Source of the DNA: Roseibium sediminicola
GTDB lineage: Bacteria; Pseudomonadota; Alphaproteobacteria; Rhizobiales; Stappiaceae
Assembly (NCBI RefSeq): GCF_023156505.1
Contig: NZ_JALNMJ010000002.1
Coordinates: 330,392-394,391, forward strand
Length of the DNA stretch: 64,000 bases
Direction: 5' to 3'
The notes under the pieces were generated by a model. The model saw nothing but the letters and a program-made list of their open reading frames with translations, searched no databases and was not told where the DNA came from. Both the position numbers and the translations under genes were made by a program. Below are positions 1 through 64,000 of the stretch, in pieces (the stretch's first letter is position 1; each line of letters opens with the position of its first letter).

Positions 1-115
1 GTGGTAACCTCGTCCCTACGCGCACTGGCGCTTGCGCCTGGGATGTTTTTCGACCATGCCGTGTTCGCTCTAAGGGATCAACTGCCGGCACTTGATGCCA
101 TTTAGGCATCATCAT
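1..115 (-). CDS. possible 5' end of an unidentified gene running off the window
   Basis: On the minus strand a frame opens with three consecutive ATG codons (115-107) and stays open to the window edge, about 38 codons. I do not recognise the peptide. It is basic and has no visible signal peptide or membrane segment. If real, it would be transcribed divergently from xdhA. A plus-strand frame is also open from the edge to a stop at 103-105, so the true content of this edge cannot be decided from the sequence in view. Confidence 0.2.
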   Translation of the reverse strand, partial: MMMPKWHQVPAVDPLERTRHGRKTSQAQAPVRVGTRLP

Positions 116-206
116 GGTCTCAAATGAGCGCTTTGGTTCTGTGTTTTTTTAAGGCACATTTTTTGTGACAGTTTTGCGGCAGAGCGCCGCAGGAGGGAGA
201 CAACCG

Positions 207-356
207 ATGGCGCGTTTGATACCGCACGGTCCGGAAACTGCCCTGGGGAAGCCCATTGATGGCTTTAAGGAACGTCCTCTGATGCCTTTGCTCGGAGGCA
301 GGACAAGTCTTCTCTCGTCGCCCGCTTGCCTTTCTGGAATAGGAGGGCCCGTCTGA
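207..356 (+). CDS. possible 49-aa leader protein translationally coupled to xdhA
   Basis: A 49-codon frame starts with ATG at 207 behind a strong Shine-Dalgarno AGGAGGGAG (191-199, 7-nt spacing). Its stop TGA (354-356) shares its last base with the xdhA ATG (356-358), giving the same TGATG junction that joins xdhB to xdhC. The peptide is rich in Gly, Pro and Leu, has one Cys and no clear membrane segment, and I recognise no family. It could be a genuine small protein, a leader peptide that couples translation into xdhA, or chance. The good ribosome site and the coupled stop are the only support. Confidence 0.4.
   Translation: MARLIPHGPETALGKPIDGFKERPLMPLLGGRTSLLSSPACLSGIGGPV
341..346 (+). 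promoter_or_regulatory. ribosome binding site of xdhA
   Basis: AGGAGG lies 9 nt upstream of the ATG at 356 and decides the start of xdhA. An in-frame upstream codon at 326 lacks such a site and would add ten residues outside the conserved ferredoxin fold. Confidence 0.75.
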
Positions 357-1840
357 TGCGCGACACCATCCGTTTCCTGAAAGGCGGCAAGATCGTCGAA
401 CTTGAGGACGTCGGTCCGACGGAAACCCTGCTTGATTACCTGCGCCTGCGCCGCCGCGAAACCGGCACCAAGGAAGGTTGCGGCGAAGGCGATTGCGGTG
501 CCTGCACGGTTGCGCTCGGCCGGATTGTCGACGGCAGGCTCGTCTATCTGCCGGTCAACAGCTGCATTCAGCTCCTGGGCATGATCGACGGTGCCGAACT
601 TGTGACTGTCGAGGATCTTGCGGAAGACAACAGGCTCCATCCCGTCCAGTCCGCCATGGTCGAATTGCACGGCTCGCAGTGTGGCTTCTGCACGCCCGGT
701 TTCGTCATGAGCCTGTTCACGCTCTACCATGCCGAGGGCAAGGAAAAGTCCCGCAAGACGGTTACCGACTGGCTGGCGGGCAATCTCTGCCGTTGCACCG
801 GCTACCGGCCGATCGTCGATGCTGCCCTGGAGGCATGTTTCGACGCCGCCGATGACGCCTTTTCCTGGCGGGCCAAGGACACACGGGAACAGCTGCGGGT
901 GCTCTCGGACGGCAGCGACGTCTTCATCGGCGATAGCGACCGGTTCTTTTCCGCTCCCGCGACCCTTGACGGGCTGGCCGCTCTCTACAGCCAGCATCCA
1001 GACGCAACACTGGTCTCCGGTGCCACGGATGTCGGTCTGTGGATCACCAAGCAGCTTCGCGAGTTTCCGAAAGTGATCTGGCTCGGCCGCGTCGAAGGCC
1101 TGGACCGCGTTGAGGAAAGCCCCTCGGGGGTTCTGATCGGCGCAACGGCGACCTATCAGGCGACCGAACAGGCCATGACCGGAATTTCCGCCGATCTCGG
1201 CGAACTCTGGCGGCGGATCGGGTCCAAGCAGGTGCGCGCCTCCGGCACTGTCGGTGGCAACATCGCCAACGGCTCGCCCATCGGCGACACGCCGCCGGCA
1301 CTGATTGCCCTTGGCGCGACACTGGAGTTGAGCTCGGCAGAAAGCTCACGTGCGCTGCCGATCGAGGATTTCTTCATCGAATACGGCAAACAGGACCGGC
1401 AGTCCGGAGAATTCGTCACCGGTCTGTTCGTTCCGCGCCTGTCAGCCAACCAGGCCTTCCGCTGCTACAAGATTTCCAAACGGTTCGATCAGGACATTTC
1501 CTCGGTGATGGCGGCCGTGCGCTTGACCGCCGACGAGGAAGGTACGGTCACTGAGGCGCGCATCGCCTATGGCGGCATGGCCGGCACGCCGAAACGGGCA
1601 ACGGCGGCGGAAGCCGCGCTGACCGGCGCGTCTCTGGAAGATCCGTCGACCTGGGGGCCGGCAATGCAGGCGCTGCTCTCCGATTTCACACCAATGACGG
1701 ACATGCGGGCGAGCGCGGAATACCGGATGGAAACCGCCCGGGCGCTGCTCGCCAAGGCGCTGATGGAAATGAGCGGAACCGCGCCGGAGCAGGTCCGGGT
1801 TCTGGCAAGACGGGAGACTGGCAATGACCGCGCCGCTTGA
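356..1840 (+). CDS. xdhA: xanthine dehydrogenase small subunit (2Fe-2S and FAD domains)
   Basis: The 494-residue protein is the electron-transfer subunit of the molybdenum hydroxylase that oxidises hypoxanthine to xanthine and urate in the cytoplasm. The N-terminal plant-type ferredoxin fold has Cys42, 47, 50 and 70. The second [2Fe-2S] domain has Cys109, 112, 145 and 147, the latter in the NLCRCTGY motif. Residues from about 180 onward form the FAD-binding domain, with a V-S-G-A-T-D loop and the G-T-V-G-G-N-I-A-N-G-S-P flavin motif, followed by the CO dehydrogenase flavoprotein C-terminal domain. The length is typical of bacterial XdhA. The end overlaps xdhB by 17 nt, so the subunits are co-translated. 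Confidence 0.96.
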   Translation: MRDTIRFLKGGKIVELEDVGPTETLLDYLRLRRRETGTKEGCGEGDCGACTVALGRIVDGRLVYLPVNSCIQLLGMIDGAELVTVEDLAEDNRLHPVQSAMVELHGSQCGFCTPGFVMSLFTLYHAEGKEKSRKTVTDWLAGNLCRCTGYRPIVDAALEACFDAADDAFSWRAKDTREQLRVLSDGSDVFIGDSDRFFSAPATLDGLAALYSQHPDATLVSGATDVGLWITKQLREFPKVIWLGRVEGLDRVEESPSGVLIGATATYQATEQAMTGISADLGELWRRIGSKQVRASGTVGGNIANGSPIGDTPPALIALGATLELSSAESSRALPIEDFFIEYGKQDRQSGEFVTGLFVPRLSANQAFRCYKISKRFDQDISSVMAAVRLTADEEGTVTEARIAYGGMAGTPKRATAAEAALTGASLEDPSTWGPAMQALLSDFTPMTDMRASAEYRMETARALLAKALMEMSGTAPEQVRVLARRETGNDRAA

Positions 1841-4160
1841 TCCCGAGGGCATGACGGGCCCACTGAAATCCGTCCGCAAGGCGTTGCCCCATGACAGCGC
1901 CGCCAAACATGTGTCCGGCACCGCCACCTATATCGACGACATGGTCGAACCGACCGGAACGCTGCACGTGGTTCCAGGCTGGGCGCGCGATGCGGTCCGG
2001 GGGCGGATCCAGTCGGTCGATCTTGACGAAGTCCGATCCGCTCCGGGAGTCGTTGCGGTGCTGACTGCCGAGGATGTGCCCGGAACCAACGATTGTTCCT
2101 CCGCCTTTGGCGACGATCCGGTGCTCGCCAAGGACGAGATCCTGTTTCATGGCCAGGTCGTGTTCGCTGTGGTCGCGGAAGCACGCGACCAGGCCCGCAA
2201 GGCAGCGCAGAAGGCCAGGATCGAGGTTGCCGGGATCACTCCGATCCTGACGGTGGACGATGCTGTCGATGCGGACATCACCGTTCTACCCGACTACCAG
2301 TTCCGCCGAGGTTCTCCCGAGACGGGCATGACCGCCGCCGAGACGATCCAGTCCGGCACCATGCGGATCGGCGGACAGGAACACTTTTACCTGGAAGGCC
2401 AGGTCGCCATGGCCCAACCGCAGGAAGACGGCGGCATGCTGGTCCATTCCTCCACCCAGCACCCGACTGAAATCCAGCACACGGTGGCCAAGGTGCTCGG
2501 CGTGCCGGATGCCGCGGTGACGGCGGAAGTGCGCCGCATGGGTGGCGGCTTCGGCGGCAAGGAATCCCAGGCCAACCAATGGGCGGCGCTCGCCGCATTG
2601 GCGGCAAACAAGACTGGCCAGGCCTGCAAAATGCGCCTCGACCGGGACGACGACATGATCATGACCGGCAAGCGGCATGATTTCAAAGTCAATTGGAAGG
2701 TCGGCCACGACGGCGAAGGCCGGATTCGTGCCGTAGACATGGAGTTTCTGGCCCGCTGCGGTTATTCGGTCGATCTCTCGCTCGGCGTCAATGACCGTAC
2801 GCTGTTTCATGCCGATTCCAGCTACTTTTATCCCGACGCCCTGATCCGCTCCCGGCGCCTGCGCACCGATACCTGTTCCAACACCGCCTTTCGCGGCTTT
2901 GGCGGTCCGCAGGGCATGCTGGCGGCCGAGCGCATGATCGATGCGATCGCCATCCGCCTCGGCAAGGACCCGCTGGAGATCCGCAAGCTCAATTTCTACG
3001 ACGGTGAACGCAACCTGACGCCCTATGGCATGCCTGTCGAGGAATATGAGGTCATGCATGACCTGATCGACCAATTGGAGCAGAGCTCCGACTATTGGGC
3101 GCGCAGGGAGGATGTCAGCGCCTTCAACGCGGAAAACGCTATCCTGAAAAAAGGCCTGGCCCTGACGCCGGTAAAATTCGGCATTTCCTTCACGCTGAAA
3201 CATCTCAACCAGGCCGGAGCGCTGGTCCATCTCTACACCGATGGTTCCGTTCATCTGAACCATGGCGGCACGGAAATGGGGCAGGGGCTCTACCAGAAGG
3301 TCGCCCAGGTGGTCGCCGAGGAATTCGGCATCACGCTCGACAAGGTCCTGATCACCGCGACCAACACGTCCAAGGTTCCGAACACCGGGCCGACAGCGGC
3401 CTCCTCCGGCACGGATCTCAACGCCATGGCTGCCAAGCTGGCGGCCAAGGAAATCAAGGCGCGCCTGATCACCTTCTTGTGCGAGCAGCATCAATGCAGC
3501 GCCGAGGCCATTCATTTCAGTGACAACAAAGTGCTGGTGGGTGATCAGAGCTTTGCGTTGTCGGAAATTGCCAAGCAGGCCCATATGGCCCGTATCCAGA
3601 TGTCCCATGCCGGCTTTTATGCGACGCCCGGCATCACCTGGGACCGGGACAGCGCCACAGGACGGCCGTTTTACTATTTTGCCTTTGGCGGCGCCTGTGC
3701 CGAAGTCACCATTGACACCATGACCGGCGAGATGACGGTCGACCGGGTCGATATCCTGCATGATGTCGGCCATTCCCTGAACCCGGCGATCGACATGGGC
3801 CAGATCGAGGGCGGTTTCGTGCAGGGCATGGGCTGGCTGACCACCGAGGAGCTTGTCTGGGACGGCAAGGGCCGCCTGCGCACCCACGCGCCAAGCACCT
3901 ACAAGATCCCGACCGCCTCCGACATTCCGGAGGAGTTTACCGTCCGTCTTTATGAGGGCAGCGGCAATCCGCAGGCAACGGTCTATCGCTCCAAGGCGGT
4001 CGGCGAACCGCCTGTCATGCTGGCCAACGCCGTGTTCTGCGCGATCAATGACGCGGTCGCCAGTCTGGCGCCGGGGGAAGTGCCCGATCTGGACGCTCCG
4101 GCGACCCCTGAAGCCATCATGAAAGCTGTCCAGGACATGCGCAGGAGGAAACACGCCTGA
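1824..4160 (+). CDS. xdhB: xanthine dehydrogenase large (molybdopterin) subunit
   Basis: The 778-residue protein carries the molybdenum cofactor and the purine oxidation site and pairs with XdhA as an (alpha-beta)2 enzyme. Visible signatures are EHFYLE with Glu191 (substrate contact), G-G-F-G-G-K-E-S near 241-248, A-F-R-G-F-G-G-P with Arg356, G-G-T-E-M-G-Q-G, and K-A-V-G-E-P-P with Glu728 in the position of the catalytic base of the family. These residues distinguish a purine hydroxylase from aldehyde oxidases and from CoxL. The start lies inside the 3' end of xdhA, and the stop TGA shares one base with the xdhC ATG. Confidence 0.96.
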   Translation: MTAPLDPEGMTGPLKSVRKALPHDSAAKHVSGTATYIDDMVEPTGTLHVVPGWARDAVRGRIQSVDLDEVRSAPGVVAVLTAEDVPGTNDCSSAFGDDPVLAKDEILFHGQVVFAVVAEARDQARKAAQKARIEVAGITPILTVDDAVDADITVLPDYQFRRGSPETGMTAAETIQSGTMRIGGQEHFYLEGQVAMAQPQEDGGMLVHSSTQHPTEIQHTVAKVLGVPDAAVTAEVRRMGGGFGGKESQANQWAALAALAANKTGQACKMRLDRDDDMIMTGKRHDFKVNWKVGHDGEGRIRAVDMEFLARCGYSVDLSLGVNDRTLFHADSSYFYPDALIRSRRLRTDTCSNTAFRGFGGPQGMLAAERMIDAIAIRLGKDPLEIRKLNFYDGERNLTPYGMPVEEYEVMHDLIDQLEQSSDYWARREDVSAFNAENAILKKGLALTPVKFGISFTLKHLNQAGALVHLYTDGSVHLNHGGTEMGQGLYQKVAQVVAEEFGITLDKVLITATNTSKVPNTGPTAASSGTDLNAMAAKLAAKEIKARLITFLCEQHQCSAEAIHFSDNKVLVGDQSFALSEIAKQAHMARIQMSHAGFYATPGITWDRDSATGRPFYYFAFGGACAEVTIDTMTGEMTVDRVDILHDVGHSLNPAIDMGQIEGGFVQGMGWLTTEELVWDGKGRLRTHAPSTYKIPTASDIPEEFTVRLYEGSGNPQATVYRSKAVGEPPVMLANAVFCAINDAVASLAPGEVPDLDAPATPEAIMKAVQDMRRRKHA

Positions 4161-5155
4161 TGCGGGTCTGGGCCAACATCACCGATTGCCTGGAAAGGGA
4201 CGGCGCATGCGCGCTCGTCACGGTGGCCCGCGTCGACGGTTCGACGCCGCGCGAGGCTGGGGCGCGCATGGTGGTGCGGCCGGACGGAAGCTTTCACGGC
4301 ACGATCGGCGGCGGCACACTGGAATTCGAGGCCATTCGAAAGGCGGTCGGCGCACTGCGGGGCGACAACGCCAGGTTCTTTCTCCAGAGCGTGTCCCTCG
4401 GACCGGATCTCGGCCAGTGTTGTGGCGGCAGGGCCCAGATCGCCATTGAGACAATGAAAGCCGGAATGCTTGGCCAGGCGCGCCGGTTTGCAGCGTTGGA
4501 AGCAAAGGGAACAGCGTTCACAACCAGGGTTCAGGTGGGAGACGGCCGGGCAGGGGAACGCACGCTCCATCACGAGCCTTCGGATCAGTTGTTCACCCTC
4601 AAGGATGATGAAAAAGGCGGCGAAGCGCTTCTCATTGAACAGTTCGGGACTGACCGGCGGCCGCTATTTCTGTTCGGTGCCGGACATGTCGGCAGGGCGC
4701 TCGTGCTGGCATTGGCGCCGCTTCCATTCGAGATTTTCTGGATCGACAGCCGCGCGGAGCAGTTTCCAGGGCCGGTTCCGGCCAATGTCCGCAAGATCGC
4801 GGTGAAAGATCCGGCGGCCCAGCTGGACGAGGCACCGGACGGCGCATTCGTTCTGGCGATGACCCATTCGCACGCGCTCGATGAAGAGATCATGGCACGC
4901 GCCTTGCTACAGCAACGGTTTGCCTATTGCGGGGTCATCGGATCGGCAACCAAACGCGCGCGGTTCCAGAAACGTATGAAATCACGGGGATTGAACGAAA
5001 CACTTATCGCAAACATGGTCTGCCCGGTCGGGGTCACGGCGCTCAAATCGAAACATCCGGCAGCCATTGCCGCCGGTGTCGCCGTCGACCTGATGATCCG
5101 GGACGAGGCCAGTCATCAACAAGCCGCGGCAGGCGGGAGGCTTGCACACAACTGA
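4160..5155 (+). CDS. xdhC: XdhC, molybdenum cofactor insertion chaperone for xanthine dehydrogenase
   Basis: The 331-residue protein belongs to the XdhC family, which binds Moco, promotes its sulfuration and inserts it into XdhB. The N-terminal XdhC/CoxI domain shows G-S-T-P-R-E-A-G-A-R-M, a G-T-I-G-G-G loop and a Q-C-C-G-G segment whose cysteines are typical of Moco-binding members. The C-terminal Rossmann domain carries L-F-G-A-G-H-V-G-R and ends with C-G-V-I-G-S-A-T-K-R. It starts in a TGATG overlap with xdhB, so production is coupled to the enzyme. The fusion of both domains and the length match family members from Rhodobacter. Confidence 0.94.
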   Translation: MRVWANITDCLERDGACALVTVARVDGSTPREAGARMVVRPDGSFHGTIGGGTLEFEAIRKAVGALRGDNARFFLQSVSLGPDLGQCCGGRAQIAIETMKAGMLGQARRFAALEAKGTAFTTRVQVGDGRAGERTLHHEPSDQLFTLKDDEKGGEALLIEQFGTDRRPLFLFGAGHVGRALVLALAPLPFEIFWIDSRAEQFPGPVPANVRKIAVKDPAAQLDEAPDGAFVLAMTHSHALDEEIMARALLQQRFAYCGVIGSATKRARFQKRMKSRGLNETLIANMVCPVGVTALKSKHPAAIAAGVAVDLMIRDEASHQQAAAGGRLAHN

Positions 5156-5193
5156 CGATCAGTCGGGACAGCGGTGGCCGCAAGGGGGACAAC

Positions 5194-6777
5194 TTGGCAC
5201 AGACCATGACTACAGAGGTGGACGACGGCAAAGTCCGCAATGACAGATCCAAAAAGGACGCATTGCTGGACGCACGGGGACTGACCAAACGCTTTGGCGA
5301 TATTCTCGCCAATGACCGGGTCGATCTCATCATCAACAAGGGTGAAATCCACGCGCTCCTGGGTGAGAACGGGGCCGGCAAATCGACGCTGGTCAAAATG
5401 TTCTACGGCTCGCTCGATCCCGATGGCGGTGAAATCCATTGGGATGGCCGCCAGGTGGAAATAGACAATCCGGCCGCAGCGCGCGATCTCGGTATCGGCA
5501 TGGTGTTCCAGCATTTTTCGCTGTTCGAAGCCCTGAATGTCGTCGAAAACATCGCGCTTGCGCTACCCAATCCGGGCAACATGGCCGAGCTCGCCAAGCG
5601 CATCGAGGTCGTCTCGCGCGATTACGGTCTGCCATTGAACGCCTATGACGTCGTCGCCGATCTGCCGGTCGGTATTCGCCAACGTATCGAGATCGTGCGC
5701 TGCCTGCTGCAGGAACCGCGGCTCATCATCATGGACGAGCCGACCTCCGTCCTGACGCCGCAGGAAGCCGACCAGCTGTTCCTGACGCTGGAAAGGCTCG
5801 CGGGCGAAGGCTGCGCGGTGCTCTATATCAGTCACCGGCTCGAAGAGGTGAAGCGGATCTGTCACCACGCAACGATCCTCAGGCATGGCCAGGTCGTGCG
5901 TGAATGCGATCCCACAAAGGAAACGCCGGCCTCGCTCGCCAGCATGATGGTCGGTGCAGATGTCGCCGCGGTCAGCGCAAGTGCCCAGAAACCGCAGATT
6001 GGCGCGGTGCGCCTCGGCCTCAAGGGGCTTTCCGCAAAAGCCGCCACTCCCTTCGCGACAGCGCTCAACAGCATTTCGCTGAAGCTCCATGCAGGCGAGG
6101 TCGTGGCCATCGCCGGGGTTGCCGGCAACGGCCAGGGGGAATTGTTCGACGCCATCTCCGGTGAAATGCCGGTGGCGTCCTCGATGATCGAGATCGACGG
6201 CAAGGCATGTGGCACGAAAAACGTCACCTGGCGGCGCCGGCAGAAGGCCGCGTTCGTTCCAGAGGAACGGCTTGGCCATGGCGCCGTTCCGGGCATGAAA
6301 CTGTCACAGAACATTGTTTTGACACGGCACAGCACCGGCGACGGCCTCATCAGCGGGGGAATGGTGTCCATCCAACAGGCCAGCGTCATGGAAAAGCGCA
6401 TCAAGCAGGCCTTTGATGTGCGCGTGTCCCATGACGACCCGGAAGCGCGCTCGCTTTCAGGCGGCAACCTGCAGAAATTCGTTGTCGGCCGGGAGCTCGA
6501 CCGGAAACCGGGTGTTCTTGTGATCAATCAGCCGACCTGGGGCGTCGATGCCGGCGCCGCGGCCTTGATCCGCCAGGCGGTGATCGACCTGGCACGGGCG
6601 GGCTCCGCCGTCCTGGTGATCAGCCAAGACCTCGATGAAATCTTTGAAATCGCCGACCGGATCGCGGTCATTTCCAGAGGTTATCTGTCGGCGGCCGAAC
6701 CCGCTGCCGATATGACCCGTGAACGGGTCGGCCTGTTAATGGCCGGTGGCGCGGAAGCCCAAGGGGAGGTCGCCTGA
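5194..6777 (+). CDS. ATPase of a BMP-type nucleoside/purine ABC transporter
   Basis: This is a duplicated sugar-type ABC ATPase that energises the two permeases encoded next. The first domain has Walker A G-E-N-G-A-G-K-S-T, Walker B L-I-I-M-D-E-P-T-S and a weak signature motif. The second has a degenerate Walker A (G-V-A-G-N-G-Q-G) and a full L-S-G-G-N-L-Q-K, the usual pattern of the YufO/NupB family. A TTG at 5194 follows a Shine-Dalgarno AGGGGG at 5183-5188 with 5-nt spacing and is preferred. The first ATG is at 5206 and lies 17 nt from that site. The frame stays open back into xdhC, but that extension is a shadow. Position after xdhABC points to purine or nucleoside uptake. Confidence 0.9.
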   Translation: MAQTMTTEVDDGKVRNDRSKKDALLDARGLTKRFGDILANDRVDLIINKGEIHALLGENGAGKSTLVKMFYGSLDPDGGEIHWDGRQVEIDNPAAARDLGIGMVFQHFSLFEALNVVENIALALPNPGNMAELAKRIEVVSRDYGLPLNAYDVVADLPVGIRQRIEIVRCLLQEPRLIIMDEPTSVLTPQEADQLFLTLERLAGEGCAVLYISHRLEEVKRICHHATILRHGQVVRECDPTKETPASLASMMVGADVAAVSASAQKPQIGAVRLGLKGLSAKAATPFATALNSISLKLHAGEVVAIAGVAGNGQGELFDAISGEMPVASSMIEIDGKACGTKNVTWRRRQKAAFVPEERLGHGAVPGMKLSQNIVLTRHSTGDGLISGGMVSIQQASVMEKRIKQAFDVRVSHDDPEARSLSGGNLQKFVVGRELDRKPGVLVINQPTWGVDAGAAALIRQAVIDLARAGSAVLVISQDLDEIFEIADRIAVISRGYLSAAEPAADMTRERVGLLMAGGAEAQGEVA

Positions 6778-7865
6778 TGCGGATCGAACTGGTCAAACGC
6801 AAGGAACACAGCCAGGCGATGCTGCTGCTGTCCCCCTTGATCGCCGTGGCGCTGACGGCGCTAGCAGCCGGAATCATCTTCTTGATATCCGGTCACAACC
6901 CGCTGATTGCGCTATATAAGTTCTTCATCGAACCCTTGACGCAACAATGGTCGCTCGAAGCCACGATCGACAAGGCCACACCGCTGATCCTGATCGGCTG
7001 CGGTCTCGCGGTCTGCTATCTCTCCAACAACTGGAACATCGGTGCCGAAGGTCAGTTCATTTTCGGCGCGCTGTTTGGTTCGGCCCTGCCGATCCTTTAC
7101 CCGGACTTCGAAAATGTCGCCACGCTGCCGCTCATGCTGGTGTTCGGCGCTTTGGGCGGGGCTCTCTGGGCGTTGATACCAGCCGTCTTGAAAACGCGGT
7201 TCAACACCAACGAGATCCTGACCAGCCTGATGCTGGTCTATGTCGCCAGCCTGCTTCTGGACTATCTGGTGCGCGGCCCCTGGCGGGATCCCGGCGGTTA
7301 CAATTTCCCCGAATCCCGCATCTTCTCCGACGCAGCAACCCTGCCGGACGTATTCGGCGGCCTGATGAGCCTGTCGACGCCGATCACAATCATTATCGCG
7401 ATCGTGCTGGCCCTGGTTCTGGCCAAGACCTTGAAAGGCTTCGAGATCCGGGTAATGGGAGAAAGTCCGCGCGCGGGCAGTTTCGCTGGGTTCTCGGCCA
7501 AGCGATTGACGCTGTTTTCGTTTGCCCTGGCCGGTGCGCTGGCCGGGCTTGCCGGAACCATGGAAGTCTCCGGCGGGCTCAACCAGCTGCTGCCGACGAT
7601 TTCGCCGGGCTATGGCTTCACCGCCATCATCGTCGCCTTCCTGGGCCGCTTGAACCCGTTCGGTATCATCGTGGCCGGCTTTGTTTTGGCGCTGTCCTAT
7701 ATTGGCGGCGAGGCGGTGCAATCGGCCATGGGCGTTTCCAACAAGATCGCCAGCGTGATCCAGGGTCTGCTGCTGTTCTTTGTGCTCGCCTGTGACACCT
7801 TCATCCTATATCGCATCCGCATGGTGTCCCGCCGTGTGACCGCCGGGGAGACGTCCCATGTTTGA
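6777..7865 (+). CDS. inner-membrane permease 1 of the nucleoside/purine ABC transporter
   Basis: The 362-residue integral membrane protein belongs to the BPD_transp_2 (ribose/nucleoside permease, YufP/NupC-like) family, with about eight to ten hydrophobic segments. The conserved cytoplasmic loop reads E-I-R-V-M-G-E-S-P-R-A and is followed by an A-G-F-S motif, both characteristic of this class. The start ATG shares a base with the stop of the ATPase gene (TGATG), and the 3' end overlaps the second permease by 8 nt. It forms the translocation channel as a heterodimer with the next gene product. Confidence 0.92.
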   Translation: MRIELVKRKEHSQAMLLLSPLIAVALTALAAGIIFLISGHNPLIALYKFFIEPLTQQWSLEATIDKATPLILIGCGLAVCYLSNNWNIGAEGQFIFGALFGSALPILYPDFENVATLPLMLVFGALGGALWALIPAVLKTRFNTNEILTSLMLVYVASLLLDYLVRGPWRDPGGYNFPESRIFSDAATLPDVFGGLMSLSTPITIIIAIVLALVLAKTLKGFEIRVMGESPRAGSFAGFSAKRLTLFSFALAGALAGLAGTMEVSGGLNQLLPTISPGYGFTAIIVAFLGRLNPFGIIVAGFVLALSYIGGEAVQSAMGVSNKIASVIQGLLLFFVLACDTFILYRIRMVSRRVTAGETSHV

Positions 7866-8832
7866 AGCCGTTCTTCTGACTGTTATCACAGCGGCAACTC
7901 CGCTCCTGATAGCCGCCATCGGTGAGCTGGTGGTGGAACGCTCCGGCGTGTTGAACCTTGGCGTCGAAGGCATGATGATCATGGGCGCCGTTGTCGGCTT
8001 TGCTGTTGCCAACCAGACCGGTTCCGGCGCGCTCGGCGTGGTCGCCGCGATTGCCGCGGGTATGGCTATGTCGGCCCTGTTCGGGTTTCTGGTGCTGGCG
8101 CTTGTAACCAACCAGGTGGCAACCGGCCTGGCGCTGACAATCCTCGGTATCGGTTTTTCCGGCCTGATCGGTGAGGCGTTTATCGGCGTGCCCGGTTTGA
8201 AGCTCCCTGAGCTCTACATTCCGGGCCTTTCCGAAATTCCGTTCTTCGGTCCGGTTCTGTTTCAGCAGGACGCCATCGTCTACCTCGGCTTCGCGCTGGT
8301 CGCACTTGTGGCCTATGGCTTGTTCAGGACCCGGCTGGGCCTGGTGCTGCGCGCCGTTGGCGACAATCACGGATCGGCCCATGCGCTTGGCTATTCGGTC
8401 ATCCGGATCCGCTTTGCCGCCATCTTGTTCGGCGGTGCCTGCGCCGGTCTCGCGGGGGCGTACCTGTCTCTTGCCTATACTCCGCAATGGGTGGAAAACA
8501 TGTCCGCCGGTCGGGGCTGGATCGCCCTTGCTCTGGTCGTGTTCGCATCCTGGCTGCCGCTTCGCGTGGTGATAGGGGCCTATCTGTTCGGTGCGGTCAC
8601 GGTTCTCAACCTGCATGCACAGGCGTTTGAGTTCGACCTGTCCTCGCCGTTCCTGTCGGGCTTGCCCGGATTCGTTACCGGTGCCATTGAGATTGCAACG
8701 ACGTCCCAGTTCCTGTCCAGCTTGCCGTATCTTGCGACTATTTTGGTGCTTGTGCTGATCTCGGCAAACCGCAGACTGACGCTCGTCAACACACCGGCCT
8801 GCCTCGGCAAGCCTTTCGTTCCCGACCGGTGA
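7858..8832 (+). CDS. inner-membrane permease 2 of the nucleoside/purine ABC transporter
   Basis: The 324-residue permease of the YufQ/NupD type has an N-terminal signature E-R-S-G-V-L-N-L-G-V-E-G-M-M and, around residues 160-180, the loop R-T-R-L-G-L-V-L-R-A-V-G-D that contacts the ATPase. About eight hydrophobic helices are visible. It overlaps the previous permease gene by 8 nt. The binding-protein gene begins 95 nt after its stop, so all four transporter parts are encoded together, with the high-copy periplasmic component last. Confidence 0.92.
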   Translation: MFEAVLLTVITAATPLLIAAIGELVVERSGVLNLGVEGMMIMGAVVGFAVANQTGSGALGVVAAIAAGMAMSALFGFLVLALVTNQVATGLALTILGIGFSGLIGEAFIGVPGLKLPELYIPGLSEIPFFGPVLFQQDAIVYLGFALVALVAYGLFRTRLGLVLRAVGDNHGSAHALGYSVIRIRFAAILFGGACAGLAGAYLSLAYTPQWVENMSAGRGWIALALVVFASWLPLRVVIGAYLFGAVTVLNLHAQAFEFDLSSPFLSGLPGFVTGAIEIATTSQFLSSLPYLATILVLVLISANRRLTLVNTPACLGKPFVPDR

Positions 8833-8927
8833 GCCTCCCAGCCACCGGTCAGTCCATGCGCCGATGCGATCAGGCGCGGGACGGGTCACAAGATCGCATT
8901 GAGAAGTCAAACCAGAGGGGAAACCAC

Positions 8928-9992
8928 ATGAAGTCTCTTTTGAAAACCACCGTTGCCGCCATCGCCTTCGCGGCAGCCGGTTCCGCCGCCCAGGCGGCAG
9001 ACGTCAAGGCTTGCTTTGTCTATGTCGGACCGGTCGGCGATTTTGGCTGGTCCTACCAGCATGATCAGGGCCGCCAGGCCGTGGAAGAACATTTCGGCGA
9101 CAAGGTTGAAACCGCCTATCTGGAAAGCGTTCCGGAAGGGCCTGATGCCGAACGCGCTATCGAGCGCTTCGCCCGGGAAGGCTGCAACATCATCTTCACG
9201 ACCTCGTTCGGCTACATGAACCCGACCATCAAGGTCGCCAAGAAGTTCCCGGATGTGAAGTTCGAGCACGCCACCGGCTACAAGACCGCCGACAATGTTG
9301 CGACCTATAATTCCAAGTTCCACGAAGGCCGCTACATCATCGGTCAGATCGCGGCGAAACAGTCCAAGTCCGGTGTTGCCGGCTACATTGCCTCGTTTCC
9401 GATCCCGGAAGTTGTTTCCGGCATCAACTCGTTCCTGCTCGGTGCCCAGTCCGTCAATCCGGACTTCAAGCTGAAGGTTGTCTGGGTCAACACCTGGTTC
9501 GACCCGGGCAAGGAAGCCGATGCCGCCAAGGCCCTGATTGATCAGGGCGCGGACATCATCACCCAGCACACCGATTCCACCGCACCGCTGCAGGTGGCTC
9601 AGGAGCGCGGCGTGCACGGCTTCGGCCAGGCCTCCGACATGATCAACTTCGCCAAGGACGCTCAGTATACGGCGATCATCGACGACTGGGCGCCTTACTA
9701 CATCCACCGCGTTGAAGCGGTTCTCGACGGTTCGTGGAAATCCGAAAGCACCTGGGACGGTCTTGCGGAAGGCCACGTGGTGATGGCGCCTTACACCAAC
9801 CTGCCGGATGACGTCGTCGAAATGGCAAAGGCGACCGAAGAGAAGATCAAGGGCGGCTGGGAGCCGTTTACCGGTCCGATCACCAAACAGGACGGCACGG
9901 TAGCCGCTGAAGACGGCGTTACCCTGGATGACGGCGCGATCCTCGGCATGAACTGGTATGTCCAGGGCGTCGACGACAAGCTGCCGCAATAA
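8928..9992 (+). CDS. periplasmic BMP-family substrate-binding lipoprotein-like protein for purines/nucleosides
   Basis: The 354-residue protein has a classical signal peptide (M-K-S-L-L-K then a hydrophobic stretch ending A-Q-A-A-D near residue 24) and a BMP/PnrA fold beginning with V-Y-V-G-P-V-G-D-F-G-W-S, typical of PF02608. No lipobox Cys is present, so it should be a soluble periplasmic protein. The ATG at 8928 is preceded by AGAGGGG. An in-frame upstream codon at 8829 is unlikely. The family binds purine nucleosides or bases. Coupling to xanthine dehydrogenase suggests that hypoxanthine, xanthine or a nucleoside is the ligand. Confidence 0.9.
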   Translation: MKSLLKTTVAAIAFAAAGSAAQAADVKACFVYVGPVGDFGWSYQHDQGRQAVEEHFGDKVETAYLESVPEGPDAERAIERFAREGCNIIFTTSFGYMNPTIKVAKKFPDVKFEHATGYKTADNVATYNSKFHEGRYIIGQIAAKQSKSGVAGYIASFPIPEVVSGINSFLLGAQSVNPDFKLKVVWVNTWFDPGKEADAAKALIDQGADIITQHTDSTAPLQVAQERGVHGFGQASDMINFAKDAQYTAIIDDWAPYYIHRVEAVLDGSWKSESTWDGLAEGHVVMAPYTNLPDDVVEMAKATEEKIKGGWEPFTGPITKQDGTVAAEDGVTLDDGAILGMNWYVQGVDDKLPQ

Positions 9993-10004
9993 GGTTTAAT
10001 ACCG

Positions 10005-10029
10005 CGGGCCGGGACTTCGTTCCGGCCCG
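10005..10029 (+). terminator. Rho-independent terminator of the xdh/purine transporter operon
   Basis: A perfect 8-bp GC stem CGGGCCGG/CCGGCCCG with a 9-nt loop, followed by TTT, starts 12 nt after the stop of the binding-protein gene. Confidence 0.7.
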
Positions 10030-10138
10030 TTTCAAATTGGCAAATTTGCCCTTGTTCCAGGCCGGGTGCGTCAAGGCTACAAGCCGCCGCGAGCGGAATG
10101 TGTTATGTGTTTTCAACACAACAATCGGCGGCTTCCAC

Positions 10139-11077
10139 ATGATCCAACGACGCGACCTCATGCTTGCCGTAGCCGCGGCTGGCAGCACCTTGCCCGTTTT
10201 CATGTCAGCGAGCGCCGCATCCAGTTCCGAGGAAAGTTCACGCGAAAAGCCCCGGGCAGATCAATTCGCGCTTGCACTCGGTGGCGGCGCCGCCAAGGGG
10301 TTTGCGCATATTCCCGTCCTGGAGGCCATGGACGAACTCGGGGTTAGGCCGGCGGAAATCGTCGGCACCTCCATGGGCGCCATCCTCGGCAGCTTTTATG
10401 CCAGCGGCTTGAGCGGGCGTGAAATCAGGGACTTCACCGTCGAACTATTCACCCGCAAGTCCCAACTGTTTCAGAAGCTTTTCCTGACGGATGGCCGGAC
10501 CTGGTCGTCCCTGCTCAATGTGGGACGACCCGCGATCATCGATCCGGTGGTCCTGTTCGAAACCGTGTTTCCGTCAGGATTGGCGGAAAAATTTTCGGAC
10601 CTCGACATTCCGGTGAAAATCATCGCCACGGATTTTTACACCCAGTCCGAAGTCGTGCTCGAGAAGGGGCCTCTGCTGCCCGCGATCGCCGCCTCGTCGG
10701 CGCTGCCCATGTTGCTGACGCCTGTTGAAATCGATGGCCGGGTGCTGATCGACGGCGGTTTTGTCAATCCGTCTCCCTTCGACGTGCTGCGGCAGGACGG
10801 CTATCTCAGCATTGCCGTCGACGTGACGGGCGCCGAGTTTGTGACACGTCCGGGACTTCCCTCCGGTATGGAAACCTGGATTGGGTCCTTTTCGATCACC
10901 CTGCATTCGCTGGTCGCCGCGAAACTTGCATGCACCCGGCCGGATCTCCTGATCGAACCGCCGGTCGGGCGCTTCAAGGCGATGGACTTTTTCAAGATCG
11001 AGGACATCCTGGCCGCGGCGGAGCCGGCAAAAGATACCTTCAAACGCGGTCTGGAGGCGCTTTGGAACCAGCCCTAG
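10139..11077 (+). CDS. patatin-like phospholipase/esterase with export signal
   Basis: The 312-residue protein opens with Q-R-R-D-L-M-L followed by a hydrophobic stretch ending near A-S-A-A, which resembles a twin-arginine signal peptide. The patatin domain carries the oxyanion loop G-G-G-A-A-K-G, the nucleophile elbow G-T-S-M-G and the catalytic Asp in D-G-G-F-V-N-P, so the Ser-Asp dyad is complete. It should hydrolyse acyl esters of lipids in the periplasm or outside the cell. The ATG at 10139 is chosen because it begins at the signal peptide; upstream in-frame codons give a non-conserved extension. It converges with the hydrolase gene downstream, with 9 bases between their stops. Confidence 0.88.
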   Translation: MIQRRDLMLAVAAAGSTLPVFMSASAASSSEESSREKPRADQFALALGGGAAKGFAHIPVLEAMDELGVRPAEIVGTSMGAILGSFYASGLSGREIRDFTVELFTRKSQLFQKLFLTDGRTWSSLLNVGRPAIIDPVVLFETVFPSGLAEKFSDLDIPVKIIATDFYTQSEVVLEKGPLLPAIAASSALPMLLTPVEIDGRVLIDGGFVNPSPFDVLRQDGYLSIAVDVTGAEFVTRPGLPSGMETWIGSFSITLHSLVAAKLACTRPDLLIEPPVGRFKAMDFFKIEDILAAAEPAKDTFKRGLEALWNQP

Positions 11078-11086
11078 GGCAGGGAA

Positions 11087-12733
11087 TCACAGCGCGGGTC
11101 CCCGTTGCTCGAAGATCGCCTTGAGCGCGTTGGCGCGGTCCTCCGACCAGCCGTCGGGTTCCACCAATGCGGCCCAGGCGTCGATATAGTCCGGCGCGAT
11201 ATAGTAATGCCCGAAACGCGGCACATCGAGTGCGAACACGGAATCCAGCGCCAGTTGCAGCATGGTCACTACGGGAAACCAGGAGAGTTTGTCCGAGACG
11301 TCCGGAGCCCGCGGCGCGCTCATCCAGGCCGGTGGCCTGATTGCGCTGTCAAAGGTGAAATTGACGATCGGGTCGCTGCCGTAATTCAGGAAAACAGCCC
11401 GTATTGGGCCCCAGGGCGCAAAGTTGCCGTCAAGACCGCCATACTGATCCATCACCCTGACAAGAGAGCCATTGCCATAGGTCGGCCGCCAGGCGGGGCT
11501 GTCCGGATTACGCTGATCGCGCACGGCCGACCAATATCTCGAAAAGAAGGGCGATCCGGTCCACATGGCGCCCTCAATGGGATCCCCGAGCATGTCCAGG
11601 AGCGGCAAGGTAGCCTGTGAATTGAAAGCGCCCTGGCTAAGACCGTGCACGTACAGGCGCGGACGCTGGTCCTTCGGCAATCCGGTCCAGTGGGCATAGA
11701 CTTTCTTGAAGAGCGCACGGGCCTGATCGACGCCGTAATCAGGATGGGCGACCAGAGCCAGCATGCTGGTGAGATAGGAATATTGCACGGCGACCGTTGC
11801 GACATTGCCGCCCAGCATGAAATCGATCGTGTCATGCGCGCCGGGATCCATCCACCCCGTTCCCGGCGGCACCACGACGATTACGGCCGAGCGCTCGAAA
11901 CCGCCGACACGGATCAGTTCTCGCAAGGCCAATTCAGCGCGCTCCTCCGCTGTTTTGGCCGATCGTCTGCCGACATAGACCCGGATCGGATCCTGGACCG
12001 GGCCTTTGAAAAACGCCGAGATTTCCGAACTTGTTGGCGCGTTTGCGACATATTCCCGGCCCCGCCGGCCCATCTCCTCCCAGCGGACCAGGGACGCGGC
12101 GCTGCCGGTTTTAAGCGGATCTTCCGGTTTGGCAACATCCGGTTCGATCAGCATATCGGCCGCCAGAAACGATGCGTCCGCGGCCCGGAACGCCGTGCGT
12201 ACCAGCGCGCCGTCGACAAGCGCCCAGAACAGCCAGCCGACCAAGGCAATCGACATCACGATACCCACACGGCGCGGCAACAGCCGATCCAGGATATCGG
12301 CAATAACCCGCCGGATCATTCCTGCGAGGCGAAAGCACAGCCAAAGACCGAGGAAGAGCGCGCTGCCGACGGCGAAAATGAAGATTGGCGCGCCGGTTTC
12401 GAGCGGCGGCAGGCCAACGGCTTCCCGGGTGGCGTTCTGCCAGCTCGCGGCCTTTGAAAGCGAATAGACCAGGATTGCGGCACTTGCCGCGATGCCGGAG
12501 TTCGACCAAACGCGCCTGAACCGCGTGGCTTCGGGAAGCTCCAGATAACGCCAGAGCGCCCGCGTCAGCAGGGCAACCTCATAGCCAAGCGATGCGGCAA
12601 CGGCGCCGAGTGCGGCCTGGATCATAGGATCCCGCGGCATCAGGGAGGGGGTCAAGGCTGCCCCGAAGCAGCTGACCGCGACAATCAATGCGAATGGTGA
12701 CCAGGCGTTCCTGAGCCTATTCAAGAAAAGCAT
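11087..12733 (-). CDS. membrane alpha/beta-hydrolase of the Abhydrolase_9 family
   Basis: The N-terminal part holds about four to five hydrophobic segments (Abhydrolase_9_N). The C-terminal half is an alpha/beta hydrolase with the nucleophile motif G-L-S-Q-G-A-F-N-S-Q and the family-specific P-P-G-T-G-W-M-D-P loop. Substrate and role are unknown; I place it at the inner membrane. The ATG at 12733 begins just before the first membrane helix. The frame also contains an ATG at 12856, which would add 41 polar residues; ribosome sites are weak for both, so the start is uncertain. Confidence 0.85.
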   Translation of the reverse strand: MLFLNRLRNAWSPFALIVAVSCFGAALTPSLMPRDPMIQAALGAVAASLGYEVALLTRALWRYLELPEATRFRRVWSNSGIAASAAILVYSLSKAASWQNATREAVGLPPLETGAPIFIFAVGSALFLGLWLCFRLAGMIRRVIADILDRLLPRRVGIVMSIALVGWLFWALVDGALVRTAFRAADASFLAADMLIEPDVAKPEDPLKTGSAASLVRWEEMGRRGREYVANAPTSSEISAFFKGPVQDPIRVYVGRRSAKTAEERAELALRELIRVGGFERSAVIVVVPPGTGWMDPGAHDTIDFMLGGNVATVAVQYSYLTSMLALVAHPDYGVDQARALFKKVYAHWTGLPKDQRPRLYVHGLSQGAFNSQATLPLLDMLGDPIEGAMWTGSPFFSRYWSAVRDQRNPDSPAWRPTYGNGSLVRVMDQYGGLDGNFAPWGPIRAVFLNYGSDPIVNFTFDSAIRPPAWMSAPRAPDVSDKLSWFPVVTMLQLALDSVFALDVPRFGHYYIAPDYIDAWAALVEPDGWSEDRANALKAIFEQRGPAL

Positions 12734-12856
12734 TGGCAGATGTTCCGATCTGAATCGCTGCGATACCGCAGGATTTCGCCCTTGAGCTGCGACGTCAAGA
12801 GACTGTGTCGCAGCACGGTCCAATGCGACCAGACCTATTTGCCAAAAGGTTTCCAC

Positions 12857-13198
12857 ATCCCGTATCCGTCAAAATGACGTTGCGTTTATTGTGATTTAGA
12901 GGGTTTTAACGGTTCTTGGTTCAAATGTCAGAGGGCGCGCAAATTAGGGGTATGCAAGCTCATGCGCGGTCAGGCCGTTGACCTGGACCATGGTAAGTTT
13001 CAAGTAAGTTTGCCGGACTAAGGTCGGTTGGCCAATCATGACGGGAAGACTGATCGCGGGGCACAGGCAATCAGTCTTATAAATTTAGACAAGCCGGGGG
13101 GCACCGGTTCGTCCAGGACAGAGACGCACGGCCGGAGAGGATAATCAGGAAGTCCCGTTGTGGGACGGTACCATTCTGTCATCAGGGCGGTTGATCCG
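12857..13198. other. intergenic region between divergent genes
   Basis: About 340 bases separate the longest form of the hydrolase gene (minus strand) from the EAL gene (plus strand). The region is less GC-rich than its neighbours and must hold both promoters, but I see no clear operator, hairpin or small gene. A GTG at 13160 extends the EAL frame by 13 codons and is judged less likely than the ATG at 13199. Confidence 0.5.
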
Positions 13199-15157
13199 AT
13201 GCGATTTGATTTTGTCTTGCGTACAGGACTTCCGGCGTTGTGTGGCGGATTTGCGCTGCTGGTTGTTCTGAATTTTCTGCTTCTTTTCCAATCCGAGTCG
13301 GAGTTGCGCCGGAAGTCGGCTCTCAAGACGGCCGTGATGGCGGATACAATGCGTTTCAGCACGTCCGAACAGGAGAAGCTGATCGCCAGGTATGCTGCTT
13401 TGCAGATTCATGAAGATGCAAAAGCGGCCAGGCAATCCTACAGGGAGCTTTTGACGGCTCTTGCCAACTGGCCGAGTGACAACTACCGGCAGGTCGTCGG
13501 CCAATCCGACTATATTGAAGAGAAGCTCGGCAACATCTTGAAAAGCAGCCAGAGGGTTCTGCCTTATCTGGACAATCTGGACGACCACACGGCAACCAGC
13601 AATGCCCTGATCATTTTGCAGGGCATCGACAGTTCTCTTCAACAAATCAACCAGATGGTTACCCAGGAGGCCGTTCGTCAGGAAGATGGCGCCCAAGCCG
13701 TCTTTCAAATGTACCAGCGCGCGCAGACCGGTCTGTTTCTCGGTTTTCTGCTTTCGGGACTTGGGTGGATCTTTTTCGAAAACAAGCGCCGCAAGGAACA
13801 GAAGCTGGAGGCGGAAACCAGTCTGGACCGTGCAGAGCAGCTGGAACACCAGCTCAGGCACGACAGCGTCACCGGCCTGATCAATCATCGCGCCTTTGAC
13901 GAAATGCTGACTTCGGCCTGGTCGGGCCTCCTGGAAGACCAGACCCTCAGCGTCTTGAGCATCGACCTGGAAACCAGACTGCCCGCGCGCAACAAGTTCA
14001 ACCAGGCAACGGAAGACGCGCTGCTGGCCTCAACGGCCGACCTGCTGCGGCATGCTGTCGACCAGCTGGAAGGCGTGACGTGCGTTGCCCGTTCGGCAGG
14101 CAAGGGGTTCTTGTTGATGGCCGTTGCCGATGAGGAGTTCGGATTGACCTCTCCTGTCGTTGCCAACCGGATCCACGACATCTTTCTGCGGCCGGTGCCA
14201 ACCGCTCTCGGGTCCTTCCTGATTTCCCCCGCCATCGGTTACGCGGACTCCAAGACGGTGGAACGCGATCCGTCGGACATTATCCGGAATGCCAATCTTG
14301 CTGTCGCAAACGCCGTCAATCACGGCCGGCGCCGCGTTGTGACCTATGAAGCGGCGATGCGCACGGAGATGGAACGCCAGACCATCGTTGAGAACGCCCT
14401 GGCGCGGGCTATTGAAGCCAATGAACTGCTGCCGCATTTCCAGCCCCAGTTCAATCTTAAGACCGGCCGGATCTTCGGGGTCGAGGCGCTGGCCCGCTGG
14501 TACCATTCGGAACTCGGCTGGATTTCCCCCTCCGAATTCATTCCGCTTGCCGAAAGGAACGGGGACATCGTTTCGCTCGGCTGGAAAATTCTGGAAACGG
14601 CCTGTTCGGAAGTCCAGTTGCTGCCGAACGAACTGACCGTCTCAGTCAACCTGTCTGTGGCCCAGATCCTGAGCGACGATGTTGTCGCCATGATGGACGA
14701 ATGCCTTGGCCGGACGGGATTGCCGGCTTCCAGGCTCAAGCTGGAAGTCACTGAAACCACGATCATGAGCGACCTCAAGCGCATACAGACAACCTTGTCC
14801 GAGATGCGTGCCCTGGGTGTCGGCATATCTCTGGACGATTTCGGCGTCGGCTATTCGGCGCTGTCCTATCTGACCGATTTCCATTGGGACGAGATCAAGA
14901 TCGACCGGTCCTTTGCCACCAAGGCGGTCAGGGACCGGAAGATCCGGGACATTTTGAAGTTGGTTCTCGGCATAGCCGAAACCATGGGATCCGATGTTCT
15001 GATCGAGGGCATCGAAACTGTGGAACAGCGCGATGTTCTGGTCGATCTCGGCTGCGCCAACGGGCAGGGCTACCTGTTCGGAGGCCCAATGGCTATCGAC
15101 GACATCACCACGCTGTTTTTCTCCGAAAACGGTCAGCGCAGCTTTGCCGGTATCTGA
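13199..15157 (+). CDS. membrane c-di-GMP phosphodiesterase with degenerate GGDEF and active-looking EAL domain
   Basis: The 652-residue protein has a TM helix near residues 10-30, a periplasmic helical region, a second TM near 185-205 and a short coiled region. A GGDEF-like domain follows that has no GGDEF signature (the site reads G-K-G-F-L-L), so cyclase activity is not expected. The C-terminal EAL domain keeps E-A-L-A-R-W, S-V-N-L-S, L-E-V-T-E-T, L-D-D-F-G-V-G-Y, I-K-I-D-R-S-F, E-G-I-E-T and G-Y-L-F-G-G-P, the metal and general-base residues. It probably hydrolyses c-di-GMP in response to a periplasmic cue. The ATG at 13199 has AGGGCGG 8 nt upstream. Confidence 0.88.
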   Translation: MRFDFVLRTGLPALCGGFALLVVLNFLLLFQSESELRRKSALKTAVMADTMRFSTSEQEKLIARYAALQIHEDAKAARQSYRELLTALANWPSDNYRQVVGQSDYIEEKLGNILKSSQRVLPYLDNLDDHTATSNALIILQGIDSSLQQINQMVTQEAVRQEDGAQAVFQMYQRAQTGLFLGFLLSGLGWIFFENKRRKEQKLEAETSLDRAEQLEHQLRHDSVTGLINHRAFDEMLTSAWSGLLEDQTLSVLSIDLETRLPARNKFNQATEDALLASTADLLRHAVDQLEGVTCVARSAGKGFLLMAVADEEFGLTSPVVANRIHDIFLRPVPTALGSFLISPAIGYADSKTVERDPSDIIRNANLAVANAVNHGRRRVVTYEAAMRTEMERQTIVENALARAIEANELLPHFQPQFNLKTGRIFGVEALARWYHSELGWISPSEFIPLAERNGDIVSLGWKILETACSEVQLLPNELTVSVNLSVAQILSDDVVAMMDECLGRTGLPASRLKLEVTETTIMSDLKRIQTTLSEMRALGVGISLDDFGVGYSALSYLTDFHWDEIKIDRSFATKAVRDRKIRDILKLVLGIAETMGSDVLIEGIETVEQRDVLVDLGCANGQGYLFGGPMAIDDITTLFFSENGQRSFAGI

Positions 15158-15163
15158 CAGACA

Positions 15164-15385
15164 TCAGTTTTTGGTCTGTTTCGCCTTCGCCGCAAAGGAC
15201 CGTCTCACTGCCAGCGCGGCAAAACCGGCCCCTAGCGCGGCGACGATCACAACGACATGGAAAGGCGATCCGAGAAAATGCTCGGATGCCGAAGTCCATC
15301 CCGTGATTTCATCATGAACCCCGGGATGGGCGAAAGCCTGCACGCTCATCAGGGCCAGACTGCAAATTGTCAGAAAGGGTTTCAT
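15164..15385 (-). CDS. 73-aa HupE-like membrane peptide, last gene of the guanidine unit
   Basis: The peptide has a signal sequence ending A-F-A, then a mature start H-P-G-V-H with further His residues, one TM helix (about 42-60) and a basic tail. The mature H-P-G motif followed by a membrane helix recalls the start of HupE/UreJ nickel permeases, but the protein is far too short to be a full transporter. Its ATG overlaps the stop of the His-rich gene by 4 nt (ATGA), so it belongs to the same operon. A role in nickel supply for the hydrolase is an inference from these His residues and the context. Confidence 0.7.
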   Translation of the reverse strand: MKPFLTICSLALMSVQAFAHPGVHDEITGWTSASEHFLGSPFHVVVIVAALGAGFAALAVRRSFAAKAKQTKN

Positions 15386-15846
15386 GCGTCGATGTCTCCA
15401 TGGCTTAGGCGGTGGGTGAGAAGCTCTATCAGGTCGATGTCCGCGCGCTCGGTCAGCGAGACATAGGTGAAGGTCATGGTTTCCCGTGCTTCGACCATCG
15501 ATCCGGGGAAGGGCATGTAAGCCAGTTCCCTGGAGGCGAAGGCGGGGGAGGCAGTGCCGACCTGCCAGTTGCTGACGATCCTGGCATCGACCAGGTGCTG
15601 GACCAGACCGTCCGGCCCGGCCTGGTGAAACGGCACACCGGCGAGCCGAAGGTAACTGGTCTTGTCGTCAGCGCCGCGAAAACCGTCTATGAAGCTTGCC
15701 GACAGGGCCTGGAGTTCTTCCGCCCGGTCGGAGGCCGACACCCCGTGTACATGGGAGTGCAGGTGGTCCGGGCCGGCATGATTGTGGTCATGGGGATGAT
15801 GATGATGGTGGTCGTGACCGCGATGATGCGAATGATCGTGGGACAT
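15382..15846 (-). CDS. small protein with long His-rich N-terminus, candidate nickel chaperone
   Basis: The 154-residue protein begins with about 35 residues in which roughly half are His, mixed with Asp, Gly and Pro, as in metal-storage tails of HypB, UreE and SlyD. The remaining 115 residues form a compact domain without Cys, signal peptide or membrane segment that I do not recognise. The ATG at 15846 has GGAGG about 10 nt upstream; a GTG at 15852 overlaps the hydrolase stop. Being coupled to a predicted nickel hydrolase, it may store or deliver Ni(II). The function is inferred, not known. Confidence 0.75.
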   Translation of the reverse strand: MSHDHSHHRGHDHHHHHPHDHNHAGPDHLHSHVHGVSASDRAEELQALSASFIDGFRGADDKTSYLRLAGVPFHQAGPDGLVQHLVDARIVSNWQVGTASPAFASRELAYMPFPGSMVEARETMTFTYVSLTERADIDLIELLTHRLSHGDIDA

Positions 15847-15848
15847 GG

Positions 15849-17087
15849 TCACGCCACCTCCGGTCCGGCGGGAATGCTCACCGGCTTGTCGATGATCGCC
15901 TTGTGCGCGCCCATCTTGCCGTGAGAGACCAGTGTACCGAGCACATCGACGATGACGCGCGTTGCCAAGAGCGCGGTAATGTCGGAACAGTCATAGGGTG
16001 GCGAAACTTCCACCACCTCGAGACCGCAAATGCCTTCTCTTGCCACCAACGACACCAGCTCCAGCGCTTCGCGCGGCAGGAATCCTCCCGGTTCCGGCCA
16101 GCCGGTACCCGGCACGAAACCGCAATCGACGCTGTCGATGTCGAAGGAGATATAGACCGCGTCGGCGTCCTTCCAGGCAAGTTCCAGGGCCCGGGCCGCC
16201 GTTTCGGCAAGGCCCAGTTCTTCAACGTCGCGCATGGTGAAGATGTTGGTGTTGCGCTCTCGGGCCACTTCGACGCCCTCGCGCGGAACCTGCCAGCCGC
16301 CGATGCCGATCTGGACCAGGTTGACCGCCGGCACATTGACCAGGTCTGTGGCATGGAACCAGGGCGTCGTGTGCATGCGCTCGTCCAGATCCTTCTCCTG
16401 AATGTCGATATGCCGGTCGAAATGAACGATGCCGATGCGCTTGGAGGTGCATTGGGCAATGCCGCGCACGCAGGGAAAGCCGATCGAATGATCGCCGCCG
16501 ATCATGATTGGCAAGGCACCGGACGAGGCCACATGGGATACGGCCCGCGTGATCTGGTCGAAGGTCTTTTCGATATTGGCCGGAATGGTGAAGATGTCGC
16601 CGACATCGCAAAGGGTCATCTGCTCGCGCAGGTCGACGCCCATCTCATAGTTATAAGGTGTATAGAGCGCGGATATTTTCCGGACGCCTTGCGGTCCAAA
16701 ACGGGTGCCGGGGCGATAGGTGGTGCCGCCGTCAAACGGAATTCCGATCACCGCGGCGTCATAGGCACCGACCTTGGTAACGTCCTCGATGTATGGCGCC
16801 TTCAGGAATGTGTTGATGCCGGCGTAGTGCGGCAGCTCGCCGCGCGCAAAGGTCGGAATGGACTTGTCGGTCAGACTGTCCGAGCCGGTCAGTCCCATCC
16901 GCAGTGCCCAGGCCTTTTCCTTTTCCCAGGCGGCTGAAGGCAGGGCGCCTTCCTTCTCGGCGGCTTTCCAGCCACGCAACTGCAGTTTGTCGAAATCCGG
17001 ATGGTGTTGCCGTCGCGGCTGCATCCGCAGCACCGGGCCGGCTGCTCTGTGCCGGGTTGCGGGACCTGAGGAAAAAATCTTTGTCAT
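15849..17087 (-). CDS. gdmH: GdmH-like guanidine hydrolase, ureohydrolase family
   Basis: The 412-residue ureohydrolase (arginase/agmatinase fold) has an N-terminal extension of about 100 residues absent from agmatinases. Metal ligands are His200 (G-G-D-H-S), Asp224, His226 and Asp228 (F-D-R-H-I-D), and Asp316 and Asp318 (F-D-I-D). Arg replaces the usual Ala in the F-D-A-H-x-D motif, and the loop reads P-G-T-G-W-P-E-P-G-G. Both features, and the extension, agree with my memory of the Ni-dependent guanidine hydrolase of cyanobacteria (Sll1077), which converts guanidine to urea and ammonia. Context (ykkC riboswitch, transporter) supports this strongly. The ATG at 17087 follows GAGG; an ATG at 17099 overlaps the ATPase stop. 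Confidence 0.85.
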   Translation of the reverse strand: MTKIFSSGPATRHRAAGPVLRMQPRRQHHPDFDKLQLRGWKAAEKEGALPSAAWEKEKAWALRMGLTGSDSLTDKSIPTFARGELPHYAGINTFLKAPYIEDVTKVGAYDAAVIGIPFDGGTTYRPGTRFGPQGVRKISALYTPYNYEMGVDLREQMTLCDVGDIFTIPANIEKTFDQITRAVSHVASSGALPIMIGGDHSIGFPCVRGIAQCTSKRIGIVHFDRHIDIQEKDLDERMHTTPWFHATDLVNVPAVNLVQIGIGGWQVPREGVEVARERNTNIFTMRDVEELGLAETAARALELAWKDADAVYISFDIDSVDCGFVPGTGWPEPGGFLPREALELVSLVAREGICGLEVVEVSPPYDCSDITALLATRVIVDVLGTLVSHGKMGAHKAIIDKPVSIPAGPEVA

Positions 17088-17095
17088 GGGGGACC

Positions 17096-17917
17096 TCATG
17101 AGGCGTTGCTGTTTGAAAACTGATTTTGCGGATCGATGGCAGGAGCGCCGATCACACCGGCGATGTCTTCGGGACTGCGCGCCGCGCCCGGAGAATCCAG
17201 CGGCAGGTCGTAGGTGATCGTGGCACCATAGGCCTGCGGGGCCTGCGGATCGTGCCGGACCTTGTCAAACACCAGGAGACGCGTGCCGAGCTTGAAAGCT
17301 TCGTGAATGTCATGTGTGACCATGAAAATGGTCATGCCGAGATCCTGCCAGAGCCCGAGCAACAGGTCGTGCATGTCGACCCGGATGCCCGGATCCAGCG
17401 CACCGAACGGTTCGTCGAGCAGCAGAATGCCGGGTTTTTTGATCAATGCCTGGGCTATGGCAAGACGCTGCTGCATGCCGCCGGAAAGCTGCACCGGATA
17501 TTTGTTCGCAGCCGCCTTCAGACCGATGCGTTCGAGCAGGCCGTCAATGTCGGCAAAGGCGGATTTGCGGGCGCTTGCGAACAAGCGGCCGGTCCAGGGG
17601 GCGGCCTCAAACTCGCTGGCCAGGATCAGATTTTCAGCGACAGTCAGGTGCGAAAACACCGAATATTTCTGAAAGACGATGCCGCGATCCGGCGTCGGCT
17701 CGTCGGGCAGGGGGCGTCCGTCCAGCAGGATGCGGCCCCGGCTGGGCAGTTCCTGCGAGAGCAGCATGCGCAAAAAAGTGGACTTGCCACAGCCGGACGC
17801 GCCGACAATGGTGCAGAACGAACCGGCGGCAACATCGAGATCGACCCGCTCCAGCACCGGCAGCCCGTCATAGGATTTGGTCAGGCCCTGTACGGAGAGT
17901 TTCGGCGTGTCACTCAT
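17096..17917 (-). CDS. ATPase of the guanidine-associated ABC transporter
   Basis: The 273-residue NitT/TauT-family ATPase has Walker [10 protein letters not shown], signature L-S-G-G-M-Q-Q-R, Walker [12 protein letters not shown] and the switch His in V-T-H-D. The C-terminal tail after the H-loop includes a Y-D-L-P-L-D segment typical of the urea-carboxylase-associated branch. Its start overlaps the permease stop by 4 nt (ATGA). An upstream in-frame start at 17944 would lie inside the permease gene and has no support. It powers import of what is probably guanidine. Confidence 0.88.
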
Positions 17918-18735
17918 AGCGCGTCCACTCCCTGATGCGCCCACCGGAACAGCCGGCGAGAGGCTTGCAAAAGCAGAAGGTCAAGCAGGAACCCGAGCAG
18001 TGTGATCCAGACAACGTAGGGCAGGATCACGTCCATCGCGAGATAGCGCCGCACAAGGAAGATCCGATAGCCGAGACCGGAAGTGGACGCGATTGCCTCA
18101 GCGGATATCAGGAAGATCCAGGCCGGCACGAGCCCGAGACGGAGCGCGGTGATCAGTCTGGGGAGGAGCTGCGGCAAAACAAGTCGCGTCACCATCTGCC
18201 AGACCGAAGCGCCGAGCGTTTCCGCCTTGATGATCATTTCCCGGGGAATGTCGAGCACGGCCTGGGCCATGGACCGGATCATCACCGGAGCGGTGCCGAT
18301 AACGATCAGCGCGATCTTGGCGAGTTCACCGAGCCCGAAGGTGATGAACAGGATCGGCAGGATGGTGATCGGCGGGATCAGCGAAAACGTGGCGAGATAG
18401 GGTGCGAGCGCACTTCGCACATGGGGAATAAAGCCGATGGCGATGCCAAGAGACAGCGCCAGCACCGTCGAGACGGCCATGCCGGTGCCGAGGCGCCAGA
18501 GACTGTCAAACGTGTCGAGCCAGAGCAGCAGATCGCCGGAGCGCCGGTCAGGCACGGTTGCCATGCGCCAGAACGCGGCCGCCATGCTGTCCAGCGAGGG
18601 CAGCAGCTTGTCCGCAGGGTTGTCGAGCCGCCGGTAATGGCTGGCAACCGAGTAGGCGATCACGGTGGCCGCGAAGGGCAGCAGCCCCAGTGCCAAGGCC
18701 GTGAGCCTGGACGGTTTCCGGTTGATGATGCGCAT
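17914..18735 (-). CDS. permease of the guanidine-associated ABC transporter
   Basis: The 273-residue BPD_transp_1 permease of the NitT/TauT type has six or so hydrophobic helices and the cytoplasmic EAA-like loop E-T-L-G-A-S-V-W-Q. The ATG at 18735 is preceded by AGAGGCGG and starts directly before the first helix; the frame is open further upstream, but that part is not hydrophobic. A single permease gene implies a homodimeric channel. It lies between the binding-protein gene (69 nt upstream) and the ATPase gene. Confidence 0.87.
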   Translation of the reverse strand: MRIINRKPSRLTALALGLLPFAATVIAYSVASHYRRLDNPADKLLPSLDSMAAAFWRMATVPDRRSGDLLLWLDTFDSLWRLGTGMAVSTVLALSLGIAIGFIPHVRSALAPYLATFSLIPPITILPILFITFGLGELAKIALIVIGTAPVMIRSMAQAVLDIPREMIIKAETLGASVWQMVTRLVLPQLLPRLITALRLGLVPAWIFLISAEAIASTSGLGYRIFLVRRYLAMDVILPYVVWITLLGFLLDLLLLQASRRLFRWAHQGVDAL

Positions 18736-18804
18736 GAAGGTGGTCCGCCTCTGGAAAGTGGCCCGGCACTCCAGGCGCCGGGCCAGGGAAATCAAGGTCG
18801 GAAA

Positions 18805-19875
18805 TCAGAGCGTGCCGTCTGCCGCCATGGTCATGAAACTGGGGTCGAATTTAAGCTTCACATTGGCCGCGTCGCCGTAAACAGAGCCGTCCGGGAAGGA
18901 AACGCCAACAAATTCCGGGCTTGGAGCGCCTTCGCCGAGAATGCCTTTTTCAAACAGGAATTCGGCAACGAACTTCATGGTCTTCGGCATCTCCGCGGAT
19001 TTGGTGAAGGCTACCGCGTCTTCGGGCGTGAAGAACATCTTGGTGGTGGCGAGCTGGGCGTCGTAACCGGCCAGGTCCGTTCCCGACGCTTCCGCCATGG
19101 CAGTGCGCGCGGCGACACCTTCATCGCTGTCGGAGGACATGATCGCCATCAACTCGTACCAGGCGCCGGTCAAAGCCTTGCCGAAATCCGGGTTGTCGGC
19201 GAGTGTCTCGGTATTGACCATCATGATATCGATGATCTCACCCGGAATGCCGGCGCTGTCGAACACCTTGGTAGCATTCGGCTGGGCCTCGATCTCCGAC
19301 AGAAGCGGGTTCCAGGTGACAACGGCCGTCACGTCATCTGTCTGGTAAGCCGCGATCATGTCGGCGTCGGACGTGTTGACGACGGTCAGGTCCTGTTCGC
19401 TAAGGCCAACCGTATCAAGGGCGCGGGCCAGCAGGTAATGGGAGACGGACAATTCCACCAGATTGACGGTCTGTCCCTTGATGTCGGCAAGCTCGGTCTT
19501 GTCCTTCAGGATGATGCCGTCATTGCCGTTGGAATAGTCCCCGACGATCAGAGCGGTGGTGTCGACACCGCCGCCGGCAGGGATCGAGAGGGCGTCCATA
19601 TTGGTCATGGAACAGCCGTCATATTCGCCGGCCGTGTACTGGTTGATGGATTCGACATAGTCGTTGATCTGCACGATCTCGACGCTGATGCCGTATTTGT
19701 CTGCCCATTTTTTCATGAGCCCGCTGTCCTGCAGATAGCCCCAGGGCATCCAGCCGACATAGATCGACCAGCAGACCTTGAAGTCCGTTTTGACTTCGGC
19801 TTTGGCGGGGGTAAGGGACAGCGGCAAGCTTAGCGCTGCGGCGAGGAGGGTGGCTTTGGCAATCGATTTCAGCAT
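18805..19875 (-). CDS. periplasmic binding protein of the guanidine-associated ABC transporter
   Basis: The 356-residue protein has a signal peptide cleaved after A-K-A near residue 26. The mature N-terminus, K-T-D-F-K-V-C-W-S-I-Y-V-G-W-M-P-W, matches the group usually annotated as putative urea ABC transporter substrate-binding protein of the urea-carboxylase region. That region is now understood as guanidine carboxylase, which makes guanidine the likely ligand. It is the first gene after the riboswitch. The ATG at 19875 follows AGGAGA with 9-nt spacing. Confidence 0.88.
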   Translation of the reverse strand: MLKSIAKATLLAAALSLPLSLTPAKAEVKTDFKVCWSIYVGWMPWGYLQDSGLMKKWADKYGISVEIVQINDYVESINQYTAGEYDGCSMTNMDALSIPAGGGVDTTALIVGDYSNGNDGIILKDKTELADIKGQTVNLVELSVSHYLLARALDTVGLSEQDLTVVNTSDADMIAAYQTDDVTAVVTWNPLLSEIEAQPNATKVFDSAGIPGEIIDIMMVNTETLADNPDFGKALTGAWYELMAIMSSDSDEGVAARTAMAEASGTDLAGYDAQLATTKMFFTPEDAVAFTKSAEMPKTMKFVAEFLFEKGILGEGAPSPEFVGVSFPDGSVYGDAANVKLKFDPSFMTMAADGTL

Positions 19876-19977
19876 CTGTGCGCGTCTCCTGTCTTGGGCC
19901 GAACCCTTATCGGTCCGACGTCCGTCATGAGATTTCTGCGCACGTCCGGGAGCCAGGTTCGCGCGCGCGAAACCTCG

Positions 19978-20100
19978 TGCAGTTGTCTCCCGGGTTTTTG
20001 TCCCGCCGTGTCACCGGCCTATCTGGGCATGGCGCCCTTGTGACCGGCTTGCACCTCTCGGTCCTGTGTCGTTGCCGACCGGATCCCTAGGCGCGCTGCA
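19978..20100 (-). promoter_or_regulatory. guanidine-I (ykkC) riboswitch
   Basis: Read on the minus strand, the leader contains the ykkC core in order: CTAGGGATCCGG, a variable hairpin, GGACCGAGAGGT (20064-20053), a long imperfect helix, then ACACGGCGGGAC (20011-20000), an A-run, and CCCGGGAGA (19994-19986). TGCAG at 20100-20096 can pair with CTGCA at 19982-19978 to close the aptamer. Downstream, GGCTCCCGG (19954-19946) is complementary to the terminal CCGGGAG and could form an alternative helix. The core is that of the guanidine-sensing class. It precedes the transporter and hydrolase genes and should turn them on when guanidine is present. Confidence 0.9.
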
Positions 20101-20397
20101 CTCCATCAAACAAAGCAAGGGAGGTGCCAAAATGCCTCATGGAGAATTAGACGCATTAAAAACAGCGATTTGATGGGGTTGGTTTAAGTATAGAATTAGC
20201 AGCAAGCAGCCTTTTGACTGGGAATTGATCAAAAACCGGGCATGAGTGAACAATAGACAGTCATGCCTGCCGATCCTGTGTAGCGATGAGGAGAATGTTG
20301 CCGCATCAATCGCATGGCGCTGACTGCAGAATTCGCCTTTGGACTTGGTCAACTCAAGGTATATTATGCAAAATTATTGAACCGTGAGGTTAGCGCC
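20101..20397. other. divergent intergenic region
   Basis: The 297 bases between the riboswitch and the endonuclease-family gene are clearly more AT-rich than their surroundings and must carry the promoters for both directions. I see no gene and no strong palindrome. A plus-strand frame from 20314 merely extends the following gene upstream. Confidence 0.5.
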
Positions 20398-21519
20398 ATG
20401 CCCTTTTATCACGGACTGAAATACTATGAGCACGACCCGGCCAAGGGCGATTTTCCGAATTATCCGGACAAGCAAAACTGGATTGCCAGCCGTCTGCTAA
20501 CGCTGCGCAAGGATCTGAACGAGTCCATCACCAGCTTGCGCCAGGCGCGCTCGCTGATCATCGGCAGCTGGAATATCCGTGCCTTCGACGACGGCGCGCC
20601 TCGGCTGGATGAAAGCTATCACTATATCGCGGAGATCATCAGCACCTTCGACATCTGCGCTATCCAGGAGGTAAAGGGCGACCTGGCACCGCTGGACCGG
20701 TTGCGCAAACTGCTCGGGCCCAGCTGGGACTATTTCGTCTCCGATGTCTCTACCCACAAGGGCGGCAACAATGAGCGCATGGCGTTCATGTACAACACGA
20801 GCCGTGTGAATTTCCGGCGGCTCATCGGGGAGCTGGTGATTGATCCGGACGATCTGGCAGGTGCCGACCAGTTCGCGCGCTCGCCCATGTTCGCGGCGTT
20901 CCAGGCCGGCTGGTTCCGTTTCTGCCTGTGTTCCACGCACGTGATTTTCGGCGGCGACACGGAAGAAAAAAAGGCCATGCGCGCCGACGAGATCCGCGCC
21001 ATCACCAAAATGCTGGTCAGCCGTGCCAAGAAGGAGGATCAGGTCTATATCTTCCTCGGCGACATGAATATTGAAAGCCTGAACGGGCCGATCATGCAGG
21101 CGCTGCGCGACAGCCGCATGGTGGTGCCGGAATTTCCGTCGACCAACATGACCGGTGACCGGTTTTACGACCAGATGGCTTTTACCGACAAGGGCGCCGC
21201 CACACGCAAGACACGTCTGTTGCGGCATGGTGTTTTCGACTGGCGCCGAGCCGTCTTCGGGCCCTATCCCCAGGACGAATTCGATATGTTGCCGGATGGC
21301 GAGAAACAGGGGGCCCGCCGCCGGATTTCACATACCGATATGCTTGCCCATTACGAACCGATCTGCGTGGCGCAGCGCGCCGCCGTCGGCAAGGAGCCCT
21401 ATGCCGATTTTTCCCGAAGCTACGGTCTCTGGACAACCTTCGAGATGTCGGACCATCTGCCGATCTGGATTGAACTCGAGATCGATTATTCGGACGACTA
21501 TCTCGCAAGGTATCTTTGA
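20398..21519 (+). CDS. endonuclease/exonuclease/phosphatase (EEP) family protein
   Basis: The 373-residue protein has the EEP (DNase I-like) fold signatures: S-W-N-I-R, catalytic Glu in I-Q-E-V-K-G, G-D-M-N and the terminal S-D-H-L-P-I-W. The four metal/catalytic motifs are complete, so it is probably an active Mg-dependent phosphodiesterase, but substrate (DNA, RNA or lipid head group) cannot be told. No signal peptide is present. The ATG at 20398 follows GAGG with 8-nt spacing. It is a monocistronic gene between the divergent guanidine unit and the convergent cox cluster. Confidence 0.85.
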   Translation: MPFYHGLKYYEHDPAKGDFPNYPDKQNWIASRLLTLRKDLNESITSLRQARSLIIGSWNIRAFDDGAPRLDESYHYIAEIISTFDICAIQEVKGDLAPLDRLRKLLGPSWDYFVSDVSTHKGGNNERMAFMYNTSRVNFRRLIGELVIDPDDLAGADQFARSPMFAAFQAGWFRFCLCSTHVIFGGDTEEKKAMRADEIRAITKMLVSRAKKEDQVYIFLGDMNIESLNGPIMQALRDSRMVVPEFPSTNMTGDRFYDQMAFTDKGAATRKTRLLRHGVFDWRRAVFGPYPQDEFDMLPDGEKQGARRRISHTDMLAHYEPICVAQRAAVGKEPYADFSRSYGLWTTFEMSDHLPIWIELEIDYSDDYLARYL

Positions 21520-21568
21520 AAGGTGGCAACCGGCAGCAGTTGATCAGGCGCCTTCAGGAACCGAGGGC

Positions 21569-21754
21569 CTAACCGCCGAAAGTGCAGATCTGCAGAAGCG
21601 GCGCCAGGTGTCTGTCCGTGAGGCCGAAGCAGCAGGAATGCGCCACCAGCAGGAAGGCGGTCAGCGCGGAGCCAGTGCCGAGCGCCAGCAGCAGTGACGG
21701 ATCCCGCGTAAAATCCTCAAAGCCGGTCTTCCGGCGGATGTCTGCCTGTGTCAT
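21569..21754 (-). CDS. 61-aa single-pass membrane peptide at the end of the cox cluster
   Basis: The 61-codon frame starts behind AGGATGAAG and encodes a polar N-terminus, one hydrophobic segment (about 20-42) with a Cys-Cys pair, and a short tail. It lies 60 nt after coxG on the same strand and may be its last gene. I recognise no family. The amino acid pattern looks protein-like, but the short length keeps this uncertain. Confidence 0.5.
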   Translation of the reverse strand: MTQADIRRKTGFEDFTRDPSLLLALGTGSALTAFLLVAHSCCFGLTDRHLAPLLQICTFGG

Positions 21755-21814
21755 CTCTTCATCCTATTGCGTATCCCGGATCTACGCCAGGCAAAGGAGC
21801 CTGGCGCACTCAAG

Positions 21815-22393
21815 TCACTGCGCGGGTTCGGAAGTTTTGTCAGCGTCTGCTTCCTGTTTCTTGCCACCGAACAATCCGCCGAGCCAACCCTTCTTTTCGG
21901 CCGCCGCAGAAGCGTCGGGTAGGGCGTCACCGGCCTCCTCTTTAGCGGCCGCTGGGGCAACCTGTTCCCCAAAGGCGGTAAAGAATTCACCAGCGAGGCG
22001 TTTTGCAGTGGAGTCGATCAGGCGCGCACCGAGTTGAGCGAGCTTGCCGCCGACCTTTGCGTCGACGTCGTAATGCAGGATGGTCGCCTCGAGGCCGTCT
22101 TCCTCAAGACGGACCTTGGCGCCGCCGCGCGCAAATCCGGCAACACCGCCCGAACCTTCGCCTTCGATGGTGTAGCCATTGGGCGGGTCCAGATCCTTAA
22201 GCGTGACCTTGCCGCCGAAAGTCGCCTTGACCGGCCCGACCTTCAGCTTGACCTTGGCCTCCAGCTCCGTCGCCGAATGCTTGATCAGCTCCTCGCAGCC
22301 GGGGATGGCAGCTTTCAGTACTTCCGGATCATTGAGAGCTTCCCAAACCTTGTCCCTGGGCGCCGCGATGCGCTGGCTGTCGTTCATCTGCAT
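21815..22393 (-). CDS. coxG: CoxG-like SRPBCC protein of CO dehydrogenase maturation
   Basis: The 192-residue protein belongs to the CoxG branch of the START/SRPBCC fold (carbon monoxide dehydrogenase subunit G). It opens with a typical R-I-A-A-P-R-D-K-V-W-E-A-L-N-D-P-E-V-L and has I-P-G-C-E-E-L near residue 33. The C-terminus is a low-complexity Ala/Glu/Lys segment ending in W-L-G-G-L-F-G-G-K, a short amphipathic tail that in this family may anchor the enzyme at the membrane. GGAG precedes the start. It follows coxF in the order seen in Afipia (Oligotropha) carboxidovorans. Confidence 0.92.
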   Translation of the reverse strand: MQMNDSQRIAAPRDKVWEALNDPEVLKAAIPGCEELIKHSATELEAKVKLKVGPVKATFGGKVTLKDLDPPNGYTIEGEGSGGVAGFARGGAKVRLEEDGLEATILHYDVDAKVGGKLAQLGARLIDSTAKRLAGEFFTAFGEQVAPAAAKEEAGDALPDASAAAEKKGWLGGLFGGKKQEADADKTSEPAQ

Positions 22394-22414
22394 GGACGTT
22401 GCTCCAATCCGTGT

Positions 22415-23287
22415 TCATAAGTGGTGAATGGTGGTCTGGCGCTGGTTGCTGCGCCGGATCATCAGGAGCTCGGCCAGAATGGAAAGCGCGATTTCCTCCG
22501 GAGTGATTGCTCCAAGATCGAGACCCGCTGGTCCCTTGATCCGCCCGATGTCCTTTTCCGAAAGGCCTTTTTCCAGAAGCTTGACCATGAGCGCGGCCAG
22601 CTTGCGCCGGCTGCCGACAAAACCGACATGCCTGACGGGTGTCGCAAGAGCCGCTGCAAGGGCCGCCAGATCGCCGCGCCCTTGGGTGGAAACGATCACG
22701 TAGGTTTCGCCATTGCCGGCAGGGGCATCGACAAAGCCATCTATCAGGCGGGCGGATGTTTCGAACGGCGCAAGGTCTTCGCCTTGGGCGCAAACGGTTA
22801 TGTCGAACCCGATGGTCGGGGCCTGGGCGGCCAGCGCCTGCGCCACCGGACTGGCGCCGTAGATGACCAGGGAAGGGCGGGGCAGGACCGGCTCGATGAA
22901 AATATCCATCGTGCCCTGGCTCGGACACATGTTTTTCGCGAAATGCACGCCTTCCCGTTCCTCGCCGGGTGAGACGCCGAGTTCGTCCAGCAGTTCTTCC
23001 GGGCGAATGGAAATCAGCCTGGTTTCACCGTCCTCGAAGGATGCCCTTGCCGCCTTGAGGACAGCTGCCCGGGCGCAGCCACCACCGATCCAGCCGGCAG
23101 CGATCGATCCATCCGCGGCGATGACAGCCTTTGCCCCCGCTTTTGCCGCGGTGACGGAAATTGTGCGGACTACCGTCGCAAGAACAAAAGGTTGGCTGTC
23201 TTCCTTCAACCGGCTCATCAAGGATGACAGATCGCTGGTGAGCTCGGGCGCAGCATTCGAGTGAGACCCTGGAATGGAATGTTTCAT
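22415..23287 (-). CDS. coxF: XdhC/CoxI-family Moco chaperone of CO dehydrogenase
   Basis: The 290-residue protein has the two XdhC-family domains: an N-terminal domain with S-V-T-A-A-K-A-G and G-W-I-G-G-G-C-A, and a C-terminal Rossmann domain with V-I-Y-G-A-S-P-V-A and G-F-V-G-S-R-R-K. It probably matures the Mo-Cu cofactor or inserts it into CoxL. The position between coxE and coxG corresponds to coxF of A. carboxidovorans. The ATG at 23287 follows GGGAGA; an ATG at 23302 is less well placed. Confidence 0.88.
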   Translation of the reverse strand: MKHSIPGSHSNAAPELTSDLSSLMSRLKEDSQPFVLATVVRTISVTAAKAGAKAVIAADGSIAAGWIGGGCARAAVLKAARASFEDGETRLISIRPEELLDELGVSPGEEREGVHFAKNMCPSQGTMDIFIEPVLPRPSLVIYGASPVAQALAAQAPTIGFDITVCAQGEDLAPFETSARLIDGFVDAPAGNGETYVIVSTQGRGDLAALAAALATPVRHVGFVGSRRKLAALMVKLLEKGLSEKDIGRIKGPAGLDLGAITPEEIALSILAELLMIRRSNQRQTTIHHL

Positions 23288-23305
23288 CGGTATGTCTCCC
23301 ATGGA

Positions 23306-24505
23306 TCAGAGCCTAGCCAGATAGGGTTCAAGAGCGGCGAGGCTGTCCAGATTGTGGGCTGGCGCGAACAGGTCGACATGGGGCAGGGCTGCTTGCATGC
23401 CGCTGGTAACAGGCTCGTAGCCGTCCCAACCCAGCATTGGATTCAGCCAGACGATGCGGCGGCAGCGGCGTCGCAGCCGGGCCATCTCGGCCCCCAATAT
23501 TTCCGGCGCGCATGTGTCGTAACCGTCCGAGAGGATCATGACGCAGGTGCGCGAATGGATCACGCGCGCGGCGTGCCAGCGGTTGAAGTCGGAGAGCGCT
23601 TCACCGATTTTCGTGCCGCCGCCGACGCCCTGGGCCATCAGGCCCATCCGGTCGAGGGCACGGCCGGCGTCGCGTTCGGACAGAGCGGAGGACACATGCA
23701 CCAGACGGGTGTGGAACAGGAAGGCTTCGGCCTCGCGGAAGTTGTCCAGAATGCCATGCACGAAGCGGGTGAAAACGCCGGTGTAATTGTTCATGGAGCC
23801 GGACGCATCGAGCAGGATCACAAGACGGAGCTGCCGTTCGCGCGGTCCCTTGTGCACAAGGTCGATCGGCGTGCCGCCATGGGCGATCGAATGACGGATC
23901 GTTCGCCTGAGGTCCAGCCTGGGGCCCTTGCGCTTTTGCCGGTCCCGTCGTGTCAAACGCACACGCATGGAACGCGCGAGCCGCTCCGCCAGATCGTGAG
24001 CCTTTTTCAGAGCGTCCGGGTCCTGAATGTCGCGGAAGTCCACTTGGCCCAGGTTATCGGCGATGCTTGCGCCTTCCCGACGTCTGGACGGCGTGTCATC
24101 GCTCGCCTCGTCCTCTTCGCCGGGGCGACGATCCACGTCGCCTGCGATCGTGTCCTGCCGCGCGCCCTGGGCGTCGACGAGTTCCCGAATGGTCTTCATG
24201 CCCTTCTTGGGGCTGGTTCCGGTCACCTTCACACCGGACTTGACACCCCGTCCGAGCCAATAGGCGTCGAAGAGGTCATCGAAACGTTGCCAGTCCGACA
24301 GGCGCCCGCAGAAGAGCGAGCGAAAGGCCGCCCTCAGAGCTGCAGGCCTTTGTACCAGTGGCGACATCAGCAGGGTTGCCGCATCTCCAGTCTCCGCCAG
24401 TCCCACCTTGAAGCCGCTGTCGCGCAGCGAGCGGACAAACCCGGCCAGCCGCAGTCTGAGCACGGCACCGATATCCTCATGGGTTTCAAGGGGGAGGGCG
24501 GTCAT
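23306..24505 (-). CDS. coxE: CoxE, von Willebrand factor A domain protein for CO dehydrogenase maturation
   Basis: The 399-residue protein has a helical N-terminal part, an acidic/basic linker near 120-150 and a C-terminal VWA domain with the MIDAS motif D-A-S-G-S-M at 233-238. The family partners with the MoxR-type AAA+ protein CoxD to build the copper-sulfur-molybdenum centre. It begins 2 nt before the end of the coxD gene region and is plainly in the same operon. Confidence 0.93.
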   Translation of the reverse strand: MTALPLETHEDIGAVLRLRLAGFVRSLRDSGFKVGLAETGDAATLLMSPLVQRPAALRAAFRSLFCGRLSDWQRFDDLFDAYWLGRGVKSGVKVTGTSPKKGMKTIRELVDAQGARQDTIAGDVDRRPGEEDEASDDTPSRRREGASIADNLGQVDFRDIQDPDALKKAHDLAERLARSMRVRLTRRDRQKRKGPRLDLRRTIRHSIAHGGTPIDLVHKGPRERQLRLVILLDASGSMNNYTGVFTRFVHGILDNFREAEAFLFHTRLVHVSSALSERDAGRALDRMGLMAQGVGGGTKIGEALSDFNRWHAARVIHSRTCVMILSDGYDTCAPEILGAEMARLRRRCRRIVWLNPMLGWDGYEPVTSGMQAALPHVDLFAPAHNLDSLAALEPYLARL

Positions 24506-24507
24506 GG

Positions 24508-25389
24508 TCAGGCCACCTTGCCCAGCAGGCGGTCGGTCACATCCTTTGTGACCCTGGCCCGGTCTTCCCGAGTTTTCAGGACGCAGGCCAGCGTTTCGAA
24601 CACCAGTTCGCGGTTTGCGCCGAGATCCTTTGCGCCAAGCCCCAGAAGCGCGGCCGCCCAGTCGATGGTTTCGGCAACGCCAGGAACCTTGACCAGGTCC
24701 TCCTTGCGCAACTTGCCCATCAATTCTGCGATCTGCAGCGCCAGTGCCGCATCGAGCCCGTCGACCCGGCTCAAGAGGATGCGCGCCTCCCGGTCAGGCG
24801 TCGGGTAGTCGACATAGTGATAAAGGCAACGGCGGCGCAACGCGTCGGAGAGTTCGCGGGTGCCGTTGGAAGTCAGGACAACACGCGGAATGGAGGTCGC
24901 CGTGACTGTTCCGAGTTCGGGAATAGACACCTGGTAATCGGACAGGATTTCAAGGAGAAAGGCCTCGAATTCCTCGTCGGCGCGGTCGATCTCGTCGATC
25001 AGCAGCACCGGTGGCTTTACCTGCCGAATAGAGGCCAGTAGCGGGCGCTCGAGCAGATATTTTTCGGAAAACACAGCCTCTTCAACGCTGTTCGCGTCCG
25101 CCCCCGTGCCTTCGCGCGCCTTGATCGCGAGCAGCTGGCGTTGATAGTTCCACTCGTAAATGGCGTCGGAACGGTCGAGCCCCTCGTAACATTGCAGGCG
25201 GATCAGATCGGTTTTCTCCAGACGCGCCAGCGCCTTGGCGACCTCGGTCTTGCCGACCCCGGCTTCTCCTTCCAGAAGCAGCGGCCGGCCGAGCATGCCG
25301 GTCAGAAGCAGCGCGGTCGCCAGGCCTTCGTCGGCGATGTAGCCGGCCTCAGCGAGTTCCAAAGCGATCTGGTCCTTGGTCTGGGTCAT
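24508..25389 (-). CDS. coxD: CoxD, MoxR-type AAA+ ATPase
   Basis: The 293-residue MoxR-family ATPase has Walker A G-E-A-G-V-G-K-T at 41-48, Walker B L-L-I-D-E-I-D, sensor 1 in L-T-S-N-G-T and an arginine finger region D-A-L-R-R-R. In the known pathway it is needed for insertion of sulfur and copper into the CoxL active site. The ATG at 25389 matches family N-termini. The frame is open further upstream to 25557, but that part is encoded by a hairpin repeat and is not conserved protein. Confidence 0.92.
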   Translation of the reverse strand: MTQTKDQIALELAEAGYIADEGLATALLLTGMLGRPLLLEGEAGVGKTEVAKALARLEKTDLIRLQCYEGLDRSDAIYEWNYQRQLLAIKAREGTGADANSVEEAVFSEKYLLERPLLASIRQVKPPVLLIDEIDRADEEFEAFLLEILSDYQVSIPELGTVTATSIPRVVLTSNGTRELSDALRRRCLYHYVDYPTPDREARILLSRVDGLDAALALQIAELMGKLRKEDLVKVPGVAETIDWAAALLGLGAKDLGANRELVFETLACVLKTREDRARVTKDVTDRLLGKVA

Positions 25390-25420
25390 GGGGGTCCGTT
25401 GTTTCAACCAGTCATTTCCC

Positions 25421-25556
25421 TCGTCATTGCCGGGCTTGACCCGGCAATCCTGCCGTTTCCTCACGCTCCGATCAGCCTCTTTCAAGGAACCGAAGTAACG
25501 GCATGGATCCCCCGATCCTGTCGAGGGCAGGCCCATGGTGGAGCCATGGGACGACA
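25421..25556. repeat. two-hairpin intergenic repeat, copy 1
   Basis: Between coxL and coxD lies ATTGCCGGG-CTTGA-CCCGGCAAT (25426-25448), a perfect 9-bp stem with CTTGA loop. It is followed by GCCGTTTCCT, CGGCATGGATCCC and a second imperfect hairpin ending in GGGACGACA. The same blocks occur at 50339-50455. In copy 2 a G-C pair of the stem has become A-T on both arms, so the structure is conserved. Confidence 0.75.
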
Positions 25557-25612
25557 TACGGAGAAAAACCGCGGACCAGTTTCTGAGGATTTGGTCCGCG
25601 GTGTCTTATGTC

Positions 25613-28033
25613 TTACCCGTGCGCCCCGAGATCCCGGGCTGCCTGCCAGATCCGCCAAGCATCGTGCGGCATCTGGATGTGGGTGCTGCCGAGGAACTGG
25701 AACGCATCGTTGACGGCGTTGGAGAAGGCCGGCACGCCTCCGACATTCGGGCTTTCGCCGACCCCCTTGGCGCCGATCGGATGATGCGGGCTGGGCGTCA
25801 CCGTATAGTCGGTCTCCCAATGGGGCGTCTCGACCGCTGTCGGAATGAAGAAGTCCATGAAGGACGCCCCCATGACGTTGCCGGTCTCGTCGTAGCGGAT
25901 CTCCTGGCCCATCGCGATGGCGAAGGCTTCCGTCAGCCCGCCATGGACCTGTCCCTCGATGATCATTGGATTGATGCGCGTGCCGCAATCGTCGAGCGCA
26001 TAGAAGCGCCTCGTCTTGGCGACACCTGTGTCGACATCGATGTCCATGACGCAGAAATATGCGCCGAACGGATAGGTCATGTTGGGCGGATCATAATAGC
26101 TGACCGCTTCGAGACCCGGCTCCATGCCGGGAGGCGGAGCGTGATAGGCCGCCCAGGCGATCTCCTTCATGGCTTTTCGGGCCTGCGGATTGCCCTTTAC
26201 CTGGAAGCCGTCCACGTCCCACTCAAGATCGTATTCGGAAACCTCCAGCATGTGGGCGGCGATCATCTGCGCCTTGTTGCGGATCTTGCGCGCCGCCAGC
26301 GCAATGGCGGCACCGGCGACCGGTGTCGAGCGGGAGCCGTAGGTTCCAAGTCCGTAGGGCGCCGTATCGGTGTTGCCTTCCTCGACCATGATGTCGGCGG
26401 CCGGAATGCCGATTTCGGTGGCGATGATCTGTGCCCAGGTGGTCTCGTGGCCCTGGCCCTGCGACTTGGTGCCCATGCGCGAGATCACCGAACCGGTCGG
26501 GTGCACGCGGATTTCCGCGCTGTCGAACATGGCAACGCCCAGGATATCGCAGTTCTTGGACGGGCCGGCGCCGACGATCTCGGTGAAGAAAGAGACGCCT
26601 ATGCCCATGATCTCGCGGGTCTCGCCGCGCTTGAACGCCTCCTGTTTGGCCTTCTGTTCTGCGCGCAGCTCGCGATAACCGATCGTGTCCATCGCCTTTT
26701 GCATGGCGGTGTGGTAATCGCCGCTGTCATATTCCCAGCCGAGCGCCGACTGATAGGGAAACTGCTCCGGCTTGATGAAGTTCTTCATGCGAAGATCCGC
26801 CGGGTCCATGCCGAGCTTCTGGGCCAGGATGTCCATGCCGCGCTCGATGCAATAGGCAGCCTCCGTCACCCGGAAGGAGCAGCGATAGGCAACCCCGCCG
26901 GGGGCCTTGTTGGTGTAGACACCGTCGACCTCCAGATGCGCTGCCGGGAAATCGTAGGACCCGGTGACGATGTTGAAGAAACCGGCCGGCCATTTCGACG
27001 GATCGGCGCAGGCGTCGAAACCGCCATGATCGGCCAGCACATGCACTTTCAGCCCTGTGACCGTGCCGTCGCTTTTCGCGGCGATTTCCGTGGTCATGTG
27101 ATAGTCGCGGGCAAAGGACGTGGTGGAAAGGTTCTCCATCCGGTCCTCGACCCATTTGACCGGCACGCCGGTGACGATTGAGGCGACGATCGAGCAGATG
27201 TAGCCCGGATAGGCACCGACCTTGTTGCCGAAGCCGCCGCCGATATCCGGCGCGATCACGTGGATCTTGTGTTCCGGGATCGTCGACAGCAGCGAGGCCA
27301 CCGTGCGGATGACATGCGGCGCCTGGAACGTGCCCCAGACGGTGAGCTCGCCCTTGACCTTGTCCATCGAGGCCACGCACTGGCAGGTTTCCAGCGGCGA
27401 GGGATGGGTGCGGTGATAGGAGATCAGCTCCTTGACCGTGACATCTGCTTCCGCGAAGGCCTTCGAGGTCTCGTCCTTGTCGCCGACTTCCCAGGTGAAG
27501 ATGTGGTTGTGGTGTTTGCGCGGCCCATGCGCGCCTTCCATCTTGCCCTCAAGATCCGGCCGCAGCACCGGCGCGTCCGGCGCCATCGACTGGAACGGGT
27601 CGACCAGAACAGGCAGTTCCTCATACTCGACCTCGACCAGCTGGATGGCGTCATCGGCGATGTAGCGGTTCTCCGCGACCACGAAGGCCACTTCCTGGTT
27701 CTGGTAAAGCACCTTGCCATCGGCCAGCACCATCTGGACATCGCCGGCCAGCGTCGGCATCCAGGCGAGATTGACGCCTTTCAGGTCCTCCGCGGTCAGG
27801 ACGGCAATCACGCCGGGCAGCTTGAGGGCTTCCGTGGCGTCGATCTTGGTGACCTTGGCGTGTGCATAGGGCGAGCGCACGAAATCACCGAACACCATGC
27901 CCGGCAGTTTCAGGTCATCGACATACTGGCCCTTGCCCTGCGTGAAGCGGATGTCTTCCACGCGCTTGCGCTTGCAGCCCATGCCTTCAAGGGCGGCCTC
28001 GCGCTGTTCCCGTGTCGGGGTCATGTCGTTCAT
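25613..28033 (-). CDS. coxL: form I aerobic CO dehydrogenase large (Mo-Cu) subunit
   Basis: The 806-residue protein carries the form I signature A-Y-R-C-S-F-R at 382-388, whose Cys385 holds the copper of the Mo-Cu centre. G-G-G-F-G-N-K and the catalytic G-V-G-E-S-P with Glu760 are also present. The Cys-containing loop separates true CO dehydrogenases from form II and other hydroxylases. With CoxM and CoxS it oxidises CO to CO2 at the inner face of the membrane and feeds electrons to quinone. The ATG overlaps the coxS stop by 4 nt. The gene order M-S-L-D-E-F-G is canonical. Confidence 0.97.
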
Positions 28034-28539
28034 TCCGCAGCCTCCTGGATGTCAGTGCCGTTCAGCTTGGCTGCGGCATACTGGATGGCCTTGACGATGT
28101 TCTGGTAGCCGGTGCAGCGGCAGAGATTGCCCGAAATGCCCATGCGGATTTCGTCTTCCGTCGGGTTCGGGTTTTCCTTGAGGAGCGTATGGGCCCGGGT
28201 AATCATGCCCGGCGTGCAGAAGCCGCACTGAAGCCCGTGCATCTGGCGAAAACCTTCCTGCAGCGCCGAGAGGGTGCCGTCCGGATTGGCCATGCCCTCG
28301 ATGGTGGTCAGCTCCGCGCCGTTGGCCTGAACCGCGAATACCGTGCAGGACTTCACCGACATGCCGTTCATGTCGACCGTGCAGGCCCCGCAATGGGAGG
28401 TCTCGCAGCCGATATGGGGACCGGTGAGATCCAGTTCCTCGCGCAGAAAATGGATGAGAAGCGTGCGCGGCTCGACAAAGCGCTGCACCTTCTTGCCGTT
28501 GACGGTCAGGCTGACCGGGATCTGTTCGATATCGCTCAT
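28030..28539 (-). CDS. coxS: aerobic CO dehydrogenase small (iron-sulfur) subunit
   Basis: The 169-residue protein holds two [2Fe-2S] centres. The plant-type cluster is bound by Cys45, 50, 53 and 65 ([10 protein letters not shown]), and the second by Cys105, 108, 140 and 142 (Q-C-G-F-C-T-P-G and N-L-C-R-C-T-G-Y). It passes electrons from CoxL to the FAD of CoxM. It lies 11 nt after coxM and overlaps coxL, so stoichiometric expression is expected. Confidence 0.96.
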
Positions 28540-28550
28540 GTGTCTCTCCC

Positions 28551-29417
28551 TCAGCCCCTGGCCCGGTCAGCCGCCCGCGCAAGCGCGCGCTCCAGCATGA
28601 TGCCGGCCATTTTAATGCGGTATTCTGCCGGTCCCCGCCCATCGGAGGCGGGGTCGGTGATCGCTTCAGCGGCCGCAACGGCGCGTTTCACGGTGTCCGC
28701 GTCGAGCGTCGACCCGGTGAGAATGCTGCCGGCTTCTTCGGCGTAAAGCGGCGTGTCGGCGACGTTGGTCAGTGCAACGGAGCAAGTGGACACGCTGCCG
28801 CCGGACAGCGTCAGCACGACGGCCGCTGCTGCTGTGGCGTAATCGCCCACCTTGCGCTTCAGCTTCTCATAGGCATAGCCGTGGCCGGTCGGCGGCACCG
28901 GGATCTTTACGGCCGTCAGGATTTCGTCCGGGGCGAGGGCGGTGAAATAGGCGGCCTCATAGAACTCCCGGGCTGCAACTTCGCGCGCGCCGTCCGGTCC
29001 GGTCAGTACATAGGCCGCGTTCAGGCACTGCATCAGCGCCGGCATGTCGTTGCCAGGATCGCCATTGGCAACATTGCCGCCGAGCGTGCCGAGGTAGCGG
29101 ATCTGCGGGTCGGCAATCAGAAGCGACGTCTCACGGATGATCGGCAGCCTGGCGCCGAGCAGGTCCGAACCGATCAGCTCATGCTGCGTGGTCATGGCAC
29201 CGACAGTGATCGTATCGCCATCTTCCGCAATGCCCTTCAGGTCGGCGATGCCGCCGAGATCGACAAGATGCTCGGGCGCTGCCATACGCAGCTTCATCAT
29301 CGGGATCAGGCTGTGTCCGCCGGACAACGGACGGGCTTCGTCGCCATGACTGGCCAGGATGGCGACGGCTTCGGCCACGGATGATGGCCGGTGATAGGTG
29401 AACTCACCAGGGATCAC
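28551..29417 (-). CDS. coxM: aerobic CO dehydrogenase medium (FAD) subunit
   Basis: The 288-residue flavoprotein has the N-terminal [12 protein letters not shown], the FAD motifs [10 protein letters not shown] and [11 protein letters not shown], and the CO dehydrogenase flavoprotein C-terminal domain. A GTG start at 29417 sits 6 nt after GGAGA and matches family N-termini. The frame stays open upstream to 29525, but that part is not conserved. It is the first structural gene of the cox operon. Confidence 0.94.
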
Positions 29418-29785
29418 GTTTTTCTCCTCCCTCTCACGGCGGGTCAAACAGACCGGCCGGACATGCGCTGCCCGAAAGGACAGACTGTCGCATGCCTCAA
29501 GGCTGCGGAGATGTGCGCCGCACACTCAAGACGGCATGCACAAAGGGTGGCGGCAATACACGGATGACGGGTTGATTTGCACGAATTGCGGCAAGTCTGT
29601 TGACGTATTTCGCATCTTTTCCGTGGTGGCAATTTGCCAAAGGCGTTTATTGCCAGCGAGTTGCAGGCGTTCTCGCAGATCATCGTGAAACAACCTGAGG
29701 AAGAACGTATTTCGTGCAGGACCGCACGAATGACGACCTCGCCGGCCCGACATTGCACTGCAAACCAGCGATGTGAGGAGATGAA
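29418..29785. other. intergenic region upstream of coxM
   Basis: These 368 bases between the MHYT-LytTR regulator gene and coxM carry no convincing gene. The part near 29560-29640 is AT-richer and is the natural place for a cox promoter and for LytTR-type binding sites. I could not identify an unambiguous pair of direct repeats there by eye. Confidence 0.45.
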
Positions 29786-30964
29786 CTATTCGGCGGGGAT
29801 CGGCTGTTCGCCGGAAAGCGGAGCGTCTTCGATGGCGCTGAGCCGCTTCTTGACCCGACCCCAGCGAGACCGGCTTACCGGCACGATCTGGCCTTCGGAT
29901 CCGGCCAGGACAAGCACCCCGCCGTCGCCGGAGCGCTTGAAACTCGCCACCCGGTTCAGGTTGACGATGTGGCTGCGGTGGACGCGGTTGAAGATCTTGG
30001 GATCAAGCTGCTGTTCGGCCTCGCTGATGGAGAGCGGACAGAAACAGTCCCGCGCGCCGTCATGAATGCGCGTGTAATGGGCATCTGCGTGAATGGCGAC
30101 GATGTCCTGGACGCCGATCTGGCATTTCTGGCCGTCCCGTTCAATCGGCAGGCTCCGCCTGGAGGTCCCCGATGCGTTCCGGCCAGGATTGGCGGCGGCC
30201 TGAAGTCCGCTGGCCGGCTTACGGGCAGGGGCCGCCTCGGTGTCTACGGCTGAAGTGTCTTCCTGCGCCGGCACCAGCGCCAGCAGGAAAAGGCCCGAGA
30301 CCAGAAACGCGACGCAGGAGACGACAATGGCGAGCACACCCGGGCTCAGCATCGGGGCTCTGATGGCGGCGTCCGGCTGGATCAACCCGAAGGTCATGCC
30401 CGTCATGGCTGTGTAATGCATCGCCGAGATCGCGAGTGCGAGTACGGCCGCAGAGACAACGATATGCGGCCGGCGGCCAAGGCCGAAGAGCAGCCAGATG
30501 GCAAGCCCCGCCGCGTTGAAGGCGATCAGGAAACTGCCGAAGACATAGGCCGGCTCGTGCTGCATGGCGAGAGAGTCGTGCAGCGCATACATGCCGAGAT
30601 AATGCATGGTGCAGATGCCGCTGCCCATGACGAAGGCCGCAAGTCCAAGGCGCACGGGCGTCAGCCGGCCGTTGCTGGCCGCAAAGACGGCGAGACCGAC
30701 CACGAGCACGCAGACGAGGAAGGAAAGCAGCGTCGGCAGCACCAGGAAATTGGCGGCCACCGGCAGGCGCGCGGCCAGCATGCCGACAAAATGCATCGAC
30801 CAGATCGCCAGCGCCAGCGTCAGAGCGGCCCCGGCAAGTAGCAGCCGCCGGCGCGCGGCATCGGCCCGGCCCACCTGAACGGCCAGGTTCAACCCGACAA
30901 AACTGCCCTGAAAGGCCATCACGAGGGACAGCGCCACGAGCCACGGCTCGTGCGTCACCGGCAT
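29786..30964 (-). CDS. coxC: MHYT-LytTR membrane-bound regulator (CoxC type)
   Basis: The 392-residue protein has seven hydrophobic segments with three M-H-Y-T-like motifs (S-M-H-F-V-G-M with His58, T-M-H-Y-L-G-M with His121, A-M-H-Y-T-A-M with His183), proposed to bind a metal able to sense O2, CO or NO. A linker leads to a LytTR DNA-binding domain (about 275-375, with F-N-R-V-H-R-S-H-I-V-N). Exactly this architecture occurs in CoxC and CoxH of A. carboxidovorans and in regulators of other cox clusters. It probably controls the coxMSLDEFG operon just downstream in response to CO or oxygen. Confidence 0.88.
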   Translation of the reverse strand: MPVTHEPWLVALSLVMAFQGSFVGLNLAVQVGRADAARRRLLLAGAALTLALAIWSMHFVGMLAARLPVAANFLVLPTLLSFLVCVLVVGLAVFAASNGRLTPVRLGLAAFVMGSGICTMHYLGMYALHDSLAMQHEPAYVFGSFLIAFNAAGLAIWLLFGLGRRPHIVVSAAVLALAISAMHYTAMTGMTFGLIQPDAAIRAPMLSPGVLAIVVSCVAFLVSGLFLLALVPAQEDTSAVDTEAAPARKPASGLQAAANPGRNASGTSRRSLPIERDGQKCQIGVQDIVAIHADAHYTRIHDGARDCFCPLSISEAEQQLDPKIFNRVHRSHIVNLNRVASFKRSGDGGVLVLAGSEGQIVPVSRSRWGRVKKRLSAIEDAPLSGEQPIPAE

Positions 30965-31106
30965 GCCTCACCTCCCAAATTACGCCGCCGCGATGAGCAG
31001 CGGATTCCTCCGGGAAGAATGATAAGCGAAAGGAGGAGGGGCGGCAAATGCCATTGGCATGCACGAAGCATTGCACCGGCCGCAGAAAACATCCGCTTCG
31101 TGAAAA

Positions 31107-31196
31107 TGGCGGTGAGGGTGGGATTCGAACCCACGGTACGCTCTCACGCACGGCGGTTTTCAAGACCGCTGCCTTAAACCACTCGGCCACCTCACC
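31107..31196 (-). tRNA. tRNA-Ser (anticodon TGA)
   Basis: The minus strand reads a complete 90-nt class II tRNA: acceptor GGTGAGG paired with CCTCACC, D arm with GGCCGAGTGG, anticodon loop CTTGAAA (anticodon TGA), a long variable arm, T arm GGTTCGAATCC, discriminator G and encoded CCA (31109-31107). Confidence 0.97.
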
Positions 31197-31470
31197 TGAG
31201 CAACCGTAATGCGCCAGGACGGCGCGGCTGCACAACCCGTTTCGTCTGTCGGACGGTGAAAGTCAAGCAGTTGTTCAAGCCAGGCGCGAGCAGGGGACAA
31301 AATGGTGTGGACGTTGAGGAGCGGCACACCCCGACCCCACTTCCTGCTGCTGCACCAGAAACCTACACAGGTGTCCCCCCAGGCGAGCAACACGAGACCC
31401 GGGGCCTACTCATTTCCAGAGCGCCCGCGTGGATGGCGGGTGACCACGCCGATCTCGGAGCCTTGGCAAG

Positions 31471-31512
31471 CGGACAAGCGAGTGGGACCCGGATCTGCGC
31501 TTTGCTTGTCCG
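31471..31512. repeat. hairpin repeat
   Basis: CGGACAAGC (31471-31479) and GCTTGTCCG (31504-31512) form a perfect 9-bp inverted repeat, followed by GGGGTGACA. The GACAAGCG and CCGGATC words resemble those of the element at 52825-52985, so it may be a member of the same repeat family. Confidence 0.55.
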
Positions 31513-31535
31513 GGGTGACACAAAGTACGTGGCGT

Positions 31536-31584
31536 AGGACTTGTGACCTGGGACTTGTGACCTGGGATTTGGGATTTGGGATTT
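31536..31584. repeat. tandem direct repeats
   Basis: Two adjacent 14-nt units GGACTTGTGACCTG (31537-31550 and 31551-31564) run into three 7-nt units GGGATTT. Such short tandem repeats are otherwise absent from the window. Confidence 0.7.
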
Positions 31585-32323
31585 GGAAATCGCATGACGT
31601 GACGACTTCGGTAACGGAAATTTGACCGAAAGCAAAGGCGCACGGGACCGGGCAACAGGCTGCCATCGTTTGTCAGAAAGTCGTCAGCGACGTCGGCACG
31701 ATAAATCGGGAACGTTTCTTTGGGATGTTCCGGCGCCGTCAGCTTCAGGGGTGGGGCAGGACGTGCACGACGGGCACCGGAACATCGCCAAAGGGTCGGG
31801 GCCGCCGGTCCGGTGTCGTGGGCAGGGTTTTGAACCGGCGGCCGAAGCTGGAGGTGGGGTCCAGCATTGCCGTGACAGGGCGGTCACGAGCAATGACCTC
31901 ACCCTAAGCGGAACTGACAGGGGTGGATGTGATGTGCGTCACAACTCCTCCGAATGACGATTTTTGAGCGGCCGTGTTCTTCATGCAACAGTCGGAAACT
32001 TGCTGCCTGCGTCAGTTTTTAGACATATATTTCAGAGTGTTACAGATCGCTCTCGAGAGCTATTTTGCGCCATCGCCGCCGAAACCGGTGGAGAGTTGAT
32101 TTTCGTCCGCTTTGCGGTCTCGACGCCCGGTTTACTTTGGAGTAACAAAGTTGCGCTTTAACAAGGGCATAGGCAAGACGAACAGCGGGGGCAGTGCGTC
32201 TTGCGGGGACTGATCAGATAGATCGGAACAATGCCTTTAGAAACCGGCGCGGATCTTAATCACGCCCGGGGACAATCGCGTGAGCTGCGGGGCCGCCAGC
32301 GCGTAAGTGAGTAGGACGGCAGT
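31585..32323. other. non-coding stretch upstream of rlpA
   Basis: Short frames are present on both strands but have no ribosome sites and no protein-like composition. The section 32000-32170 is AT-rich and probably holds the rlpA promoter. No RNA gene was recognised. Confidence 0.45.
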
Positions 32324-33448
32324 ATGCAAGGGACAGGCGGTCAATCTAGCCATATGGCGGATACGTCTCACGGGGAACCGGCCAAGAAGGAGCTGAGACC
32401 CACGCGCTCCGTCTGGGCGCAGGTGCGCACCGGACTGATCACGATCGCGGCCTTGTCCGCAGTCGCCGCCTGCAGCACCGCTCCTCAGGAAAAAGCCAAG
32501 TTCAGCCCGAAGAAATACGGCGTCAAGGGCAGCCCTCGCGTGGTTGCCGATGGCAAGCCGGTGCCCAAGGGCGGCGGCCGCTATGTTGTCGGCAAGAAAT
32601 ACAAGATTGCAGGCAAGTGGTATTACCCGAAGGACGACCCGAATTACAAAAAGACCGGTCTCGCCTCCTGGTACGGCCCGACTTTCCACGGCCGCAAGAC
32701 CGCCAATGGCGAGATCTTCGACCGGAACGCCCTGACCGCGGCGCACACGACCATGCCGCTGCCGTCTTATGCCAAAGTGACCAATCTCGCCAATGGCCGC
32801 TCGATGATCGTGCGCGTCAATGACCGTGGTCCTTTCCATGGCAACCGTGTCATTGACCTCTCGGAACGTGTCGCCACCATGCTCGACACCAAATCGGCAG
32901 GCGTCGGCAAGGTGAAAGTCGAATATGTCGGCCGTGCACCGCTGCATGGCCAGGACGAAGCCTTCCTGATGGCTTCCTATGACGGACCGGGTGCTGTTCA
33001 GCCGGGCGCAAGCCGTCCGGGAACGCTGCTGGCACAGGCTGAGCCTCAGGCACCGCTGGCCACACCGCAGGTCACTTTTGGCCGCGTGCCGGCTCCGGCA
33101 ACCCGTCCGTATCTGACGGTTGCCGCCGCCGCTCCAGTCCGGCCGCAACCGGTCACCGTTGCCTTTGACCCGGCCATCGCTTTCGAATCCGGAAACCCGA
33201 CCATCAAGGTGGCATCCAACAACGGCTTCGAGCCGGTCGAATCCGCCTATACGGCTGAACCGGCCCCGGCCGAGCAGACACTTGGTGTGCTGCGTGTTCC
33301 GGCTCCCGGCACGATGAGCGCGGGCAGTGCGATCTCCTCCTTTGCCGCCAATCAGCGCATATCCGATGCCCATTCAGTGCTGGCGGGCCTGGGCGGGTCT
33401 GGCTTGTCCCTGCGCGAGTTGGCGTCCAAACTGGAAAACGGCAGCTAA
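32324..33448 (+). CDS. rlpA: RlpA-like septal ring lipoprotein, lytic transglycosylase family
   Basis: The 374-residue protein has a long N-region, a hydrophobic stretch and a lipobox L-S-A-V-A-A-C with Cys50, predicting outer-membrane lipidation. The double-psi beta-barrel domain follows at about 112-205 with G-L-A-S-W-Y-G-P-T-F-H-G-R-K-T-A-N-G and R-V-N-D-R-G-P-F, including the conserved Asp. The C-terminus is Pro/Ala-rich and lacks an obvious SPOR domain. RlpA cleaves peptidoglycan lacking stem peptides. The ATG at 32324 follows AGGA; an ATG at 32354 is possible. It is followed by a carboxypeptidase homologue. Confidence 0.9.
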   Translation: MQGTGGQSSHMADTSHGEPAKKELRPTRSVWAQVRTGLITIAALSAVAACSTAPQEKAKFSPKKYGVKGSPRVVADGKPVPKGGGRYVVGKKYKIAGKWYYPKDDPNYKKTGLASWYGPTFHGRKTANGEIFDRNALTAAHTTMPLPSYAKVTNLANGRSMIVRVNDRGPFHGNRVIDLSERVATMLDTKSAGVGKVKVEYVGRAPLHGQDEAFLMASYDGPGAVQPGASRPGTLLAQAEPQAPLATPQVTFGRVPAPATRPYLTVAAAAPVRPQPVTVAFDPAIAFESGNPTIKVASNNGFEPVESAYTAEPAPAEQTLGVLRVPAPGTMSAGSAISSFAANQRISDAHSVLAGLGGSGLSLRELASKLENGS

Positions 33449-33460
33449 CCGATTCTGATA

Positions 33461-33478
33461 CCGGGCCTACGGGCCCGG
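33461..33478 (+). terminator. hairpin after rlpA
   Basis: CCGGGCC and GGCCCGG pair around a TACG loop, 12 nt after the rlpA stop. There is no U-tract, so termination is uncertain. Confidence 0.35.
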
Positions 33479-33526
33479 ACCGGCTGCCACGCCCATTGCA
33501 GGGTCTTCACGAAGGCAGGCGGTCTG

Positions 33527-34732
33527 ATGCGTTTGGCAGTTTTTGCGACCCCGTCCCGACTCGGACGGGTTTTCTCATGTTTCCTGACAGTTCTTCTCAC
33601 GCTGGCATTGCCGGTGCTTTTGGTTCAGCAGGCGCGGGCCGCCGAAACCATCGTGACCAAGGCGCCGATGGCCTTTCTCTATGAGCCGTCTTCCGGGACC
33701 ATCCTGTTTGCCAAAGCCCCCGACCAGACATTTGTCCCCGGAGCGCTCGCCAAGGTGATGACCGCGGCCACCGTGTTTCAGGCGCTGAAGGATGGCGATT
33801 TAAAACTGGATCAGCTGTGCAAGGTCAGCGAACATGCCTGGCGCACGGGCGGAGCGCCATCGGGCCGCGGCGCGACCATGTTCGCGGCCATCAAATCGGA
33901 GGTTTCCGTCGAGGATCTCCTGAAGGGCCTGCTGGTCCACAACGGCAACGATTCCGCCATTGTTCTGGCGGAATGCCTGGACGGGTCGGAGCAGGCCTTC
34001 GCCGGCCGGATGACCACGCTGGCGCAAAAGATCGGCATGACCAACAGCCGCTTCGCCAATCCGACCGGCTACGCGGAAGACCCCAGTCAGACAACCGTCC
34101 GCGACCAGGCCCGGCTCGCCGAATACATCCTGGAGAGCCATGCGGATCTTTATCCCATGTTCGCAATCCCGGATTTTACCTGGAACAACATTTTTCAGCG
34201 CAACAAGAACCCGCTTCTCGGAGAAATCCGCAATCTCGACGGTCTTGGTGGTGGCGCTGACAAGGAGGACGGCTATTCCGGGCTCGGCTCTGTCGACCGC
34301 AACGGCCGCCGGGTCATCGCGGCGGTCGCCGGGCTCACGTCAGACAAGCACCGCCTGCAGACCCTTAAGGAAGTGATCGAAGGCGCCTGGGAATACTTCA
34401 CCATCAAGACCCTTTTCACGGCTGGTGAAACGGTGGCCGACGGCCGGGTTTTCGGCGGCACCGAAAGCAGCGTGCCGCTGATCTCCCGCGACGATGTCAA
34501 CGTGTTGCTGCCCCGAGGCACCACGCTGGACTACCGCATCCGCGTGGTCTATCCGGGACCGATCAGCGCACCGGTGGAAAAGGGCCAGCCGGCGGGCGAA
34601 ATCCGTGTCATCGGGAAGGACGGCATCGTCTATCGCGCTCCGCTTGTCACCGGTGCCGCCGTCGGTGAGGGGCCTCTCATCGGCCGCGCGCTCGACGGTC
34701 TTCAGGAACTGCTGTTCGGCTGGATCGGATAA
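33527..34732 (+). CDS. D-alanyl-D-alanine carboxypeptidase homologue with all three catalytic motifs altered
   Basis: The 401-residue protein has a signal peptide (cleavage near A-R-A-A, residue 39), a peptidase S11 (low-molecular-weight PBP) domain and the PBP5 C-terminal domain. Active-site motifs are changed: the S-x-x-K position reads A-L-A-K (Ala73, Lys76), S-x-N reads N-G-N (139-141), and K-T-G reads G-G-G (241-243). The surrounding fold residues are well kept (F-V-P, K-V-M-T-A, L-V-H-N-G-N-D, F-x-N-P-T-G, D-G-L). The nucleophile is missing, so it should not hydrolyse D-Ala-D-Ala or bind penicillin covalently. A structural or regulatory role in the wall is plausible, next to rlpA. Confidence 0.88.
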   Translation: MRLAVFATPSRLGRVFSCFLTVLLTLALPVLLVQQARAAETIVTKAPMAFLYEPSSGTILFAKAPDQTFVPGALAKVMTAATVFQALKDGDLKLDQLCKVSEHAWRTGGAPSGRGATMFAAIKSEVSVEDLLKGLLVHNGNDSAIVLAECLDGSEQAFAGRMTTLAQKIGMTNSRFANPTGYAEDPSQTTVRDQARLAEYILESHADLYPMFAIPDFTWNNIFQRNKNPLLGEIRNLDGLGGGADKEDGYSGLGSVDRNGRRVIAAVAGLTSDKHRLQTLKEVIEGAWEYFTIKTLFTAGETVADGRVFGGTESSVPLISRDDVNVLLPRGTTLDYRIRVVYPGPISAPVEKGQPAGEIRVIGKDGIVYRAPLVTGAAVGEGPLIGRALDGLQELLFGWIG

Positions 34733-34811
34733 GGCCTTTTGCTGGCGGCGGGATACCTGCTAGAAGCGTGACAGGCGGAAAAGAGAAAAGTGCGACGGGG
34801 CCGATATCAGC

Positions 34812-35498
34812 GTGGCTGGACATTTCATCACCTTTGAAGGCGGCGAGGGGGCGGGAAAATCCACCCAGATCGCGCGCCTCAAATCCTTTCTGGAATCGCG
34901 TGGCAAGACCGTCGTCGTTACCCGCGAACCCGGCGGATCACCCGGTGCCGAGAAAATCCGGCAATTGCTCCTGTCCGGCGAAGCCCGGGATCTCGGACCG
35001 CGCGGTGAGGCCATGCTGTTTGCCGCCGCCCGTGCGGACCATGTCGACACAACCATCAAGCCCGCCCTGACGCGCGGCGACTGGGTCCTGTGCGACCGCT
35101 ATGCCGATTCGACCCGGGTTTATCAGGGCGAGGCGGGTGTCGACGGTGCCTATCTGAAACTTCTGGAAACGGCCGCCGTTGCCGGGGTCTATCCCGATCT
35201 GACTCTTCTGATCGACGTACCCGCCGAAATCGGCCTGTCCCGCGTCGCCGTGCGCTCCAAAACCGATGACAGCGGCGGACCGGACCGCTTCGAAGGCGAG
35301 GCCATGAAAGTGCATCAGCGCCGGCGTAAAATGTTCCTGGAGCTCGCGCGCGAGGAAGCCCATCGGTTTGCCGTCATCGACGGGTCCAAGGACCTGGACC
35401 AGGTGGAAGGTGCCATTCAAGAGGCGGTTCTGGAGACGTTTCCCGAGGACTTGCAAGGCATAAGCAAGGCTGGAACGGTGACGGAGGCAGCGTCCTGA
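34812..35498 (+). CDS. tmk: thymidylate kinase
   Basis: The 228-residue enzyme phosphorylates dTMP to dTDP. Walker A F-E-G-G-E-G-A-G-K-S-T (8-18), R-E-P-G-G and the D-R-Y-A-D-S-T motif are clear. The start is GTG at 34812. The C-terminal extension of about 15 residues after the kinase fold looks unstructured. The stop overlaps the holB ATG by one base. Order tmk-holB is usual in Hyphomicrobiales. Confidence 0.95.
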   Translation: MAGHFITFEGGEGAGKSTQIARLKSFLESRGKTVVVTREPGGSPGAEKIRQLLLSGEARDLGPRGEAMLFAAARADHVDTTIKPALTRGDWVLCDRYADSTRVYQGEAGVDGAYLKLLETAAVAGVYPDLTLLIDVPAEIGLSRVAVRSKTDDSGGPDRFEGEAMKVHQRRRKMFLELAREEAHRFAVIDGSKDLDQVEGAIQEAVLETFPEDLQGISKAGTVTEAAS

Positions 35499-36559
35499 TG
35501 GCGCGCGCGGCGGCCCCCATTGAAATCCCCGAAGTGGATGCCCTGCCTGGGTTTCCCCTACCGCATGAACGCATGCAGCTGATCGGCCACCGGCAGACAG
35601 AACAGAAGTTGCTCGATGCCTATCGGTCGCAGCGCCTGCACCACGCCTGGATCCTGGGTGGCCCCAAGGGCATCGGCAAGGCCACGCTGGCCTTCCGCTT
35701 CGCCCGGTTCGTGATCGCCAATCCGGACCGCTTCGGACAAGCGGTCGCCGCAGCGGCCGATCTTTCCGTCGATCCGGAGCATGCCGTTGCCCGTCAGCTT
35801 GCGGCCGGAGGTCATCCCAACGTCCTGCATCTTCGCCGTCCCTGGGACGACAAGGCCAAGCGTTTCAAGGCGGATCTGCCCGTGGATCAGGTCCGGCGCA
35901 CGGTTTCCTTTTTCGGCACGACGGCGTCGGCAAAAGCCTGGCGGCTGTGCATTGTCGACGCGGCCGACGACATGAATGTCAGCTCCGCCAATGCGCTGTT
36001 GAAGATCCTCGAGGAACCGCCCGAACGCTGCCTGTTCCTTGTGCTGAGCCATGCGCCCGGCCGGCTGCTGCCGACCATCCGGTCCAGGTGCCGCCGCATC
36101 GATCTGGCGCCCTTGAGCGAGGCAGAAATTGCTGAAGGGCTGCGCGACCTGGCCCCGGACACCGTGCCGGGTCCTGAGGATCTTCATGAGATTGCCCAGG
36201 CCGCCGACGGCAGTCTGCGCTCGGCGATCACGCTGCTCTCCGGTGACGGCCTGGCGATCGCCAAGGGCGTGAAACGGCTTGCCGAAAACGCGGCGCAGCT
36301 GGACCTCGCTGCGGTTCACGCCCTGGCTGACCTGGTGGCCGCCCGTGGCCAGAGCGACAACTGGGAGAATTTCCAGCACATCATCCAGATCTGGCTGCAT
36401 GAACGCATGCGCCGGGATCTTGGCGGCGGACTTCAAAAGGCCCATGGCCTGATCGAACTCTGGGAAAAGACCAACCAGGCCATTCGTGACGCGGATGCGC
36501 TCAATCTAGACCGCAAGCAAGTGGTGCTGGATTTCTTTTTGGCCCTTCGCGCCGCCTGA
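35498..36559 (+). CDS. holB: DNA polymerase III delta' subunit
   Basis: The 353-residue clamp-loader subunit has a P-loop-like G-G-P-K-G-I-G-K-A-T (54-63), I-V-D-A-A-D-D-M in place of Walker B, the S-S-A-N-A-L-L-K-I-L-E-E-P-P motif and an SRC-like I-R-S-R-C. The zinc-binding Cys cluster of some homologues is absent, as in other alphaproteobacteria. It overlaps tmk by one base. In many relatives metG follows holB; here tatD comes next after 86 nt. Confidence 0.93.
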   Translation: MARAAAPIEIPEVDALPGFPLPHERMQLIGHRQTEQKLLDAYRSQRLHHAWILGGPKGIGKATLAFRFARFVIANPDRFGQAVAAAADLSVDPEHAVARQLAAGGHPNVLHLRRPWDDKAKRFKADLPVDQVRRTVSFFGTTASAKAWRLCIVDAADDMNVSSANALLKILEEPPERCLFLVLSHAPGRLLPTIRSRCRRIDLAPLSEAEIAEGLRDLAPDTVPGPEDLHEIAQAADGSLRSAITLLSGDGLAIAKGVKRLAENAAQLDLAAVHALADLVAARGQSDNWENFQHIIQIWLHERMRRDLGGGLQKAHGLIELWEKTNQAIRDADALNLDRKQVVLDFFLALRAA

Positions 36560-36645
36560 CGCATGCCACTGCGCTTCAGACAAAGGCGTTTCCATGCTAT
36601 GGCGCACACATCAGCCCCAAAGGCTTCAACATTTCCGGATCCTGC

Positions 36646-37452
36646 ATGCTCGTAGACAGCCATTGCCATCTCGATTTTCCCGACTTCGACGGAGAGCGCG
36701 CCGACCTGATCGAACGGGCCCGTGCGGCCGGTGTCGAGCTCATGGTGACCATCTGCACCCATATTCGCAAATTCGACCAGATCCGTGCCATCGCGGAAGA
36801 CTATGAAAATGTCTACTGCTCGGTCGGCACCCATCCGCACAATGCGGGCACGGAGCGCGGCATTCCGGTCGAGGACATCGTCGCGCTTGCCGCGCATCCC
36901 AAGGTGGTCGCCATCGGCGAAGCCGGCCTTGACTATTTCTACGACAAGGCGCCGCGCGACGCCCAGGCGGAAGGCCTGCGCATTCATATCGACGCGGCGC
37001 GCCAGACCGGTCTGCCGCTGGTGATCCATGCGCGCGATGCCGATGACGACATGACGGCAATTCTGCGCGAGGAAATGGGGAAGGGGGCCTTCCCGGCCCT
37101 CTTGCACTGCTTTTCCTCCGGCCGCGACCTGGCTCTGACCGGGATCGAGCTCGGTCTTTATGTGTCTTTTTCCGGCATCCTGACCTTCAAACGGTCCGAA
37201 GAACTGCGCGAAATCGCGAAGGAATTGCCGGCCGACCGCTTGCTGGTCGAGACGGACGCGCCCTATCTGGCGCCGCAGCCGAAACGCGGCAAACGCAACG
37301 AGCCCGCCTATACCGCCATGACCGCTGCGGTTCTGGCGGAAACACGCGGTGTCTCGGAAGAGGAAATCGCGCGCCAGACCACCGAGAACTTCTTCCGCCT
37401 GTTCAAGAAGGTGCCGCGCGAGGCCTATCTGACCAAGGCTGCCGCCTCGTGA
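36646..37452 (+). CDS. tatD: TatD-family metal-dependent hydrolase (DNase)
   Basis: The 268-residue TIM-barrel protein shows the metal motif D-S-H-C-H-L-D at the N-terminus, the G-E-A-G-L-D-Y signature, V-I-H-A-R, L-H-C-F-S and the terminal E-T-D-A-P-Y-L. The family acts as a 3'-5' exonuclease on DNA in repair. The stop overlaps the following gene by 4 nt. Confidence 0.95.
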   Translation: MLVDSHCHLDFPDFDGERADLIERARAAGVELMVTICTHIRKFDQIRAIAEDYENVYCSVGTHPHNAGTERGIPVEDIVALAAHPKVVAIGEAGLDYFYDKAPRDAQAEGLRIHIDAARQTGLPLVIHARDADDDMTAILREEMGKGAFPALLHCFSSGRDLALTGIELGLYVSFSGILTFKRSEELREIAKELPADRLLVETDAPYLAPQPKRGKRNEPAYTAMTAAVLAETRGVSEEEIARQTTENFFRLFKKVPREAYLTKAAAS

Positions 37453-38285
37453 GTGTCTGCCTGACCATTCTGGGCTGCGGGTCATCCGGCGGCGTGCCGC
37501 GGATCGGCAATGACTGGGGGGACTGCGACCCGCTTGAGCCGAAAAACCGCAGATCCCGCTGTGCACTGCTTGTGGAAAAGCGTGTGGGTAACGCGTGCAC
37601 AACTGTGTTGATAGACACCGGTCCAGACATTCGGAATCAATTGCTTGGCGCCAATGTCAGCCATATCGATGCCGTGCTCTACACGCATGCCCATGCCGAC
37701 CACCTGCACGGTATCGACGACCTGCGCGCCTTCTGGGTGCGCAGCAAGACCAGAGTGCCTGTCTATATGGACGGCGAAACCTACGACCGTGCCCGGGCGT
37801 CGTTTGGCTATTGTTTCGAAACGCCCGCCGGATCCAATTATCCTCCAATCCTGGACAGGCACGAAATCCAGGCAGGCGCAGCGGTGACAATCACGGGGGC
37901 TGCCGGTGACCTGAGTTTCGAACCCTTTGAGGTCGTCCATGGCGAAATGAACGCGCTTGGATTCCGGATTGACGGGGCAGCCTATCTTCCGGATGTATCC
38001 GGTATTCCGGAAACAGCTCTCAAACAACTGAAAAAACTGGATATTCTGATCTTGGATTGCCTGCGGCGTCATCCGCATCCGAGCCACTTCTGCCTGGAAG
38101 ATGCCTTGGCGTGGACGCAAAAAATCGCACCGAAACAGGCCGTTTTCACCAATCTCCACAATGACCTGGACTACCGGACGCTGGCCGCAGAATTACCGGA
38201 TCATATCGAACCGGCATTTGACGGCATGCGCCTGGACTTGGCGGAAGTCTGCGAAAAATGTGCCGATACGGTCCATGCGGGCTAA
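37449..38285 (+). CDS. PhnP-like metallo-beta-lactamase fold phosphodiesterase
   Basis: The 278-residue protein begins L-T-I-L-G-C-G-S-S-G-G-V-P and has the zinc motif T-H-A-H-A-D-H-L-H-G-I-D-D, with later ligands in V-V-H-G and N-L-H-N-D. It resembles the cyclic phosphate phosphodiesterases of the PhnP group, but no phosphonate genes are near, so the substrate is open. The start is GTG at 37449 within the tatD end. The tatD-MBL pair is common in alphaproteobacteria. The 3' end overlaps recX by 11 nt. Confidence 0.88.
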   Translation: MSVCLTILGCGSSGGVPRIGNDWGDCDPLEPKNRRSRCALLVEKRVGNACTTVLIDTGPDIRNQLLGANVSHIDAVLYTHAHADHLHGIDDLRAFWVRSKTRVPVYMDGETYDRARASFGYCFETPAGSNYPPILDRHEIQAGAAVTITGAAGDLSFEPFEVVHGEMNALGFRIDGAAYLPDVSGIPETALKQLKKLDILILDCLRRHPHPSHFCLEDALAWTQKIAPKQAVFTNLHNDLDYRTLAAELPDHIEPAFDGMRLDLAEVCEKCADTVHAG

Positions 38286-38838
38286 ACCAACCTATAAGCC
38301 GCCAACCCAGGACCGGCTGACGCGCTCGGCGCTGCATTATCTGGAACGCTACGCATCGTCCGAGGCCAATCTGCGCCGGGTCTTGGAACGCAAGGTTTTG
38401 AAGGCCTGTACCGCGCTTGAGCTGGATCCGTCGGACTTCTCCGAGATGGTCGATACGGTCATTGAGGCTTGTGTGCGCAACGGGTTGATCAACGACAAGA
38501 CCTATGCGGAAACCAAGGCCGCCGGTCTCAGACGGCGCGGCGGTTCCACGCGCAAGATCGAGGCGCATCTGACGGCCAAGGGCGTCGACCGCGCGACAAT
38601 TGAAGCCGTGCTGCAGGACAATGATCAGTCCGACGACAACGCCGCATGGGTCTTCGCGCGCCGCCGGCGGCTTGGACCATACCGGAGCAGCGGCAAGCGC
38701 GCTGAACGCCGCGACAAGGATCTGGCTGCCATGTGCCGTGCAGGTTTTTCCTTCGAGATTGCACGGCGCGTGATCGATGCGGAACATGCCGTCGGGCCAG
38801 GAGACAACGACGCACTGGGACACGGAGCAAACGACTGA
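38275..38838 (+). CDS. recX: RecX-family regulator of RecA
   Basis: The 187-residue protein is composed of helical RecX repeats (L-x-Y-L-E-R-Y-A-S-S-E-A-N-L-R-R-V-L near the N-terminus, then G-L-I-N-D-K-T-Y-A and later F-S-F-E-I-A-R-R-V-I). RecX caps RecA filaments and limits recombination. The ATG at 38275 lies inside the end of the upstream gene; the frame is open further back, but that part is a shadow. Length is typical for alphaproteobacterial RecX without recA adjacency. Confidence 0.85.
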   Translation: MRAKPTYKPPTQDRLTRSALHYLERYASSEANLRRVLERKVLKACTALELDPSDFSEMVDTVIEACVRNGLINDKTYAETKAAGLRRRGGSTRKIEAHLTAKGVDRATIEAVLQDNDQSDDNAAWVFARRRRLGPYRSSGKRAERRDKDLAAMCRAGFSFEIARRVIDAEHAVGPGDNDALGHGAND

Positions 38839-39049
38839 TTTTCGCGTGGTCGCAAATGATGTCGACGGAACGTGGCGCTAAGCCATTGATACCAGGCCTC
38901 AAATCCGTCTGCACATTAAAGTTCCATAATATTGATTATGCGAATCATGACCCGGGACGCGCCCTCTGTGCTGTTACGGGGTTTGTCTATTCCGAAATGC
39001 CGCACTTCCTGATTGTAAGATGTGGCAAGCGGTCAAAGCGTCTGAATGA

Positions 39050-39445
39050 TTAGTCCTGCTCGGTTCGAAGCCGGCCGAGCATTGGGCAATCGACATTGCC
39101 CCGTGAGCAGTTGGAGACAAGCTGCTTCAGCGCCGTTTCCAGTTTCTTCAGTTCGGCGATTTTTGTTGCCACATTGGCAATATGAGCTTTCGCCAGTTCC
39201 ATCACAGCCTCGCAGTCCGAGGCCCGGTTCTCGGAAAGGTCCAGCATCATTCTCGCTTCTGCGAGAGGAAAACCTAGATCGCGCAGCCTTTTCAAAAGGT
39301 GCAGCCGGCCGATATCATCAGCCGTGTAGAGCCGCCGATTGTTCGCGGCCCGCCCCGGTCTTGGAACAATCCCTTCCCGTTCATAGTAGCGGATTGTCTC
39401 GATGCTGACGCCGCTCCGTTTCGATGCTTCTCCAATCGCGATCAT
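39050..39445 (-). CDS. merR: MerR-family regulator, probably mercury-responsive
   Basis: The 131-residue protein has the winged helix-turn-helix I-G-E-A-S-K-R-S-G-V-S-I-E-T-I-R-Y-Y-E-R and a dimerisation helix. Three Cys (D-C-E at 78, then N-C-S and D-C-P in the C-terminal loop) match the Hg(II) ligands of MerR in order and spacing. Another thiophilic metal cannot be excluded. It is divergent from merT, with its binding site between them. Confidence 0.88.
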   Translation of the reverse strand: MIAIGEASKRSGVSIETIRYYEREGIVPRPGRAANNRRLYTADDIGRLHLLKRLRDLGFPLAEARMMLDLSENRASDCEAVMELAKAHIANVATKIAELKKLETALKQLVSNCSRGNVDCPMLGRLRTEQD

Positions 39446-39462
39446 GTGATGTCATCCGGCTT

Positions 39463-39493
39463 GATCCTGTAGTGACTACAGGAGGTATGACTG
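39463..39493 (+). promoter_or_regulatory. MerR-type promoter and operator for merT
   Basis: A -35 box TTGATC (39463-39468) and -10 box TATGAC (39488-39493) are separated by 19 bp, the long spacer diagnostic of MerR activation. Between them lies the perfect palindrome CCTGTAGTGACTACAGG (39468-39484), similar to other MerR operators. Confidence 0.85.
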
Positions 39494-39542
39494 CGGGCAC
39501 CGAAAGTCACTACGCAATGCCGTGATGGTCCCGGAGACCGCG

Positions 39543-39866
39543 ATGCAGAAATTTCTAAGTCTGAGCTATCTGAGTTCGATTTCGGCGCTAGGGGTCGCGA
39601 CCTGCTGTGTCCTGCCCATGGCGATGATGTTGCTGGGACTGGGAGGAACTTGGCTGGCAGTGTTCGGGAAGATCGCCGCTGCAAGCTATTACGTTCTTGC
39701 GATTTCTTCAGTCCTTGTGGCCGTGTCCTGGATTTTGGCGTTTCAAAAACAGTCGCTTGCAAGGTTGAAATGGTGGTTGACGGGAAGCACGGCGATTACG
39801 GTTTTGGCCTGGGTTATCGTCTTCAACGAGACCTGGATAAACGACTATCTGATCATGAGGATGTGA
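39543..39866 (+). CDS. merT: MerT-like mercuric ion membrane transporter
   Basis: The 107-residue protein has three hydrophobic helices and the metal-accepting Cys21-Cys22 pair in the first (G-V-A-T-C-C-V-L-P). The second Cys pair that classical MerT carries in its cytoplasmic loop is absent. It should move Hg(II) into the cytoplasm. The ATG at 39543 is preceded by GGAG. No merP or merA is adjacent; the next gene encodes a Cys-rich cytosolic protein that may take over the metal. Confidence 0.82.
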   Translation: MQKFLSLSYLSSISALGVATCCVLPMAMMLLGLGGTWLAVFGKIAAASYYVLAISSVLVAVSWILAFQKQSLARLKWWLTGSTAITVLAWVIVFNETWINDYLIMRM

Positions 39867-39870
39867 AGCG

Positions 39871-40086
39871 ATGACCAATCAAGATGTCGCGTTGGAAAGC
39901 GCGTTGACATGTCCCGTGTGCGGTCATGTCGAAACGGAGATCATGCCCACAGATTCCTGCCAGTGGTTCTATGAGTGCAAGGCCTGCCACGAAATGCTTA
40001 AGCCCAAGGAGGGCGACTGCTGCGTTTTCTGTTCCTACGCAACAGTGCCCTGCCCGCCAATTCAACTGGGCAAAAACTGTTGTTGA
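39871..40086 (+). CDS. GDCCVxC domain protein, small Cys-rich metal-binding protein
   Basis: The 71-residue protein has eleven Cys: C14-x2-C17, C30, C36-x2-C39, the G-D-C-C-V-F-C core (50-54), C61 and a terminal Cys-Cys. The core names the GDCCVxC family, often encoded with mer genes. No signal peptide is present, so it acts in the cytoplasm, perhaps as a mercury acceptor. It starts 4 nt after merT. Confidence 0.88.
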   Translation: MTNQDVALESALTCPVCGHVETEIMPTDSCQWFYECKACHEMLKPKEGDCCVFCSYATVPCPPIQLGKNCC

Positions 40087-40173
40087 ATAGAGCAGGTGGA
40101 ATGACAGACCCGTTTACACGGAACCGCCTTTTTTCATAGTCATTGCTAGATCTTGGCTTGAATCGGGAACACA

Positions 40174-41250
40174 ATGACAGAAGCTTCGAGGAAAATCCGG
40201 ATCGGCGTCCTTTTTGGCGGCCTGTCCGCCGAACATGACGTATCGGTCCTGTCGGCCACCAATGTCATGAAAGCGCTGTCGCCGGAACGCTACGACGCCG
40301 TGCCGATTTACATTACCAAGACCGGCACATGGCTGTTGAGCCGGTATGACAACGGAAAACTCGAGCAGCCCTCGGAGGGAGCAAACCTCTGTCTTCTTCC
40401 CGGAGGACAGGGCCGGCTTATCGCGATGGGGAGCGATGGCACGGCCACCGAATTGCCGAAACTCGACATTCTGTTCCCCGTTTTGCACGGCCTGCCTGGC
40501 GAAGACGGCGCGGTGCAGGGCTTTGCCGAAACCGCACGCGTCCCCCTCGCCGGTTGCGGTATTGCGGGATCCGCCAACGCGCTCGACAAGGATCTGGCAA
40601 AACGCCTGTTGGCCTCTGCTGGGATACCGACAGCGCGCGCAGTTACTGTCCTGCCCGGTCAGGTCCCAGCCTTCGAGGACCTGGCCAAGGACCTCGGACG
40701 GACAGTCTTTTTGAAGCCGGCCCGCCAGGGCTCATCGGTCGGCGTTGCCAAGGTCAAGACACCGGACGACTACCAGGCCGCGCTGAAGGACGGGTTCCGG
40801 CATGACACAAAGCTGCTTGCGGAGGAATTCATTGACGGCCGCGAATTCGAATGCGCCGTGCTGGAAGACCCCGATGGCGGTCTGTTCGTCTCCCGCTGCG
40901 GCGAAATCGTGCCGGCCGCGAGCCACGGCTTCTACACTTACGATGCCAAATATGTCGATGGCGACGGCGCCGCCCTGATCGTTCCGGCCGACCTGCCGCG
41001 GCAGCTGGAAGACGGCCTCCGCGCCATGGCCTTGAAGGCCTTTCAGGCCCTTGGCTGTGACGGCATGGCGCGGGTCGACTTCTTCCTTCTGTCGGATGGC
41101 CGCTTTCTGGTCAACGAACTCAACACCATTCCCGGCTTCACCGATATCAGCATGTATTCCAAAGTGATGGCGGCCAGCGGTGTCGCTTACGCGGAGATCA
41201 TTGACCGATTGGTGGACCATGGTCTGGCAAGGGCGAACCGCCGGTCTTGA
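40174..41250 (+). CDS. ddl: D-alanine--D-alanine ligase
   Basis: The 358-residue ATP-grasp enzyme joins two D-Ala for peptidoglycan. It shows F-G-G-L-S-A-E-H-D-V-S, H-G-x-x-G-E-D-G-A-V-Q-G, L-K-P-A-R-Q-G-S-S-V-G-V and V-N-E-L-N-T-I-P-G-F-T, the nucleotide, magnesium and substrate motifs. It stands alone rather than in the mur-fts cluster, so it is probably a second ligase copy (DdlA type). It could alternatively ligate another D-Ala acceptor pair, but no vancomycin-type genes are near. Confidence 0.93.
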   Translation: MTEASRKIRIGVLFGGLSAEHDVSVLSATNVMKALSPERYDAVPIYITKTGTWLLSRYDNGKLEQPSEGANLCLLPGGQGRLIAMGSDGTATELPKLDILFPVLHGLPGEDGAVQGFAETARVPLAGCGIAGSANALDKDLAKRLLASAGIPTARAVTVLPGQVPAFEDLAKDLGRTVFLKPARQGSSVGVAKVKTPDDYQAALKDGFRHDTKLLAEEFIDGREFECAVLEDPDGGLFVSRCGEIVPAASHGFYTYDAKYVDGDGAALIVPADLPRQLEDGLRAMALKAFQALGCDGMARVDFFLLSDGRFLVNELNTIPGFTDISMYSKVMAASGVAYAEIIDRLVDHGLARANRRS

Positions 41251-41314
41251 ACCCATGTCGGCTTCAGCCTTCATTTCGGCGTTCCCGGCCAGTCGAATAA
41301 CCTCATGTACAGCT

Positions 41315-41342
41315 AAACCTGTCCGCATCGCGGAACAGGTTT
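41315..41342 (+). promoter_or_regulatory. hairpin between ddl and the bestrophin gene
   Basis: AAACCTGTCCGC pairs with GCGGAACAGGTTT around ATC (12 bp, one bulged A). It ends 4 nt before the bestrophin ATG and covers the AGG at 41337-41339 that would serve as ribosome site. It could be the ddl terminator, or it could mask translation of the next gene. Confidence 0.5.
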
Positions 41343-41346
41343 GCCC

Positions 41347-42243
41347 ATGATACTCAGAGATCCCCCCCACCACCTGAAACTCTTTTTCATCATGCAGGGG
41401 TCGATCGTGCCACGCGTCGCCCCGCTGATCTGTCTTGTCACCGCTATCGCGCTGGCCGTCGTTCTGGTGGACCGGTTCGTGCAGCCGCTTCCGCATATTT
41501 CCCTGGCTGCCACGGGTGTGTTCGGGATCGCCCTGTCGCTGTTTCTCGGCTTCCGCAACAACGCAGCCTATGAGCGCTGGTGGGAGGCTCGCAAGCTCTG
41601 GGGCGGGCTCGTGGCCGACATGCGCAGTCTTGGCCGTGAAAGCGACCTGTTTCTAACCGACGATATCCTGCGCCGCCAATTTCTGCGCTGCGCGGTGTTG
41701 TTCACCCATCTTCACCGCTTCGCCTTGCGCGGCCCCGATGATCACAAGGCCTTAGACCAATGGGCGGGAGAGGATCCGGAACTTGTCTCCCTGGCCACAC
41801 CCTGTGCGGCACTGAACGCCGCAAACGGTATCCTGTGTGATGCGGCAAAGGCAGGCACAATCGATGGTTTCGGTCGCAAAGCTTTGAGCGAACGTCTCGC
41901 TTCGATCAGCCTGGCGCAGGCCGGCTGCGAACGGATCCGTGTGACGCCCCTGCCCTTTGTCTATTCCTTGCTGGTTCTGCGCACGAGCTGGCTTTATTGC
42001 CTTGCGGTCCCCTTTGCCCTGATCGAAAGCACAGGCATTCTGGCGCCGGTCTTTGCCGCGGTGATTGCCTATGTGTTTTTCGGCCTGGCCGCGGTCACCG
42101 AGGAACTGGAACATCCCTTTGCCGACCGCGCGCACGGCCTGCCGCTGGCCGCAATGACCCGGACCATTGAAATCGCACTGGCGGAGCGGATCGGCGCGCC
42201 GGTGCCGGAACCGCTGAAGCCGCAAAACGGAATCCTGGTCTGA
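41347..42243 (+). CDS. bestrophin-family ion channel protein
   Basis: The 298-residue membrane protein is of the YneE/bestrophin type, with the signatures G-F-R-N-N-A-A-Y-E-R-W-W-E-A-R, I-P/L-P-F-V-Y near residue 200, and the acidic E-E-L-E-H-P-F near the C-terminus. Four hydrophobic regions are visible. Bacterial homologues form cation or anion channels of unknown physiological role. The ATG at 41347 is chosen over a TTG at 41341. Confidence 0.88.
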   Translation: MILRDPPHHLKLFFIMQGSIVPRVAPLICLVTAIALAVVLVDRFVQPLPHISLAATGVFGIALSLFLGFRNNAAYERWWEARKLWGGLVADMRSLGRESDLFLTDDILRRQFLRCAVLFTHLHRFALRGPDDHKALDQWAGEDPELVSLATPCAALNAANGILCDAAKAGTIDGFGRKALSERLASISLAQAGCERIRVTPLPFVYSLLVLRTSWLYCLAVPFALIESTGILAPVFAAVIAYVFFGLAAVTEELEHPFADRAHGLPLAAMTRTIEIALAERIGAPVPEPLKPQNGILV

Positions 42244-42261
42244 GACACGTGTTGCCTGGTT

Positions 42262-42723
42262 TCAATCGTCGTGCCGTCCCCCTCGACCGCGCATCTTCTT
42301 GATCTGGCCGCGTTGTTTCTTGGCGTCCAGGCGCCGGCGTTTCGACCCGAGCGTCGGCTTGGTGGCCTTGCGCGGCTTCGGCTTTTCGGTGGCCTTGCGC
42401 AGAAGCTCCAGGAGGCGTTCCAGCGCGTCCTCGCGGTTGCGTTCCCGGGTGCGGAAACGGTCGGCCTGCAGCACGATCTCGCCGTTCAGGGTCAGGCGGC
42501 TTCCGGCCAGCCGGGCCGCTCGGGACTTGACGTCTTCCGGCAAGGTTTCATTGCCCGCAAGGTTGAAGCGCAGCTGGACGGCCGTCGAGACCTTGTTGAC
42601 ATTCTGACCGCCCGGTCCGGAAGCGCGGATGAAATCCTCGCTGAGGTCGTCTTTCAGGATGTAGAGACGTCCCGTGACAGCAATGCGTGACGCCGCACCG
42701 ATATGGGCGTCGTCACCACTCAT
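42262..42723 (-). CDS. arfB: peptidyl-tRNA hydrolase ArfB (YaeJ), ribosome rescue factor
   Basis: The 153-residue protein carries the release-factor motif A-S-G-P-G-G-Q-N-V-N-K and a long basic C-terminal tail (P-K-P-R-K-A-T-K-P and further Lys/Arg) that enters the mRNA channel of stalled ribosomes. Length fits ArfB, not RF1/RF2. The ATG overlaps the rutR stop by 4 nt, so the two genes are co-transcribed. Confidence 0.93.
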   Translation of the reverse strand: MSGDDAHIGAASRIAVTGRLYILKDDLSEDFIRASGPGGQNVNKVSTAVQLRFNLAGNETLPEDVKSRAARLAGSRLTLNGEIVLQADRFRTRERNREDALERLLELLRKATEKPKPRKATKPTLGSKRRRLDAKKQRGQIKKMRGRGGRHDD

Positions 42724-43400
42724 TCCGCCAGACCGTTTTCCGGCGGCCAGACAAGACCGGCACCATTCAGGATCAGGGACGTGACCGAGGATACGGTTTC
42801 TTCAAAGAAGTCCGGATCGCTCAGGTCCCGGCCCGTCAGCGCCCTGATCTGCACGGAAAAGTCCGCGTAATGCTGCGTCGTCGCCCAGATCGTGAAGATC
42901 AGGTGCACGGGATCGACCCGGCGCATCTTGCCGGCCGCGATCCAGTCCTCGATCACCTGGGACTTTTCAGCGACCAGACGCTTCAGCTCGGTTTCCAGGA
43001 TCGGCAGGATCTGCGGCGCGCCCTGCATCACCTCGTTTGCGAACAGGCGCGAGGCTTCCGGGAAAGTCGCCGACATCTCAATCTTCTGACGGATATAGGC
43101 AGCCAATTCGGACGCCGGTTCGCCTTCCGGCCGAAGCGTTTTCAGCGGTGCCAGCCAGACTTCGAGGATATGGGCCAGGGTGGCGTTGTAAATCGCTTCC
43201 TTGGAAGAAAAATAGTAAAGCAAATTGGATTTCGACATGCCGGCATCGGCGGCGATCCGCTCCACCGTCGCACCCGAAAATCCCTTTTTCGAGAACTCTC
43301 CCAAGGCCGCGTCGAGAATCAGCGATCTGTTTTTTTCCTGGATCCGGCTCATGCCGCCCGCCTTCAACGGATCCTGCGTCTGCCCGCTCAATTCTGTCAT
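42720..43400 (-). CDS. rutR: RutR-type TetR regulator of pyrimidine catabolism
   Basis: The 226-residue protein has an N-terminal TetR helix-turn-helix (G-F-S-G-A-T-V-E-R-I-A-A-D-A-G-M-S-K) followed by N-L-L-Y-Y-F-S-S-K-E-A-I-Y. A C-terminal domain with W-L-A-P-L-K, F-P-E-A-S-R-L-F and W-A-T-T-Q-H-Y-A-D-F is very similar to E. coli RutR, which releases DNA upon binding uracil. Two TTGACCA-type operators lie upstream. The ATG at 43400 has GGGACGG before it; a GTG at 43451 gives a non-conserved extension. Confidence 0.92.
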   Translation of the reverse strand: MTELSGQTQDPLKAGGMSRIQEKNRSLILDAALGEFSKKGFSGATVERIAADAGMSKSNLLYYFSSKEAIYNATLAHILEVWLAPLKTLRPEGEPASELAAYIRQKIEMSATFPEASRLFANEVMQGAPQILPILETELKRLVAEKSQVIEDWIAAGKMRRVDPVHLIFTIWATTQHYADFSVQIRALTGRDLSDPDFFEETVSSVTSLILNGAGLVWPPENGLAE

Positions 43401-43545
43401 CAACCGTCCCGCTTCCCGTCCAATCGGCCCGTTTGTTAGGTGCTCAAACACGCCAATTCCACAGGTTTTGGCGCGTTTCGAGCGGATCGAAGACCCTCCG
43501 GAGCGCGAATGACCACAAATTAGTCATGACGGCCGGATTTGCATC

Positions 43546-43561
43546 TTGACCATTTGGTCAA
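43546..43561. promoter_or_regulatory. RutR operator 1
   Basis: TTGACCATTTGGTCAA is a perfect match to the E. coli RutR consensus TTGACCAnnTGGTCAA and lies in the rutR/aminotransferase divergent region. Confidence 0.88.
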
Positions 43562-43578
43562 ATCCCTCCTAGGGTAAA

Positions 43579-43594
43579 TTGACCAGATGGTCAG
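43579..43594. promoter_or_regulatory. RutR operator 2
   Basis: TTGACCAGATGGTCAG differs from the perfect palindrome only in the last base. Its centre lies 33 bp from that of operator 1, about three helical turns, so two dimers would bind the same face of the DNA. Confidence 0.85.
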
Positions 43595-43902
43595 AAGGCT
43601 AGTCGATCCCCTCACGCCCTGCAACGGGCCAATTCACCTGGCGCGGGATGTCTTGTTGAGGCGCTGCCTTCGGATCATCATGACAAGGACCGGCAAAGCC
43701 GGCACGGGCCGAACGGCCCACCAGAGAGATTTGGTCCCTTCCGACAAAGAGGCAAAAGCCCGCCGGAAAGGACCGGGAACAGTTTGGGGAGAGGACCACA
43801 GCTAACGGCACTGCCTTTGGCAGGAGCCGCATGCTATGCCTTCCTCCATAAGCAATACCAACAGCCGGCCCCTTCCATTCCGAAGGGCCGCAAGGAGGAC
43901 GT
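43595..43902 (+). other. long leader of the aminotransferase gene
   Basis: These 308 bases between the RutR operators and the aminotransferase ATG hold no convincing gene. A hairpin (CGGC-A-CTGCC, loop TTT, GGCAG-GA-GCCG; 43806-43829) lies 74 nt before the ATG. Whether it controls expression is not known. Confidence 0.45.
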
Positions 43903-45231
43903 ATGTCAGCACCGAGCCAGGCTGCCACCAACAATCTCGAAGCGTTCTGGATGCCGTTTACGGCCAACCGCCAGTTCAAGCAGGCGCCGCGCATGTTCGT
44001 GTCGGCCAAGGACATGCATTACACCACTGCCGAAGGCCGTCAGGTGCTCGACGGAACCGCCGGCCTTTGGTGCTGCAATGCCGGTCATTCCCGGCCGAAG
44101 GTGGTCGAGGCGGTGCAGAAACAGATTGCCGAGCTCGACTACGCGCCGGCTTTCCAGATGGGGCATCCGAAGGCGTTTGAACTCGCCGCGCGGCTCGCGG
44201 CCATGCTGCCTTCTCCGCTCGACCATGTGTTCTTCACCAATTCCGGTTCCGAAAGTGTCGACACGGCCCTGAAGATCGCGCTCGCCTATCAGCGCTCCAT
44301 CGGCCAGGGCACACGTACGCGCCTGATCGGCCGCGAACGCGGCTATCACGGCGTCGGCTTCGGCGGCATTTCCGTCGGCGGCATAGTCGCCAACCGCAAA
44401 ACCTTCGGCACCATGCTGACCGGTGTCGACCACATGCGCCACACCCACGATCCGGAGCGCAACGCCTTCTCGCGCGGCATGCCGGAAAACGGCGCCGAAT
44501 ACGCCGAAGAACTGATCCGCATCATCCAGCTGCACGACCCCTCGACCATTGCAGCCGTGATCGTCGAGCCGGTCGCCGGCTCCACCGGCGTTCTGATCCC
44601 GCCGAAGGGCTATCTGGAGCGCTTGCGCGAGATCTGCACCCAGAACGGCATCCTGCTGATCTTCGACGAGGTCATCACCGGTTTCGGCCGTCTCGGCTCG
44701 CCATTCGCAACCGACTTCTTCGGGGTCACGCCGGACCTGGTCACCACGGCCAAGGGCCTGACCTCCGGCGTCATCCCGATGGGCGCTGTGTTCTGTTCCT
44801 CCGATATCTACAATGCCTTCATGACCGGCCCGGATCACATGATCGAGCTGTTCCACGGCTATACGTATTCGGCCCATCCGGTCGCCTGTGCCGCCGCGCT
44901 TGCCACCCTCGACACCTACGAGGAAGAAGGCCTTCTGACCCGCGCCGCGGATCTCGCCCAACACTGGGAAGACGGCCTGCATTCGCTCAAGGATTGCCCG
45001 AATGTCATCGACATCCGCAATCTTGGCCTGATCGGCGCAATCGAACTGACACCGATTGCCGGCGAACCGACCAAACGTGCCTTCTCGGCCTTCCTGAAAG
45101 CCTATGACGACGGCCTGCTGATCCGCACGACCGGCGATATCATCGCCCTGTCGCCGCCGCTGATCATCTCCAAGGACCAGATCGACGAGATTTTCGACAA
45201 GCTGCGCAGCGTTCTGCACGCGATCGACTGA
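43903..45231 (+). CDS. omega-amino acid (beta-alanine):pyruvate aminotransferase
   Basis: The 442-residue class III PLP aminotransferase has the phosphate-binding S-G-S-E-S, the F-D-E-V-I-T-G-F-G-R-L-G motif and Lys284 in T-T-A-K-G-L-T-S-G as the PLP lysine. The N-terminus F-W-M-P-F-T-A-N-R-Q-F-K matches beta-alanine:pyruvate transaminases. It would transfer the amino group of beta-alanine, the end product of uracil breakdown. AAGGAGG lies 5 nt before the ATG. It is the first gene of a RutR-controlled cluster. Confidence 0.92.
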   Translation: MSAPSQAATNNLEAFWMPFTANRQFKQAPRMFVSAKDMHYTTAEGRQVLDGTAGLWCCNAGHSRPKVVEAVQKQIAELDYAPAFQMGHPKAFELAARLAAMLPSPLDHVFFTNSGSESVDTALKIALAYQRSIGQGTRTRLIGRERGYHGVGFGGISVGGIVANRKTFGTMLTGVDHMRHTHDPERNAFSRGMPENGAEYAEELIRIIQLHDPSTIAAVIVEPVAGSTGVLIPPKGYLERLREICTQNGILLIFDEVITGFGRLGSPFATDFFGVTPDLVTTAKGLTSGVIPMGAVFCSSDIYNAFMTGPDHMIELFHGYTYSAHPVACAAALATLDTYEEEGLLTRAADLAQHWEDGLHSLKDCPNVIDIRNLGLIGAIELTPIAGEPTKRAFSAFLKAYDDGLLIRTTGDIIALSPPLIISKDQIDEIFDKLRSVLHAID

Positions 45232-45241
45232 ATCACGCACC

Positions 45242-45270
45242 GGAGGGCGCCGCCGTTTGCAGCGCCCTCC
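45242..45270 (+). terminator. strong hairpin after the aminotransferase gene
   Basis: GGAGGGCGC and GCGCCCTCC form a perfect 9-bp stem 10 nt after the stop. No U-tract follows, so it may be an mRNA-stabilising or partial termination element. Confidence 0.45.
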
Positions 45271-45296
45271 CCATTGAAAACCGGAACCCAATCGCG

Positions 45297-45584
45297 ATGA
45301 CACGCCCGCAGGCTACGGCAGAAAAGCTGATTGACGATGAGCGTGTCCGGGTCACGCGGTTCGACTTCGTACCCGGTGCCGAAACCGGCTGGCACAGGCA
45401 CGACCTTGACTATGTCATCACGGCGCTGACCGAGTGCCGCATGCTGCTGGAAGAACCAGGTGGCGAGACCCGCGAGGTGATCGTTCCGGCCGGAACCGTT
45501 TATCGGCGCGACAGCGGCGTCGAACACAATGTCATCAACGGCGGAGACAGTCCGATGTCTTTCGTCGAAACCGAGTTGAAATAG
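45297..45584 (+). CDS. small cupin-domain protein
   Basis: The 95-residue protein is a single cupin barrel with the metal-type motif G-W-H-R-H-D-x-D-Y-V near residues 31-40 and a second His in V-E-H-N near 76. Such proteins can bind a metal or act as sensors; the substrate is unknown. It is located between two pyrimidine-catabolism enzymes, 9 nt upstream of the hydrolase, so a role in this pathway is likely. Confidence 0.82.
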   Translation: MTRPQATAEKLIDDERVRVTRFDFVPGAETGWHRHDLDYVITALTECRMLLEEPGGETREVIVPAGTVYRRDSGVEHNVINGGDSPMSFVETELK

Positions 45585-45593
45585 GAGAGCATC

Positions 45594-46850
45594 ATGGCAG
45601 CGCCCGGCGAAAACCTCAGGATCAACCCGGACCGGCTGTGGGACAGCCTGATGGAGATGGCCAAGATCGGCCCGGGCGTCGCCGGTGGCAACAATCGCCA
45701 GACCGTCACGGACGAGGATGGCGAGGGCCGCAAGCTGTTCCAGAAATGGTGCGAGGAAGCCGGCATGACCATGGCGGTCGACACCATGGGCAACATGTTC
45801 ATGACCCGGCCCGGAACCGATCCGGACGCCCTGCCCGTCTATGTCGGCTCGCATCTCGACACACAGCCGACCGGCGGCAAGTATGACGGCGTTCTCGGCG
45901 TGCTCGGCGGGCTGGAAGTCATCCGCACCATGAACGATCTCGGCATCAAGACCAAACATCCGATCGTGGTCACCAACTGGACCAACGAGGAAGGCACGCG
46001 CTTTGCGCCGGCCATGCTCGCCTCCGGCGTCTTTGCCGGCGTGCACACCCAGGACTGGGCCTATGACCGGGAAGACCACGACGGCAAGAAATTCGGCGAT
46101 GAGCTGAAACGCATCGGTTGGGTCGGCGACGAGGAAGTCGGCGCCCGCAAGGACAAGATGCACGCCATGTTCGAGCTCCACATCGAACAGGGTCCGATCC
46201 TGGAGGCCGAAGGCAAGGACATCGGTGTTGTCACCCATGGCCAGGGCTTGTCCTGGACACAGGTAACGGTGACAGGCAAGGACAGCCACACCGGCTCCAC
46301 CCCGATGCCGATGCGCAAGAACGCCGGGCTCGGCATGGCGCGCATTCTGGAAAAGGTCGACGAGATCGCCTGGTCCCACGCCCCCCATGCGGTCGGCGCG
46401 GCCGGCCACATAGAAGTGTTCCCGAATTCGCGCAATGTCATCCCGGGAAAGGCAGTCTTCACCATCGACTTCCGTTCACCGGACCTTGCCGTTATCCAGG
46501 ACATGGAAAACCGGCTGAAGGTCGAAGCCCAGAAGATCTGCGACGATATGGGCCTTCAGGTCGAATTCGAAAAGGTCGGCGGGTTCGATCCCGTCGAGTT
46601 CGACAAGGGCTGCGTCGAAGCCGTGCGCAATGCCGCCGAGCGCCTGGGATACTCCCACCAGAACATCATTTCGGGCGCCGGCCACGACGCCTGCTGGATC
46701 AACAAGGTCGCTCCGACGGCCATGATCATGTGCCCCTGCGTCGACGGGCTGTCGCACAACGAGGCCGAGGAGATTTCCAAGGACTGGGCCAAGGCGGGGG
46801 CGGACGTCCTGTTCCACGCGGTTGTCGAGACCGCGGGGATCGTGGAGTAA
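45594..46850 (+). CDS. N-carbamoyl-beta-alanine amidohydrolase (M20 zinc hydrolase)
   Basis: The 418-residue enzyme belongs to the HyuC/beta-ureidopropionase branch of peptidase family M20. Metal ligands are visible: His87 (G-S-H-L-D-T), Asp98 (K-Y-D-G), Glu132-Glu133 (N-E-E-G-T-R-F), and a G-A-G-H-D-A motif in the C-terminal part. A dimerisation domain carries the family G-x-A-x-H/x-A-G-pattern. It opens the carbamoyl group to give beta-alanine, CO2 and ammonia. Allantoate amidohydrolase is a close alternative, but the neighbours favour pyrimidines. Confidence 0.9.
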   Translation: MAAPGENLRINPDRLWDSLMEMAKIGPGVAGGNNRQTVTDEDGEGRKLFQKWCEEAGMTMAVDTMGNMFMTRPGTDPDALPVYVGSHLDTQPTGGKYDGVLGVLGGLEVIRTMNDLGIKTKHPIVVTNWTNEEGTRFAPAMLASGVFAGVHTQDWAYDREDHDGKKFGDELKRIGWVGDEEVGARKDKMHAMFELHIEQGPILEAEGKDIGVVTHGQGLSWTQVTVTGKDSHTGSTPMPMRKNAGLGMARILEKVDEIAWSHAPHAVGAAGHIEVFPNSRNVIPGKAVFTIDFRSPDLAVIQDMENRLKVEAQKICDDMGLQVEFEKVGGFDPVEFDKGCVEAVRNAAERLGYSHQNIISGAGHDACWINKVAPTAMIMCPCVDGLSHNEAEEISKDWAKAGADVLFHAVVETAGIVE

Positions 46851-46870
46851 TCTGAAAATCACTCTCGAAG

Positions 46871-46889
46871 CCCCGGCAGACAGCCGGGG
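46871..46889 (+). terminator. GC hairpin before the GH114 gene
   Basis: CCCCGGC and GCCGGGG form a perfect 7-bp stem with AGACA loop, followed by TTCC. It stands 20 nt after the hydrolase stop and may attenuate transcription into the following gene. Confidence 0.45.
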
Positions 46890-46913
46890 TTCCATCAAGG
46901 GACAGACGCAATC

Positions 46914-47696
46914 GTGCACTTGAACGGAAAAGCATTGGCAATCACGGGCAGCCTGCTTCTGGCGCCGGCCTCTGCCCTTGCCTTTTCCGTCGGCGACAGC
47001 TGGGACTGGCAGCTGACCGAACCAGTCGACCTCAATCGCGCGGTCGACGTGCTTGATCTACATCCGGAACTGGTCACTGCCGAGGACATTGCGGAGCTGC
47101 GCGCCAAGGGCATCAAGACCATCTGTTATGTCAGTGTCGGCACGCTGGAACGAACGTCTCCGGATCGCGGGACCTTCCCGCAAGAAGTGGTCGGCAAGAC
47201 CTATGGCGATTGGCCGGACGAGAAGTTCCTCGACATCCGCCGCATCGATGTTCTGTTGCCGTTGATGACGGCCCGGTTCGAGAGCTGCAAGGCCAAGGGG
47301 TTTGACGCGATAGAGCCGGACAACATGGATGTCCATGACAATGATAGCGGCTTTCCGGTCACCGCACGGCACACGGTTGCCTATGTCCGGCTGCTGGCGG
47401 CAACGGCTCAGGGGCTTGGCCTGAAGATCGGCCAAAAGAACGTGCCGGACCTGACGGAAGATCTGGTCGACACTTTCGATTTCGCGATTTCCGAAAGCTG
47501 TTACCAGGACCGCAGCTGCAAGTCCTATCTCGCCTACACGGAAGACGGCAAGCCGGTCTTCGACGCGGAATACACCGACCGGCCGATCCATTTCAGCAAG
47601 GCCTGCGCGATCGGCCGGAAATACGGACTATCGATGATCCTGAAGGACCGGGACCTGACGGCGCCGGTGCTTTGGTGTCCAGACGAAAACCAATGA
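46914..47696 (+). CDS. secreted GH114-like (endo-alpha-1,4-polygalactosaminidase family) protein
   Basis: The 260-residue protein has a signal peptide (ends near A-L-A) and a TIM-barrel-like domain of the GH114 group: W-D-W-Q-L, Y-V-S-V-G-T, F-D-A-I-E-P-D-N-M-D and a late C-Y-Q-D-R. The start is GTG at 46914, preceded by AGGGACAG. Known members cleave alpha-1,4-galactosamine polymers, but activity here is not certain. Its location inside the pyrimidine cluster is odd; it may be an insertion into the operon. Confidence 0.85.
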   Translation: MHLNGKALAITGSLLLAPASALAFSVGDSWDWQLTEPVDLNRAVDVLDLHPELVTAEDIAELRAKGIKTICYVSVGTLERTSPDRGTFPQEVVGKTYGDWPDEKFLDIRRIDVLLPLMTARFESCKAKGFDAIEPDNMDVHDNDSGFPVTARHTVAYVRLLAATAQGLGLKIGQKNVPDLTEDLVDTFDFAISESCYQDRSCKSYLAYTEDGKPVFDAEYTDRPIHFSKACAIGRKYGLSMILKDRDLTAPVLWCPDENQ

Positions 47697-47748
47697 ACAG
47701 ATCGGGCATAAGCCCGGACCATCCAGCGCAAGCATGAGGGGAACAACA

Positions 47749-49206
47749 ATGGCTAGCAAAGTGATCAAGGGCGGCACCGTGGTGACCGCGGATCTGTCCT
47801 ACGACGCCGATGTGAAGATCGAGGGCGGCAAGATCGTCGAAATCGGCCCCAATCTGTCCGGCGACGAAACCCTGGACGCGACCGGCTGCTACATCATGCC
47901 GGGTGGCATCGATCCGCATACGCACCTGGAGATGCCCTTCATGGGCACGTTCTCGTCGGACAATTTCGACAGCGGCACACGCGCGGCGCTGGCCGGCGGC
48001 ACCACCATGGTGGTCGACTTCGCCCTGCCCTCGCCGGGCCAGTCGCTGCTGGAAGCGCTGCAGATGTGGGACAACAAGTCCACGATGGCCCATTGCGACT
48101 ATTCCTTCCACATGGCGATCACCTGGTGGGGCGAGCAGGTCTTCAACGACATGCAGGAAGTCGTTCAGAAAAAGGGCATCAACACCTTCAAGCATTTCAT
48201 GGCCTACAAGGGCGCGCTGATGGTGAATGACGACGAGATGTTCGCGTCCTTCTCCCGCTGCGCCGAGCTCGGAGCCCTGCCGCTGGTCCATGCGGAAAAC
48301 GGCGACGTCGTCGCGACCCTGCAGCAGAAACTGCTCGCCGAGGGCAACAACGGTCCGGAAGCCCATGCTTATTCCCGGCCGCCGGAAGTGGAAGGCGAAG
48401 CCACCAACCGCGCCATCATGATCGCCGACATGGCCGGTGTGCCGGTCTATATCGTGCACACCTCGTCGGAACAGGCCCACGAAGCCATCCGCCGCGCCCG
48501 CCAGAACGGTATTCGCGCTTACGGCGAGCCGCTGATCCAGCACCTGACGCTTGATGACAGCGAGTACAAACATGCCGACTGGGACCACGCCGCCCGCCGG
48601 GTGATGTCGCCCCCGTTCCGCGACAAGAAACACCAGGACAGCCTTTGGGCGGGTCTGGCCTCCGGCTCGCTGCAGGTGGTCGCCACCGACCACTGCGCCT
48701 TCACAACCGACCAGAAACGCACCGGCGTCGGCGATTTCACCAAGATCCCGAACGGCACCGGTGGCTTGGAAGACCGCATGCCGATGCTGTGGACCTATGG
48801 GGTCGGAACCGGCCGCCTGACCCCGAACGAGTTCGTTGCGGTGACTTCAACCAATATTGCAAAGATCCTCAATATCTATCCGAAAAAAGGCGCTGTTTTG
48901 GTTGGTGCCGATGCGGATCTGGTGGTCTGGGATCCGGAAAGGACCAAGACAATCTCGGCGTCCAACCAGCAGTCGGCGATCGACTACAACGTGTTTGAAG
49001 GCAAGACGGTCAAGGGGCTGCCACGCTACACGCTCACCCGCGGCCGCGTCGCGGTCGAGGACGGCACGGTCAACCATCAACAGGGTCATGGCGAGTTCGT
49101 TGCCCGCGAGCCGTTCCAGGCGGTCAACAAGGCGCTCAGCACCTGGAAGGAACTGACCGCCCCGCGCAAGGTCGAGCGCACCGGCATCCCGGCCAGCGGC
49201 GTCTGA
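47749..49206 (+). CDS. hydA: dihydropyrimidinase (D-hydantoinase family)
   Basis: The 485-residue cyclic amidohydrolase has metal ligands His57 and His59 (D-P-H-T-H-L), the carbamylated Lys154 (F-M-A-Y-K-G-A), His181 (L-V-H-A-E-N) and a later T-D-H-C. It opens dihydrouracil to N-carbamoyl-beta-alanine, the substrate of the hydrolase upstream. The ATG at 47749 follows GAGGGG; an ATG at 47734 overlaps that ribosome site and is unlikely. NAD(P)-dependent dihydropyrimidine dehydrogenase genes (preA/preT) are not in the window. Confidence 0.94.
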   Translation: MASKVIKGGTVVTADLSYDADVKIEGGKIVEIGPNLSGDETLDATGCYIMPGGIDPHTHLEMPFMGTFSSDNFDSGTRAALAGGTTMVVDFALPSPGQSLLEALQMWDNKSTMAHCDYSFHMAITWWGEQVFNDMQEVVQKKGINTFKHFMAYKGALMVNDDEMFASFSRCAELGALPLVHAENGDVVATLQQKLLAEGNNGPEAHAYSRPPEVEGEATNRAIMIADMAGVPVYIVHTSSEQAHEAIRRARQNGIRAYGEPLIQHLTLDDSEYKHADWDHAARRVMSPPFRDKKHQDSLWAGLASGSLQVVATDHCAFTTDQKRTGVGDFTKIPNGTGGLEDRMPMLWTYGVGTGRLTPNEFVAVTSTNIAKILNIYPKKGAVLVGADADLVVWDPERTKTISASNQQSAIDYNVFEGKTVKGLPRYTLTRGRVAVEDGTVNHQQGHGEFVAREPFQAVNKALSTWKELTAPRKVERTGIPASGV

Positions 49207-49212
49207 TGCCTG

Positions 49213-49364
49213 CCTCACCCTTTTGGCTCCGCCAATGCGCCTGCCGGAGCTTGCTCCCTCTCCCATTGGGAGAGGGCTGGGGTGAGGGAACAAAAGCTTG
49301 TGAGACGCAGAGAGATCTGTCCCCTCACCCGGACCTGTGGTCCGACCTCTCCCACGGGGAGAGG
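49213..49364. repeat. REP-like hairpin repeat
   Basis: CCCTCTCCC-ATT-GGGAGAGGG (49256-49276) is framed by CCTCACCC and GGGTGAGG. A second similar hairpin, CCTCTCCC-ACG-GGGAGAGG (49346-49364), follows. The pattern is common between genes of alphaproteobacteria. Confidence 0.75.
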
Positions 49365-49478
49365 TGACTTGGAGACGACGCCAACGCGTCGAAGAGCCGG
49401 ATAAGCCAAACCCGCTGCAAGCCCGGCTTGATCAGCAAACCTTGGGACCCGGACCCGACTCGTGTAGCGAGGAATGAC

Positions 49479-50318
49479 ATGAACGCTCTTGCCAGCGCAA
49501 AGGACACCGAGATGGTGGAAACAACAACAAGCGCCAGCCCGAACCGGGTGATCGATATCGAGAATCTCTCGCTGACCTTCGAGACCAATGACGGCCCGGT
49601 TCACGCCCTGTCAGACATCGACCTGAAGATCGAGGAAGGCGATTTTGTCTCCTTCATTGGCCCGTCCGGTTGCGGCAAGACCACGCTGTTGCGCGTCATT
49701 GCCGACCTGGAGAAACCGACGGCGGGCCATATCAGCGTCAACGGCGTTTCCCCTGAGGAAGCCCGTCTCAACCGGGCCTATGGCTATGTCTTCCAGGCCG
49801 CCGCGCTCTATCCCTGGCGCACGATCGCCAAGAATGTCGCGCTGCCGCTGGAAATCATGGGCCTGTCGGCCGCCGAGCAGCGGGACCGCATTGCCCGCAA
49901 CATGGAGCTTGTGAACCTCACCGGCTTTGAAAAGAAGTACCCCTGGCAGCTTTCCGGCGGCATGCAGCAGCGCGCTTCCATCGCCCGCGCCCTTGCGGTC
50001 GAGCCGGATCTCCTGCTGATGGACGAGCCTTTCGGGGCGCTCGACGAAATCGTCCGCGACCACCTCAACGAGCAGCTCCTACAGCTCTGGGCCAAGACCA
50101 ACAAGACCGTGGTCTTCGTCACCCATTCGATCCCGGAAGCCGTGTTCCTGTCGACCAAGATCGTCGTCCTCTGCCCGCGCCCCGGCCGGATCTACGACGT
50201 CATCGAAAGCGACCTGCCGCGCGACCGCTCCCTCGACATCCGAGAGACCCCGGAATTCCTGAAGATCGCCCACCGCGTCCGCGAGGGCCTGAAGGCGGGG
50301 CATTCCTATGAGGATTGA
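49479..50318 (+). CDS. ATPase of a pyrimidine-associated NitT/TauT-family ABC transporter
   Basis: The 279-residue ATPase has Walker A G-P-S-G-C-G-K-T-T, signature L-S-G-G-M-Q-Q-R, Walker [13 protein letters not shown] and the switch His in V-T-H-S. The ATG at 49479 follows GAGG. It is placed after dihydropyrimidinase and before two permeases, which suggests uptake of a pyrimidine or a breakdown product. Confidence 0.9.
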   Translation: MNALASAKDTEMVETTTSASPNRVIDIENLSLTFETNDGPVHALSDIDLKIEEGDFVSFIGPSGCGKTTLLRVIADLEKPTAGHISVNGVSPEEARLNRAYGYVFQAAALYPWRTIAKNVALPLEIMGLSAAEQRDRIARNMELVNLTGFEKKYPWQLSGGMQQRASIARALAVEPDLLLMDEPFGALDEIVRDHLNEQLLQLWAKTNKTVVFVTHSIPEAVFLSTKIVVLCPRPGRIYDVIESDLPRDRSLDIRETPEFLKIAHRVREGLKAGHSYED

Positions 50319-50338
50319 GGTTTCAGGTTTTACCCACT

Positions 50339-50455
50339 TCGTCATTGCCGGACTTGATCCGGCAATCCAAGCCGTTTCCTTGCGACACGGACAGACCGGA
50401 AAAAATTTGAAACGTCACGGCATGGATCCCAAGGTCAAGCCTTGGGATGACGGGA
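50339..50455. repeat. two-hairpin intergenic repeat, copy 2
   Basis: ATTGCCGGA-CTTGA-TCCGGCAAT (50344-50366) and ATCCCAAGG-TCAAG-CCTTGGGAT (50426-50448) flank a spacer with GCCGTTTCCT and CGGCATGGATCCC. The second loop, TCAAG, is the complement of CTTGA, so the element reads as two units facing each other. It is related to copy 1 at 25421-25556. Confidence 0.8.
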
Positions 50456-50468
50456 GGAGATTGCGCGC

Positions 50469-51392
50469 ATGACCGACGTCCCCCTCACGCAACCCCGCAG
50501 CACCAATCCGTTTTCCGGCCTGATGTCCGGTACCGTCGGCCCGGTGACCGTCGTGGTTCTTGCGATCATTGCGATCTGGTACATCGCCGCCGTGGCGCTC
50601 AATACGCCATTCCAGAAGGACATCTATGAACGCGCCGGGCAGAGCGATGTCGCCGTCAGCCAGATGGTCACGGACACGCTCTTCCAGGAGCGCCCGGTCC
50701 TGCCGGCGCCGCATCAGGTGATCGTCGAAATCTGGGAAACCACGGTTGAAAAGAAAATCACTTCCAAGCGGTCGCTGGTCTATCACACCGGCATCACGCT
50801 CTCCTCGACGCTGATGGGCTTCCTGATCGGCACCACGCTCGGCATTCTGCTGGCGATCGGCATCGTTCATTCGCGCGTGCTCGACAAATCGCTGATGCCC
50901 TGGATCATTTCCTCGCAGACGATCCCCATCCTGGCGATCGCGCCGATGATCATCGTTGTGCTGAACGCCGTTGGCATATCCGGACTGCTGCCCAAGGCGA
51001 TGATCTCCACCTATCTCTCGTTCTTCCCAGTGACCGTCGGCATGGTGAAGGGGCTGAGGTCGCCCGAGGTCATGCATATGGACCTGATGCACACCTATTC
51101 GGCGACGCGCCTCCAGGCCTTCTGGAAACTGCGCCTGCCCTATGCGGTGCCTTACCTCTTCACCTCCATGAAGATCGGCATGGCGGCGTCACTGGTCGGC
51201 GCCATTGTCGGTGAATTGCCGACCGGCGCCGTTGCCGGGCTCGGGGCCCGTCTGCTGGCCGGCTCCTATTACGGACAGACCGTGCAGATCTGGTCGGCAC
51301 TGCTGATGGCCGCCTTCCTGGCCGGGTCCCTGGTCGCGCTGATCGGCGTCCTTGAAAAACTCACCCTGAAACGAATGGGGATGGCGCAATGA
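50469..51392 (+). CDS. permease 1 of the pyrimidine-associated ABC transporter
   Basis: The 307-residue BPD_transp_1 membrane protein has about six helices, a large periplasmic loop after the first helix and the cytoplasmic loop A-T-R-L-Q-A-F-W-K-L-R-L-P that contacts the ATPase. Its stop overlaps the second permease by 4 nt. Two unlike permeases indicate a heterodimeric channel. Confidence 0.9.
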   Translation: MTDVPLTQPRSTNPFSGLMSGTVGPVTVVVLAIIAIWYIAAVALNTPFQKDIYERAGQSDVAVSQMVTDTLFQERPVLPAPHQVIVEIWETTVEKKITSKRSLVYHTGITLSSTLMGFLIGTTLGILLAIGIVHSRVLDKSLMPWIISSQTIPILAIAPMIIVVLNAVGISGLLPKAMISTYLSFFPVTVGMVKGLRSPEVMHMDLMHTYSATRLQAFWKLRLPYAVPYLFTSMKIGMAASLVGAIVGELPTGAVAGLGARLLAGSYYGQTVQIWSALLMAAFLAGSLVALIGVLEKLTLKRMGMAQ

Positions 51393-52543
51393 GCACGATG
51401 ACCGCACCCAAACGCCGTCTCGACATGCCGGCACTGCTCGCCTGGTTTGTTGTTGCCATGGTCGTCGTCGGCCTGTTCAGCCCGATCTTCGGGCCGGACT
51501 ACGGCATCATGGACGTGCCGCGGCTGGCGCTGTGCCTGGTGATCCTGGCGATTGCCGGTGTGCGCTACGAACTCGGCTTCATGCGCAACCTTGTCGGAGA
51601 CCTCATTCTCGGCCTTGTCACGGCTATCGCCGCCTGGCTGCTCATTGCCACTGTCACGAACCATGCCGGCGAGGCAACGCTCGGTTTCTGGGCACTGACC
51701 GCCGCCACCTGGGCGTCCGCGTGGCTGTTTGTCGAGCGGCTCGCCGTCTGGAAAAGCGCGTCCCCAACGGCGCAAAGGATCATCAACCTGGCGATCCCGG
51801 CTATGTTCGGCATTACCCTGCTGGTGCTCTGGCAGCTGATCGTGACCGGCGCGGGTGTGCCGAAGGTGCTGCTGCCGGCTCCGTCCGAAATCTGGGTTCG
51901 TCTGACCAACTCCGTTCCAACCCTCTGGGCGGATTTCCAGCAGACCTTCCTCAAGGCGGTGCTGGCCGGTTACATCATCGGCTGCGGCTCTGCCTTTATC
52001 GTCGCGATCCTGGTCGACCGGGTGCCGTTCCTGCGCCGCGGCCTGCTGCCCATCGGCAATCTGGTCTCTGCCCTGCCGATCATCGGCGTCGCCCCGATCA
52101 TGGTGATGTGGTTCGGCTTCGACTGGCCGTCCAAGGCCGCCGTTGTCATCATCATGACCTTCTTCCCGATGTTGGTGAACACGGTCTCCGGCCTCGCGGC
52201 CTCCGACGCCATGCAACGTGACCTGATGCGCACCTATGCCTCCAACTACTGGCAGACGCTCCTGAAACTGCGCCTGCCCATGGCCATGCCGTTTATCTTC
52301 AACGCGCTGAAGATCAATTCCACGCTGGCGCTGATCGGCGCCATCGTCGCGGAGTTTTTCGGCACGCCGATCGTCGGCATGGGCTTCCGGATTTCCACGG
52401 AAGTCGGCCGCATGAATGTGGACATGGTCTGGGCGGAAATCGCGGTCGCTGCCCTGGCGGGGTCGCTGTTTTATGGCATCGTCGCCCTGCTGGAACGCGC
52501 CGTCACCTTCTGGCATCCGTCTGTCAGGGGGGGACGTGCCTGA
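51389..52543 (+). CDS. permease 2 of the pyrimidine-associated ABC transporter
   Basis: The 384-residue permease has an N-terminal part with four additional helices (about 15-120), then the BPD_transp_1 domain with N-Y-W-Q-T-L-L-K-L-R-L-P as coupling loop. The extended N-terminus is longer than in most NitT-type permeases. No periplasmic binding-protein gene follows, so the cognate protein must lie elsewhere. Confidence 0.88.
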   Translation: MSTMTAPKRRLDMPALLAWFVVAMVVVGLFSPIFGPDYGIMDVPRLALCLVILAIAGVRYELGFMRNLVGDLILGLVTAIAAWLLIATVTNHAGEATLGFWALTAATWASAWLFVERLAVWKSASPTAQRIINLAIPAMFGITLLVLWQLIVTGAGVPKVLLPAPSEIWVRLTNSVPTLWADFQQTFLKAVLAGYIIGCGSAFIVAILVDRVPFLRRGLLPIGNLVSALPIIGVAPIMVMWFGFDWPSKAAVVIIMTFFPMLVNTVSGLAASDAMQRDLMRTYASNYWQTLLKLRLPMAMPFIFNALKINSTLALIGAIVAEFFGTPIVGMGFRISTEVGRMNVDMVWAEIAVAALAGSLFYGIVALLERAVTFWHPSVRGGRA

Positions 52544-52769
52544 CTTTTCATGGCCTGAGTTCGCGGTCGCAGTGGTGGTCCTGTTGGTTTTTGCGGCCAT
52601 CCTGCTTGCGCCCCTCCTCAGCAACTATTCTGAATACAGGAGACGGCGCGCGCCTTATGATGGCTTCAAGGGGCACTCCGGACCCATGCGGATCCTTATG
52701 GTAGTCGTCGGGATTGTGGGCTTTTTTGGCTGGCTGTTCATGACTTTCGCAATGAACTTCTCCTCATGA
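52536..52769 (+). CDS. 77-aa protein with two membrane helices, coupled to permease 2
   Basis: A GTG at 52536, directly behind a Shine-Dalgarno AGGGGGG and inside the last codons of permease 2 (8-nt overlap), opens a 77-codon frame. It encodes a hydrophobic helix (10-30), a basic Y-R-R-R-R loop with a G-F-K-G-H segment, and a second helix (52-72). I recognise no family. The tight coupling suggests an accessory subunit of the transporter, but that is an inference. Confidence 0.7.
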   Translation: MPDFSWPEFAVAVVVLLVFAAILLAPLLSNYSEYRRRRAPYDGFKGHSGPMRILMVVVGIVGFFGWLFMTFAMNFSS

Positions 52770-52824
52770 ACTTTGTCAGCCGCCTAGGCCCATGAATTGC
52801 AATTCCCTCGCCCCCTCCGCCGTC

Positions 52825-52985
52825 TTTCCGGACAAGCGCAGTGAAACTGCGCGCCGATCCGGAATCCAGACATCAGCGTGAGCGGAGCGAACTCTTAAAA
52901 AGGGGAGCGCGTTTGGCGCAAAATATGTCTGGGTTCCGGATCTGGCCATGCAGCTTACGCTGCAGGCCGTCCGGAATGACGGTGG
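52825..52985. repeat. hairpin repeat element before mazG
   Basis: CCGGA (52828-52832) and TCCGG (52858-52862) enclose a perfect inner hairpin GCGCAGT-GAA-ACTGCGC. A mirror unit with GCAGC-TTAC-GCTGC lies near 52950-52965. The halves face each other with ATCCAGAC and GTCTGG in between. The remaining bases of this 319-base gap (52770-53088) show no gene. Confidence 0.7.
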
Positions 52986-53088
52986 AGAGGTAAGTCGAAT
53001 TTAGAGATAAGACATGTGAACTGGTTTCCATGGCTTTCCAGATTTGCCATAACGCGACGAGACCTGACCAACCGACCCAAGGCCCTCC

Positions 53089-53910
53089 ATGACCCCCAGC
53101 CGCGACATTTCCCGCCTCCTCGAAATCATGGCCGCTCTCCGGACGCCCGTGACCGGCTGCCCTTGGGATCTGGAACAGAACTTTTCGACCATCGCGCCCT
53201 ATACACTGGAAGAGGCCTATGAGGTCGCGGACGCCATTGCCAAGAACGATCTGGTGGAGCTGCGCGAGGAACTCGGGGATCTCTTGCTGCAAGTCGTCTA
53301 CCACGCCCGCATGGCCGAGGAAGAAAACCATTTCGACTTCGAAGACGTGGTGGAAGGCATCACCAAAAAGCTGATCCGGCGCCATCCGCACGTTTTCGGC
53401 GACGAAAACGGCGAAAAGCCCGAACTGGTCAAAGGCATCTGGGAGCGCATCAAGGCTGAGGAACGGGCGGAAAAGCGCGCAGAACGCGAAAAGCTCGGCC
53501 TTGCGGAACCCAACAAGGGTTTTCTCGACGACGTGCCGACCGCCTTTCCGGCCCTCCAGGAAGCCGACAAGCTGCAGCGGCGGGCGTCAAAGGTCGGCTT
53601 CGACTGGAACGATGCCCGGCTGGTGCTCGACAAGATACGGGAAGAGACCCTCGAGCTTGACGAGGAGCTGGCCAAGGGGACACCCGACAAGGACCGGATG
53701 ACCGACGAGCTCGGCGACACGCTGTTTGCCCTCGCCAACCTTGCCCGCCATCTCGACATCGACCCGGAAGAGGCCCTGCGCCGGACCAACCGGAAATTCC
53801 GCAAGCGCTTTGCGGCCATCGAGGCCCATGCCGAAAAAACCGGCACGAGCCTTGAGGCCATGTCACTGGATGAAATGGAGGCGGCCTGGCAGGCAGCCAA
53901 GAGAAGCTAG
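53089..53910 (+). CDS. mazG: MazG nucleoside triphosphate pyrophosphohydrolase
   Basis: The 273-residue protein has two MazG domains. The first has C-P-W-D, L-E-E-A-Y-E-V and R-E-E-L-G-D-L-L-L-Q-V; the second has a later E-E-T-L-E-L-D-E and D-E-L-G-D-T-L-F-A. It removes non-canonical NTPs and lowers (p)ppGpp indirectly. The stop codon abuts that of hflX on the other strand with no base between. Confidence 0.94.
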   Translation: MTPSRDISRLLEIMAALRTPVTGCPWDLEQNFSTIAPYTLEEAYEVADAIAKNDLVELREELGDLLLQVVYHARMAEEENHFDFEDVVEGITKKLIRRHPHVFGDENGEKPELVKGIWERIKAEERAEKRAEREKLGLAEPNKGFLDDVPTAFPALQEADKLQRRASKVGFDWNDARLVLDKIREETLELDEELAKGTPDKDRMTDELGDTLFALANLARHLDIDPEEALRRTNRKFRKRFAAIEAHAEKTGTSLEAMSLDEMEAAWQAAKRS

Positions 53911-55311
53911 TCAGCCGTCGATAAAGGCGGCGTAGGTTTCCCGGAACGGTCCGCGCTGCTTGTCGGTGACCCGCACTTCGGCAGTCACGAAGTCTTCCCC
54001 GTCCGTGCGTTCCAGCACCTCCGCCATCTGATACAGCTTTGCCAGCAGTGCGCCTTCGGCGACCGGCAGACGCACGGTCATGATGTCGTCGTTCTGGGCC
54101 ATGAAGGCGTCGATCCGGGCGGATAATTGCTCGATGCCCTCCCCGGTCAGCGCGGACAGTGCAACGGGGCCTTCCTCCCCGGCTTCTTCCAGCAGCTTGG
54201 CGCGATAGGCCTGGTCCAGACAATCGATCTTGTTCCAGACTTCCACGATCGGAGCACCGGTGATCGCGTCGACGCCGAGATCGGTGAGCGTCTTCTTGAC
54301 GTCTTCGGCCTGCGCGTCGGTGTCGTCATGGGAGATGTCGCGCACATGCAGGATCAGATCGGCCTCCAGCACCTCTTCCAGAGTAGCCCGGAAAGCGGCA
54401 ACAAGATGGGTCGGCAGATCTGAAATGAAGCCCACAGTATCGGACAGGATGATCTCGCGGCCATGAGGCAGCGTCACCTTGCGCAAGGTCGGATCGAGCG
54501 TGGCGAACAGCAGGTCCTTGGCGAAGACATCGGATTCGGTCAACCGGTTGAACAGGGTCGACTTGCCGGCGTTTGTGTAGCCGACCAGCGCCACCACCGG
54601 CTGGGGGATCTTCTTCCGTTTCTTGCGGTGCAATTCGCGCGTTCGTCGCACCTGATCCAGCTGCTTTTGAAGCGCGATAATGCGGTCCTGGATCTGGCGG
54701 CGGTCGGCCTCGATCTGGGTCTCGCCCGGTCCGCCCATGAAACCCGCGCCGCCGCGCTGGCGCTCCAGGTGGGTCCAGGAGCGCACAAGACGGCTCTTCT
54801 GCCAGGTCAGATGGGCAAGATCGACCTGAAGGCGACCTTCCTTGGTCCGCGCCCGGTCACCGAAGATTTCCAGAATGAGACCTGTCCGGTCGATCACCTT
54901 GGTCTTCAGGCGCCGTTCCAGATTGCGCTGCTGCACCGGCGACAGAGGATGGTCGATGACAACGAGATCGAGGTCTTCGCTGGCAACAATGCCGGCAAGT
55001 TCGGCAACCTTGCCTTCGCCGAACAGAGTGGCCGGTTTTGGATTGTTGATCTTGACGACGCCGGAGTGAACGATGGTCAGATTGATTGCCGCGCTGAGAC
55101 CAATGGCCTCGTCGAGGCGGGCCTCCGGGCTGCGATTGCCACGCAGGTCCGCCTGGGCGGCATCGCGCGTCAAAAGCGGTTCAATGATCATCGCACGGAA
55201 AGGCTGGGGCAGACGATCCACCCCAGTGTCCTTCAATCTCAGCGATTTTTGTCCCGGTTCTTCTGAACCGTTAGATTTTGAGAAATCGTCCGCGCGAGAC
55301 TTCGGTTTCAA
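53911..55311 (-). CDS. hflX: GTPase HflX
   Basis: The 466-residue ribosome-associated GTPase has the N-terminal HflX domain with G-x-G-K-V-A-E-L, the glycine-rich R-Q-R-G-G-A-G-F-M-G-G-P-G-E-T-Q-I-E-x-D-R-R linker and a GTPase domain with G-Y-T-N-A-G-K-S-T, D-T-V-G-F and N-K-I-D. It splits stalled ribosomes after heat stress. The frame starts with TTG at 55311, 7 nt after AAGG; an internal ATG at 55191 is the next option. It follows hfq immediately, as in E. coli. Confidence 0.94.
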   Translation of the reverse strand: MKPKSRADDFSKSNGSEEPGQKSLRLKDTGVDRLPQPFRAMIIEPLLTRDAAQADLRGNRSPEARLDEAIGLSAAINLTIVHSGVVKINNPKPATLFGEGKVAELAGIVASEDLDLVVIDHPLSPVQQRNLERRLKTKVIDRTGLILEIFGDRARTKEGRLQVDLAHLTWQKSRLVRSWTHLERQRGGAGFMGGPGETQIEADRRQIQDRIIALQKQLDQVRRTRELHRKKRKKIPQPVVALVGYTNAGKSTLFNRLTESDVFAKDLLFATLDPTLRKVTLPHGREIILSDTVGFISDLPTHLVAAFRATLEEVLEADLILHVRDISHDDTDAQAEDVKKTLTDLGVDAITGAPIVEVWNKIDCLDQAYRAKLLEEAGEEGPVALSALTGEGIEQLSARIDAFMAQNDDIMTVRLPVAEGALLAKLYQMAEVLERTDGEDFVTAEVRVTDKQRGPFRETYAAFIDG

Positions 55312-55566
55312 TCAGCTTGCCTTTTCAGCATTTTCCTCAGCCTGATCAAACAGTTGAACAGGACCATTGGGCATAATTGTGGAGATCGCGTGCTTGTACA
55401 CCAGCTGCGAATGCCCGTCACGACGAAGCAGGACGCAGAAATTGTCAAACCAGGTCACGACGCCCTGCAATTTTACACCATTGATGAGGAAAATCGTCAG
55501 AGGAGTTTTTTGTTTGCGAACGTGATTAAGAAAAGTGTCTTGGAGATTTTGTGCGCGCTCAGCCAT
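55312..55566 (-). CDS. hfq: RNA chaperone Hfq
   Basis: The 84-residue Sm-like protein shows Sm1 ([10 protein letters not shown]) and the Sm2 signature Y-K-H-A-I-S-T. The hexamer pairs small RNAs with mRNAs. The C-terminal tail is short, as usual in alphaproteobacteria. Confidence 0.98.
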
Positions 55567-55755
55567 CAGTCTTTTTATCCTATTTGCCCCGGATGCGGCC
55601 GAGCATCCGGCGTTTCAGCAGCTTAACGTCAAAAGCCGTTCAATTTCAAACACTAAGGCTTGACGCATTGTCTGCTTTTAGTCTTGCCCACCAGTCAGGG
55701 CCGTCTGCCTCAGCCCGTCATTGTCTCGTTTTTCGGCCCAATAAGACCAATCGAA

Positions 55756-56619
55756 TCATACCGCCTGCAAATCAGTAGCAGTATGGAACACTTCGCGCAA
55801 TCGGGTAGCGACCGAACCCGGATGCCCATTGCCGATCAACTTGCCGTCAAGCCGGATCACCGGCATCACCACACTCGTGGCCGCGGTGACAAAGGCTTCC
55901 TTCGCGTCAAAAGCCTCTTCCAGACTAAACGGCCTTTCCTCGAAGGTCAGCCCTTCCTTTTGGATAAGATCCAGGACCACTGTCCGGGTGATGCCGCGCA
56001 GGATGCCGCTTTCCGCGGGACGTGTCACGAGGACACCGTCCTTGGTGACGATCCAGGCATTGGTCGAGCCGCCTTCGGTGACATACCCGTCAGCATCCAC
56101 GTACCAGGCTTCCTTGCCGCCATGCTCCTTGGCGTTCTGTTTCGCGAGCACGTTCGGCAGCAGCGCCACGGTCTTGATATCGACTCGTGGCCACCGGTTT
56201 TCCGGATAGCTGACAACCGCGATGCCTTCGGCCGCCTGAGCGGCGGCTGCCTTCGGGTTGGAAGAACGGGCGGTCACGACGATGGACGGCGCGACATGTT
56301 CCGGCGGAAAGAAATGATCGCGCTTTGAGACGCCCCGGGTGACCTGAATATAGACCAGACCGTTGCGGACCCGGTTGCGGCGAACCACCTGATGCAGCAC
56401 GAATTCCACGGCTTTGCGTGCCATCGGCCAGTCGATGCGCAATTCGCTCAAGGACCGGCCGAGCCGCTCCAGATGACGCGGAACATCGACGATCTTGCCC
56501 TGCCAGACTTCACAGACTTCGTAGACACCGTCGGCAAACTGATAGCCGCGGTCTTCCACATGCACAGCGGCATCCGCGTGCGGTACATACTGGCCGTTGA
56601 CATAGGCAATCCGGCTCAT
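55756..56619 (-). CDS. dat: D-amino acid aminotransferase (class IV PLP)
   Basis: The 287-residue class IV aminotransferase has the N-terminal V-N-G-Q-Y and E-D-R-G-Y-Q-F-A-D-G-V-Y-E-V, the PLP lysine in N-V-L-A-K-Q, E-G-G-S-T-N-A-W, and G-I-T-R near the C-terminus. It interconverts D-alanine and D-glutamate with keto acids. It lies between hfq and trkA, a usual position in Hyphomicrobiales. A branched-chain transaminase is less likely given the E-D-R-G-Y-Q-F motif. Confidence 0.9.
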   Translation of the reverse strand: MSRIAYVNGQYVPHADAAVHVEDRGYQFADGVYEVCEVWQGKIVDVPRHLERLGRSLSELRIDWPMARKAVEFVLHQVVRRNRVRNGLVYIQVTRGVSKRDHFFPPEHVAPSIVVTARSSNPKAAAAQAAEGIAVVSYPENRWPRVDIKTVALLPNVLAKQNAKEHGGKEAWYVDADGYVTEGGSTNAWIVTKDGVLVTRPAESGILRGITRTVVLDLIQKEGLTFEERPFSLEEAFDAKEAFVTAATSVVMPVIRLDGKLIGNGHPGSVATRLREVFHTATDLQAV

Positions 56620-56721
56620 GAGGCCTCCAGAACAGGCGGTTCGATCAGAACCGATTGGTACTTTTTGAAGTTTTGACCTTTCGGTCAGATAAAAGCAAGG
56701 TCTGTTCGTAGCCAGAATGAC

Positions 56722-58098
56722 TTAAAAGAAGTCAAGGCTAACACGGAACATCTGCTCGACCTGGCGCACCCGGTTGGCGACCGCGAAGATCACGATGCGG
56801 TCCTGCGCCTGGATCTGCAGATCGCCATTGGGCGTCAGCACCTCACCGCCGCGGAACACGGCGCCAACACGGATACCCGACGGCAGATCGATCACCCTGA
56901 GCGGCTTGCCGACCAGAGGTGACGTGTCCAATGCTTCCGCCTCGACAATTTCGGCCGCCCCGTTCTGCAGGGAATGCACGCCCCGGATACGGCCTCGGCG
57001 CACATGCTGCAGGATTCGCGAGATGGTCACCGCGCGCGGGTTGATAAAGGCATCGATGCCGAGCGCATTGGCAAAGGCCGGGTAACTCGGATTGTTCAGG
57101 AGCGACAGCGAGCGTTTGCAGCCTAGCTTCTTGGCCATCACCGAGGCCAGGATATTGACCTCGTCCTCATTGGTCAGCGCGATCATGGTGTCGGCGTCGC
57201 CCGCATCGGCTTCGTTCAGGATCGTCTGGTCGAGTGCGCTGCCATGCAGGATCACCGAGCGCTTCAGGTCATCGGCGACCGCCATGGCGCGTTCGCGGGA
57301 AGCCTCGATCATCTTGATCTTGGTGCCGGTCTGGCGCTGTTCCAGGGCCTGGGCAACATAGAGCCCGATATTGCCGCCGCCGGCAATGATGACCTTGGCC
57401 GCTTCCGGCTCTTCATGCCCGAAGATGCTCAAGGTCCGGCGGACCTGATCCCGGCGCGCGACCACATAGGCCAGATCGCCGGTCAGAATGGAATCGCTGC
57501 TTTTGGGCACGAACAGCCGGTTGTTGCGGTAAAGCCCGACAACGACGGCACCGAGATCCGGGAACAGTTCGGTCAGCTGGCGCAGCGGCGTGTCGACGAC
57601 CGGGCAGTCCTCCTCGCACATGATGCCGACCACGACCACCTGGTCATCGGCGAAACGCACGGTTTCGACCGCGCCCGGCAGGGCCAGGCGGCGCAGCACC
57701 ATCTCGCCGACCTCGATCTCGGGCGAGATGATCACGTCGATCGGCATGTGATCGCGGGAGAAAAGATTGCGCCATCGGCCCTGCAGATAGGACTGCGCGC
57801 GAATACGGGCAACCTTGGTCGGCACGTTGAAAAGCGAATGGGCGACCTGACAGGCCACCATGTTGACTTCGTCGTAAAGCGTGACCGCGACGATCATGTC
57901 GGCTTCCTCGGCGCCGGCCTGGGCCAGAACGTCCGGATGGGCGCCATGGCCGACAAACCCGCGCACATCGAGCTGGTCGCCGATGGCGTTGATCAGCTGC
58001 GGCGAGGAATCGATCACGGAAACGTCGTTCTGTTCCGCCGCCAGACGCTCGGCAATGCCGTAGCCCACCTGCCCCGCGCCGCATATCACGATTTTCAT
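56722..58098 (-). CDS. trkA: Trk potassium uptake peripheral protein TrkA
   Basis: The 458-residue protein contains two tandem RCK units, each with an NAD-binding Rossmann domain (G-A-G-Q-V-G-Y-G at the N-terminus, G-G-G-N-I-G-L-Y in the middle) and a TrkA-C domain. It gates the TrkH/TrkG potassium channel. No trkH is in the window. Order ntrX-trkA-hfq is common in Hyphomicrobiales. Confidence 0.96.
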   Translation of the reverse strand: MKIVICGAGQVGYGIAERLAAEQNDVSVIDSSPQLINAIGDQLDVRGFVGHGAHPDVLAQAGAEEADMIVAVTLYDEVNMVACQVAHSLFNVPTKVARIRAQSYLQGRWRNLFSRDHMPIDVIISPEIEVGEMVLRRLALPGAVETVRFADDQVVVVGIMCEEDCPVVDTPLRQLTELFPDLGAVVVGLYRNNRLFVPKSSDSILTGDLAYVVARRDQVRRTLSIFGHEEPEAAKVIIAGGGNIGLYVAQALEQRQTGTKIKMIEASRERAMAVADDLKRSVILHGSALDQTILNEADAGDADTMIALTNEDEVNILASVMAKKLGCKRSLSLLNNPSYPAFANALGIDAFINPRAVTISRILQHVRRGRIRGVHSLQNGAAEIVEAEALDTSPLVGKPLRVIDLPSGIRVGAVFRGGEVLTPNGDLQIQAQDRIVIFAVANRVRQVEQMFRVSLDFF

Positions 58099-58150
58099 GG
58101 GAACGTCCCTTTTCCGCTCAGCCCGTTGGTGCCAAAGGCGCTACCGCCCC

Positions 58151-59518
58151 TCAGGTCATGCCCAGTGTTTTCAGCTTCCGGTGAAGCGCAGACCGTTCCA
58201 TACCGACAAATTCGGCTGTACGCGAGATGTTGCCGTCAAATCTCTTGATCTGCGCCTGCAGATATTCCCGCTCGAAGATCTCGCGGGCTTCGCGCAGGGG
58301 AACCGACATCAGATGCTCGCCCGTGCCGGAGGTCGGCAGATTGGGCAGGGTCTCGCCGATTTCAGCAGGCAGCAGATCCGCCGTGATGGTGCTGTCGGGA
58401 TCGCCCCTGCTCAGGATCATCAGACGTTCAACATTGTTGCGCAGTTGGCGCACGTTGCCCGGCCAGTCATGGGTCTGCAGCACCGCCATGGCATCATCGC
58501 CGATCGGTCTCAGCGGAATGCCGGATGCGCCCGAGATCTGATCCATGAAATGGTGGACAAGGGTCGGAATGTCCTCGCGGCGTTCGGCAAGACCCGGCAC
58601 GCGCAACGGCACGACACTCAGGCGGTGATAGAGATCCTGCCGGAACAGGCCTGTCGCGATGTGCTCTTCCAGGTTCTTCGAGGTCGACGACAGAATACGG
58701 ATATCCACCTGCACCTTTTGCGTTCCGCCGACCCGAGAGAAACTCTGCTCGACCAGCACCCGAAGGATCTTACCCTGGGTTTCCGCTGGCATGTCAGCGA
58801 CTTCATCGAGATAGAGCGTGCCGCCATGGGCTTCCTCCAGCGCACCGATCTTGCGCAGGTTGCCGTTTTCATCCTCGATGCCGAACAGCTCTTCTTCCAT
58901 GCGCGCAGGGGTGATGGTCGCGGCATTCAGCACAACGAACGGGCTCTTGGTGCGCGGCGACATGTCGTGGATCATGCGCGCGGCCTGCTCCTTGCCGGCC
59001 CCGGATGGCCCGACAATCAGGATGCGGCTGTTGGTGCCGGCGATCTTCTGGATCGTCTGACGCAGGTTATGTGCGGCCGAAGAATTGCCTATGATCTCGA
59101 AGCTGTCGCCGCTGCGCTGCTTCAGATCGCGGATTTCGCGCTTCAGGCTCGAGGCTTCCAGCGCGCGCTCGACAATGTGGATCAGGCGATCGGCCTTGAA
59201 CGGCTTTTCGATATAATCATAGGCACCGCGCTTGATCGCGGAGACGGCCGTCTCAATGTTGCCGTGACCGGAAATGATCACCACCGGCATGTCCGGATCG
59301 GTTTCCTTGAACAGATCAAGCAATGCCAAACCGTCCAGCCGGCTTCCCATAAGCCAGATATCCAGGATGACCAGCGAGGGCTTGCGTTCCTTGACGGCCG
59401 CGAGCGCGCTGTCGGAATCGTGGGCTGTCCGGGTGCCATAGCCGTCATCGTCCAGGATGCCGGCGATCATTTCCCGGATGTCGGTTTCGTCGTCTACGAC
59501 AAGAATATCATGCGCCAT
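58151..59518 (-). CDS. ntrX: nitrogen/redox response regulator NtrX
   Basis: The 455-residue protein has a receiver domain with Asp53 as phospho-acceptor, an AAA+ domain with Walker A G-P-S-G-A-G-K-E, and a Fis-type helix-turn-helix (F-V-G-M-E-R-S-A-L-H-R-K-L). The GAFTGA loop that contacts sigma-54 is absent (the region reads F-G-I-E-D-E-N-G-N), as is known for NtrX, so it probably acts without sigma-54. The start overlaps the ntrY end by 11 nt. Confidence 0.95.
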   Translation of the reverse strand: MAHDILVVDDETDIREMIAGILDDDGYGTRTAHDSDSALAAVKERKPSLVILDIWLMGSRLDGLALLDLFKETDPDMPVVIISGHGNIETAVSAIKRGAYDYIEKPFKADRLIHIVERALEASSLKREIRDLKQRSGDSFEIIGNSSAAHNLRQTIQKIAGTNSRILIVGPSGAGKEQAARMIHDMSPRTKSPFVVLNAATITPARMEEELFGIEDENGNLRKIGALEEAHGGTLYLDEVADMPAETQGKILRVLVEQSFSRVGGTQKVQVDIRILSSTSKNLEEHIATGLFRQDLYHRLSVVPLRVPGLAERREDIPTLVHHFMDQISGASGIPLRPIGDDAMAVLQTHDWPGNVRQLRNNVERLMILSRGDPDSTITADLLPAEIGETLPNLPTSGTGEHLMSVPLREAREIFEREYLQAQIKRFDGNISRTAEFVGMERSALHRKLKTLGMT

Positions 59519-61772
59519 GGGCTGTCACAGTCTGGTTTTGCGGTTCGGTTTCCGGTTCGATCTCGGCATGGGCCGCCAAGGTCAGTCGAACCAGTGTTCC
59601 CGTGTCGTCGGGGTTCGTCCTCGGGGCGTCGAGCAACTCGATACCGCCCCCGTGGTCTTCCAGGATCTTGCGGACGATGGCCAGTCCCAGGCCGGTCCCC
59701 TTCTCCCGTGTGGTCATATAGGGCTCAAGCAGCCGGGCCCGGTTTTCCTCGGGCAATCCGATACCATTGTCAATAACGTCAATGACGATCCGCTCGCCGC
59801 TGTCGGCCGTCTCTGTGCGCAAGGACACGGTCACCTTGCCCTTGGGCCGATCGTCTCCAGTCCGGGCGGAGACCGCTTCGGTGGCGTTCTTGATGACATT
59901 GGTCAGCGCCTGACCGACCAGGCGTGCATCGAAAACCGCCGGCACCTTTTCGCCGGGCACATCCGCGGTCACGCTGATCTCCGGATTGGCCACCGACTGC
60001 ATGAAGGCGGCGTCCCGGACCGCCTCGCGCATATCTCCCTGTGACTTGTTCGGCTTACGCATGCGCGCAAACGACGAGAATTCGTCCACCATCTGACCGA
60101 TATCGCCAACCTGGCGCACAATCGTGTCGATGCACTGGTCGAAGACCTCGCGATCTTCCTCAATCCGTTTGCCATAGCGTCGCCGAATGCGTTCGGCCGA
60201 CAACTGGATCGGGGTGAGCGGGTTCTTGATCTCATGGGCAATGCGGCGGGCAACATCCGCCCAGGCTGAATTGCGTTGCGCAGAGACCAGATCGGTGATG
60301 TCGTCCAAGGTCACGACGAAGCCATGTTCACGCCGCGTCGACTGTTCGCGCGTGATGCGCACGTTGATGGAGCGCAGCCGTCCGCCGCGGGTGATCTCGA
60401 CCTGAGTTTCGGGAAGACGGTCGGCACCGTTGTTCTGTGCTTCGGTCACGCAGTCAATCAGTTCGGGCACGACTTCCGCAAGCGGTTTGTTGAGGATCTG
60501 CACCTCGTCGAGCTGCAGAAGATCCAGAGCGGAGCGGTTGACCAGCATGATCGACGCCTCGTCGTCGACGCTGATCACACCGGTCGATACCCCTGAGAGC
60601 ACCGCCTCGTTGAAGCGGCGGCGGCGATCGATCTGTTCGTTCGCCGCCAAGAGCGCGTCCCGTTGACCCAGGAGCTGTCCGGTCATCTTGTTGAAGGTCT
60701 CGCCCAGATTGGCCAGATCGCCGCCGGATTTTTCCGTGTGCACCTTGACCGCGAGATTGCCCTTGGAGACATCGTCGGCCGCCGATATCAGCGCCCGGAT
60801 CGGCGACACCAGCCTGTTGGCAAAACCAAAGCCAATCCAGATCGCCGAGAGCAGCAGCACCAGAGCGACACCGAGATAGACCAGAGCGAAGGCGACCTGG
60901 ACCCCGAACCGGCTGTTTTCCATCTGCTGGTACTGTGACGCGCCGGTTTCGGCCAGACGCAGATAATCGACAACGCGCGGATCGATGGCCCGGACGGCGT
61001 AAAGATAGAAATTGTCATAGGCCGACAGTTTCATAACGCCGCCGACCAGGTTCGAACTGCCCGGTGCGATCAGGATCGGATCGCCGGACTTGGCCTTGAA
61101 AAAACTGTCCGCGCGCGGAAGCGGCACTTCCACATTGGGATCCAGAACAACCCGGGTCACCACCTCGCCCGTATCGTTGAGAATATAGGCGGCCAGAATG
61201 CCGCGCAGGGATACCTGGGCGGCGAAGAACTGATCGAACCGGGTCGGCTCGAAATCGTAAACCGCCTTGGCCCGGTCGACATCGTTGCTCATGGCAATCA
61301 GATCGCCGCGCAGCACACGCGCGTGTTCCTGCAGATAGGCCTGCGCCACGGTCAGGGCATTGTCGATGATCTGCCGGGTGCGGTCCTCGAACCAGCGGTC
61401 AAGGCCCCGATCCAACGTCACCGCGGCCAGAATGGCCATCAGGACGGCCGGCACGGCGGCGACAAGGCTGAACAGAGCCACGACACGCACATGCAGCCGG
61501 GCAGCCGCCCGCCCCCGCCGGCGGGCTTGCCACAGTTTCAGAATTTCGAAGGTGATGACACCCAGAAGAACGGCGGCCAGCGCACCGTTGATCGTCATCG
61601 CGGTCATGATGACATCGCGGGTGGGATCGATGGAGGTCAGTCCCATCAGGATGGAAAAGGTGACGCCGATGGACACGAGCGCGACCACCATAATGGCAAG
61701 CCCGGCCCGCCGCCAGAGGCGACCGGCGGCGCTGGACTGCGCCACGGTCTGCTGTTCAGCTTCCAGTATCAT
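59508..61772 (-). CDS. ntrY: sensor histidine kinase NtrY
   Basis: The 754-residue membrane kinase has three to four N-terminal TM helices with an extracytoplasmic region, a HAMP domain (about residues 325-385), a PAS domain, a HisKA domain with the A-H-E-I-K-N-P-L motif and a HATPase domain with D-N-G-I-G-L-P and G-T-G-L-G-L-A. It phosphorylates NtrX in response to nitrogen or oxygen signals. Its length fits alphaproteobacterial NtrY. Confidence 0.96.
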   Translation of the reverse strand: MILEAEQQTVAQSSAAGRLWRRAGLAIMVVALVSIGVTFSILMGLTSIDPTRDVIMTAMTINGALAAVLLGVITFEILKLWQARRRGRAAARLHVRVVALFSLVAAVPAVLMAILAAVTLDRGLDRWFEDRTRQIIDNALTVAQAYLQEHARVLRGDLIAMSNDVDRAKAVYDFEPTRFDQFFAAQVSLRGILAAYILNDTGEVVTRVVLDPNVEVPLPRADSFFKAKSGDPILIAPGSSNLVGGVMKLSAYDNFYLYAVRAIDPRVVDYLRLAETGASQYQQMENSRFGVQVAFALVYLGVALVLLLSAIWIGFGFANRLVSPIRALISAADDVSKGNLAVKVHTEKSGGDLANLGETFNKMTGQLLGQRDALLAANEQIDRRRRFNEAVLSGVSTGVISVDDEASIMLVNRSALDLLQLDEVQILNKPLAEVVPELIDCVTEAQNNGADRLPETQVEITRGGRLRSINVRITREQSTRREHGFVVTLDDITDLVSAQRNSAWADVARRIAHEIKNPLTPIQLSAERIRRRYGKRIEEDREVFDQCIDTIVRQVGDIGQMVDEFSSFARMRKPNKSQGDMREAVRDAAFMQSVANPEISVTADVPGEKVPAVFDARLVGQALTNVIKNATEAVSARTGDDRPKGKVTVSLRTETADSGERIVIDVIDNGIGLPEENRARLLEPYMTTREKGTGLGLAIVRKILEDHGGGIELLDAPRTNPDDTGTLVRLTLAAHAEIEPETEPQNQTVTAHGA

Positions 61773-62025
61773 TCGGCCTCAAACGCATGCTGCCCGCGCC
61801 GAAACGCGTTTGCCTTTTTAGATTTTCGGCAAACTTATCACACAATGTTGCGAAATTGCGACAGGGGCATTCCCCACACGAAAAAATGCGGTGGACGATT
61901 GAGACGGCCTGGAAAGACCATGGAAAATTCTGCGATTTTACGGTCTGGGAAACACCAAAACCGGCTTCCTTGTGCTTGAAGTGGCCGACGCCCCAGCCAC
62001 TTCAGAGTAGATTCGCGTTTGCCGG
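61773..62025. other. intergenic region between ntrC and ntrY
   Basis: A perfect 8-bp inverted repeat GAAGTGGC/GCCACTTC with a 10-nt loop (61978-62003) follows the ntrC stop. No U-tract follows on the minus strand, so termination is uncertain. The AT-rich part near 61800-61860 is the likely ntrY promoter region. Confidence 0.45.
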
Positions 62026-63465
62026 CTACCGGCTCAGCCGCATCACCTGGACGTCCAGATCCCGGATCTTCTTGCGCAGCGTATTGCGGTTCACACCCAG
62101 AAGCTCGGCCGCCTTGATCTGGTTGCCGCGGGTCGCTGCAAGAGCGGCGCTGATCAGGGGATATTCCACCTCGCGCAGGATCCGGTGATAGAGGCCGGGA
62201 GGCGGCAACGCTTCACCGAACGTATCGAAATAGCCGGACAGGTAGCGTTCCACCGAACTACCGAGATTGACGTTTTCCGGCGTCTCTTCCTCCATGGAGG
62301 AGACAGTCGGCTGACTGAGCTCCTGTTCCAGCAGGGTTTCGCTGATGACGTCCTGCGGATAGAGCGCCGCCAGACGGCGGACCAGGTTTTCCAGTTCACG
62401 CACGTTGCCCGGCCAGCGGTAGCGGCGCAGCAGGTTGAGCGCGCCCTGGTCGATCTGCTTGGCCGGCAGGCCTTCCTTCTCGACCAGCGAGAAGAAGTGC
62501 CGGACCAGATCCGGAATGTCCTCGACCCGTTCACGCAGCGGTGGCAGGCGGATCGGCACGACGTTCAGCCGGAAATAGAGATCCTCGCGGAAAAGGCCCT
62601 GATTGATTAGATGGCGCAGATCCTTGTTGGTCGCGGCGATGATACGGACATCCGTCTTGATCGGAGTACGTCCGCCGACGGTGGTGTATTCGCCCTGCTG
62701 CAGGACACGCAGGAGACGCGTCTGCGCCTCCATCGGCATGTCACCGATTTCATCCAGGAACAGCGTACCGCCATCGGCTTGTTCGAACCGCCCCGAACTG
62801 CGGTTTTGCGCGCCGGTAAAAGCCCCCTTTTCGTGGCCGAACAATTCGGCCTCGATCAGGTCGCGCGGGATGGCTGCCATGTTGATGGCGACAAACGGCC
62901 CGTTGCGGCGCTTGCCATAGTCATGCAGTGCACGGGCGACCAGTTCCTTGCCGGTGCCGGATTCGCCGTTGATCATCACCGTCAGGTCGGTCTGCATCAG
63001 ACGCGCCAGCACCCGGTAGATTTCCTGCATGGCAGGAGAGCGGCCCACCAACGGCATGCCCTCGCCCGCGTCGTCCAGATCGACGGCCGGCTTTTTCTTC
63101 GGCTCTTCCAGTGCCCGCTGGACGATGCTGGTCAGCTCCTTGAGGTCAAAGGGCTTTGGAAGGTACTCGTAAGCCCCTTTTTCGGAGGCCTTGATCGCCG
63201 TCATGAACGTGTTCTGGGCGCTCATCACCAAGACGGGCAGTTCCGGCCGCATCTTTTTCATGCGCGGCAGAACATCGAAGATATTCTCATCCGGCATGAC
63301 CACATCGGTAATCACCAGATCGCCGTCGCCGGAAGACACCCACCGCCACAGCGTGGAGGCGTTGGACGTCAGCCGGACAGTGTAACCGGCCCGGGACAGA
63401 GCCTGGTTGAGAACGGTGCGGATCGCCGCGTCATCGTCTGCGACTAGAATCGTGCCGGTGGGCAT
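62026..63465 (-). CDS. ntrC: nitrogen regulator NtrC
   Basis: The 479-residue sigma-54 activator has a receiver domain with Asp54, an AAA+ domain with Walker A G-E-S-G-T-G-K-E and the intact G-A-F-T-G-A loop, and a Fis-type helix-turn-helix ([10 protein letters not shown]). It turns on nitrogen-scavenging genes under limitation. The gene follows ntrB with 2 nt between. Confidence 0.97.
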
Positions 63466-63467
63466 GG

Positions 63468-64000
63468 TCAGTCAGTTCCTTTGTTGGTCGGGCTGGGTTG
63501 TGCCTCGCCCTCGCCCGTGAACGCAGGCATCAGGATCCGGAAAACGGTTTTGTGGCGCTGGCTGTCGCATTCGATGACGCCGCCATGGTCGCCGATGATC
63601 TTGGCAACCAGCGCCAGTCCAAGGCCGGAGCCGTTGGTTTTTGTGGTGATGAACGGTTCGAACAGATGCGGCATCAGGTCGTCGGGCACACCCGGCCCGT
63701 TGTCCTGGACGCAGAATTCGAGCGGCAGGCTGACCTTTTCCTCCGTGCCCGGTACGGACAGGCGCACCCCCGGCCGGAAGGCGGTGGAAATCCGGATCTC
63801 GCCGTCCGGGTCTTCGCCGATGGCCTCGCTGGCATTCTTGATCAGGTTCAAAAACACCTGGATCAGCTGGTCCTTGTTGGCGAAGACCGGCGGCAGCGAG
63901 GGGTCGTAGACCTCGATGATGCGCTTGTTGCGGGCAAAACCGGAATCCGACAGGCGCTTCACGTGATCCAGCACCACGTGAATGTTGACCGGTTCGCGTT
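63468..64000 (-). CDS. ntrB: nitrogen sensor kinase NtrB (partial, cut by the window end)
   Basis: The last ~177 codons of a histidine kinase are in view, with the N box [18 protein letters not shown] and [14 protein letters not shown]. The HATPase domain is complete. The PAS and HisKA domains lie beyond position 64000. The pairing with ntrC makes the assignment firm. Confidence 0.92.

Follow-up and report, generated by a model that had tools for sequence, protein, structure and literature searches.

A guanidine-I operon of a Roseibium-related bacterium joins predicted guanidine uptake and hydrolysis to a histidine-rich candidate nickel-delivery protein

The window analysed here is a stretch of 64,000 nucleotides from Roseibium sediminicola (contig NZ_JALNMJ010000002.1). 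It contains a minus-strand operon of this Roseibium-related bacterium in which a guanidine-I aptamer is followed by an ABC importer, with the genes in the order binding protein, permease and ATPase, and then by a gdmH-type ureohydrolase, a protein here named GAP (His-rich gdmH-associated protein) and a 73-residue protein. The features are as follows:

19985..20101, minus strand: guanidine-I (ykkC subtype 1) riboswitch aptamer, RF00442 covariance match with CCGAGAG kept
19946..19952, minus strand: CUCCCGG, complementary to CCGGGAG of P3 (19987-19993)
18805..19875, minus strand: ABC substrate-binding protein of 356 aa (TIGR03427), predicted to belong to a guanidine importer
17914..18735, minus strand: ABC permease, TauC-like (PF00528, 70.4 bits)
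17096..17917, minus strand: ABC ATPase (PF00005, 109.5 bits)
15849..17087, minus strand: likely gdmH-type guanidine hydrolase, 412 aa, by similarity to Sll1077 and Nitrospira inopinata GdmH, tree and residues
15382..15846, minus strand: GAP, 154 aa, directly behind gdmH
15164..15385, minus strand: 73-aa protein with an apparent signal peptide, an AHPG motif and one hydrophobic stretch, its start overlapping the GAP stop

An earlier sequence-only reading of positions 15164..20100 had described the leader, an ABC transporter of the urea-carboxylase-region type and a ureohydrolase with an N-terminal extension and the motif F-D-R-H-I-D; the region holds two further genes that this reading did not mention, those for the His-rich protein (15846-15382) and the 73-residue protein (15385-15164). 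The transporter is present as described, the binding protein scoring 563.1 bits against TIGR03427 (curated cut-off 333.9) and being followed by the permease and ATPase genes, and this importer would bring guanidine into the cell. The ureohydrolase was likewise found with its N-terminal extension, and FDRHID occupies residues 227-232 of the 416-residue form of the protein, which starts at ATG 17099, the alternative ATG 17087 giving 412 residues.

When compared to solved chains, the hydrolase was most similar to Sll1077 (7esr/7oi1, 544 bits) and N. inopinata GdmH (9fek, 531 bits), the next chain scoring 177 bits, and other agmatinase-labelled chains reached at most 133.4 bits among the 60 solved chains listed. 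In a tree of 25 rows, with guanidinobutyrase and proclavaminate amidinohydrolase as the outside rows and no agmatinase row, the hydrolase fell with Sll1077 and N. inopinata GdmH, and a 100/100 branch separated these from the outside rows. The protein thus stands apart from guanidinobutyrases in the tree and from agmatinases in the chain comparison, the two groups that the sequence-only reading had named as the competing placements. T127, H243, W334 and E364 are kept in the alignment, and the specificity residues T127 and W334 as well as the dimetal residues H204, D228, H230, D232, D320 and D322 align with both reference guanidinases; the Thr/Trp rule for guanidinase specificity is taken from PMC11410670. 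The hydrolase shares FDRH with both reference guanidinases, but two rows without the specificity Trp (L016 and L107) have it as well, so the motif alone is no proof of guanidine specificity. Judged from these named relatives, the hydrolase is likely nickel-dependent and likely splits guanidine into urea and ammonia.

GAP, for which a GTG at 15852 would give 156 instead of 154 residues, matched no Pfam or NCBIfam family apart from a sub-threshold hit to ZrgA (E 0.31); nine members scanned at E 1 yielded no Pfam family, and homology to HypA (PF01155) or HypB was not found. A search of the open-licence literature gave no mention of a GAP-like protein, which could well be in print elsewhere. In total 704 GAP relatives were found. 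The gene stands behind gdmH in all 80 named loci, which are the best 80 of 554 relatives and hence favour close kin, as well as for 11 of 11 homologues of at least 75% identity among 385 class genomes and in 7 of 7 cases among 398 phylum genomes (two of the seven also being in the class sample). This linkage extends over Roseibium, Thalassospira, rhodobacterial and rhizobial genomes. At least eight histidines are present in 77 of the 80 GAPs, the low-His members carrying one (L013), four (L007) and five (L008). The His-rich tail varies in length and place, with the His run at the C-terminus in one member (L056). The core is conserved over about 110 residues, among which neither a His nor a Cys is conserved.

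HypA, the partner reported in other systems, was found at none of these 80 loci, and is missing from 27 of the 50 whole genomes of relatives that were searched (50 of the 80 named loci). The fixed linkage to gdmH in the alphaproteobacterial loci examined, together with this absence of HypA, makes GAP a candidate nickel-delivery protein replacing HypA/HypB, a role which its linkage and His tail place at about even odds. From the anatomy of the protein, the His tail would bind nickel and the core would dock on GdmH. The broader proposal, which we hold more tentatively and put somewhat below even odds, is that GAP founds a new family of one-protein nickel-delivery factors, which replaced HypA/HypB in the maturation of guanidinase at the base of an alphaproteobacterial clade, the His tail collecting nickel and the protein's own core doing the docking. 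For the main reading as a whole, i.e. a guanidine-I operon with an ABC importer, a likely nickel hydrolase and GAP delivering nickel in place of HypA/HypB, we estimate a probability of roughly 0.55. The existence of few-His members and of a core without conserved His or Cys implies that GAP must do more than bind nickel. Furthermore, the N. inopinata guanidinase is described as active when made in E. coli, with no known chaperone according to the parts of PMC11410670 drawn on here, which suggests that a chaperone may be dispensable.

The variable length and place of the His-rich tail would also suit a protein that stores or buffers nickel or zinc and is merely co-regulated with guanidinase, GdmH then obtaining its nickel through the general HypA/HypB proteins or the accessory proteins of urease. 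HypA is indeed encoded elsewhere in the genome in 23 of the 50 relatives, and the Roseibium genome itself has a single HypA on another contig; urease alpha was found in all 50 genomes, implying other nickel machinery. A conserved core of this size and a strict linkage to gdmH nevertheless exceed what a store needs, and some GAPs have almost no His, so that we regard this explanation as unlikely, if one to be taken seriously. The same few-His members, the one-to-one position directly behind gdmH and the core devoid of conserved His or Cys could instead indicate that GAP joins the GdmH hexamer as a small subunit or regulates it, the His tail being incidental. Both Sll1077 and N. inopinata GdmH are, however, described as one-protein hexamers (PMC11410670), and an incidental tail fits poorly with the His content of most members, which makes such a subunit about as unlikely as a store.

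As for the substrate, databases label the hydrolase as an agmatinase, and against the agmatinase equivalog TIGR01230 it scored 172.1 bits, just under the cut-off of 174.3. In 3 of the 80 named loci the operon additionally carries a 2-oxoglutarate/Fe(II) dioxygenase gene, which could hint at a different guanidino compound, for instance agmatine or methylguanidine, as the in vivo substrate. A methylguanidine demethylase would, on the other hand, yield guanidine (PMC12508155), in line with a guanidinase, and the placement of the enzyme in the guanidinase clade with its Thr/Trp pair, downstream of a guanidine-I leader, renders a different substrate highly improbable.

The leader was aligned to RF00442 over the full length of the model (1-107) at 20101-19985 with 60.1 bits (E 3.4e-10). 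The ykkC core reported in the sequence-only reading is thereby borne out by the covariance search that it had suggested, with a score 2.9 bits below the gathering score of 63, for which reason the aptamer is absent from a scan at the gathering threshold. The same leader scored 41 to 97 bits in relatives, and an RF00442 match lies directly upstream of the binding-protein gene in 47 of the 49 relatives searched (49 of the 80 named loci). Guanidine-I aptamers are told apart from the ppGpp and PRPP types by one nucleotide, an A instead of a pyrimidine (PMC6031431), and the CCGAGAG of the window has an A at both candidate places, either of which may be the numbered one. The score below the gathering threshold might point to a ykkC fold of the ppGpp or PRPP type, and so might the aptamer ends, which can pair over 6 bp into a closing helix (GUGCAG/CUGCAC) like that described for the PRPP type (PMC6031431). 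Such a variant is extremely unlikely given the A, present in the window as well as in 47 of 48 leaders, the gene context, and a closing helix barely above that of permuted pairs (mean 4.96 vs 4.52; highest of 300 permutations 4.81). Guanidine is hence the predicted ligand, based on the named relatives, and when present would be expected to switch on the importer and hydrolase genes through the aptamer. The CUCCCGG stretch is tentatively proposed as a possible part of the expression platform: its complementarity to P3 spans 7 nt in the window, a length equalled in 3 of 100 shuffles, and a complement of at least 7 nt was found in 24 of 47 relatives.

Imported guanidine would be converted by the hydrolase into urea and ammonia, and by analogy with the named relatives the urea would be passed on to urease, which is encoded in the Roseibium genome; no urea or guanidine carboxylase scored above the family cut-off there. 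These observations fit the earlier proposal of guanidine as a nitrogen source without carboxylase, and the aptamer, the importer match and the guanidinase placement of the enzyme support its combination of uptake and hydrolysis in one operon, a reading of the operon which, as far as sequence comparison goes, we consider very probable. Such a combination under guanidine-I control is not new, having been published for cyanobacteria and other organisms (PMC8390497, PMC12186494). The operon of Synechocystis sp. PCC 6803 comprises sll1077 gdmH, hypA/hypB-type genes and the sll1080-sll1082 ABC importer under guanidine-I control (PMC8390497, PMC12186494); it shares the riboswitch class, the importer type and the GdmH clade enzyme with the window, which has GAP and the 73-residue gene where the cyanobacterium has nickel chaperone genes. 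The locus of the comammox bacterium N. inopinata resembles the window in its guanidine-I leader, its GdmH clade enzyme and, as presented in PMC11410670, the lack of HypA/HypB, whereas comammox loci encode an APC permease instead of an ABC importer, and the sections of that source used here mention no GAP. The operons of metformin hydrolase (MefH), which include hypA, hypB and hupE, similarly encode nickel proteins alongside a ureohydrolase that uses nickel (PMC11399263), the nickel role of GAP being putative, but MefH is a two-subunit enzyme from a different branch of the ureohydrolases, scoring 130-141 bits against the window protein, and is served by HypA/HypB chaperones. Guanidine carboxylase operons of Pseudomonas and enterobacteria share the guanidine-I control and ABC importer (PMC12186494) and differ in using the ATP-dependent carboxylase route.

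For the comammox guanidinase, the mechanism of nickel loading has been called unclear because no chaperones were found (PMC11410670). The GAP family offers a directly testable candidate for the nickel supply of guanidinases and, if the proposed role is true, would explain a working guanidinase in the genomes without HypA; many marine and soil alphaproteobacteria with an agmatinase-labelled gene also join the likely guanidine users. Behind GAP, a motif search found a gene similar to that of the 73-residue AHPG protein in 10 of the 80 named loci.

The window (C12:330392-394391; genome size, 6.3 Mb) carries the operon on its minus strand, running from 20101 down to 15164 in the following order:

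from 20101 (-), guanidine-I aptamer
(-), substrate-binding protein gene
(-), permease gene
(-), ATPase gene
15849..17087 (-), ureohydrolase gene gdmH, encoding the predicted guanidine hydrolase
15382..15846 (-), gene for the His-rich gdmH-associated protein, GAP
15164-15385 (-), gene for an AHPG protein of 73 aa; it overlaps the GAP gene at its end

The binding-protein and permease genes are separated by 69 bases and, as all genes from the permease gene onward overlap or sit at most 10 bases apart, the operon is likely a single transcript. A 665-aa protein, GGDEF/EAL-like by eye, is encoded at 13160-15157 (+), its convergent end 6 bases from the last operon gene. Among the best 80 of 554 relatives (hereafter the best 80 loci), the nearest gdmH loci belong to Stappia sp. 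BW2 and Roseibium. In a motif search, a similar AHPG gene was found behind GAP in 10 of these best 80 loci, eight of which come from genomes labelled as Roseibium, Stappia-group or Kiloniella-like.

When compared to solved structures, the ureohydrolase was most similar to Sll1077 (7esr, 7oi1; 544 bits) and the N. inopinata guanidinase (9fek; 531 bits), with the third-placed structure at 177 bits. It also grouped with these two enzymes in a 25-row tree, where a 100/100 branch parted it from guanidinobutyrase and proclavaminate amidinohydrolase (the tree was without an agmatinase row) and the 16 GAP-bearing enzymes included formed one side of a 100/99 branch. The guanidine specificity of Sll1077 is reported to depend on a Thr and a Trp (PMC11410670); their equivalents are T127 and W334, and two further residues listed in that report correspond to H243 and E364. 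All of the best 80 loci encode the HFDRHxD motif, and 79 of them keep the string PGTGWPEPGG exactly. FDRH alone is insufficient as an indicator, since the enzymes of L016 and L107 keep it but carry Thr where the specificity Trp would stand. These GdmH-like enzymes (L016:1456-2661, also in L119, and L107) are encoded without GAP and possibly act on another substrate.

The leader aligned over the full length of RF00442 with 60.1 bits, bearing out the ykkC core recognized in the sequence-only reading; the score is 2.9 bits below the gathering score, which explains its absence from the default scan. At the same place, relatives scored 41 to 97 bits. A match was found in 48 of 49 genomes searched (45 over the cut-off; the sole exception was L047), directly upstream of the binding-protein gene in 47; in L040, where a contig end cuts the operon, it lies on another stretch. 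Guanidine-I and ppGpp/PRPP types are reportedly told apart by one nucleotide, A versus pyrimidine (PMC6031431), and the window leader (CCGAGAG) has A at both candidate positions. CC[GA]AGA was present in 47 of 48 leaders, the exception being L056. A downstream complement of the P3 strand of at least 7 nt occurs in the window and in 24 of 47 relatives, and is possibly an expression platform; in the window, 3 of 100 shuffles gave an equally good complement.

The predicted GdmH would convert guanidine to urea and ammonia, and urea would then yield ammonia; this pathway is the natural reading of the gene content. The genome encodes a urease alpha subunit (974.6 bits) and no urea/guanidine carboxylase over the family cut-off (best match 563 of 1303.85 bits, first 440 positions), which fits the proposed nitrogen-source route without carboxylase. 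Urease alpha was found in 50 of 50 relatives searched, 49 over the cut-off. The same scheme is described for Synechocystis, with one operon that combines the riboswitch with genes for GdmH, nickel-delivery proteins and the ABC importer (PMC12186494), and such genes are reported from a wide range of microorganisms, often in operons with hypA, hypB and three transporter genes (PMC8390497). The observations of the sequence-only reading were confirmed and its interpretation is supported by sequence, for a unit already known in kind; the new part is the His-rich GAP.

GAP comprises 154 aa; its N-terminus is rich in His, and ~110 residues form a core. Its gene starts 2 bases behind gdmH, but the two overlap if translation begins at GTG 15852. 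No Pfam model scored above chance and no NCBIfam model matched. The core was predicted with a mean pLDDT of 93.9, and the model matched nothing useful among solved structures. Of 758 candidates, 704 qualified as relatives (E 0.01 or better), and the names shown for the 120 listed are hypothetical or uncharacterized protein. GAP follows gdmH in all of the best 80 loci, starting within 40 bases in 78 (79 and 437 bases in the other two). Permease and ATPase genes lie ahead in every one of these loci, and a binding-protein gene in 79, the exception being the cut operon of L040. Among 385 genomes of the class, 13 encode a gdmH-like gene: all 11 with at least 75% identity have GAP, that of L016 (57%) has none, and for that of L015 (56%) the contig ends too early for a judgement. 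Searched in reverse, GAP matched at E 0.01 in 16 of the 385 genomes, namely the 11 gdmH-GAP genomes, two with strong matches but no gdmH in the class search, and three with weak matches at E values from 2e-4 to 4e-3; the weak match inspected (L118) looks unrelated. The strong ones are GAP remnants, one overlapped by an incomplete binding-protein frame (L116:5408-7032) and the other a C-terminal fragment alongside unrelated genes (L117:6119-6361). In a phylum sample of 398 genomes, a search at E 1e-90 found gdmH in 7; each of these belongs to this class and has GAP, and two are also in the class sample.

GdmH is reported to be activated by nickel chaperones, and activation of metformin hydrolase to depend on HypA and HypB (PMC11399263). 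HypA was found at none of the best 80 loci at E 1, and a HypB-like gene at one (L069; 41 bits, other strand, ~4 kb from gdmH). In whole genomes of 50 relatives, HypA was not found in 27, and the 23 with HypA had no listed match near the gdmH locus. The single HypA of the R. sediminicola genome is on another contig, adjoining hydrogenase maturation genes (by eye). GAP carries at least 8 His in 77 of the best 80 loci (median 18.5), with the His run of L056 at the C-terminus. Since GAP is fixed beside a likely nickel enzyme, in the place of chaperone genes elsewhere, and has a movable His tail, nickel delivery is its most likely putative role, and this His-rich partner gives the guanidinase operon a testable nickel-delivery hypothesis. 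Counting against it, the N. inopinata guanidinase, reported with no known chaperone, was active with partial nickel when made in E. coli (PMC11410670). Some GAPs are poor in His (L013, 1; L007, 4; L008, 5), and neither His nor Cys is conserved in the core, so the work of GAP must also include docking on GdmH or some other effect on it.

Neither GAP nor HypA was found at L104:6470-13887, a Rubrobacter indicoceani plasmid where a GdmH-like gene with Thr and Trp lies beside formamidase and urease genes. A bin labelled Anaerolineae (L040) holds the operon at 80% identity, inside an alphaproteobacterial tree clade, reflecting either a mis-binned contig or transfer. In three of the best 80 loci, a 2-oxoglutarate/Fe(II) dioxygenase gene lies between the binding-protein and permease genes:

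L018:4529-6353, dioxygenase-bearing locus
L027:4469-6353, dioxygenase-bearing locus
L033:5186-6370, dioxygenase-bearing locus

The two dioxygenases scanned (L018, L033) matched PF14226/PF03171, and L018 and L027 encode a second extra protein beside the dioxygenase (no Pfam match for the L018 copy, the one scanned). In type and place, rather than by sequence comparison, these extra genes recall the methylguanidine demethylation pair MgdH/MgdL, which is described in carboxylase operons (PMC12508155); the look-alikes are joined to a guanidinase operon.
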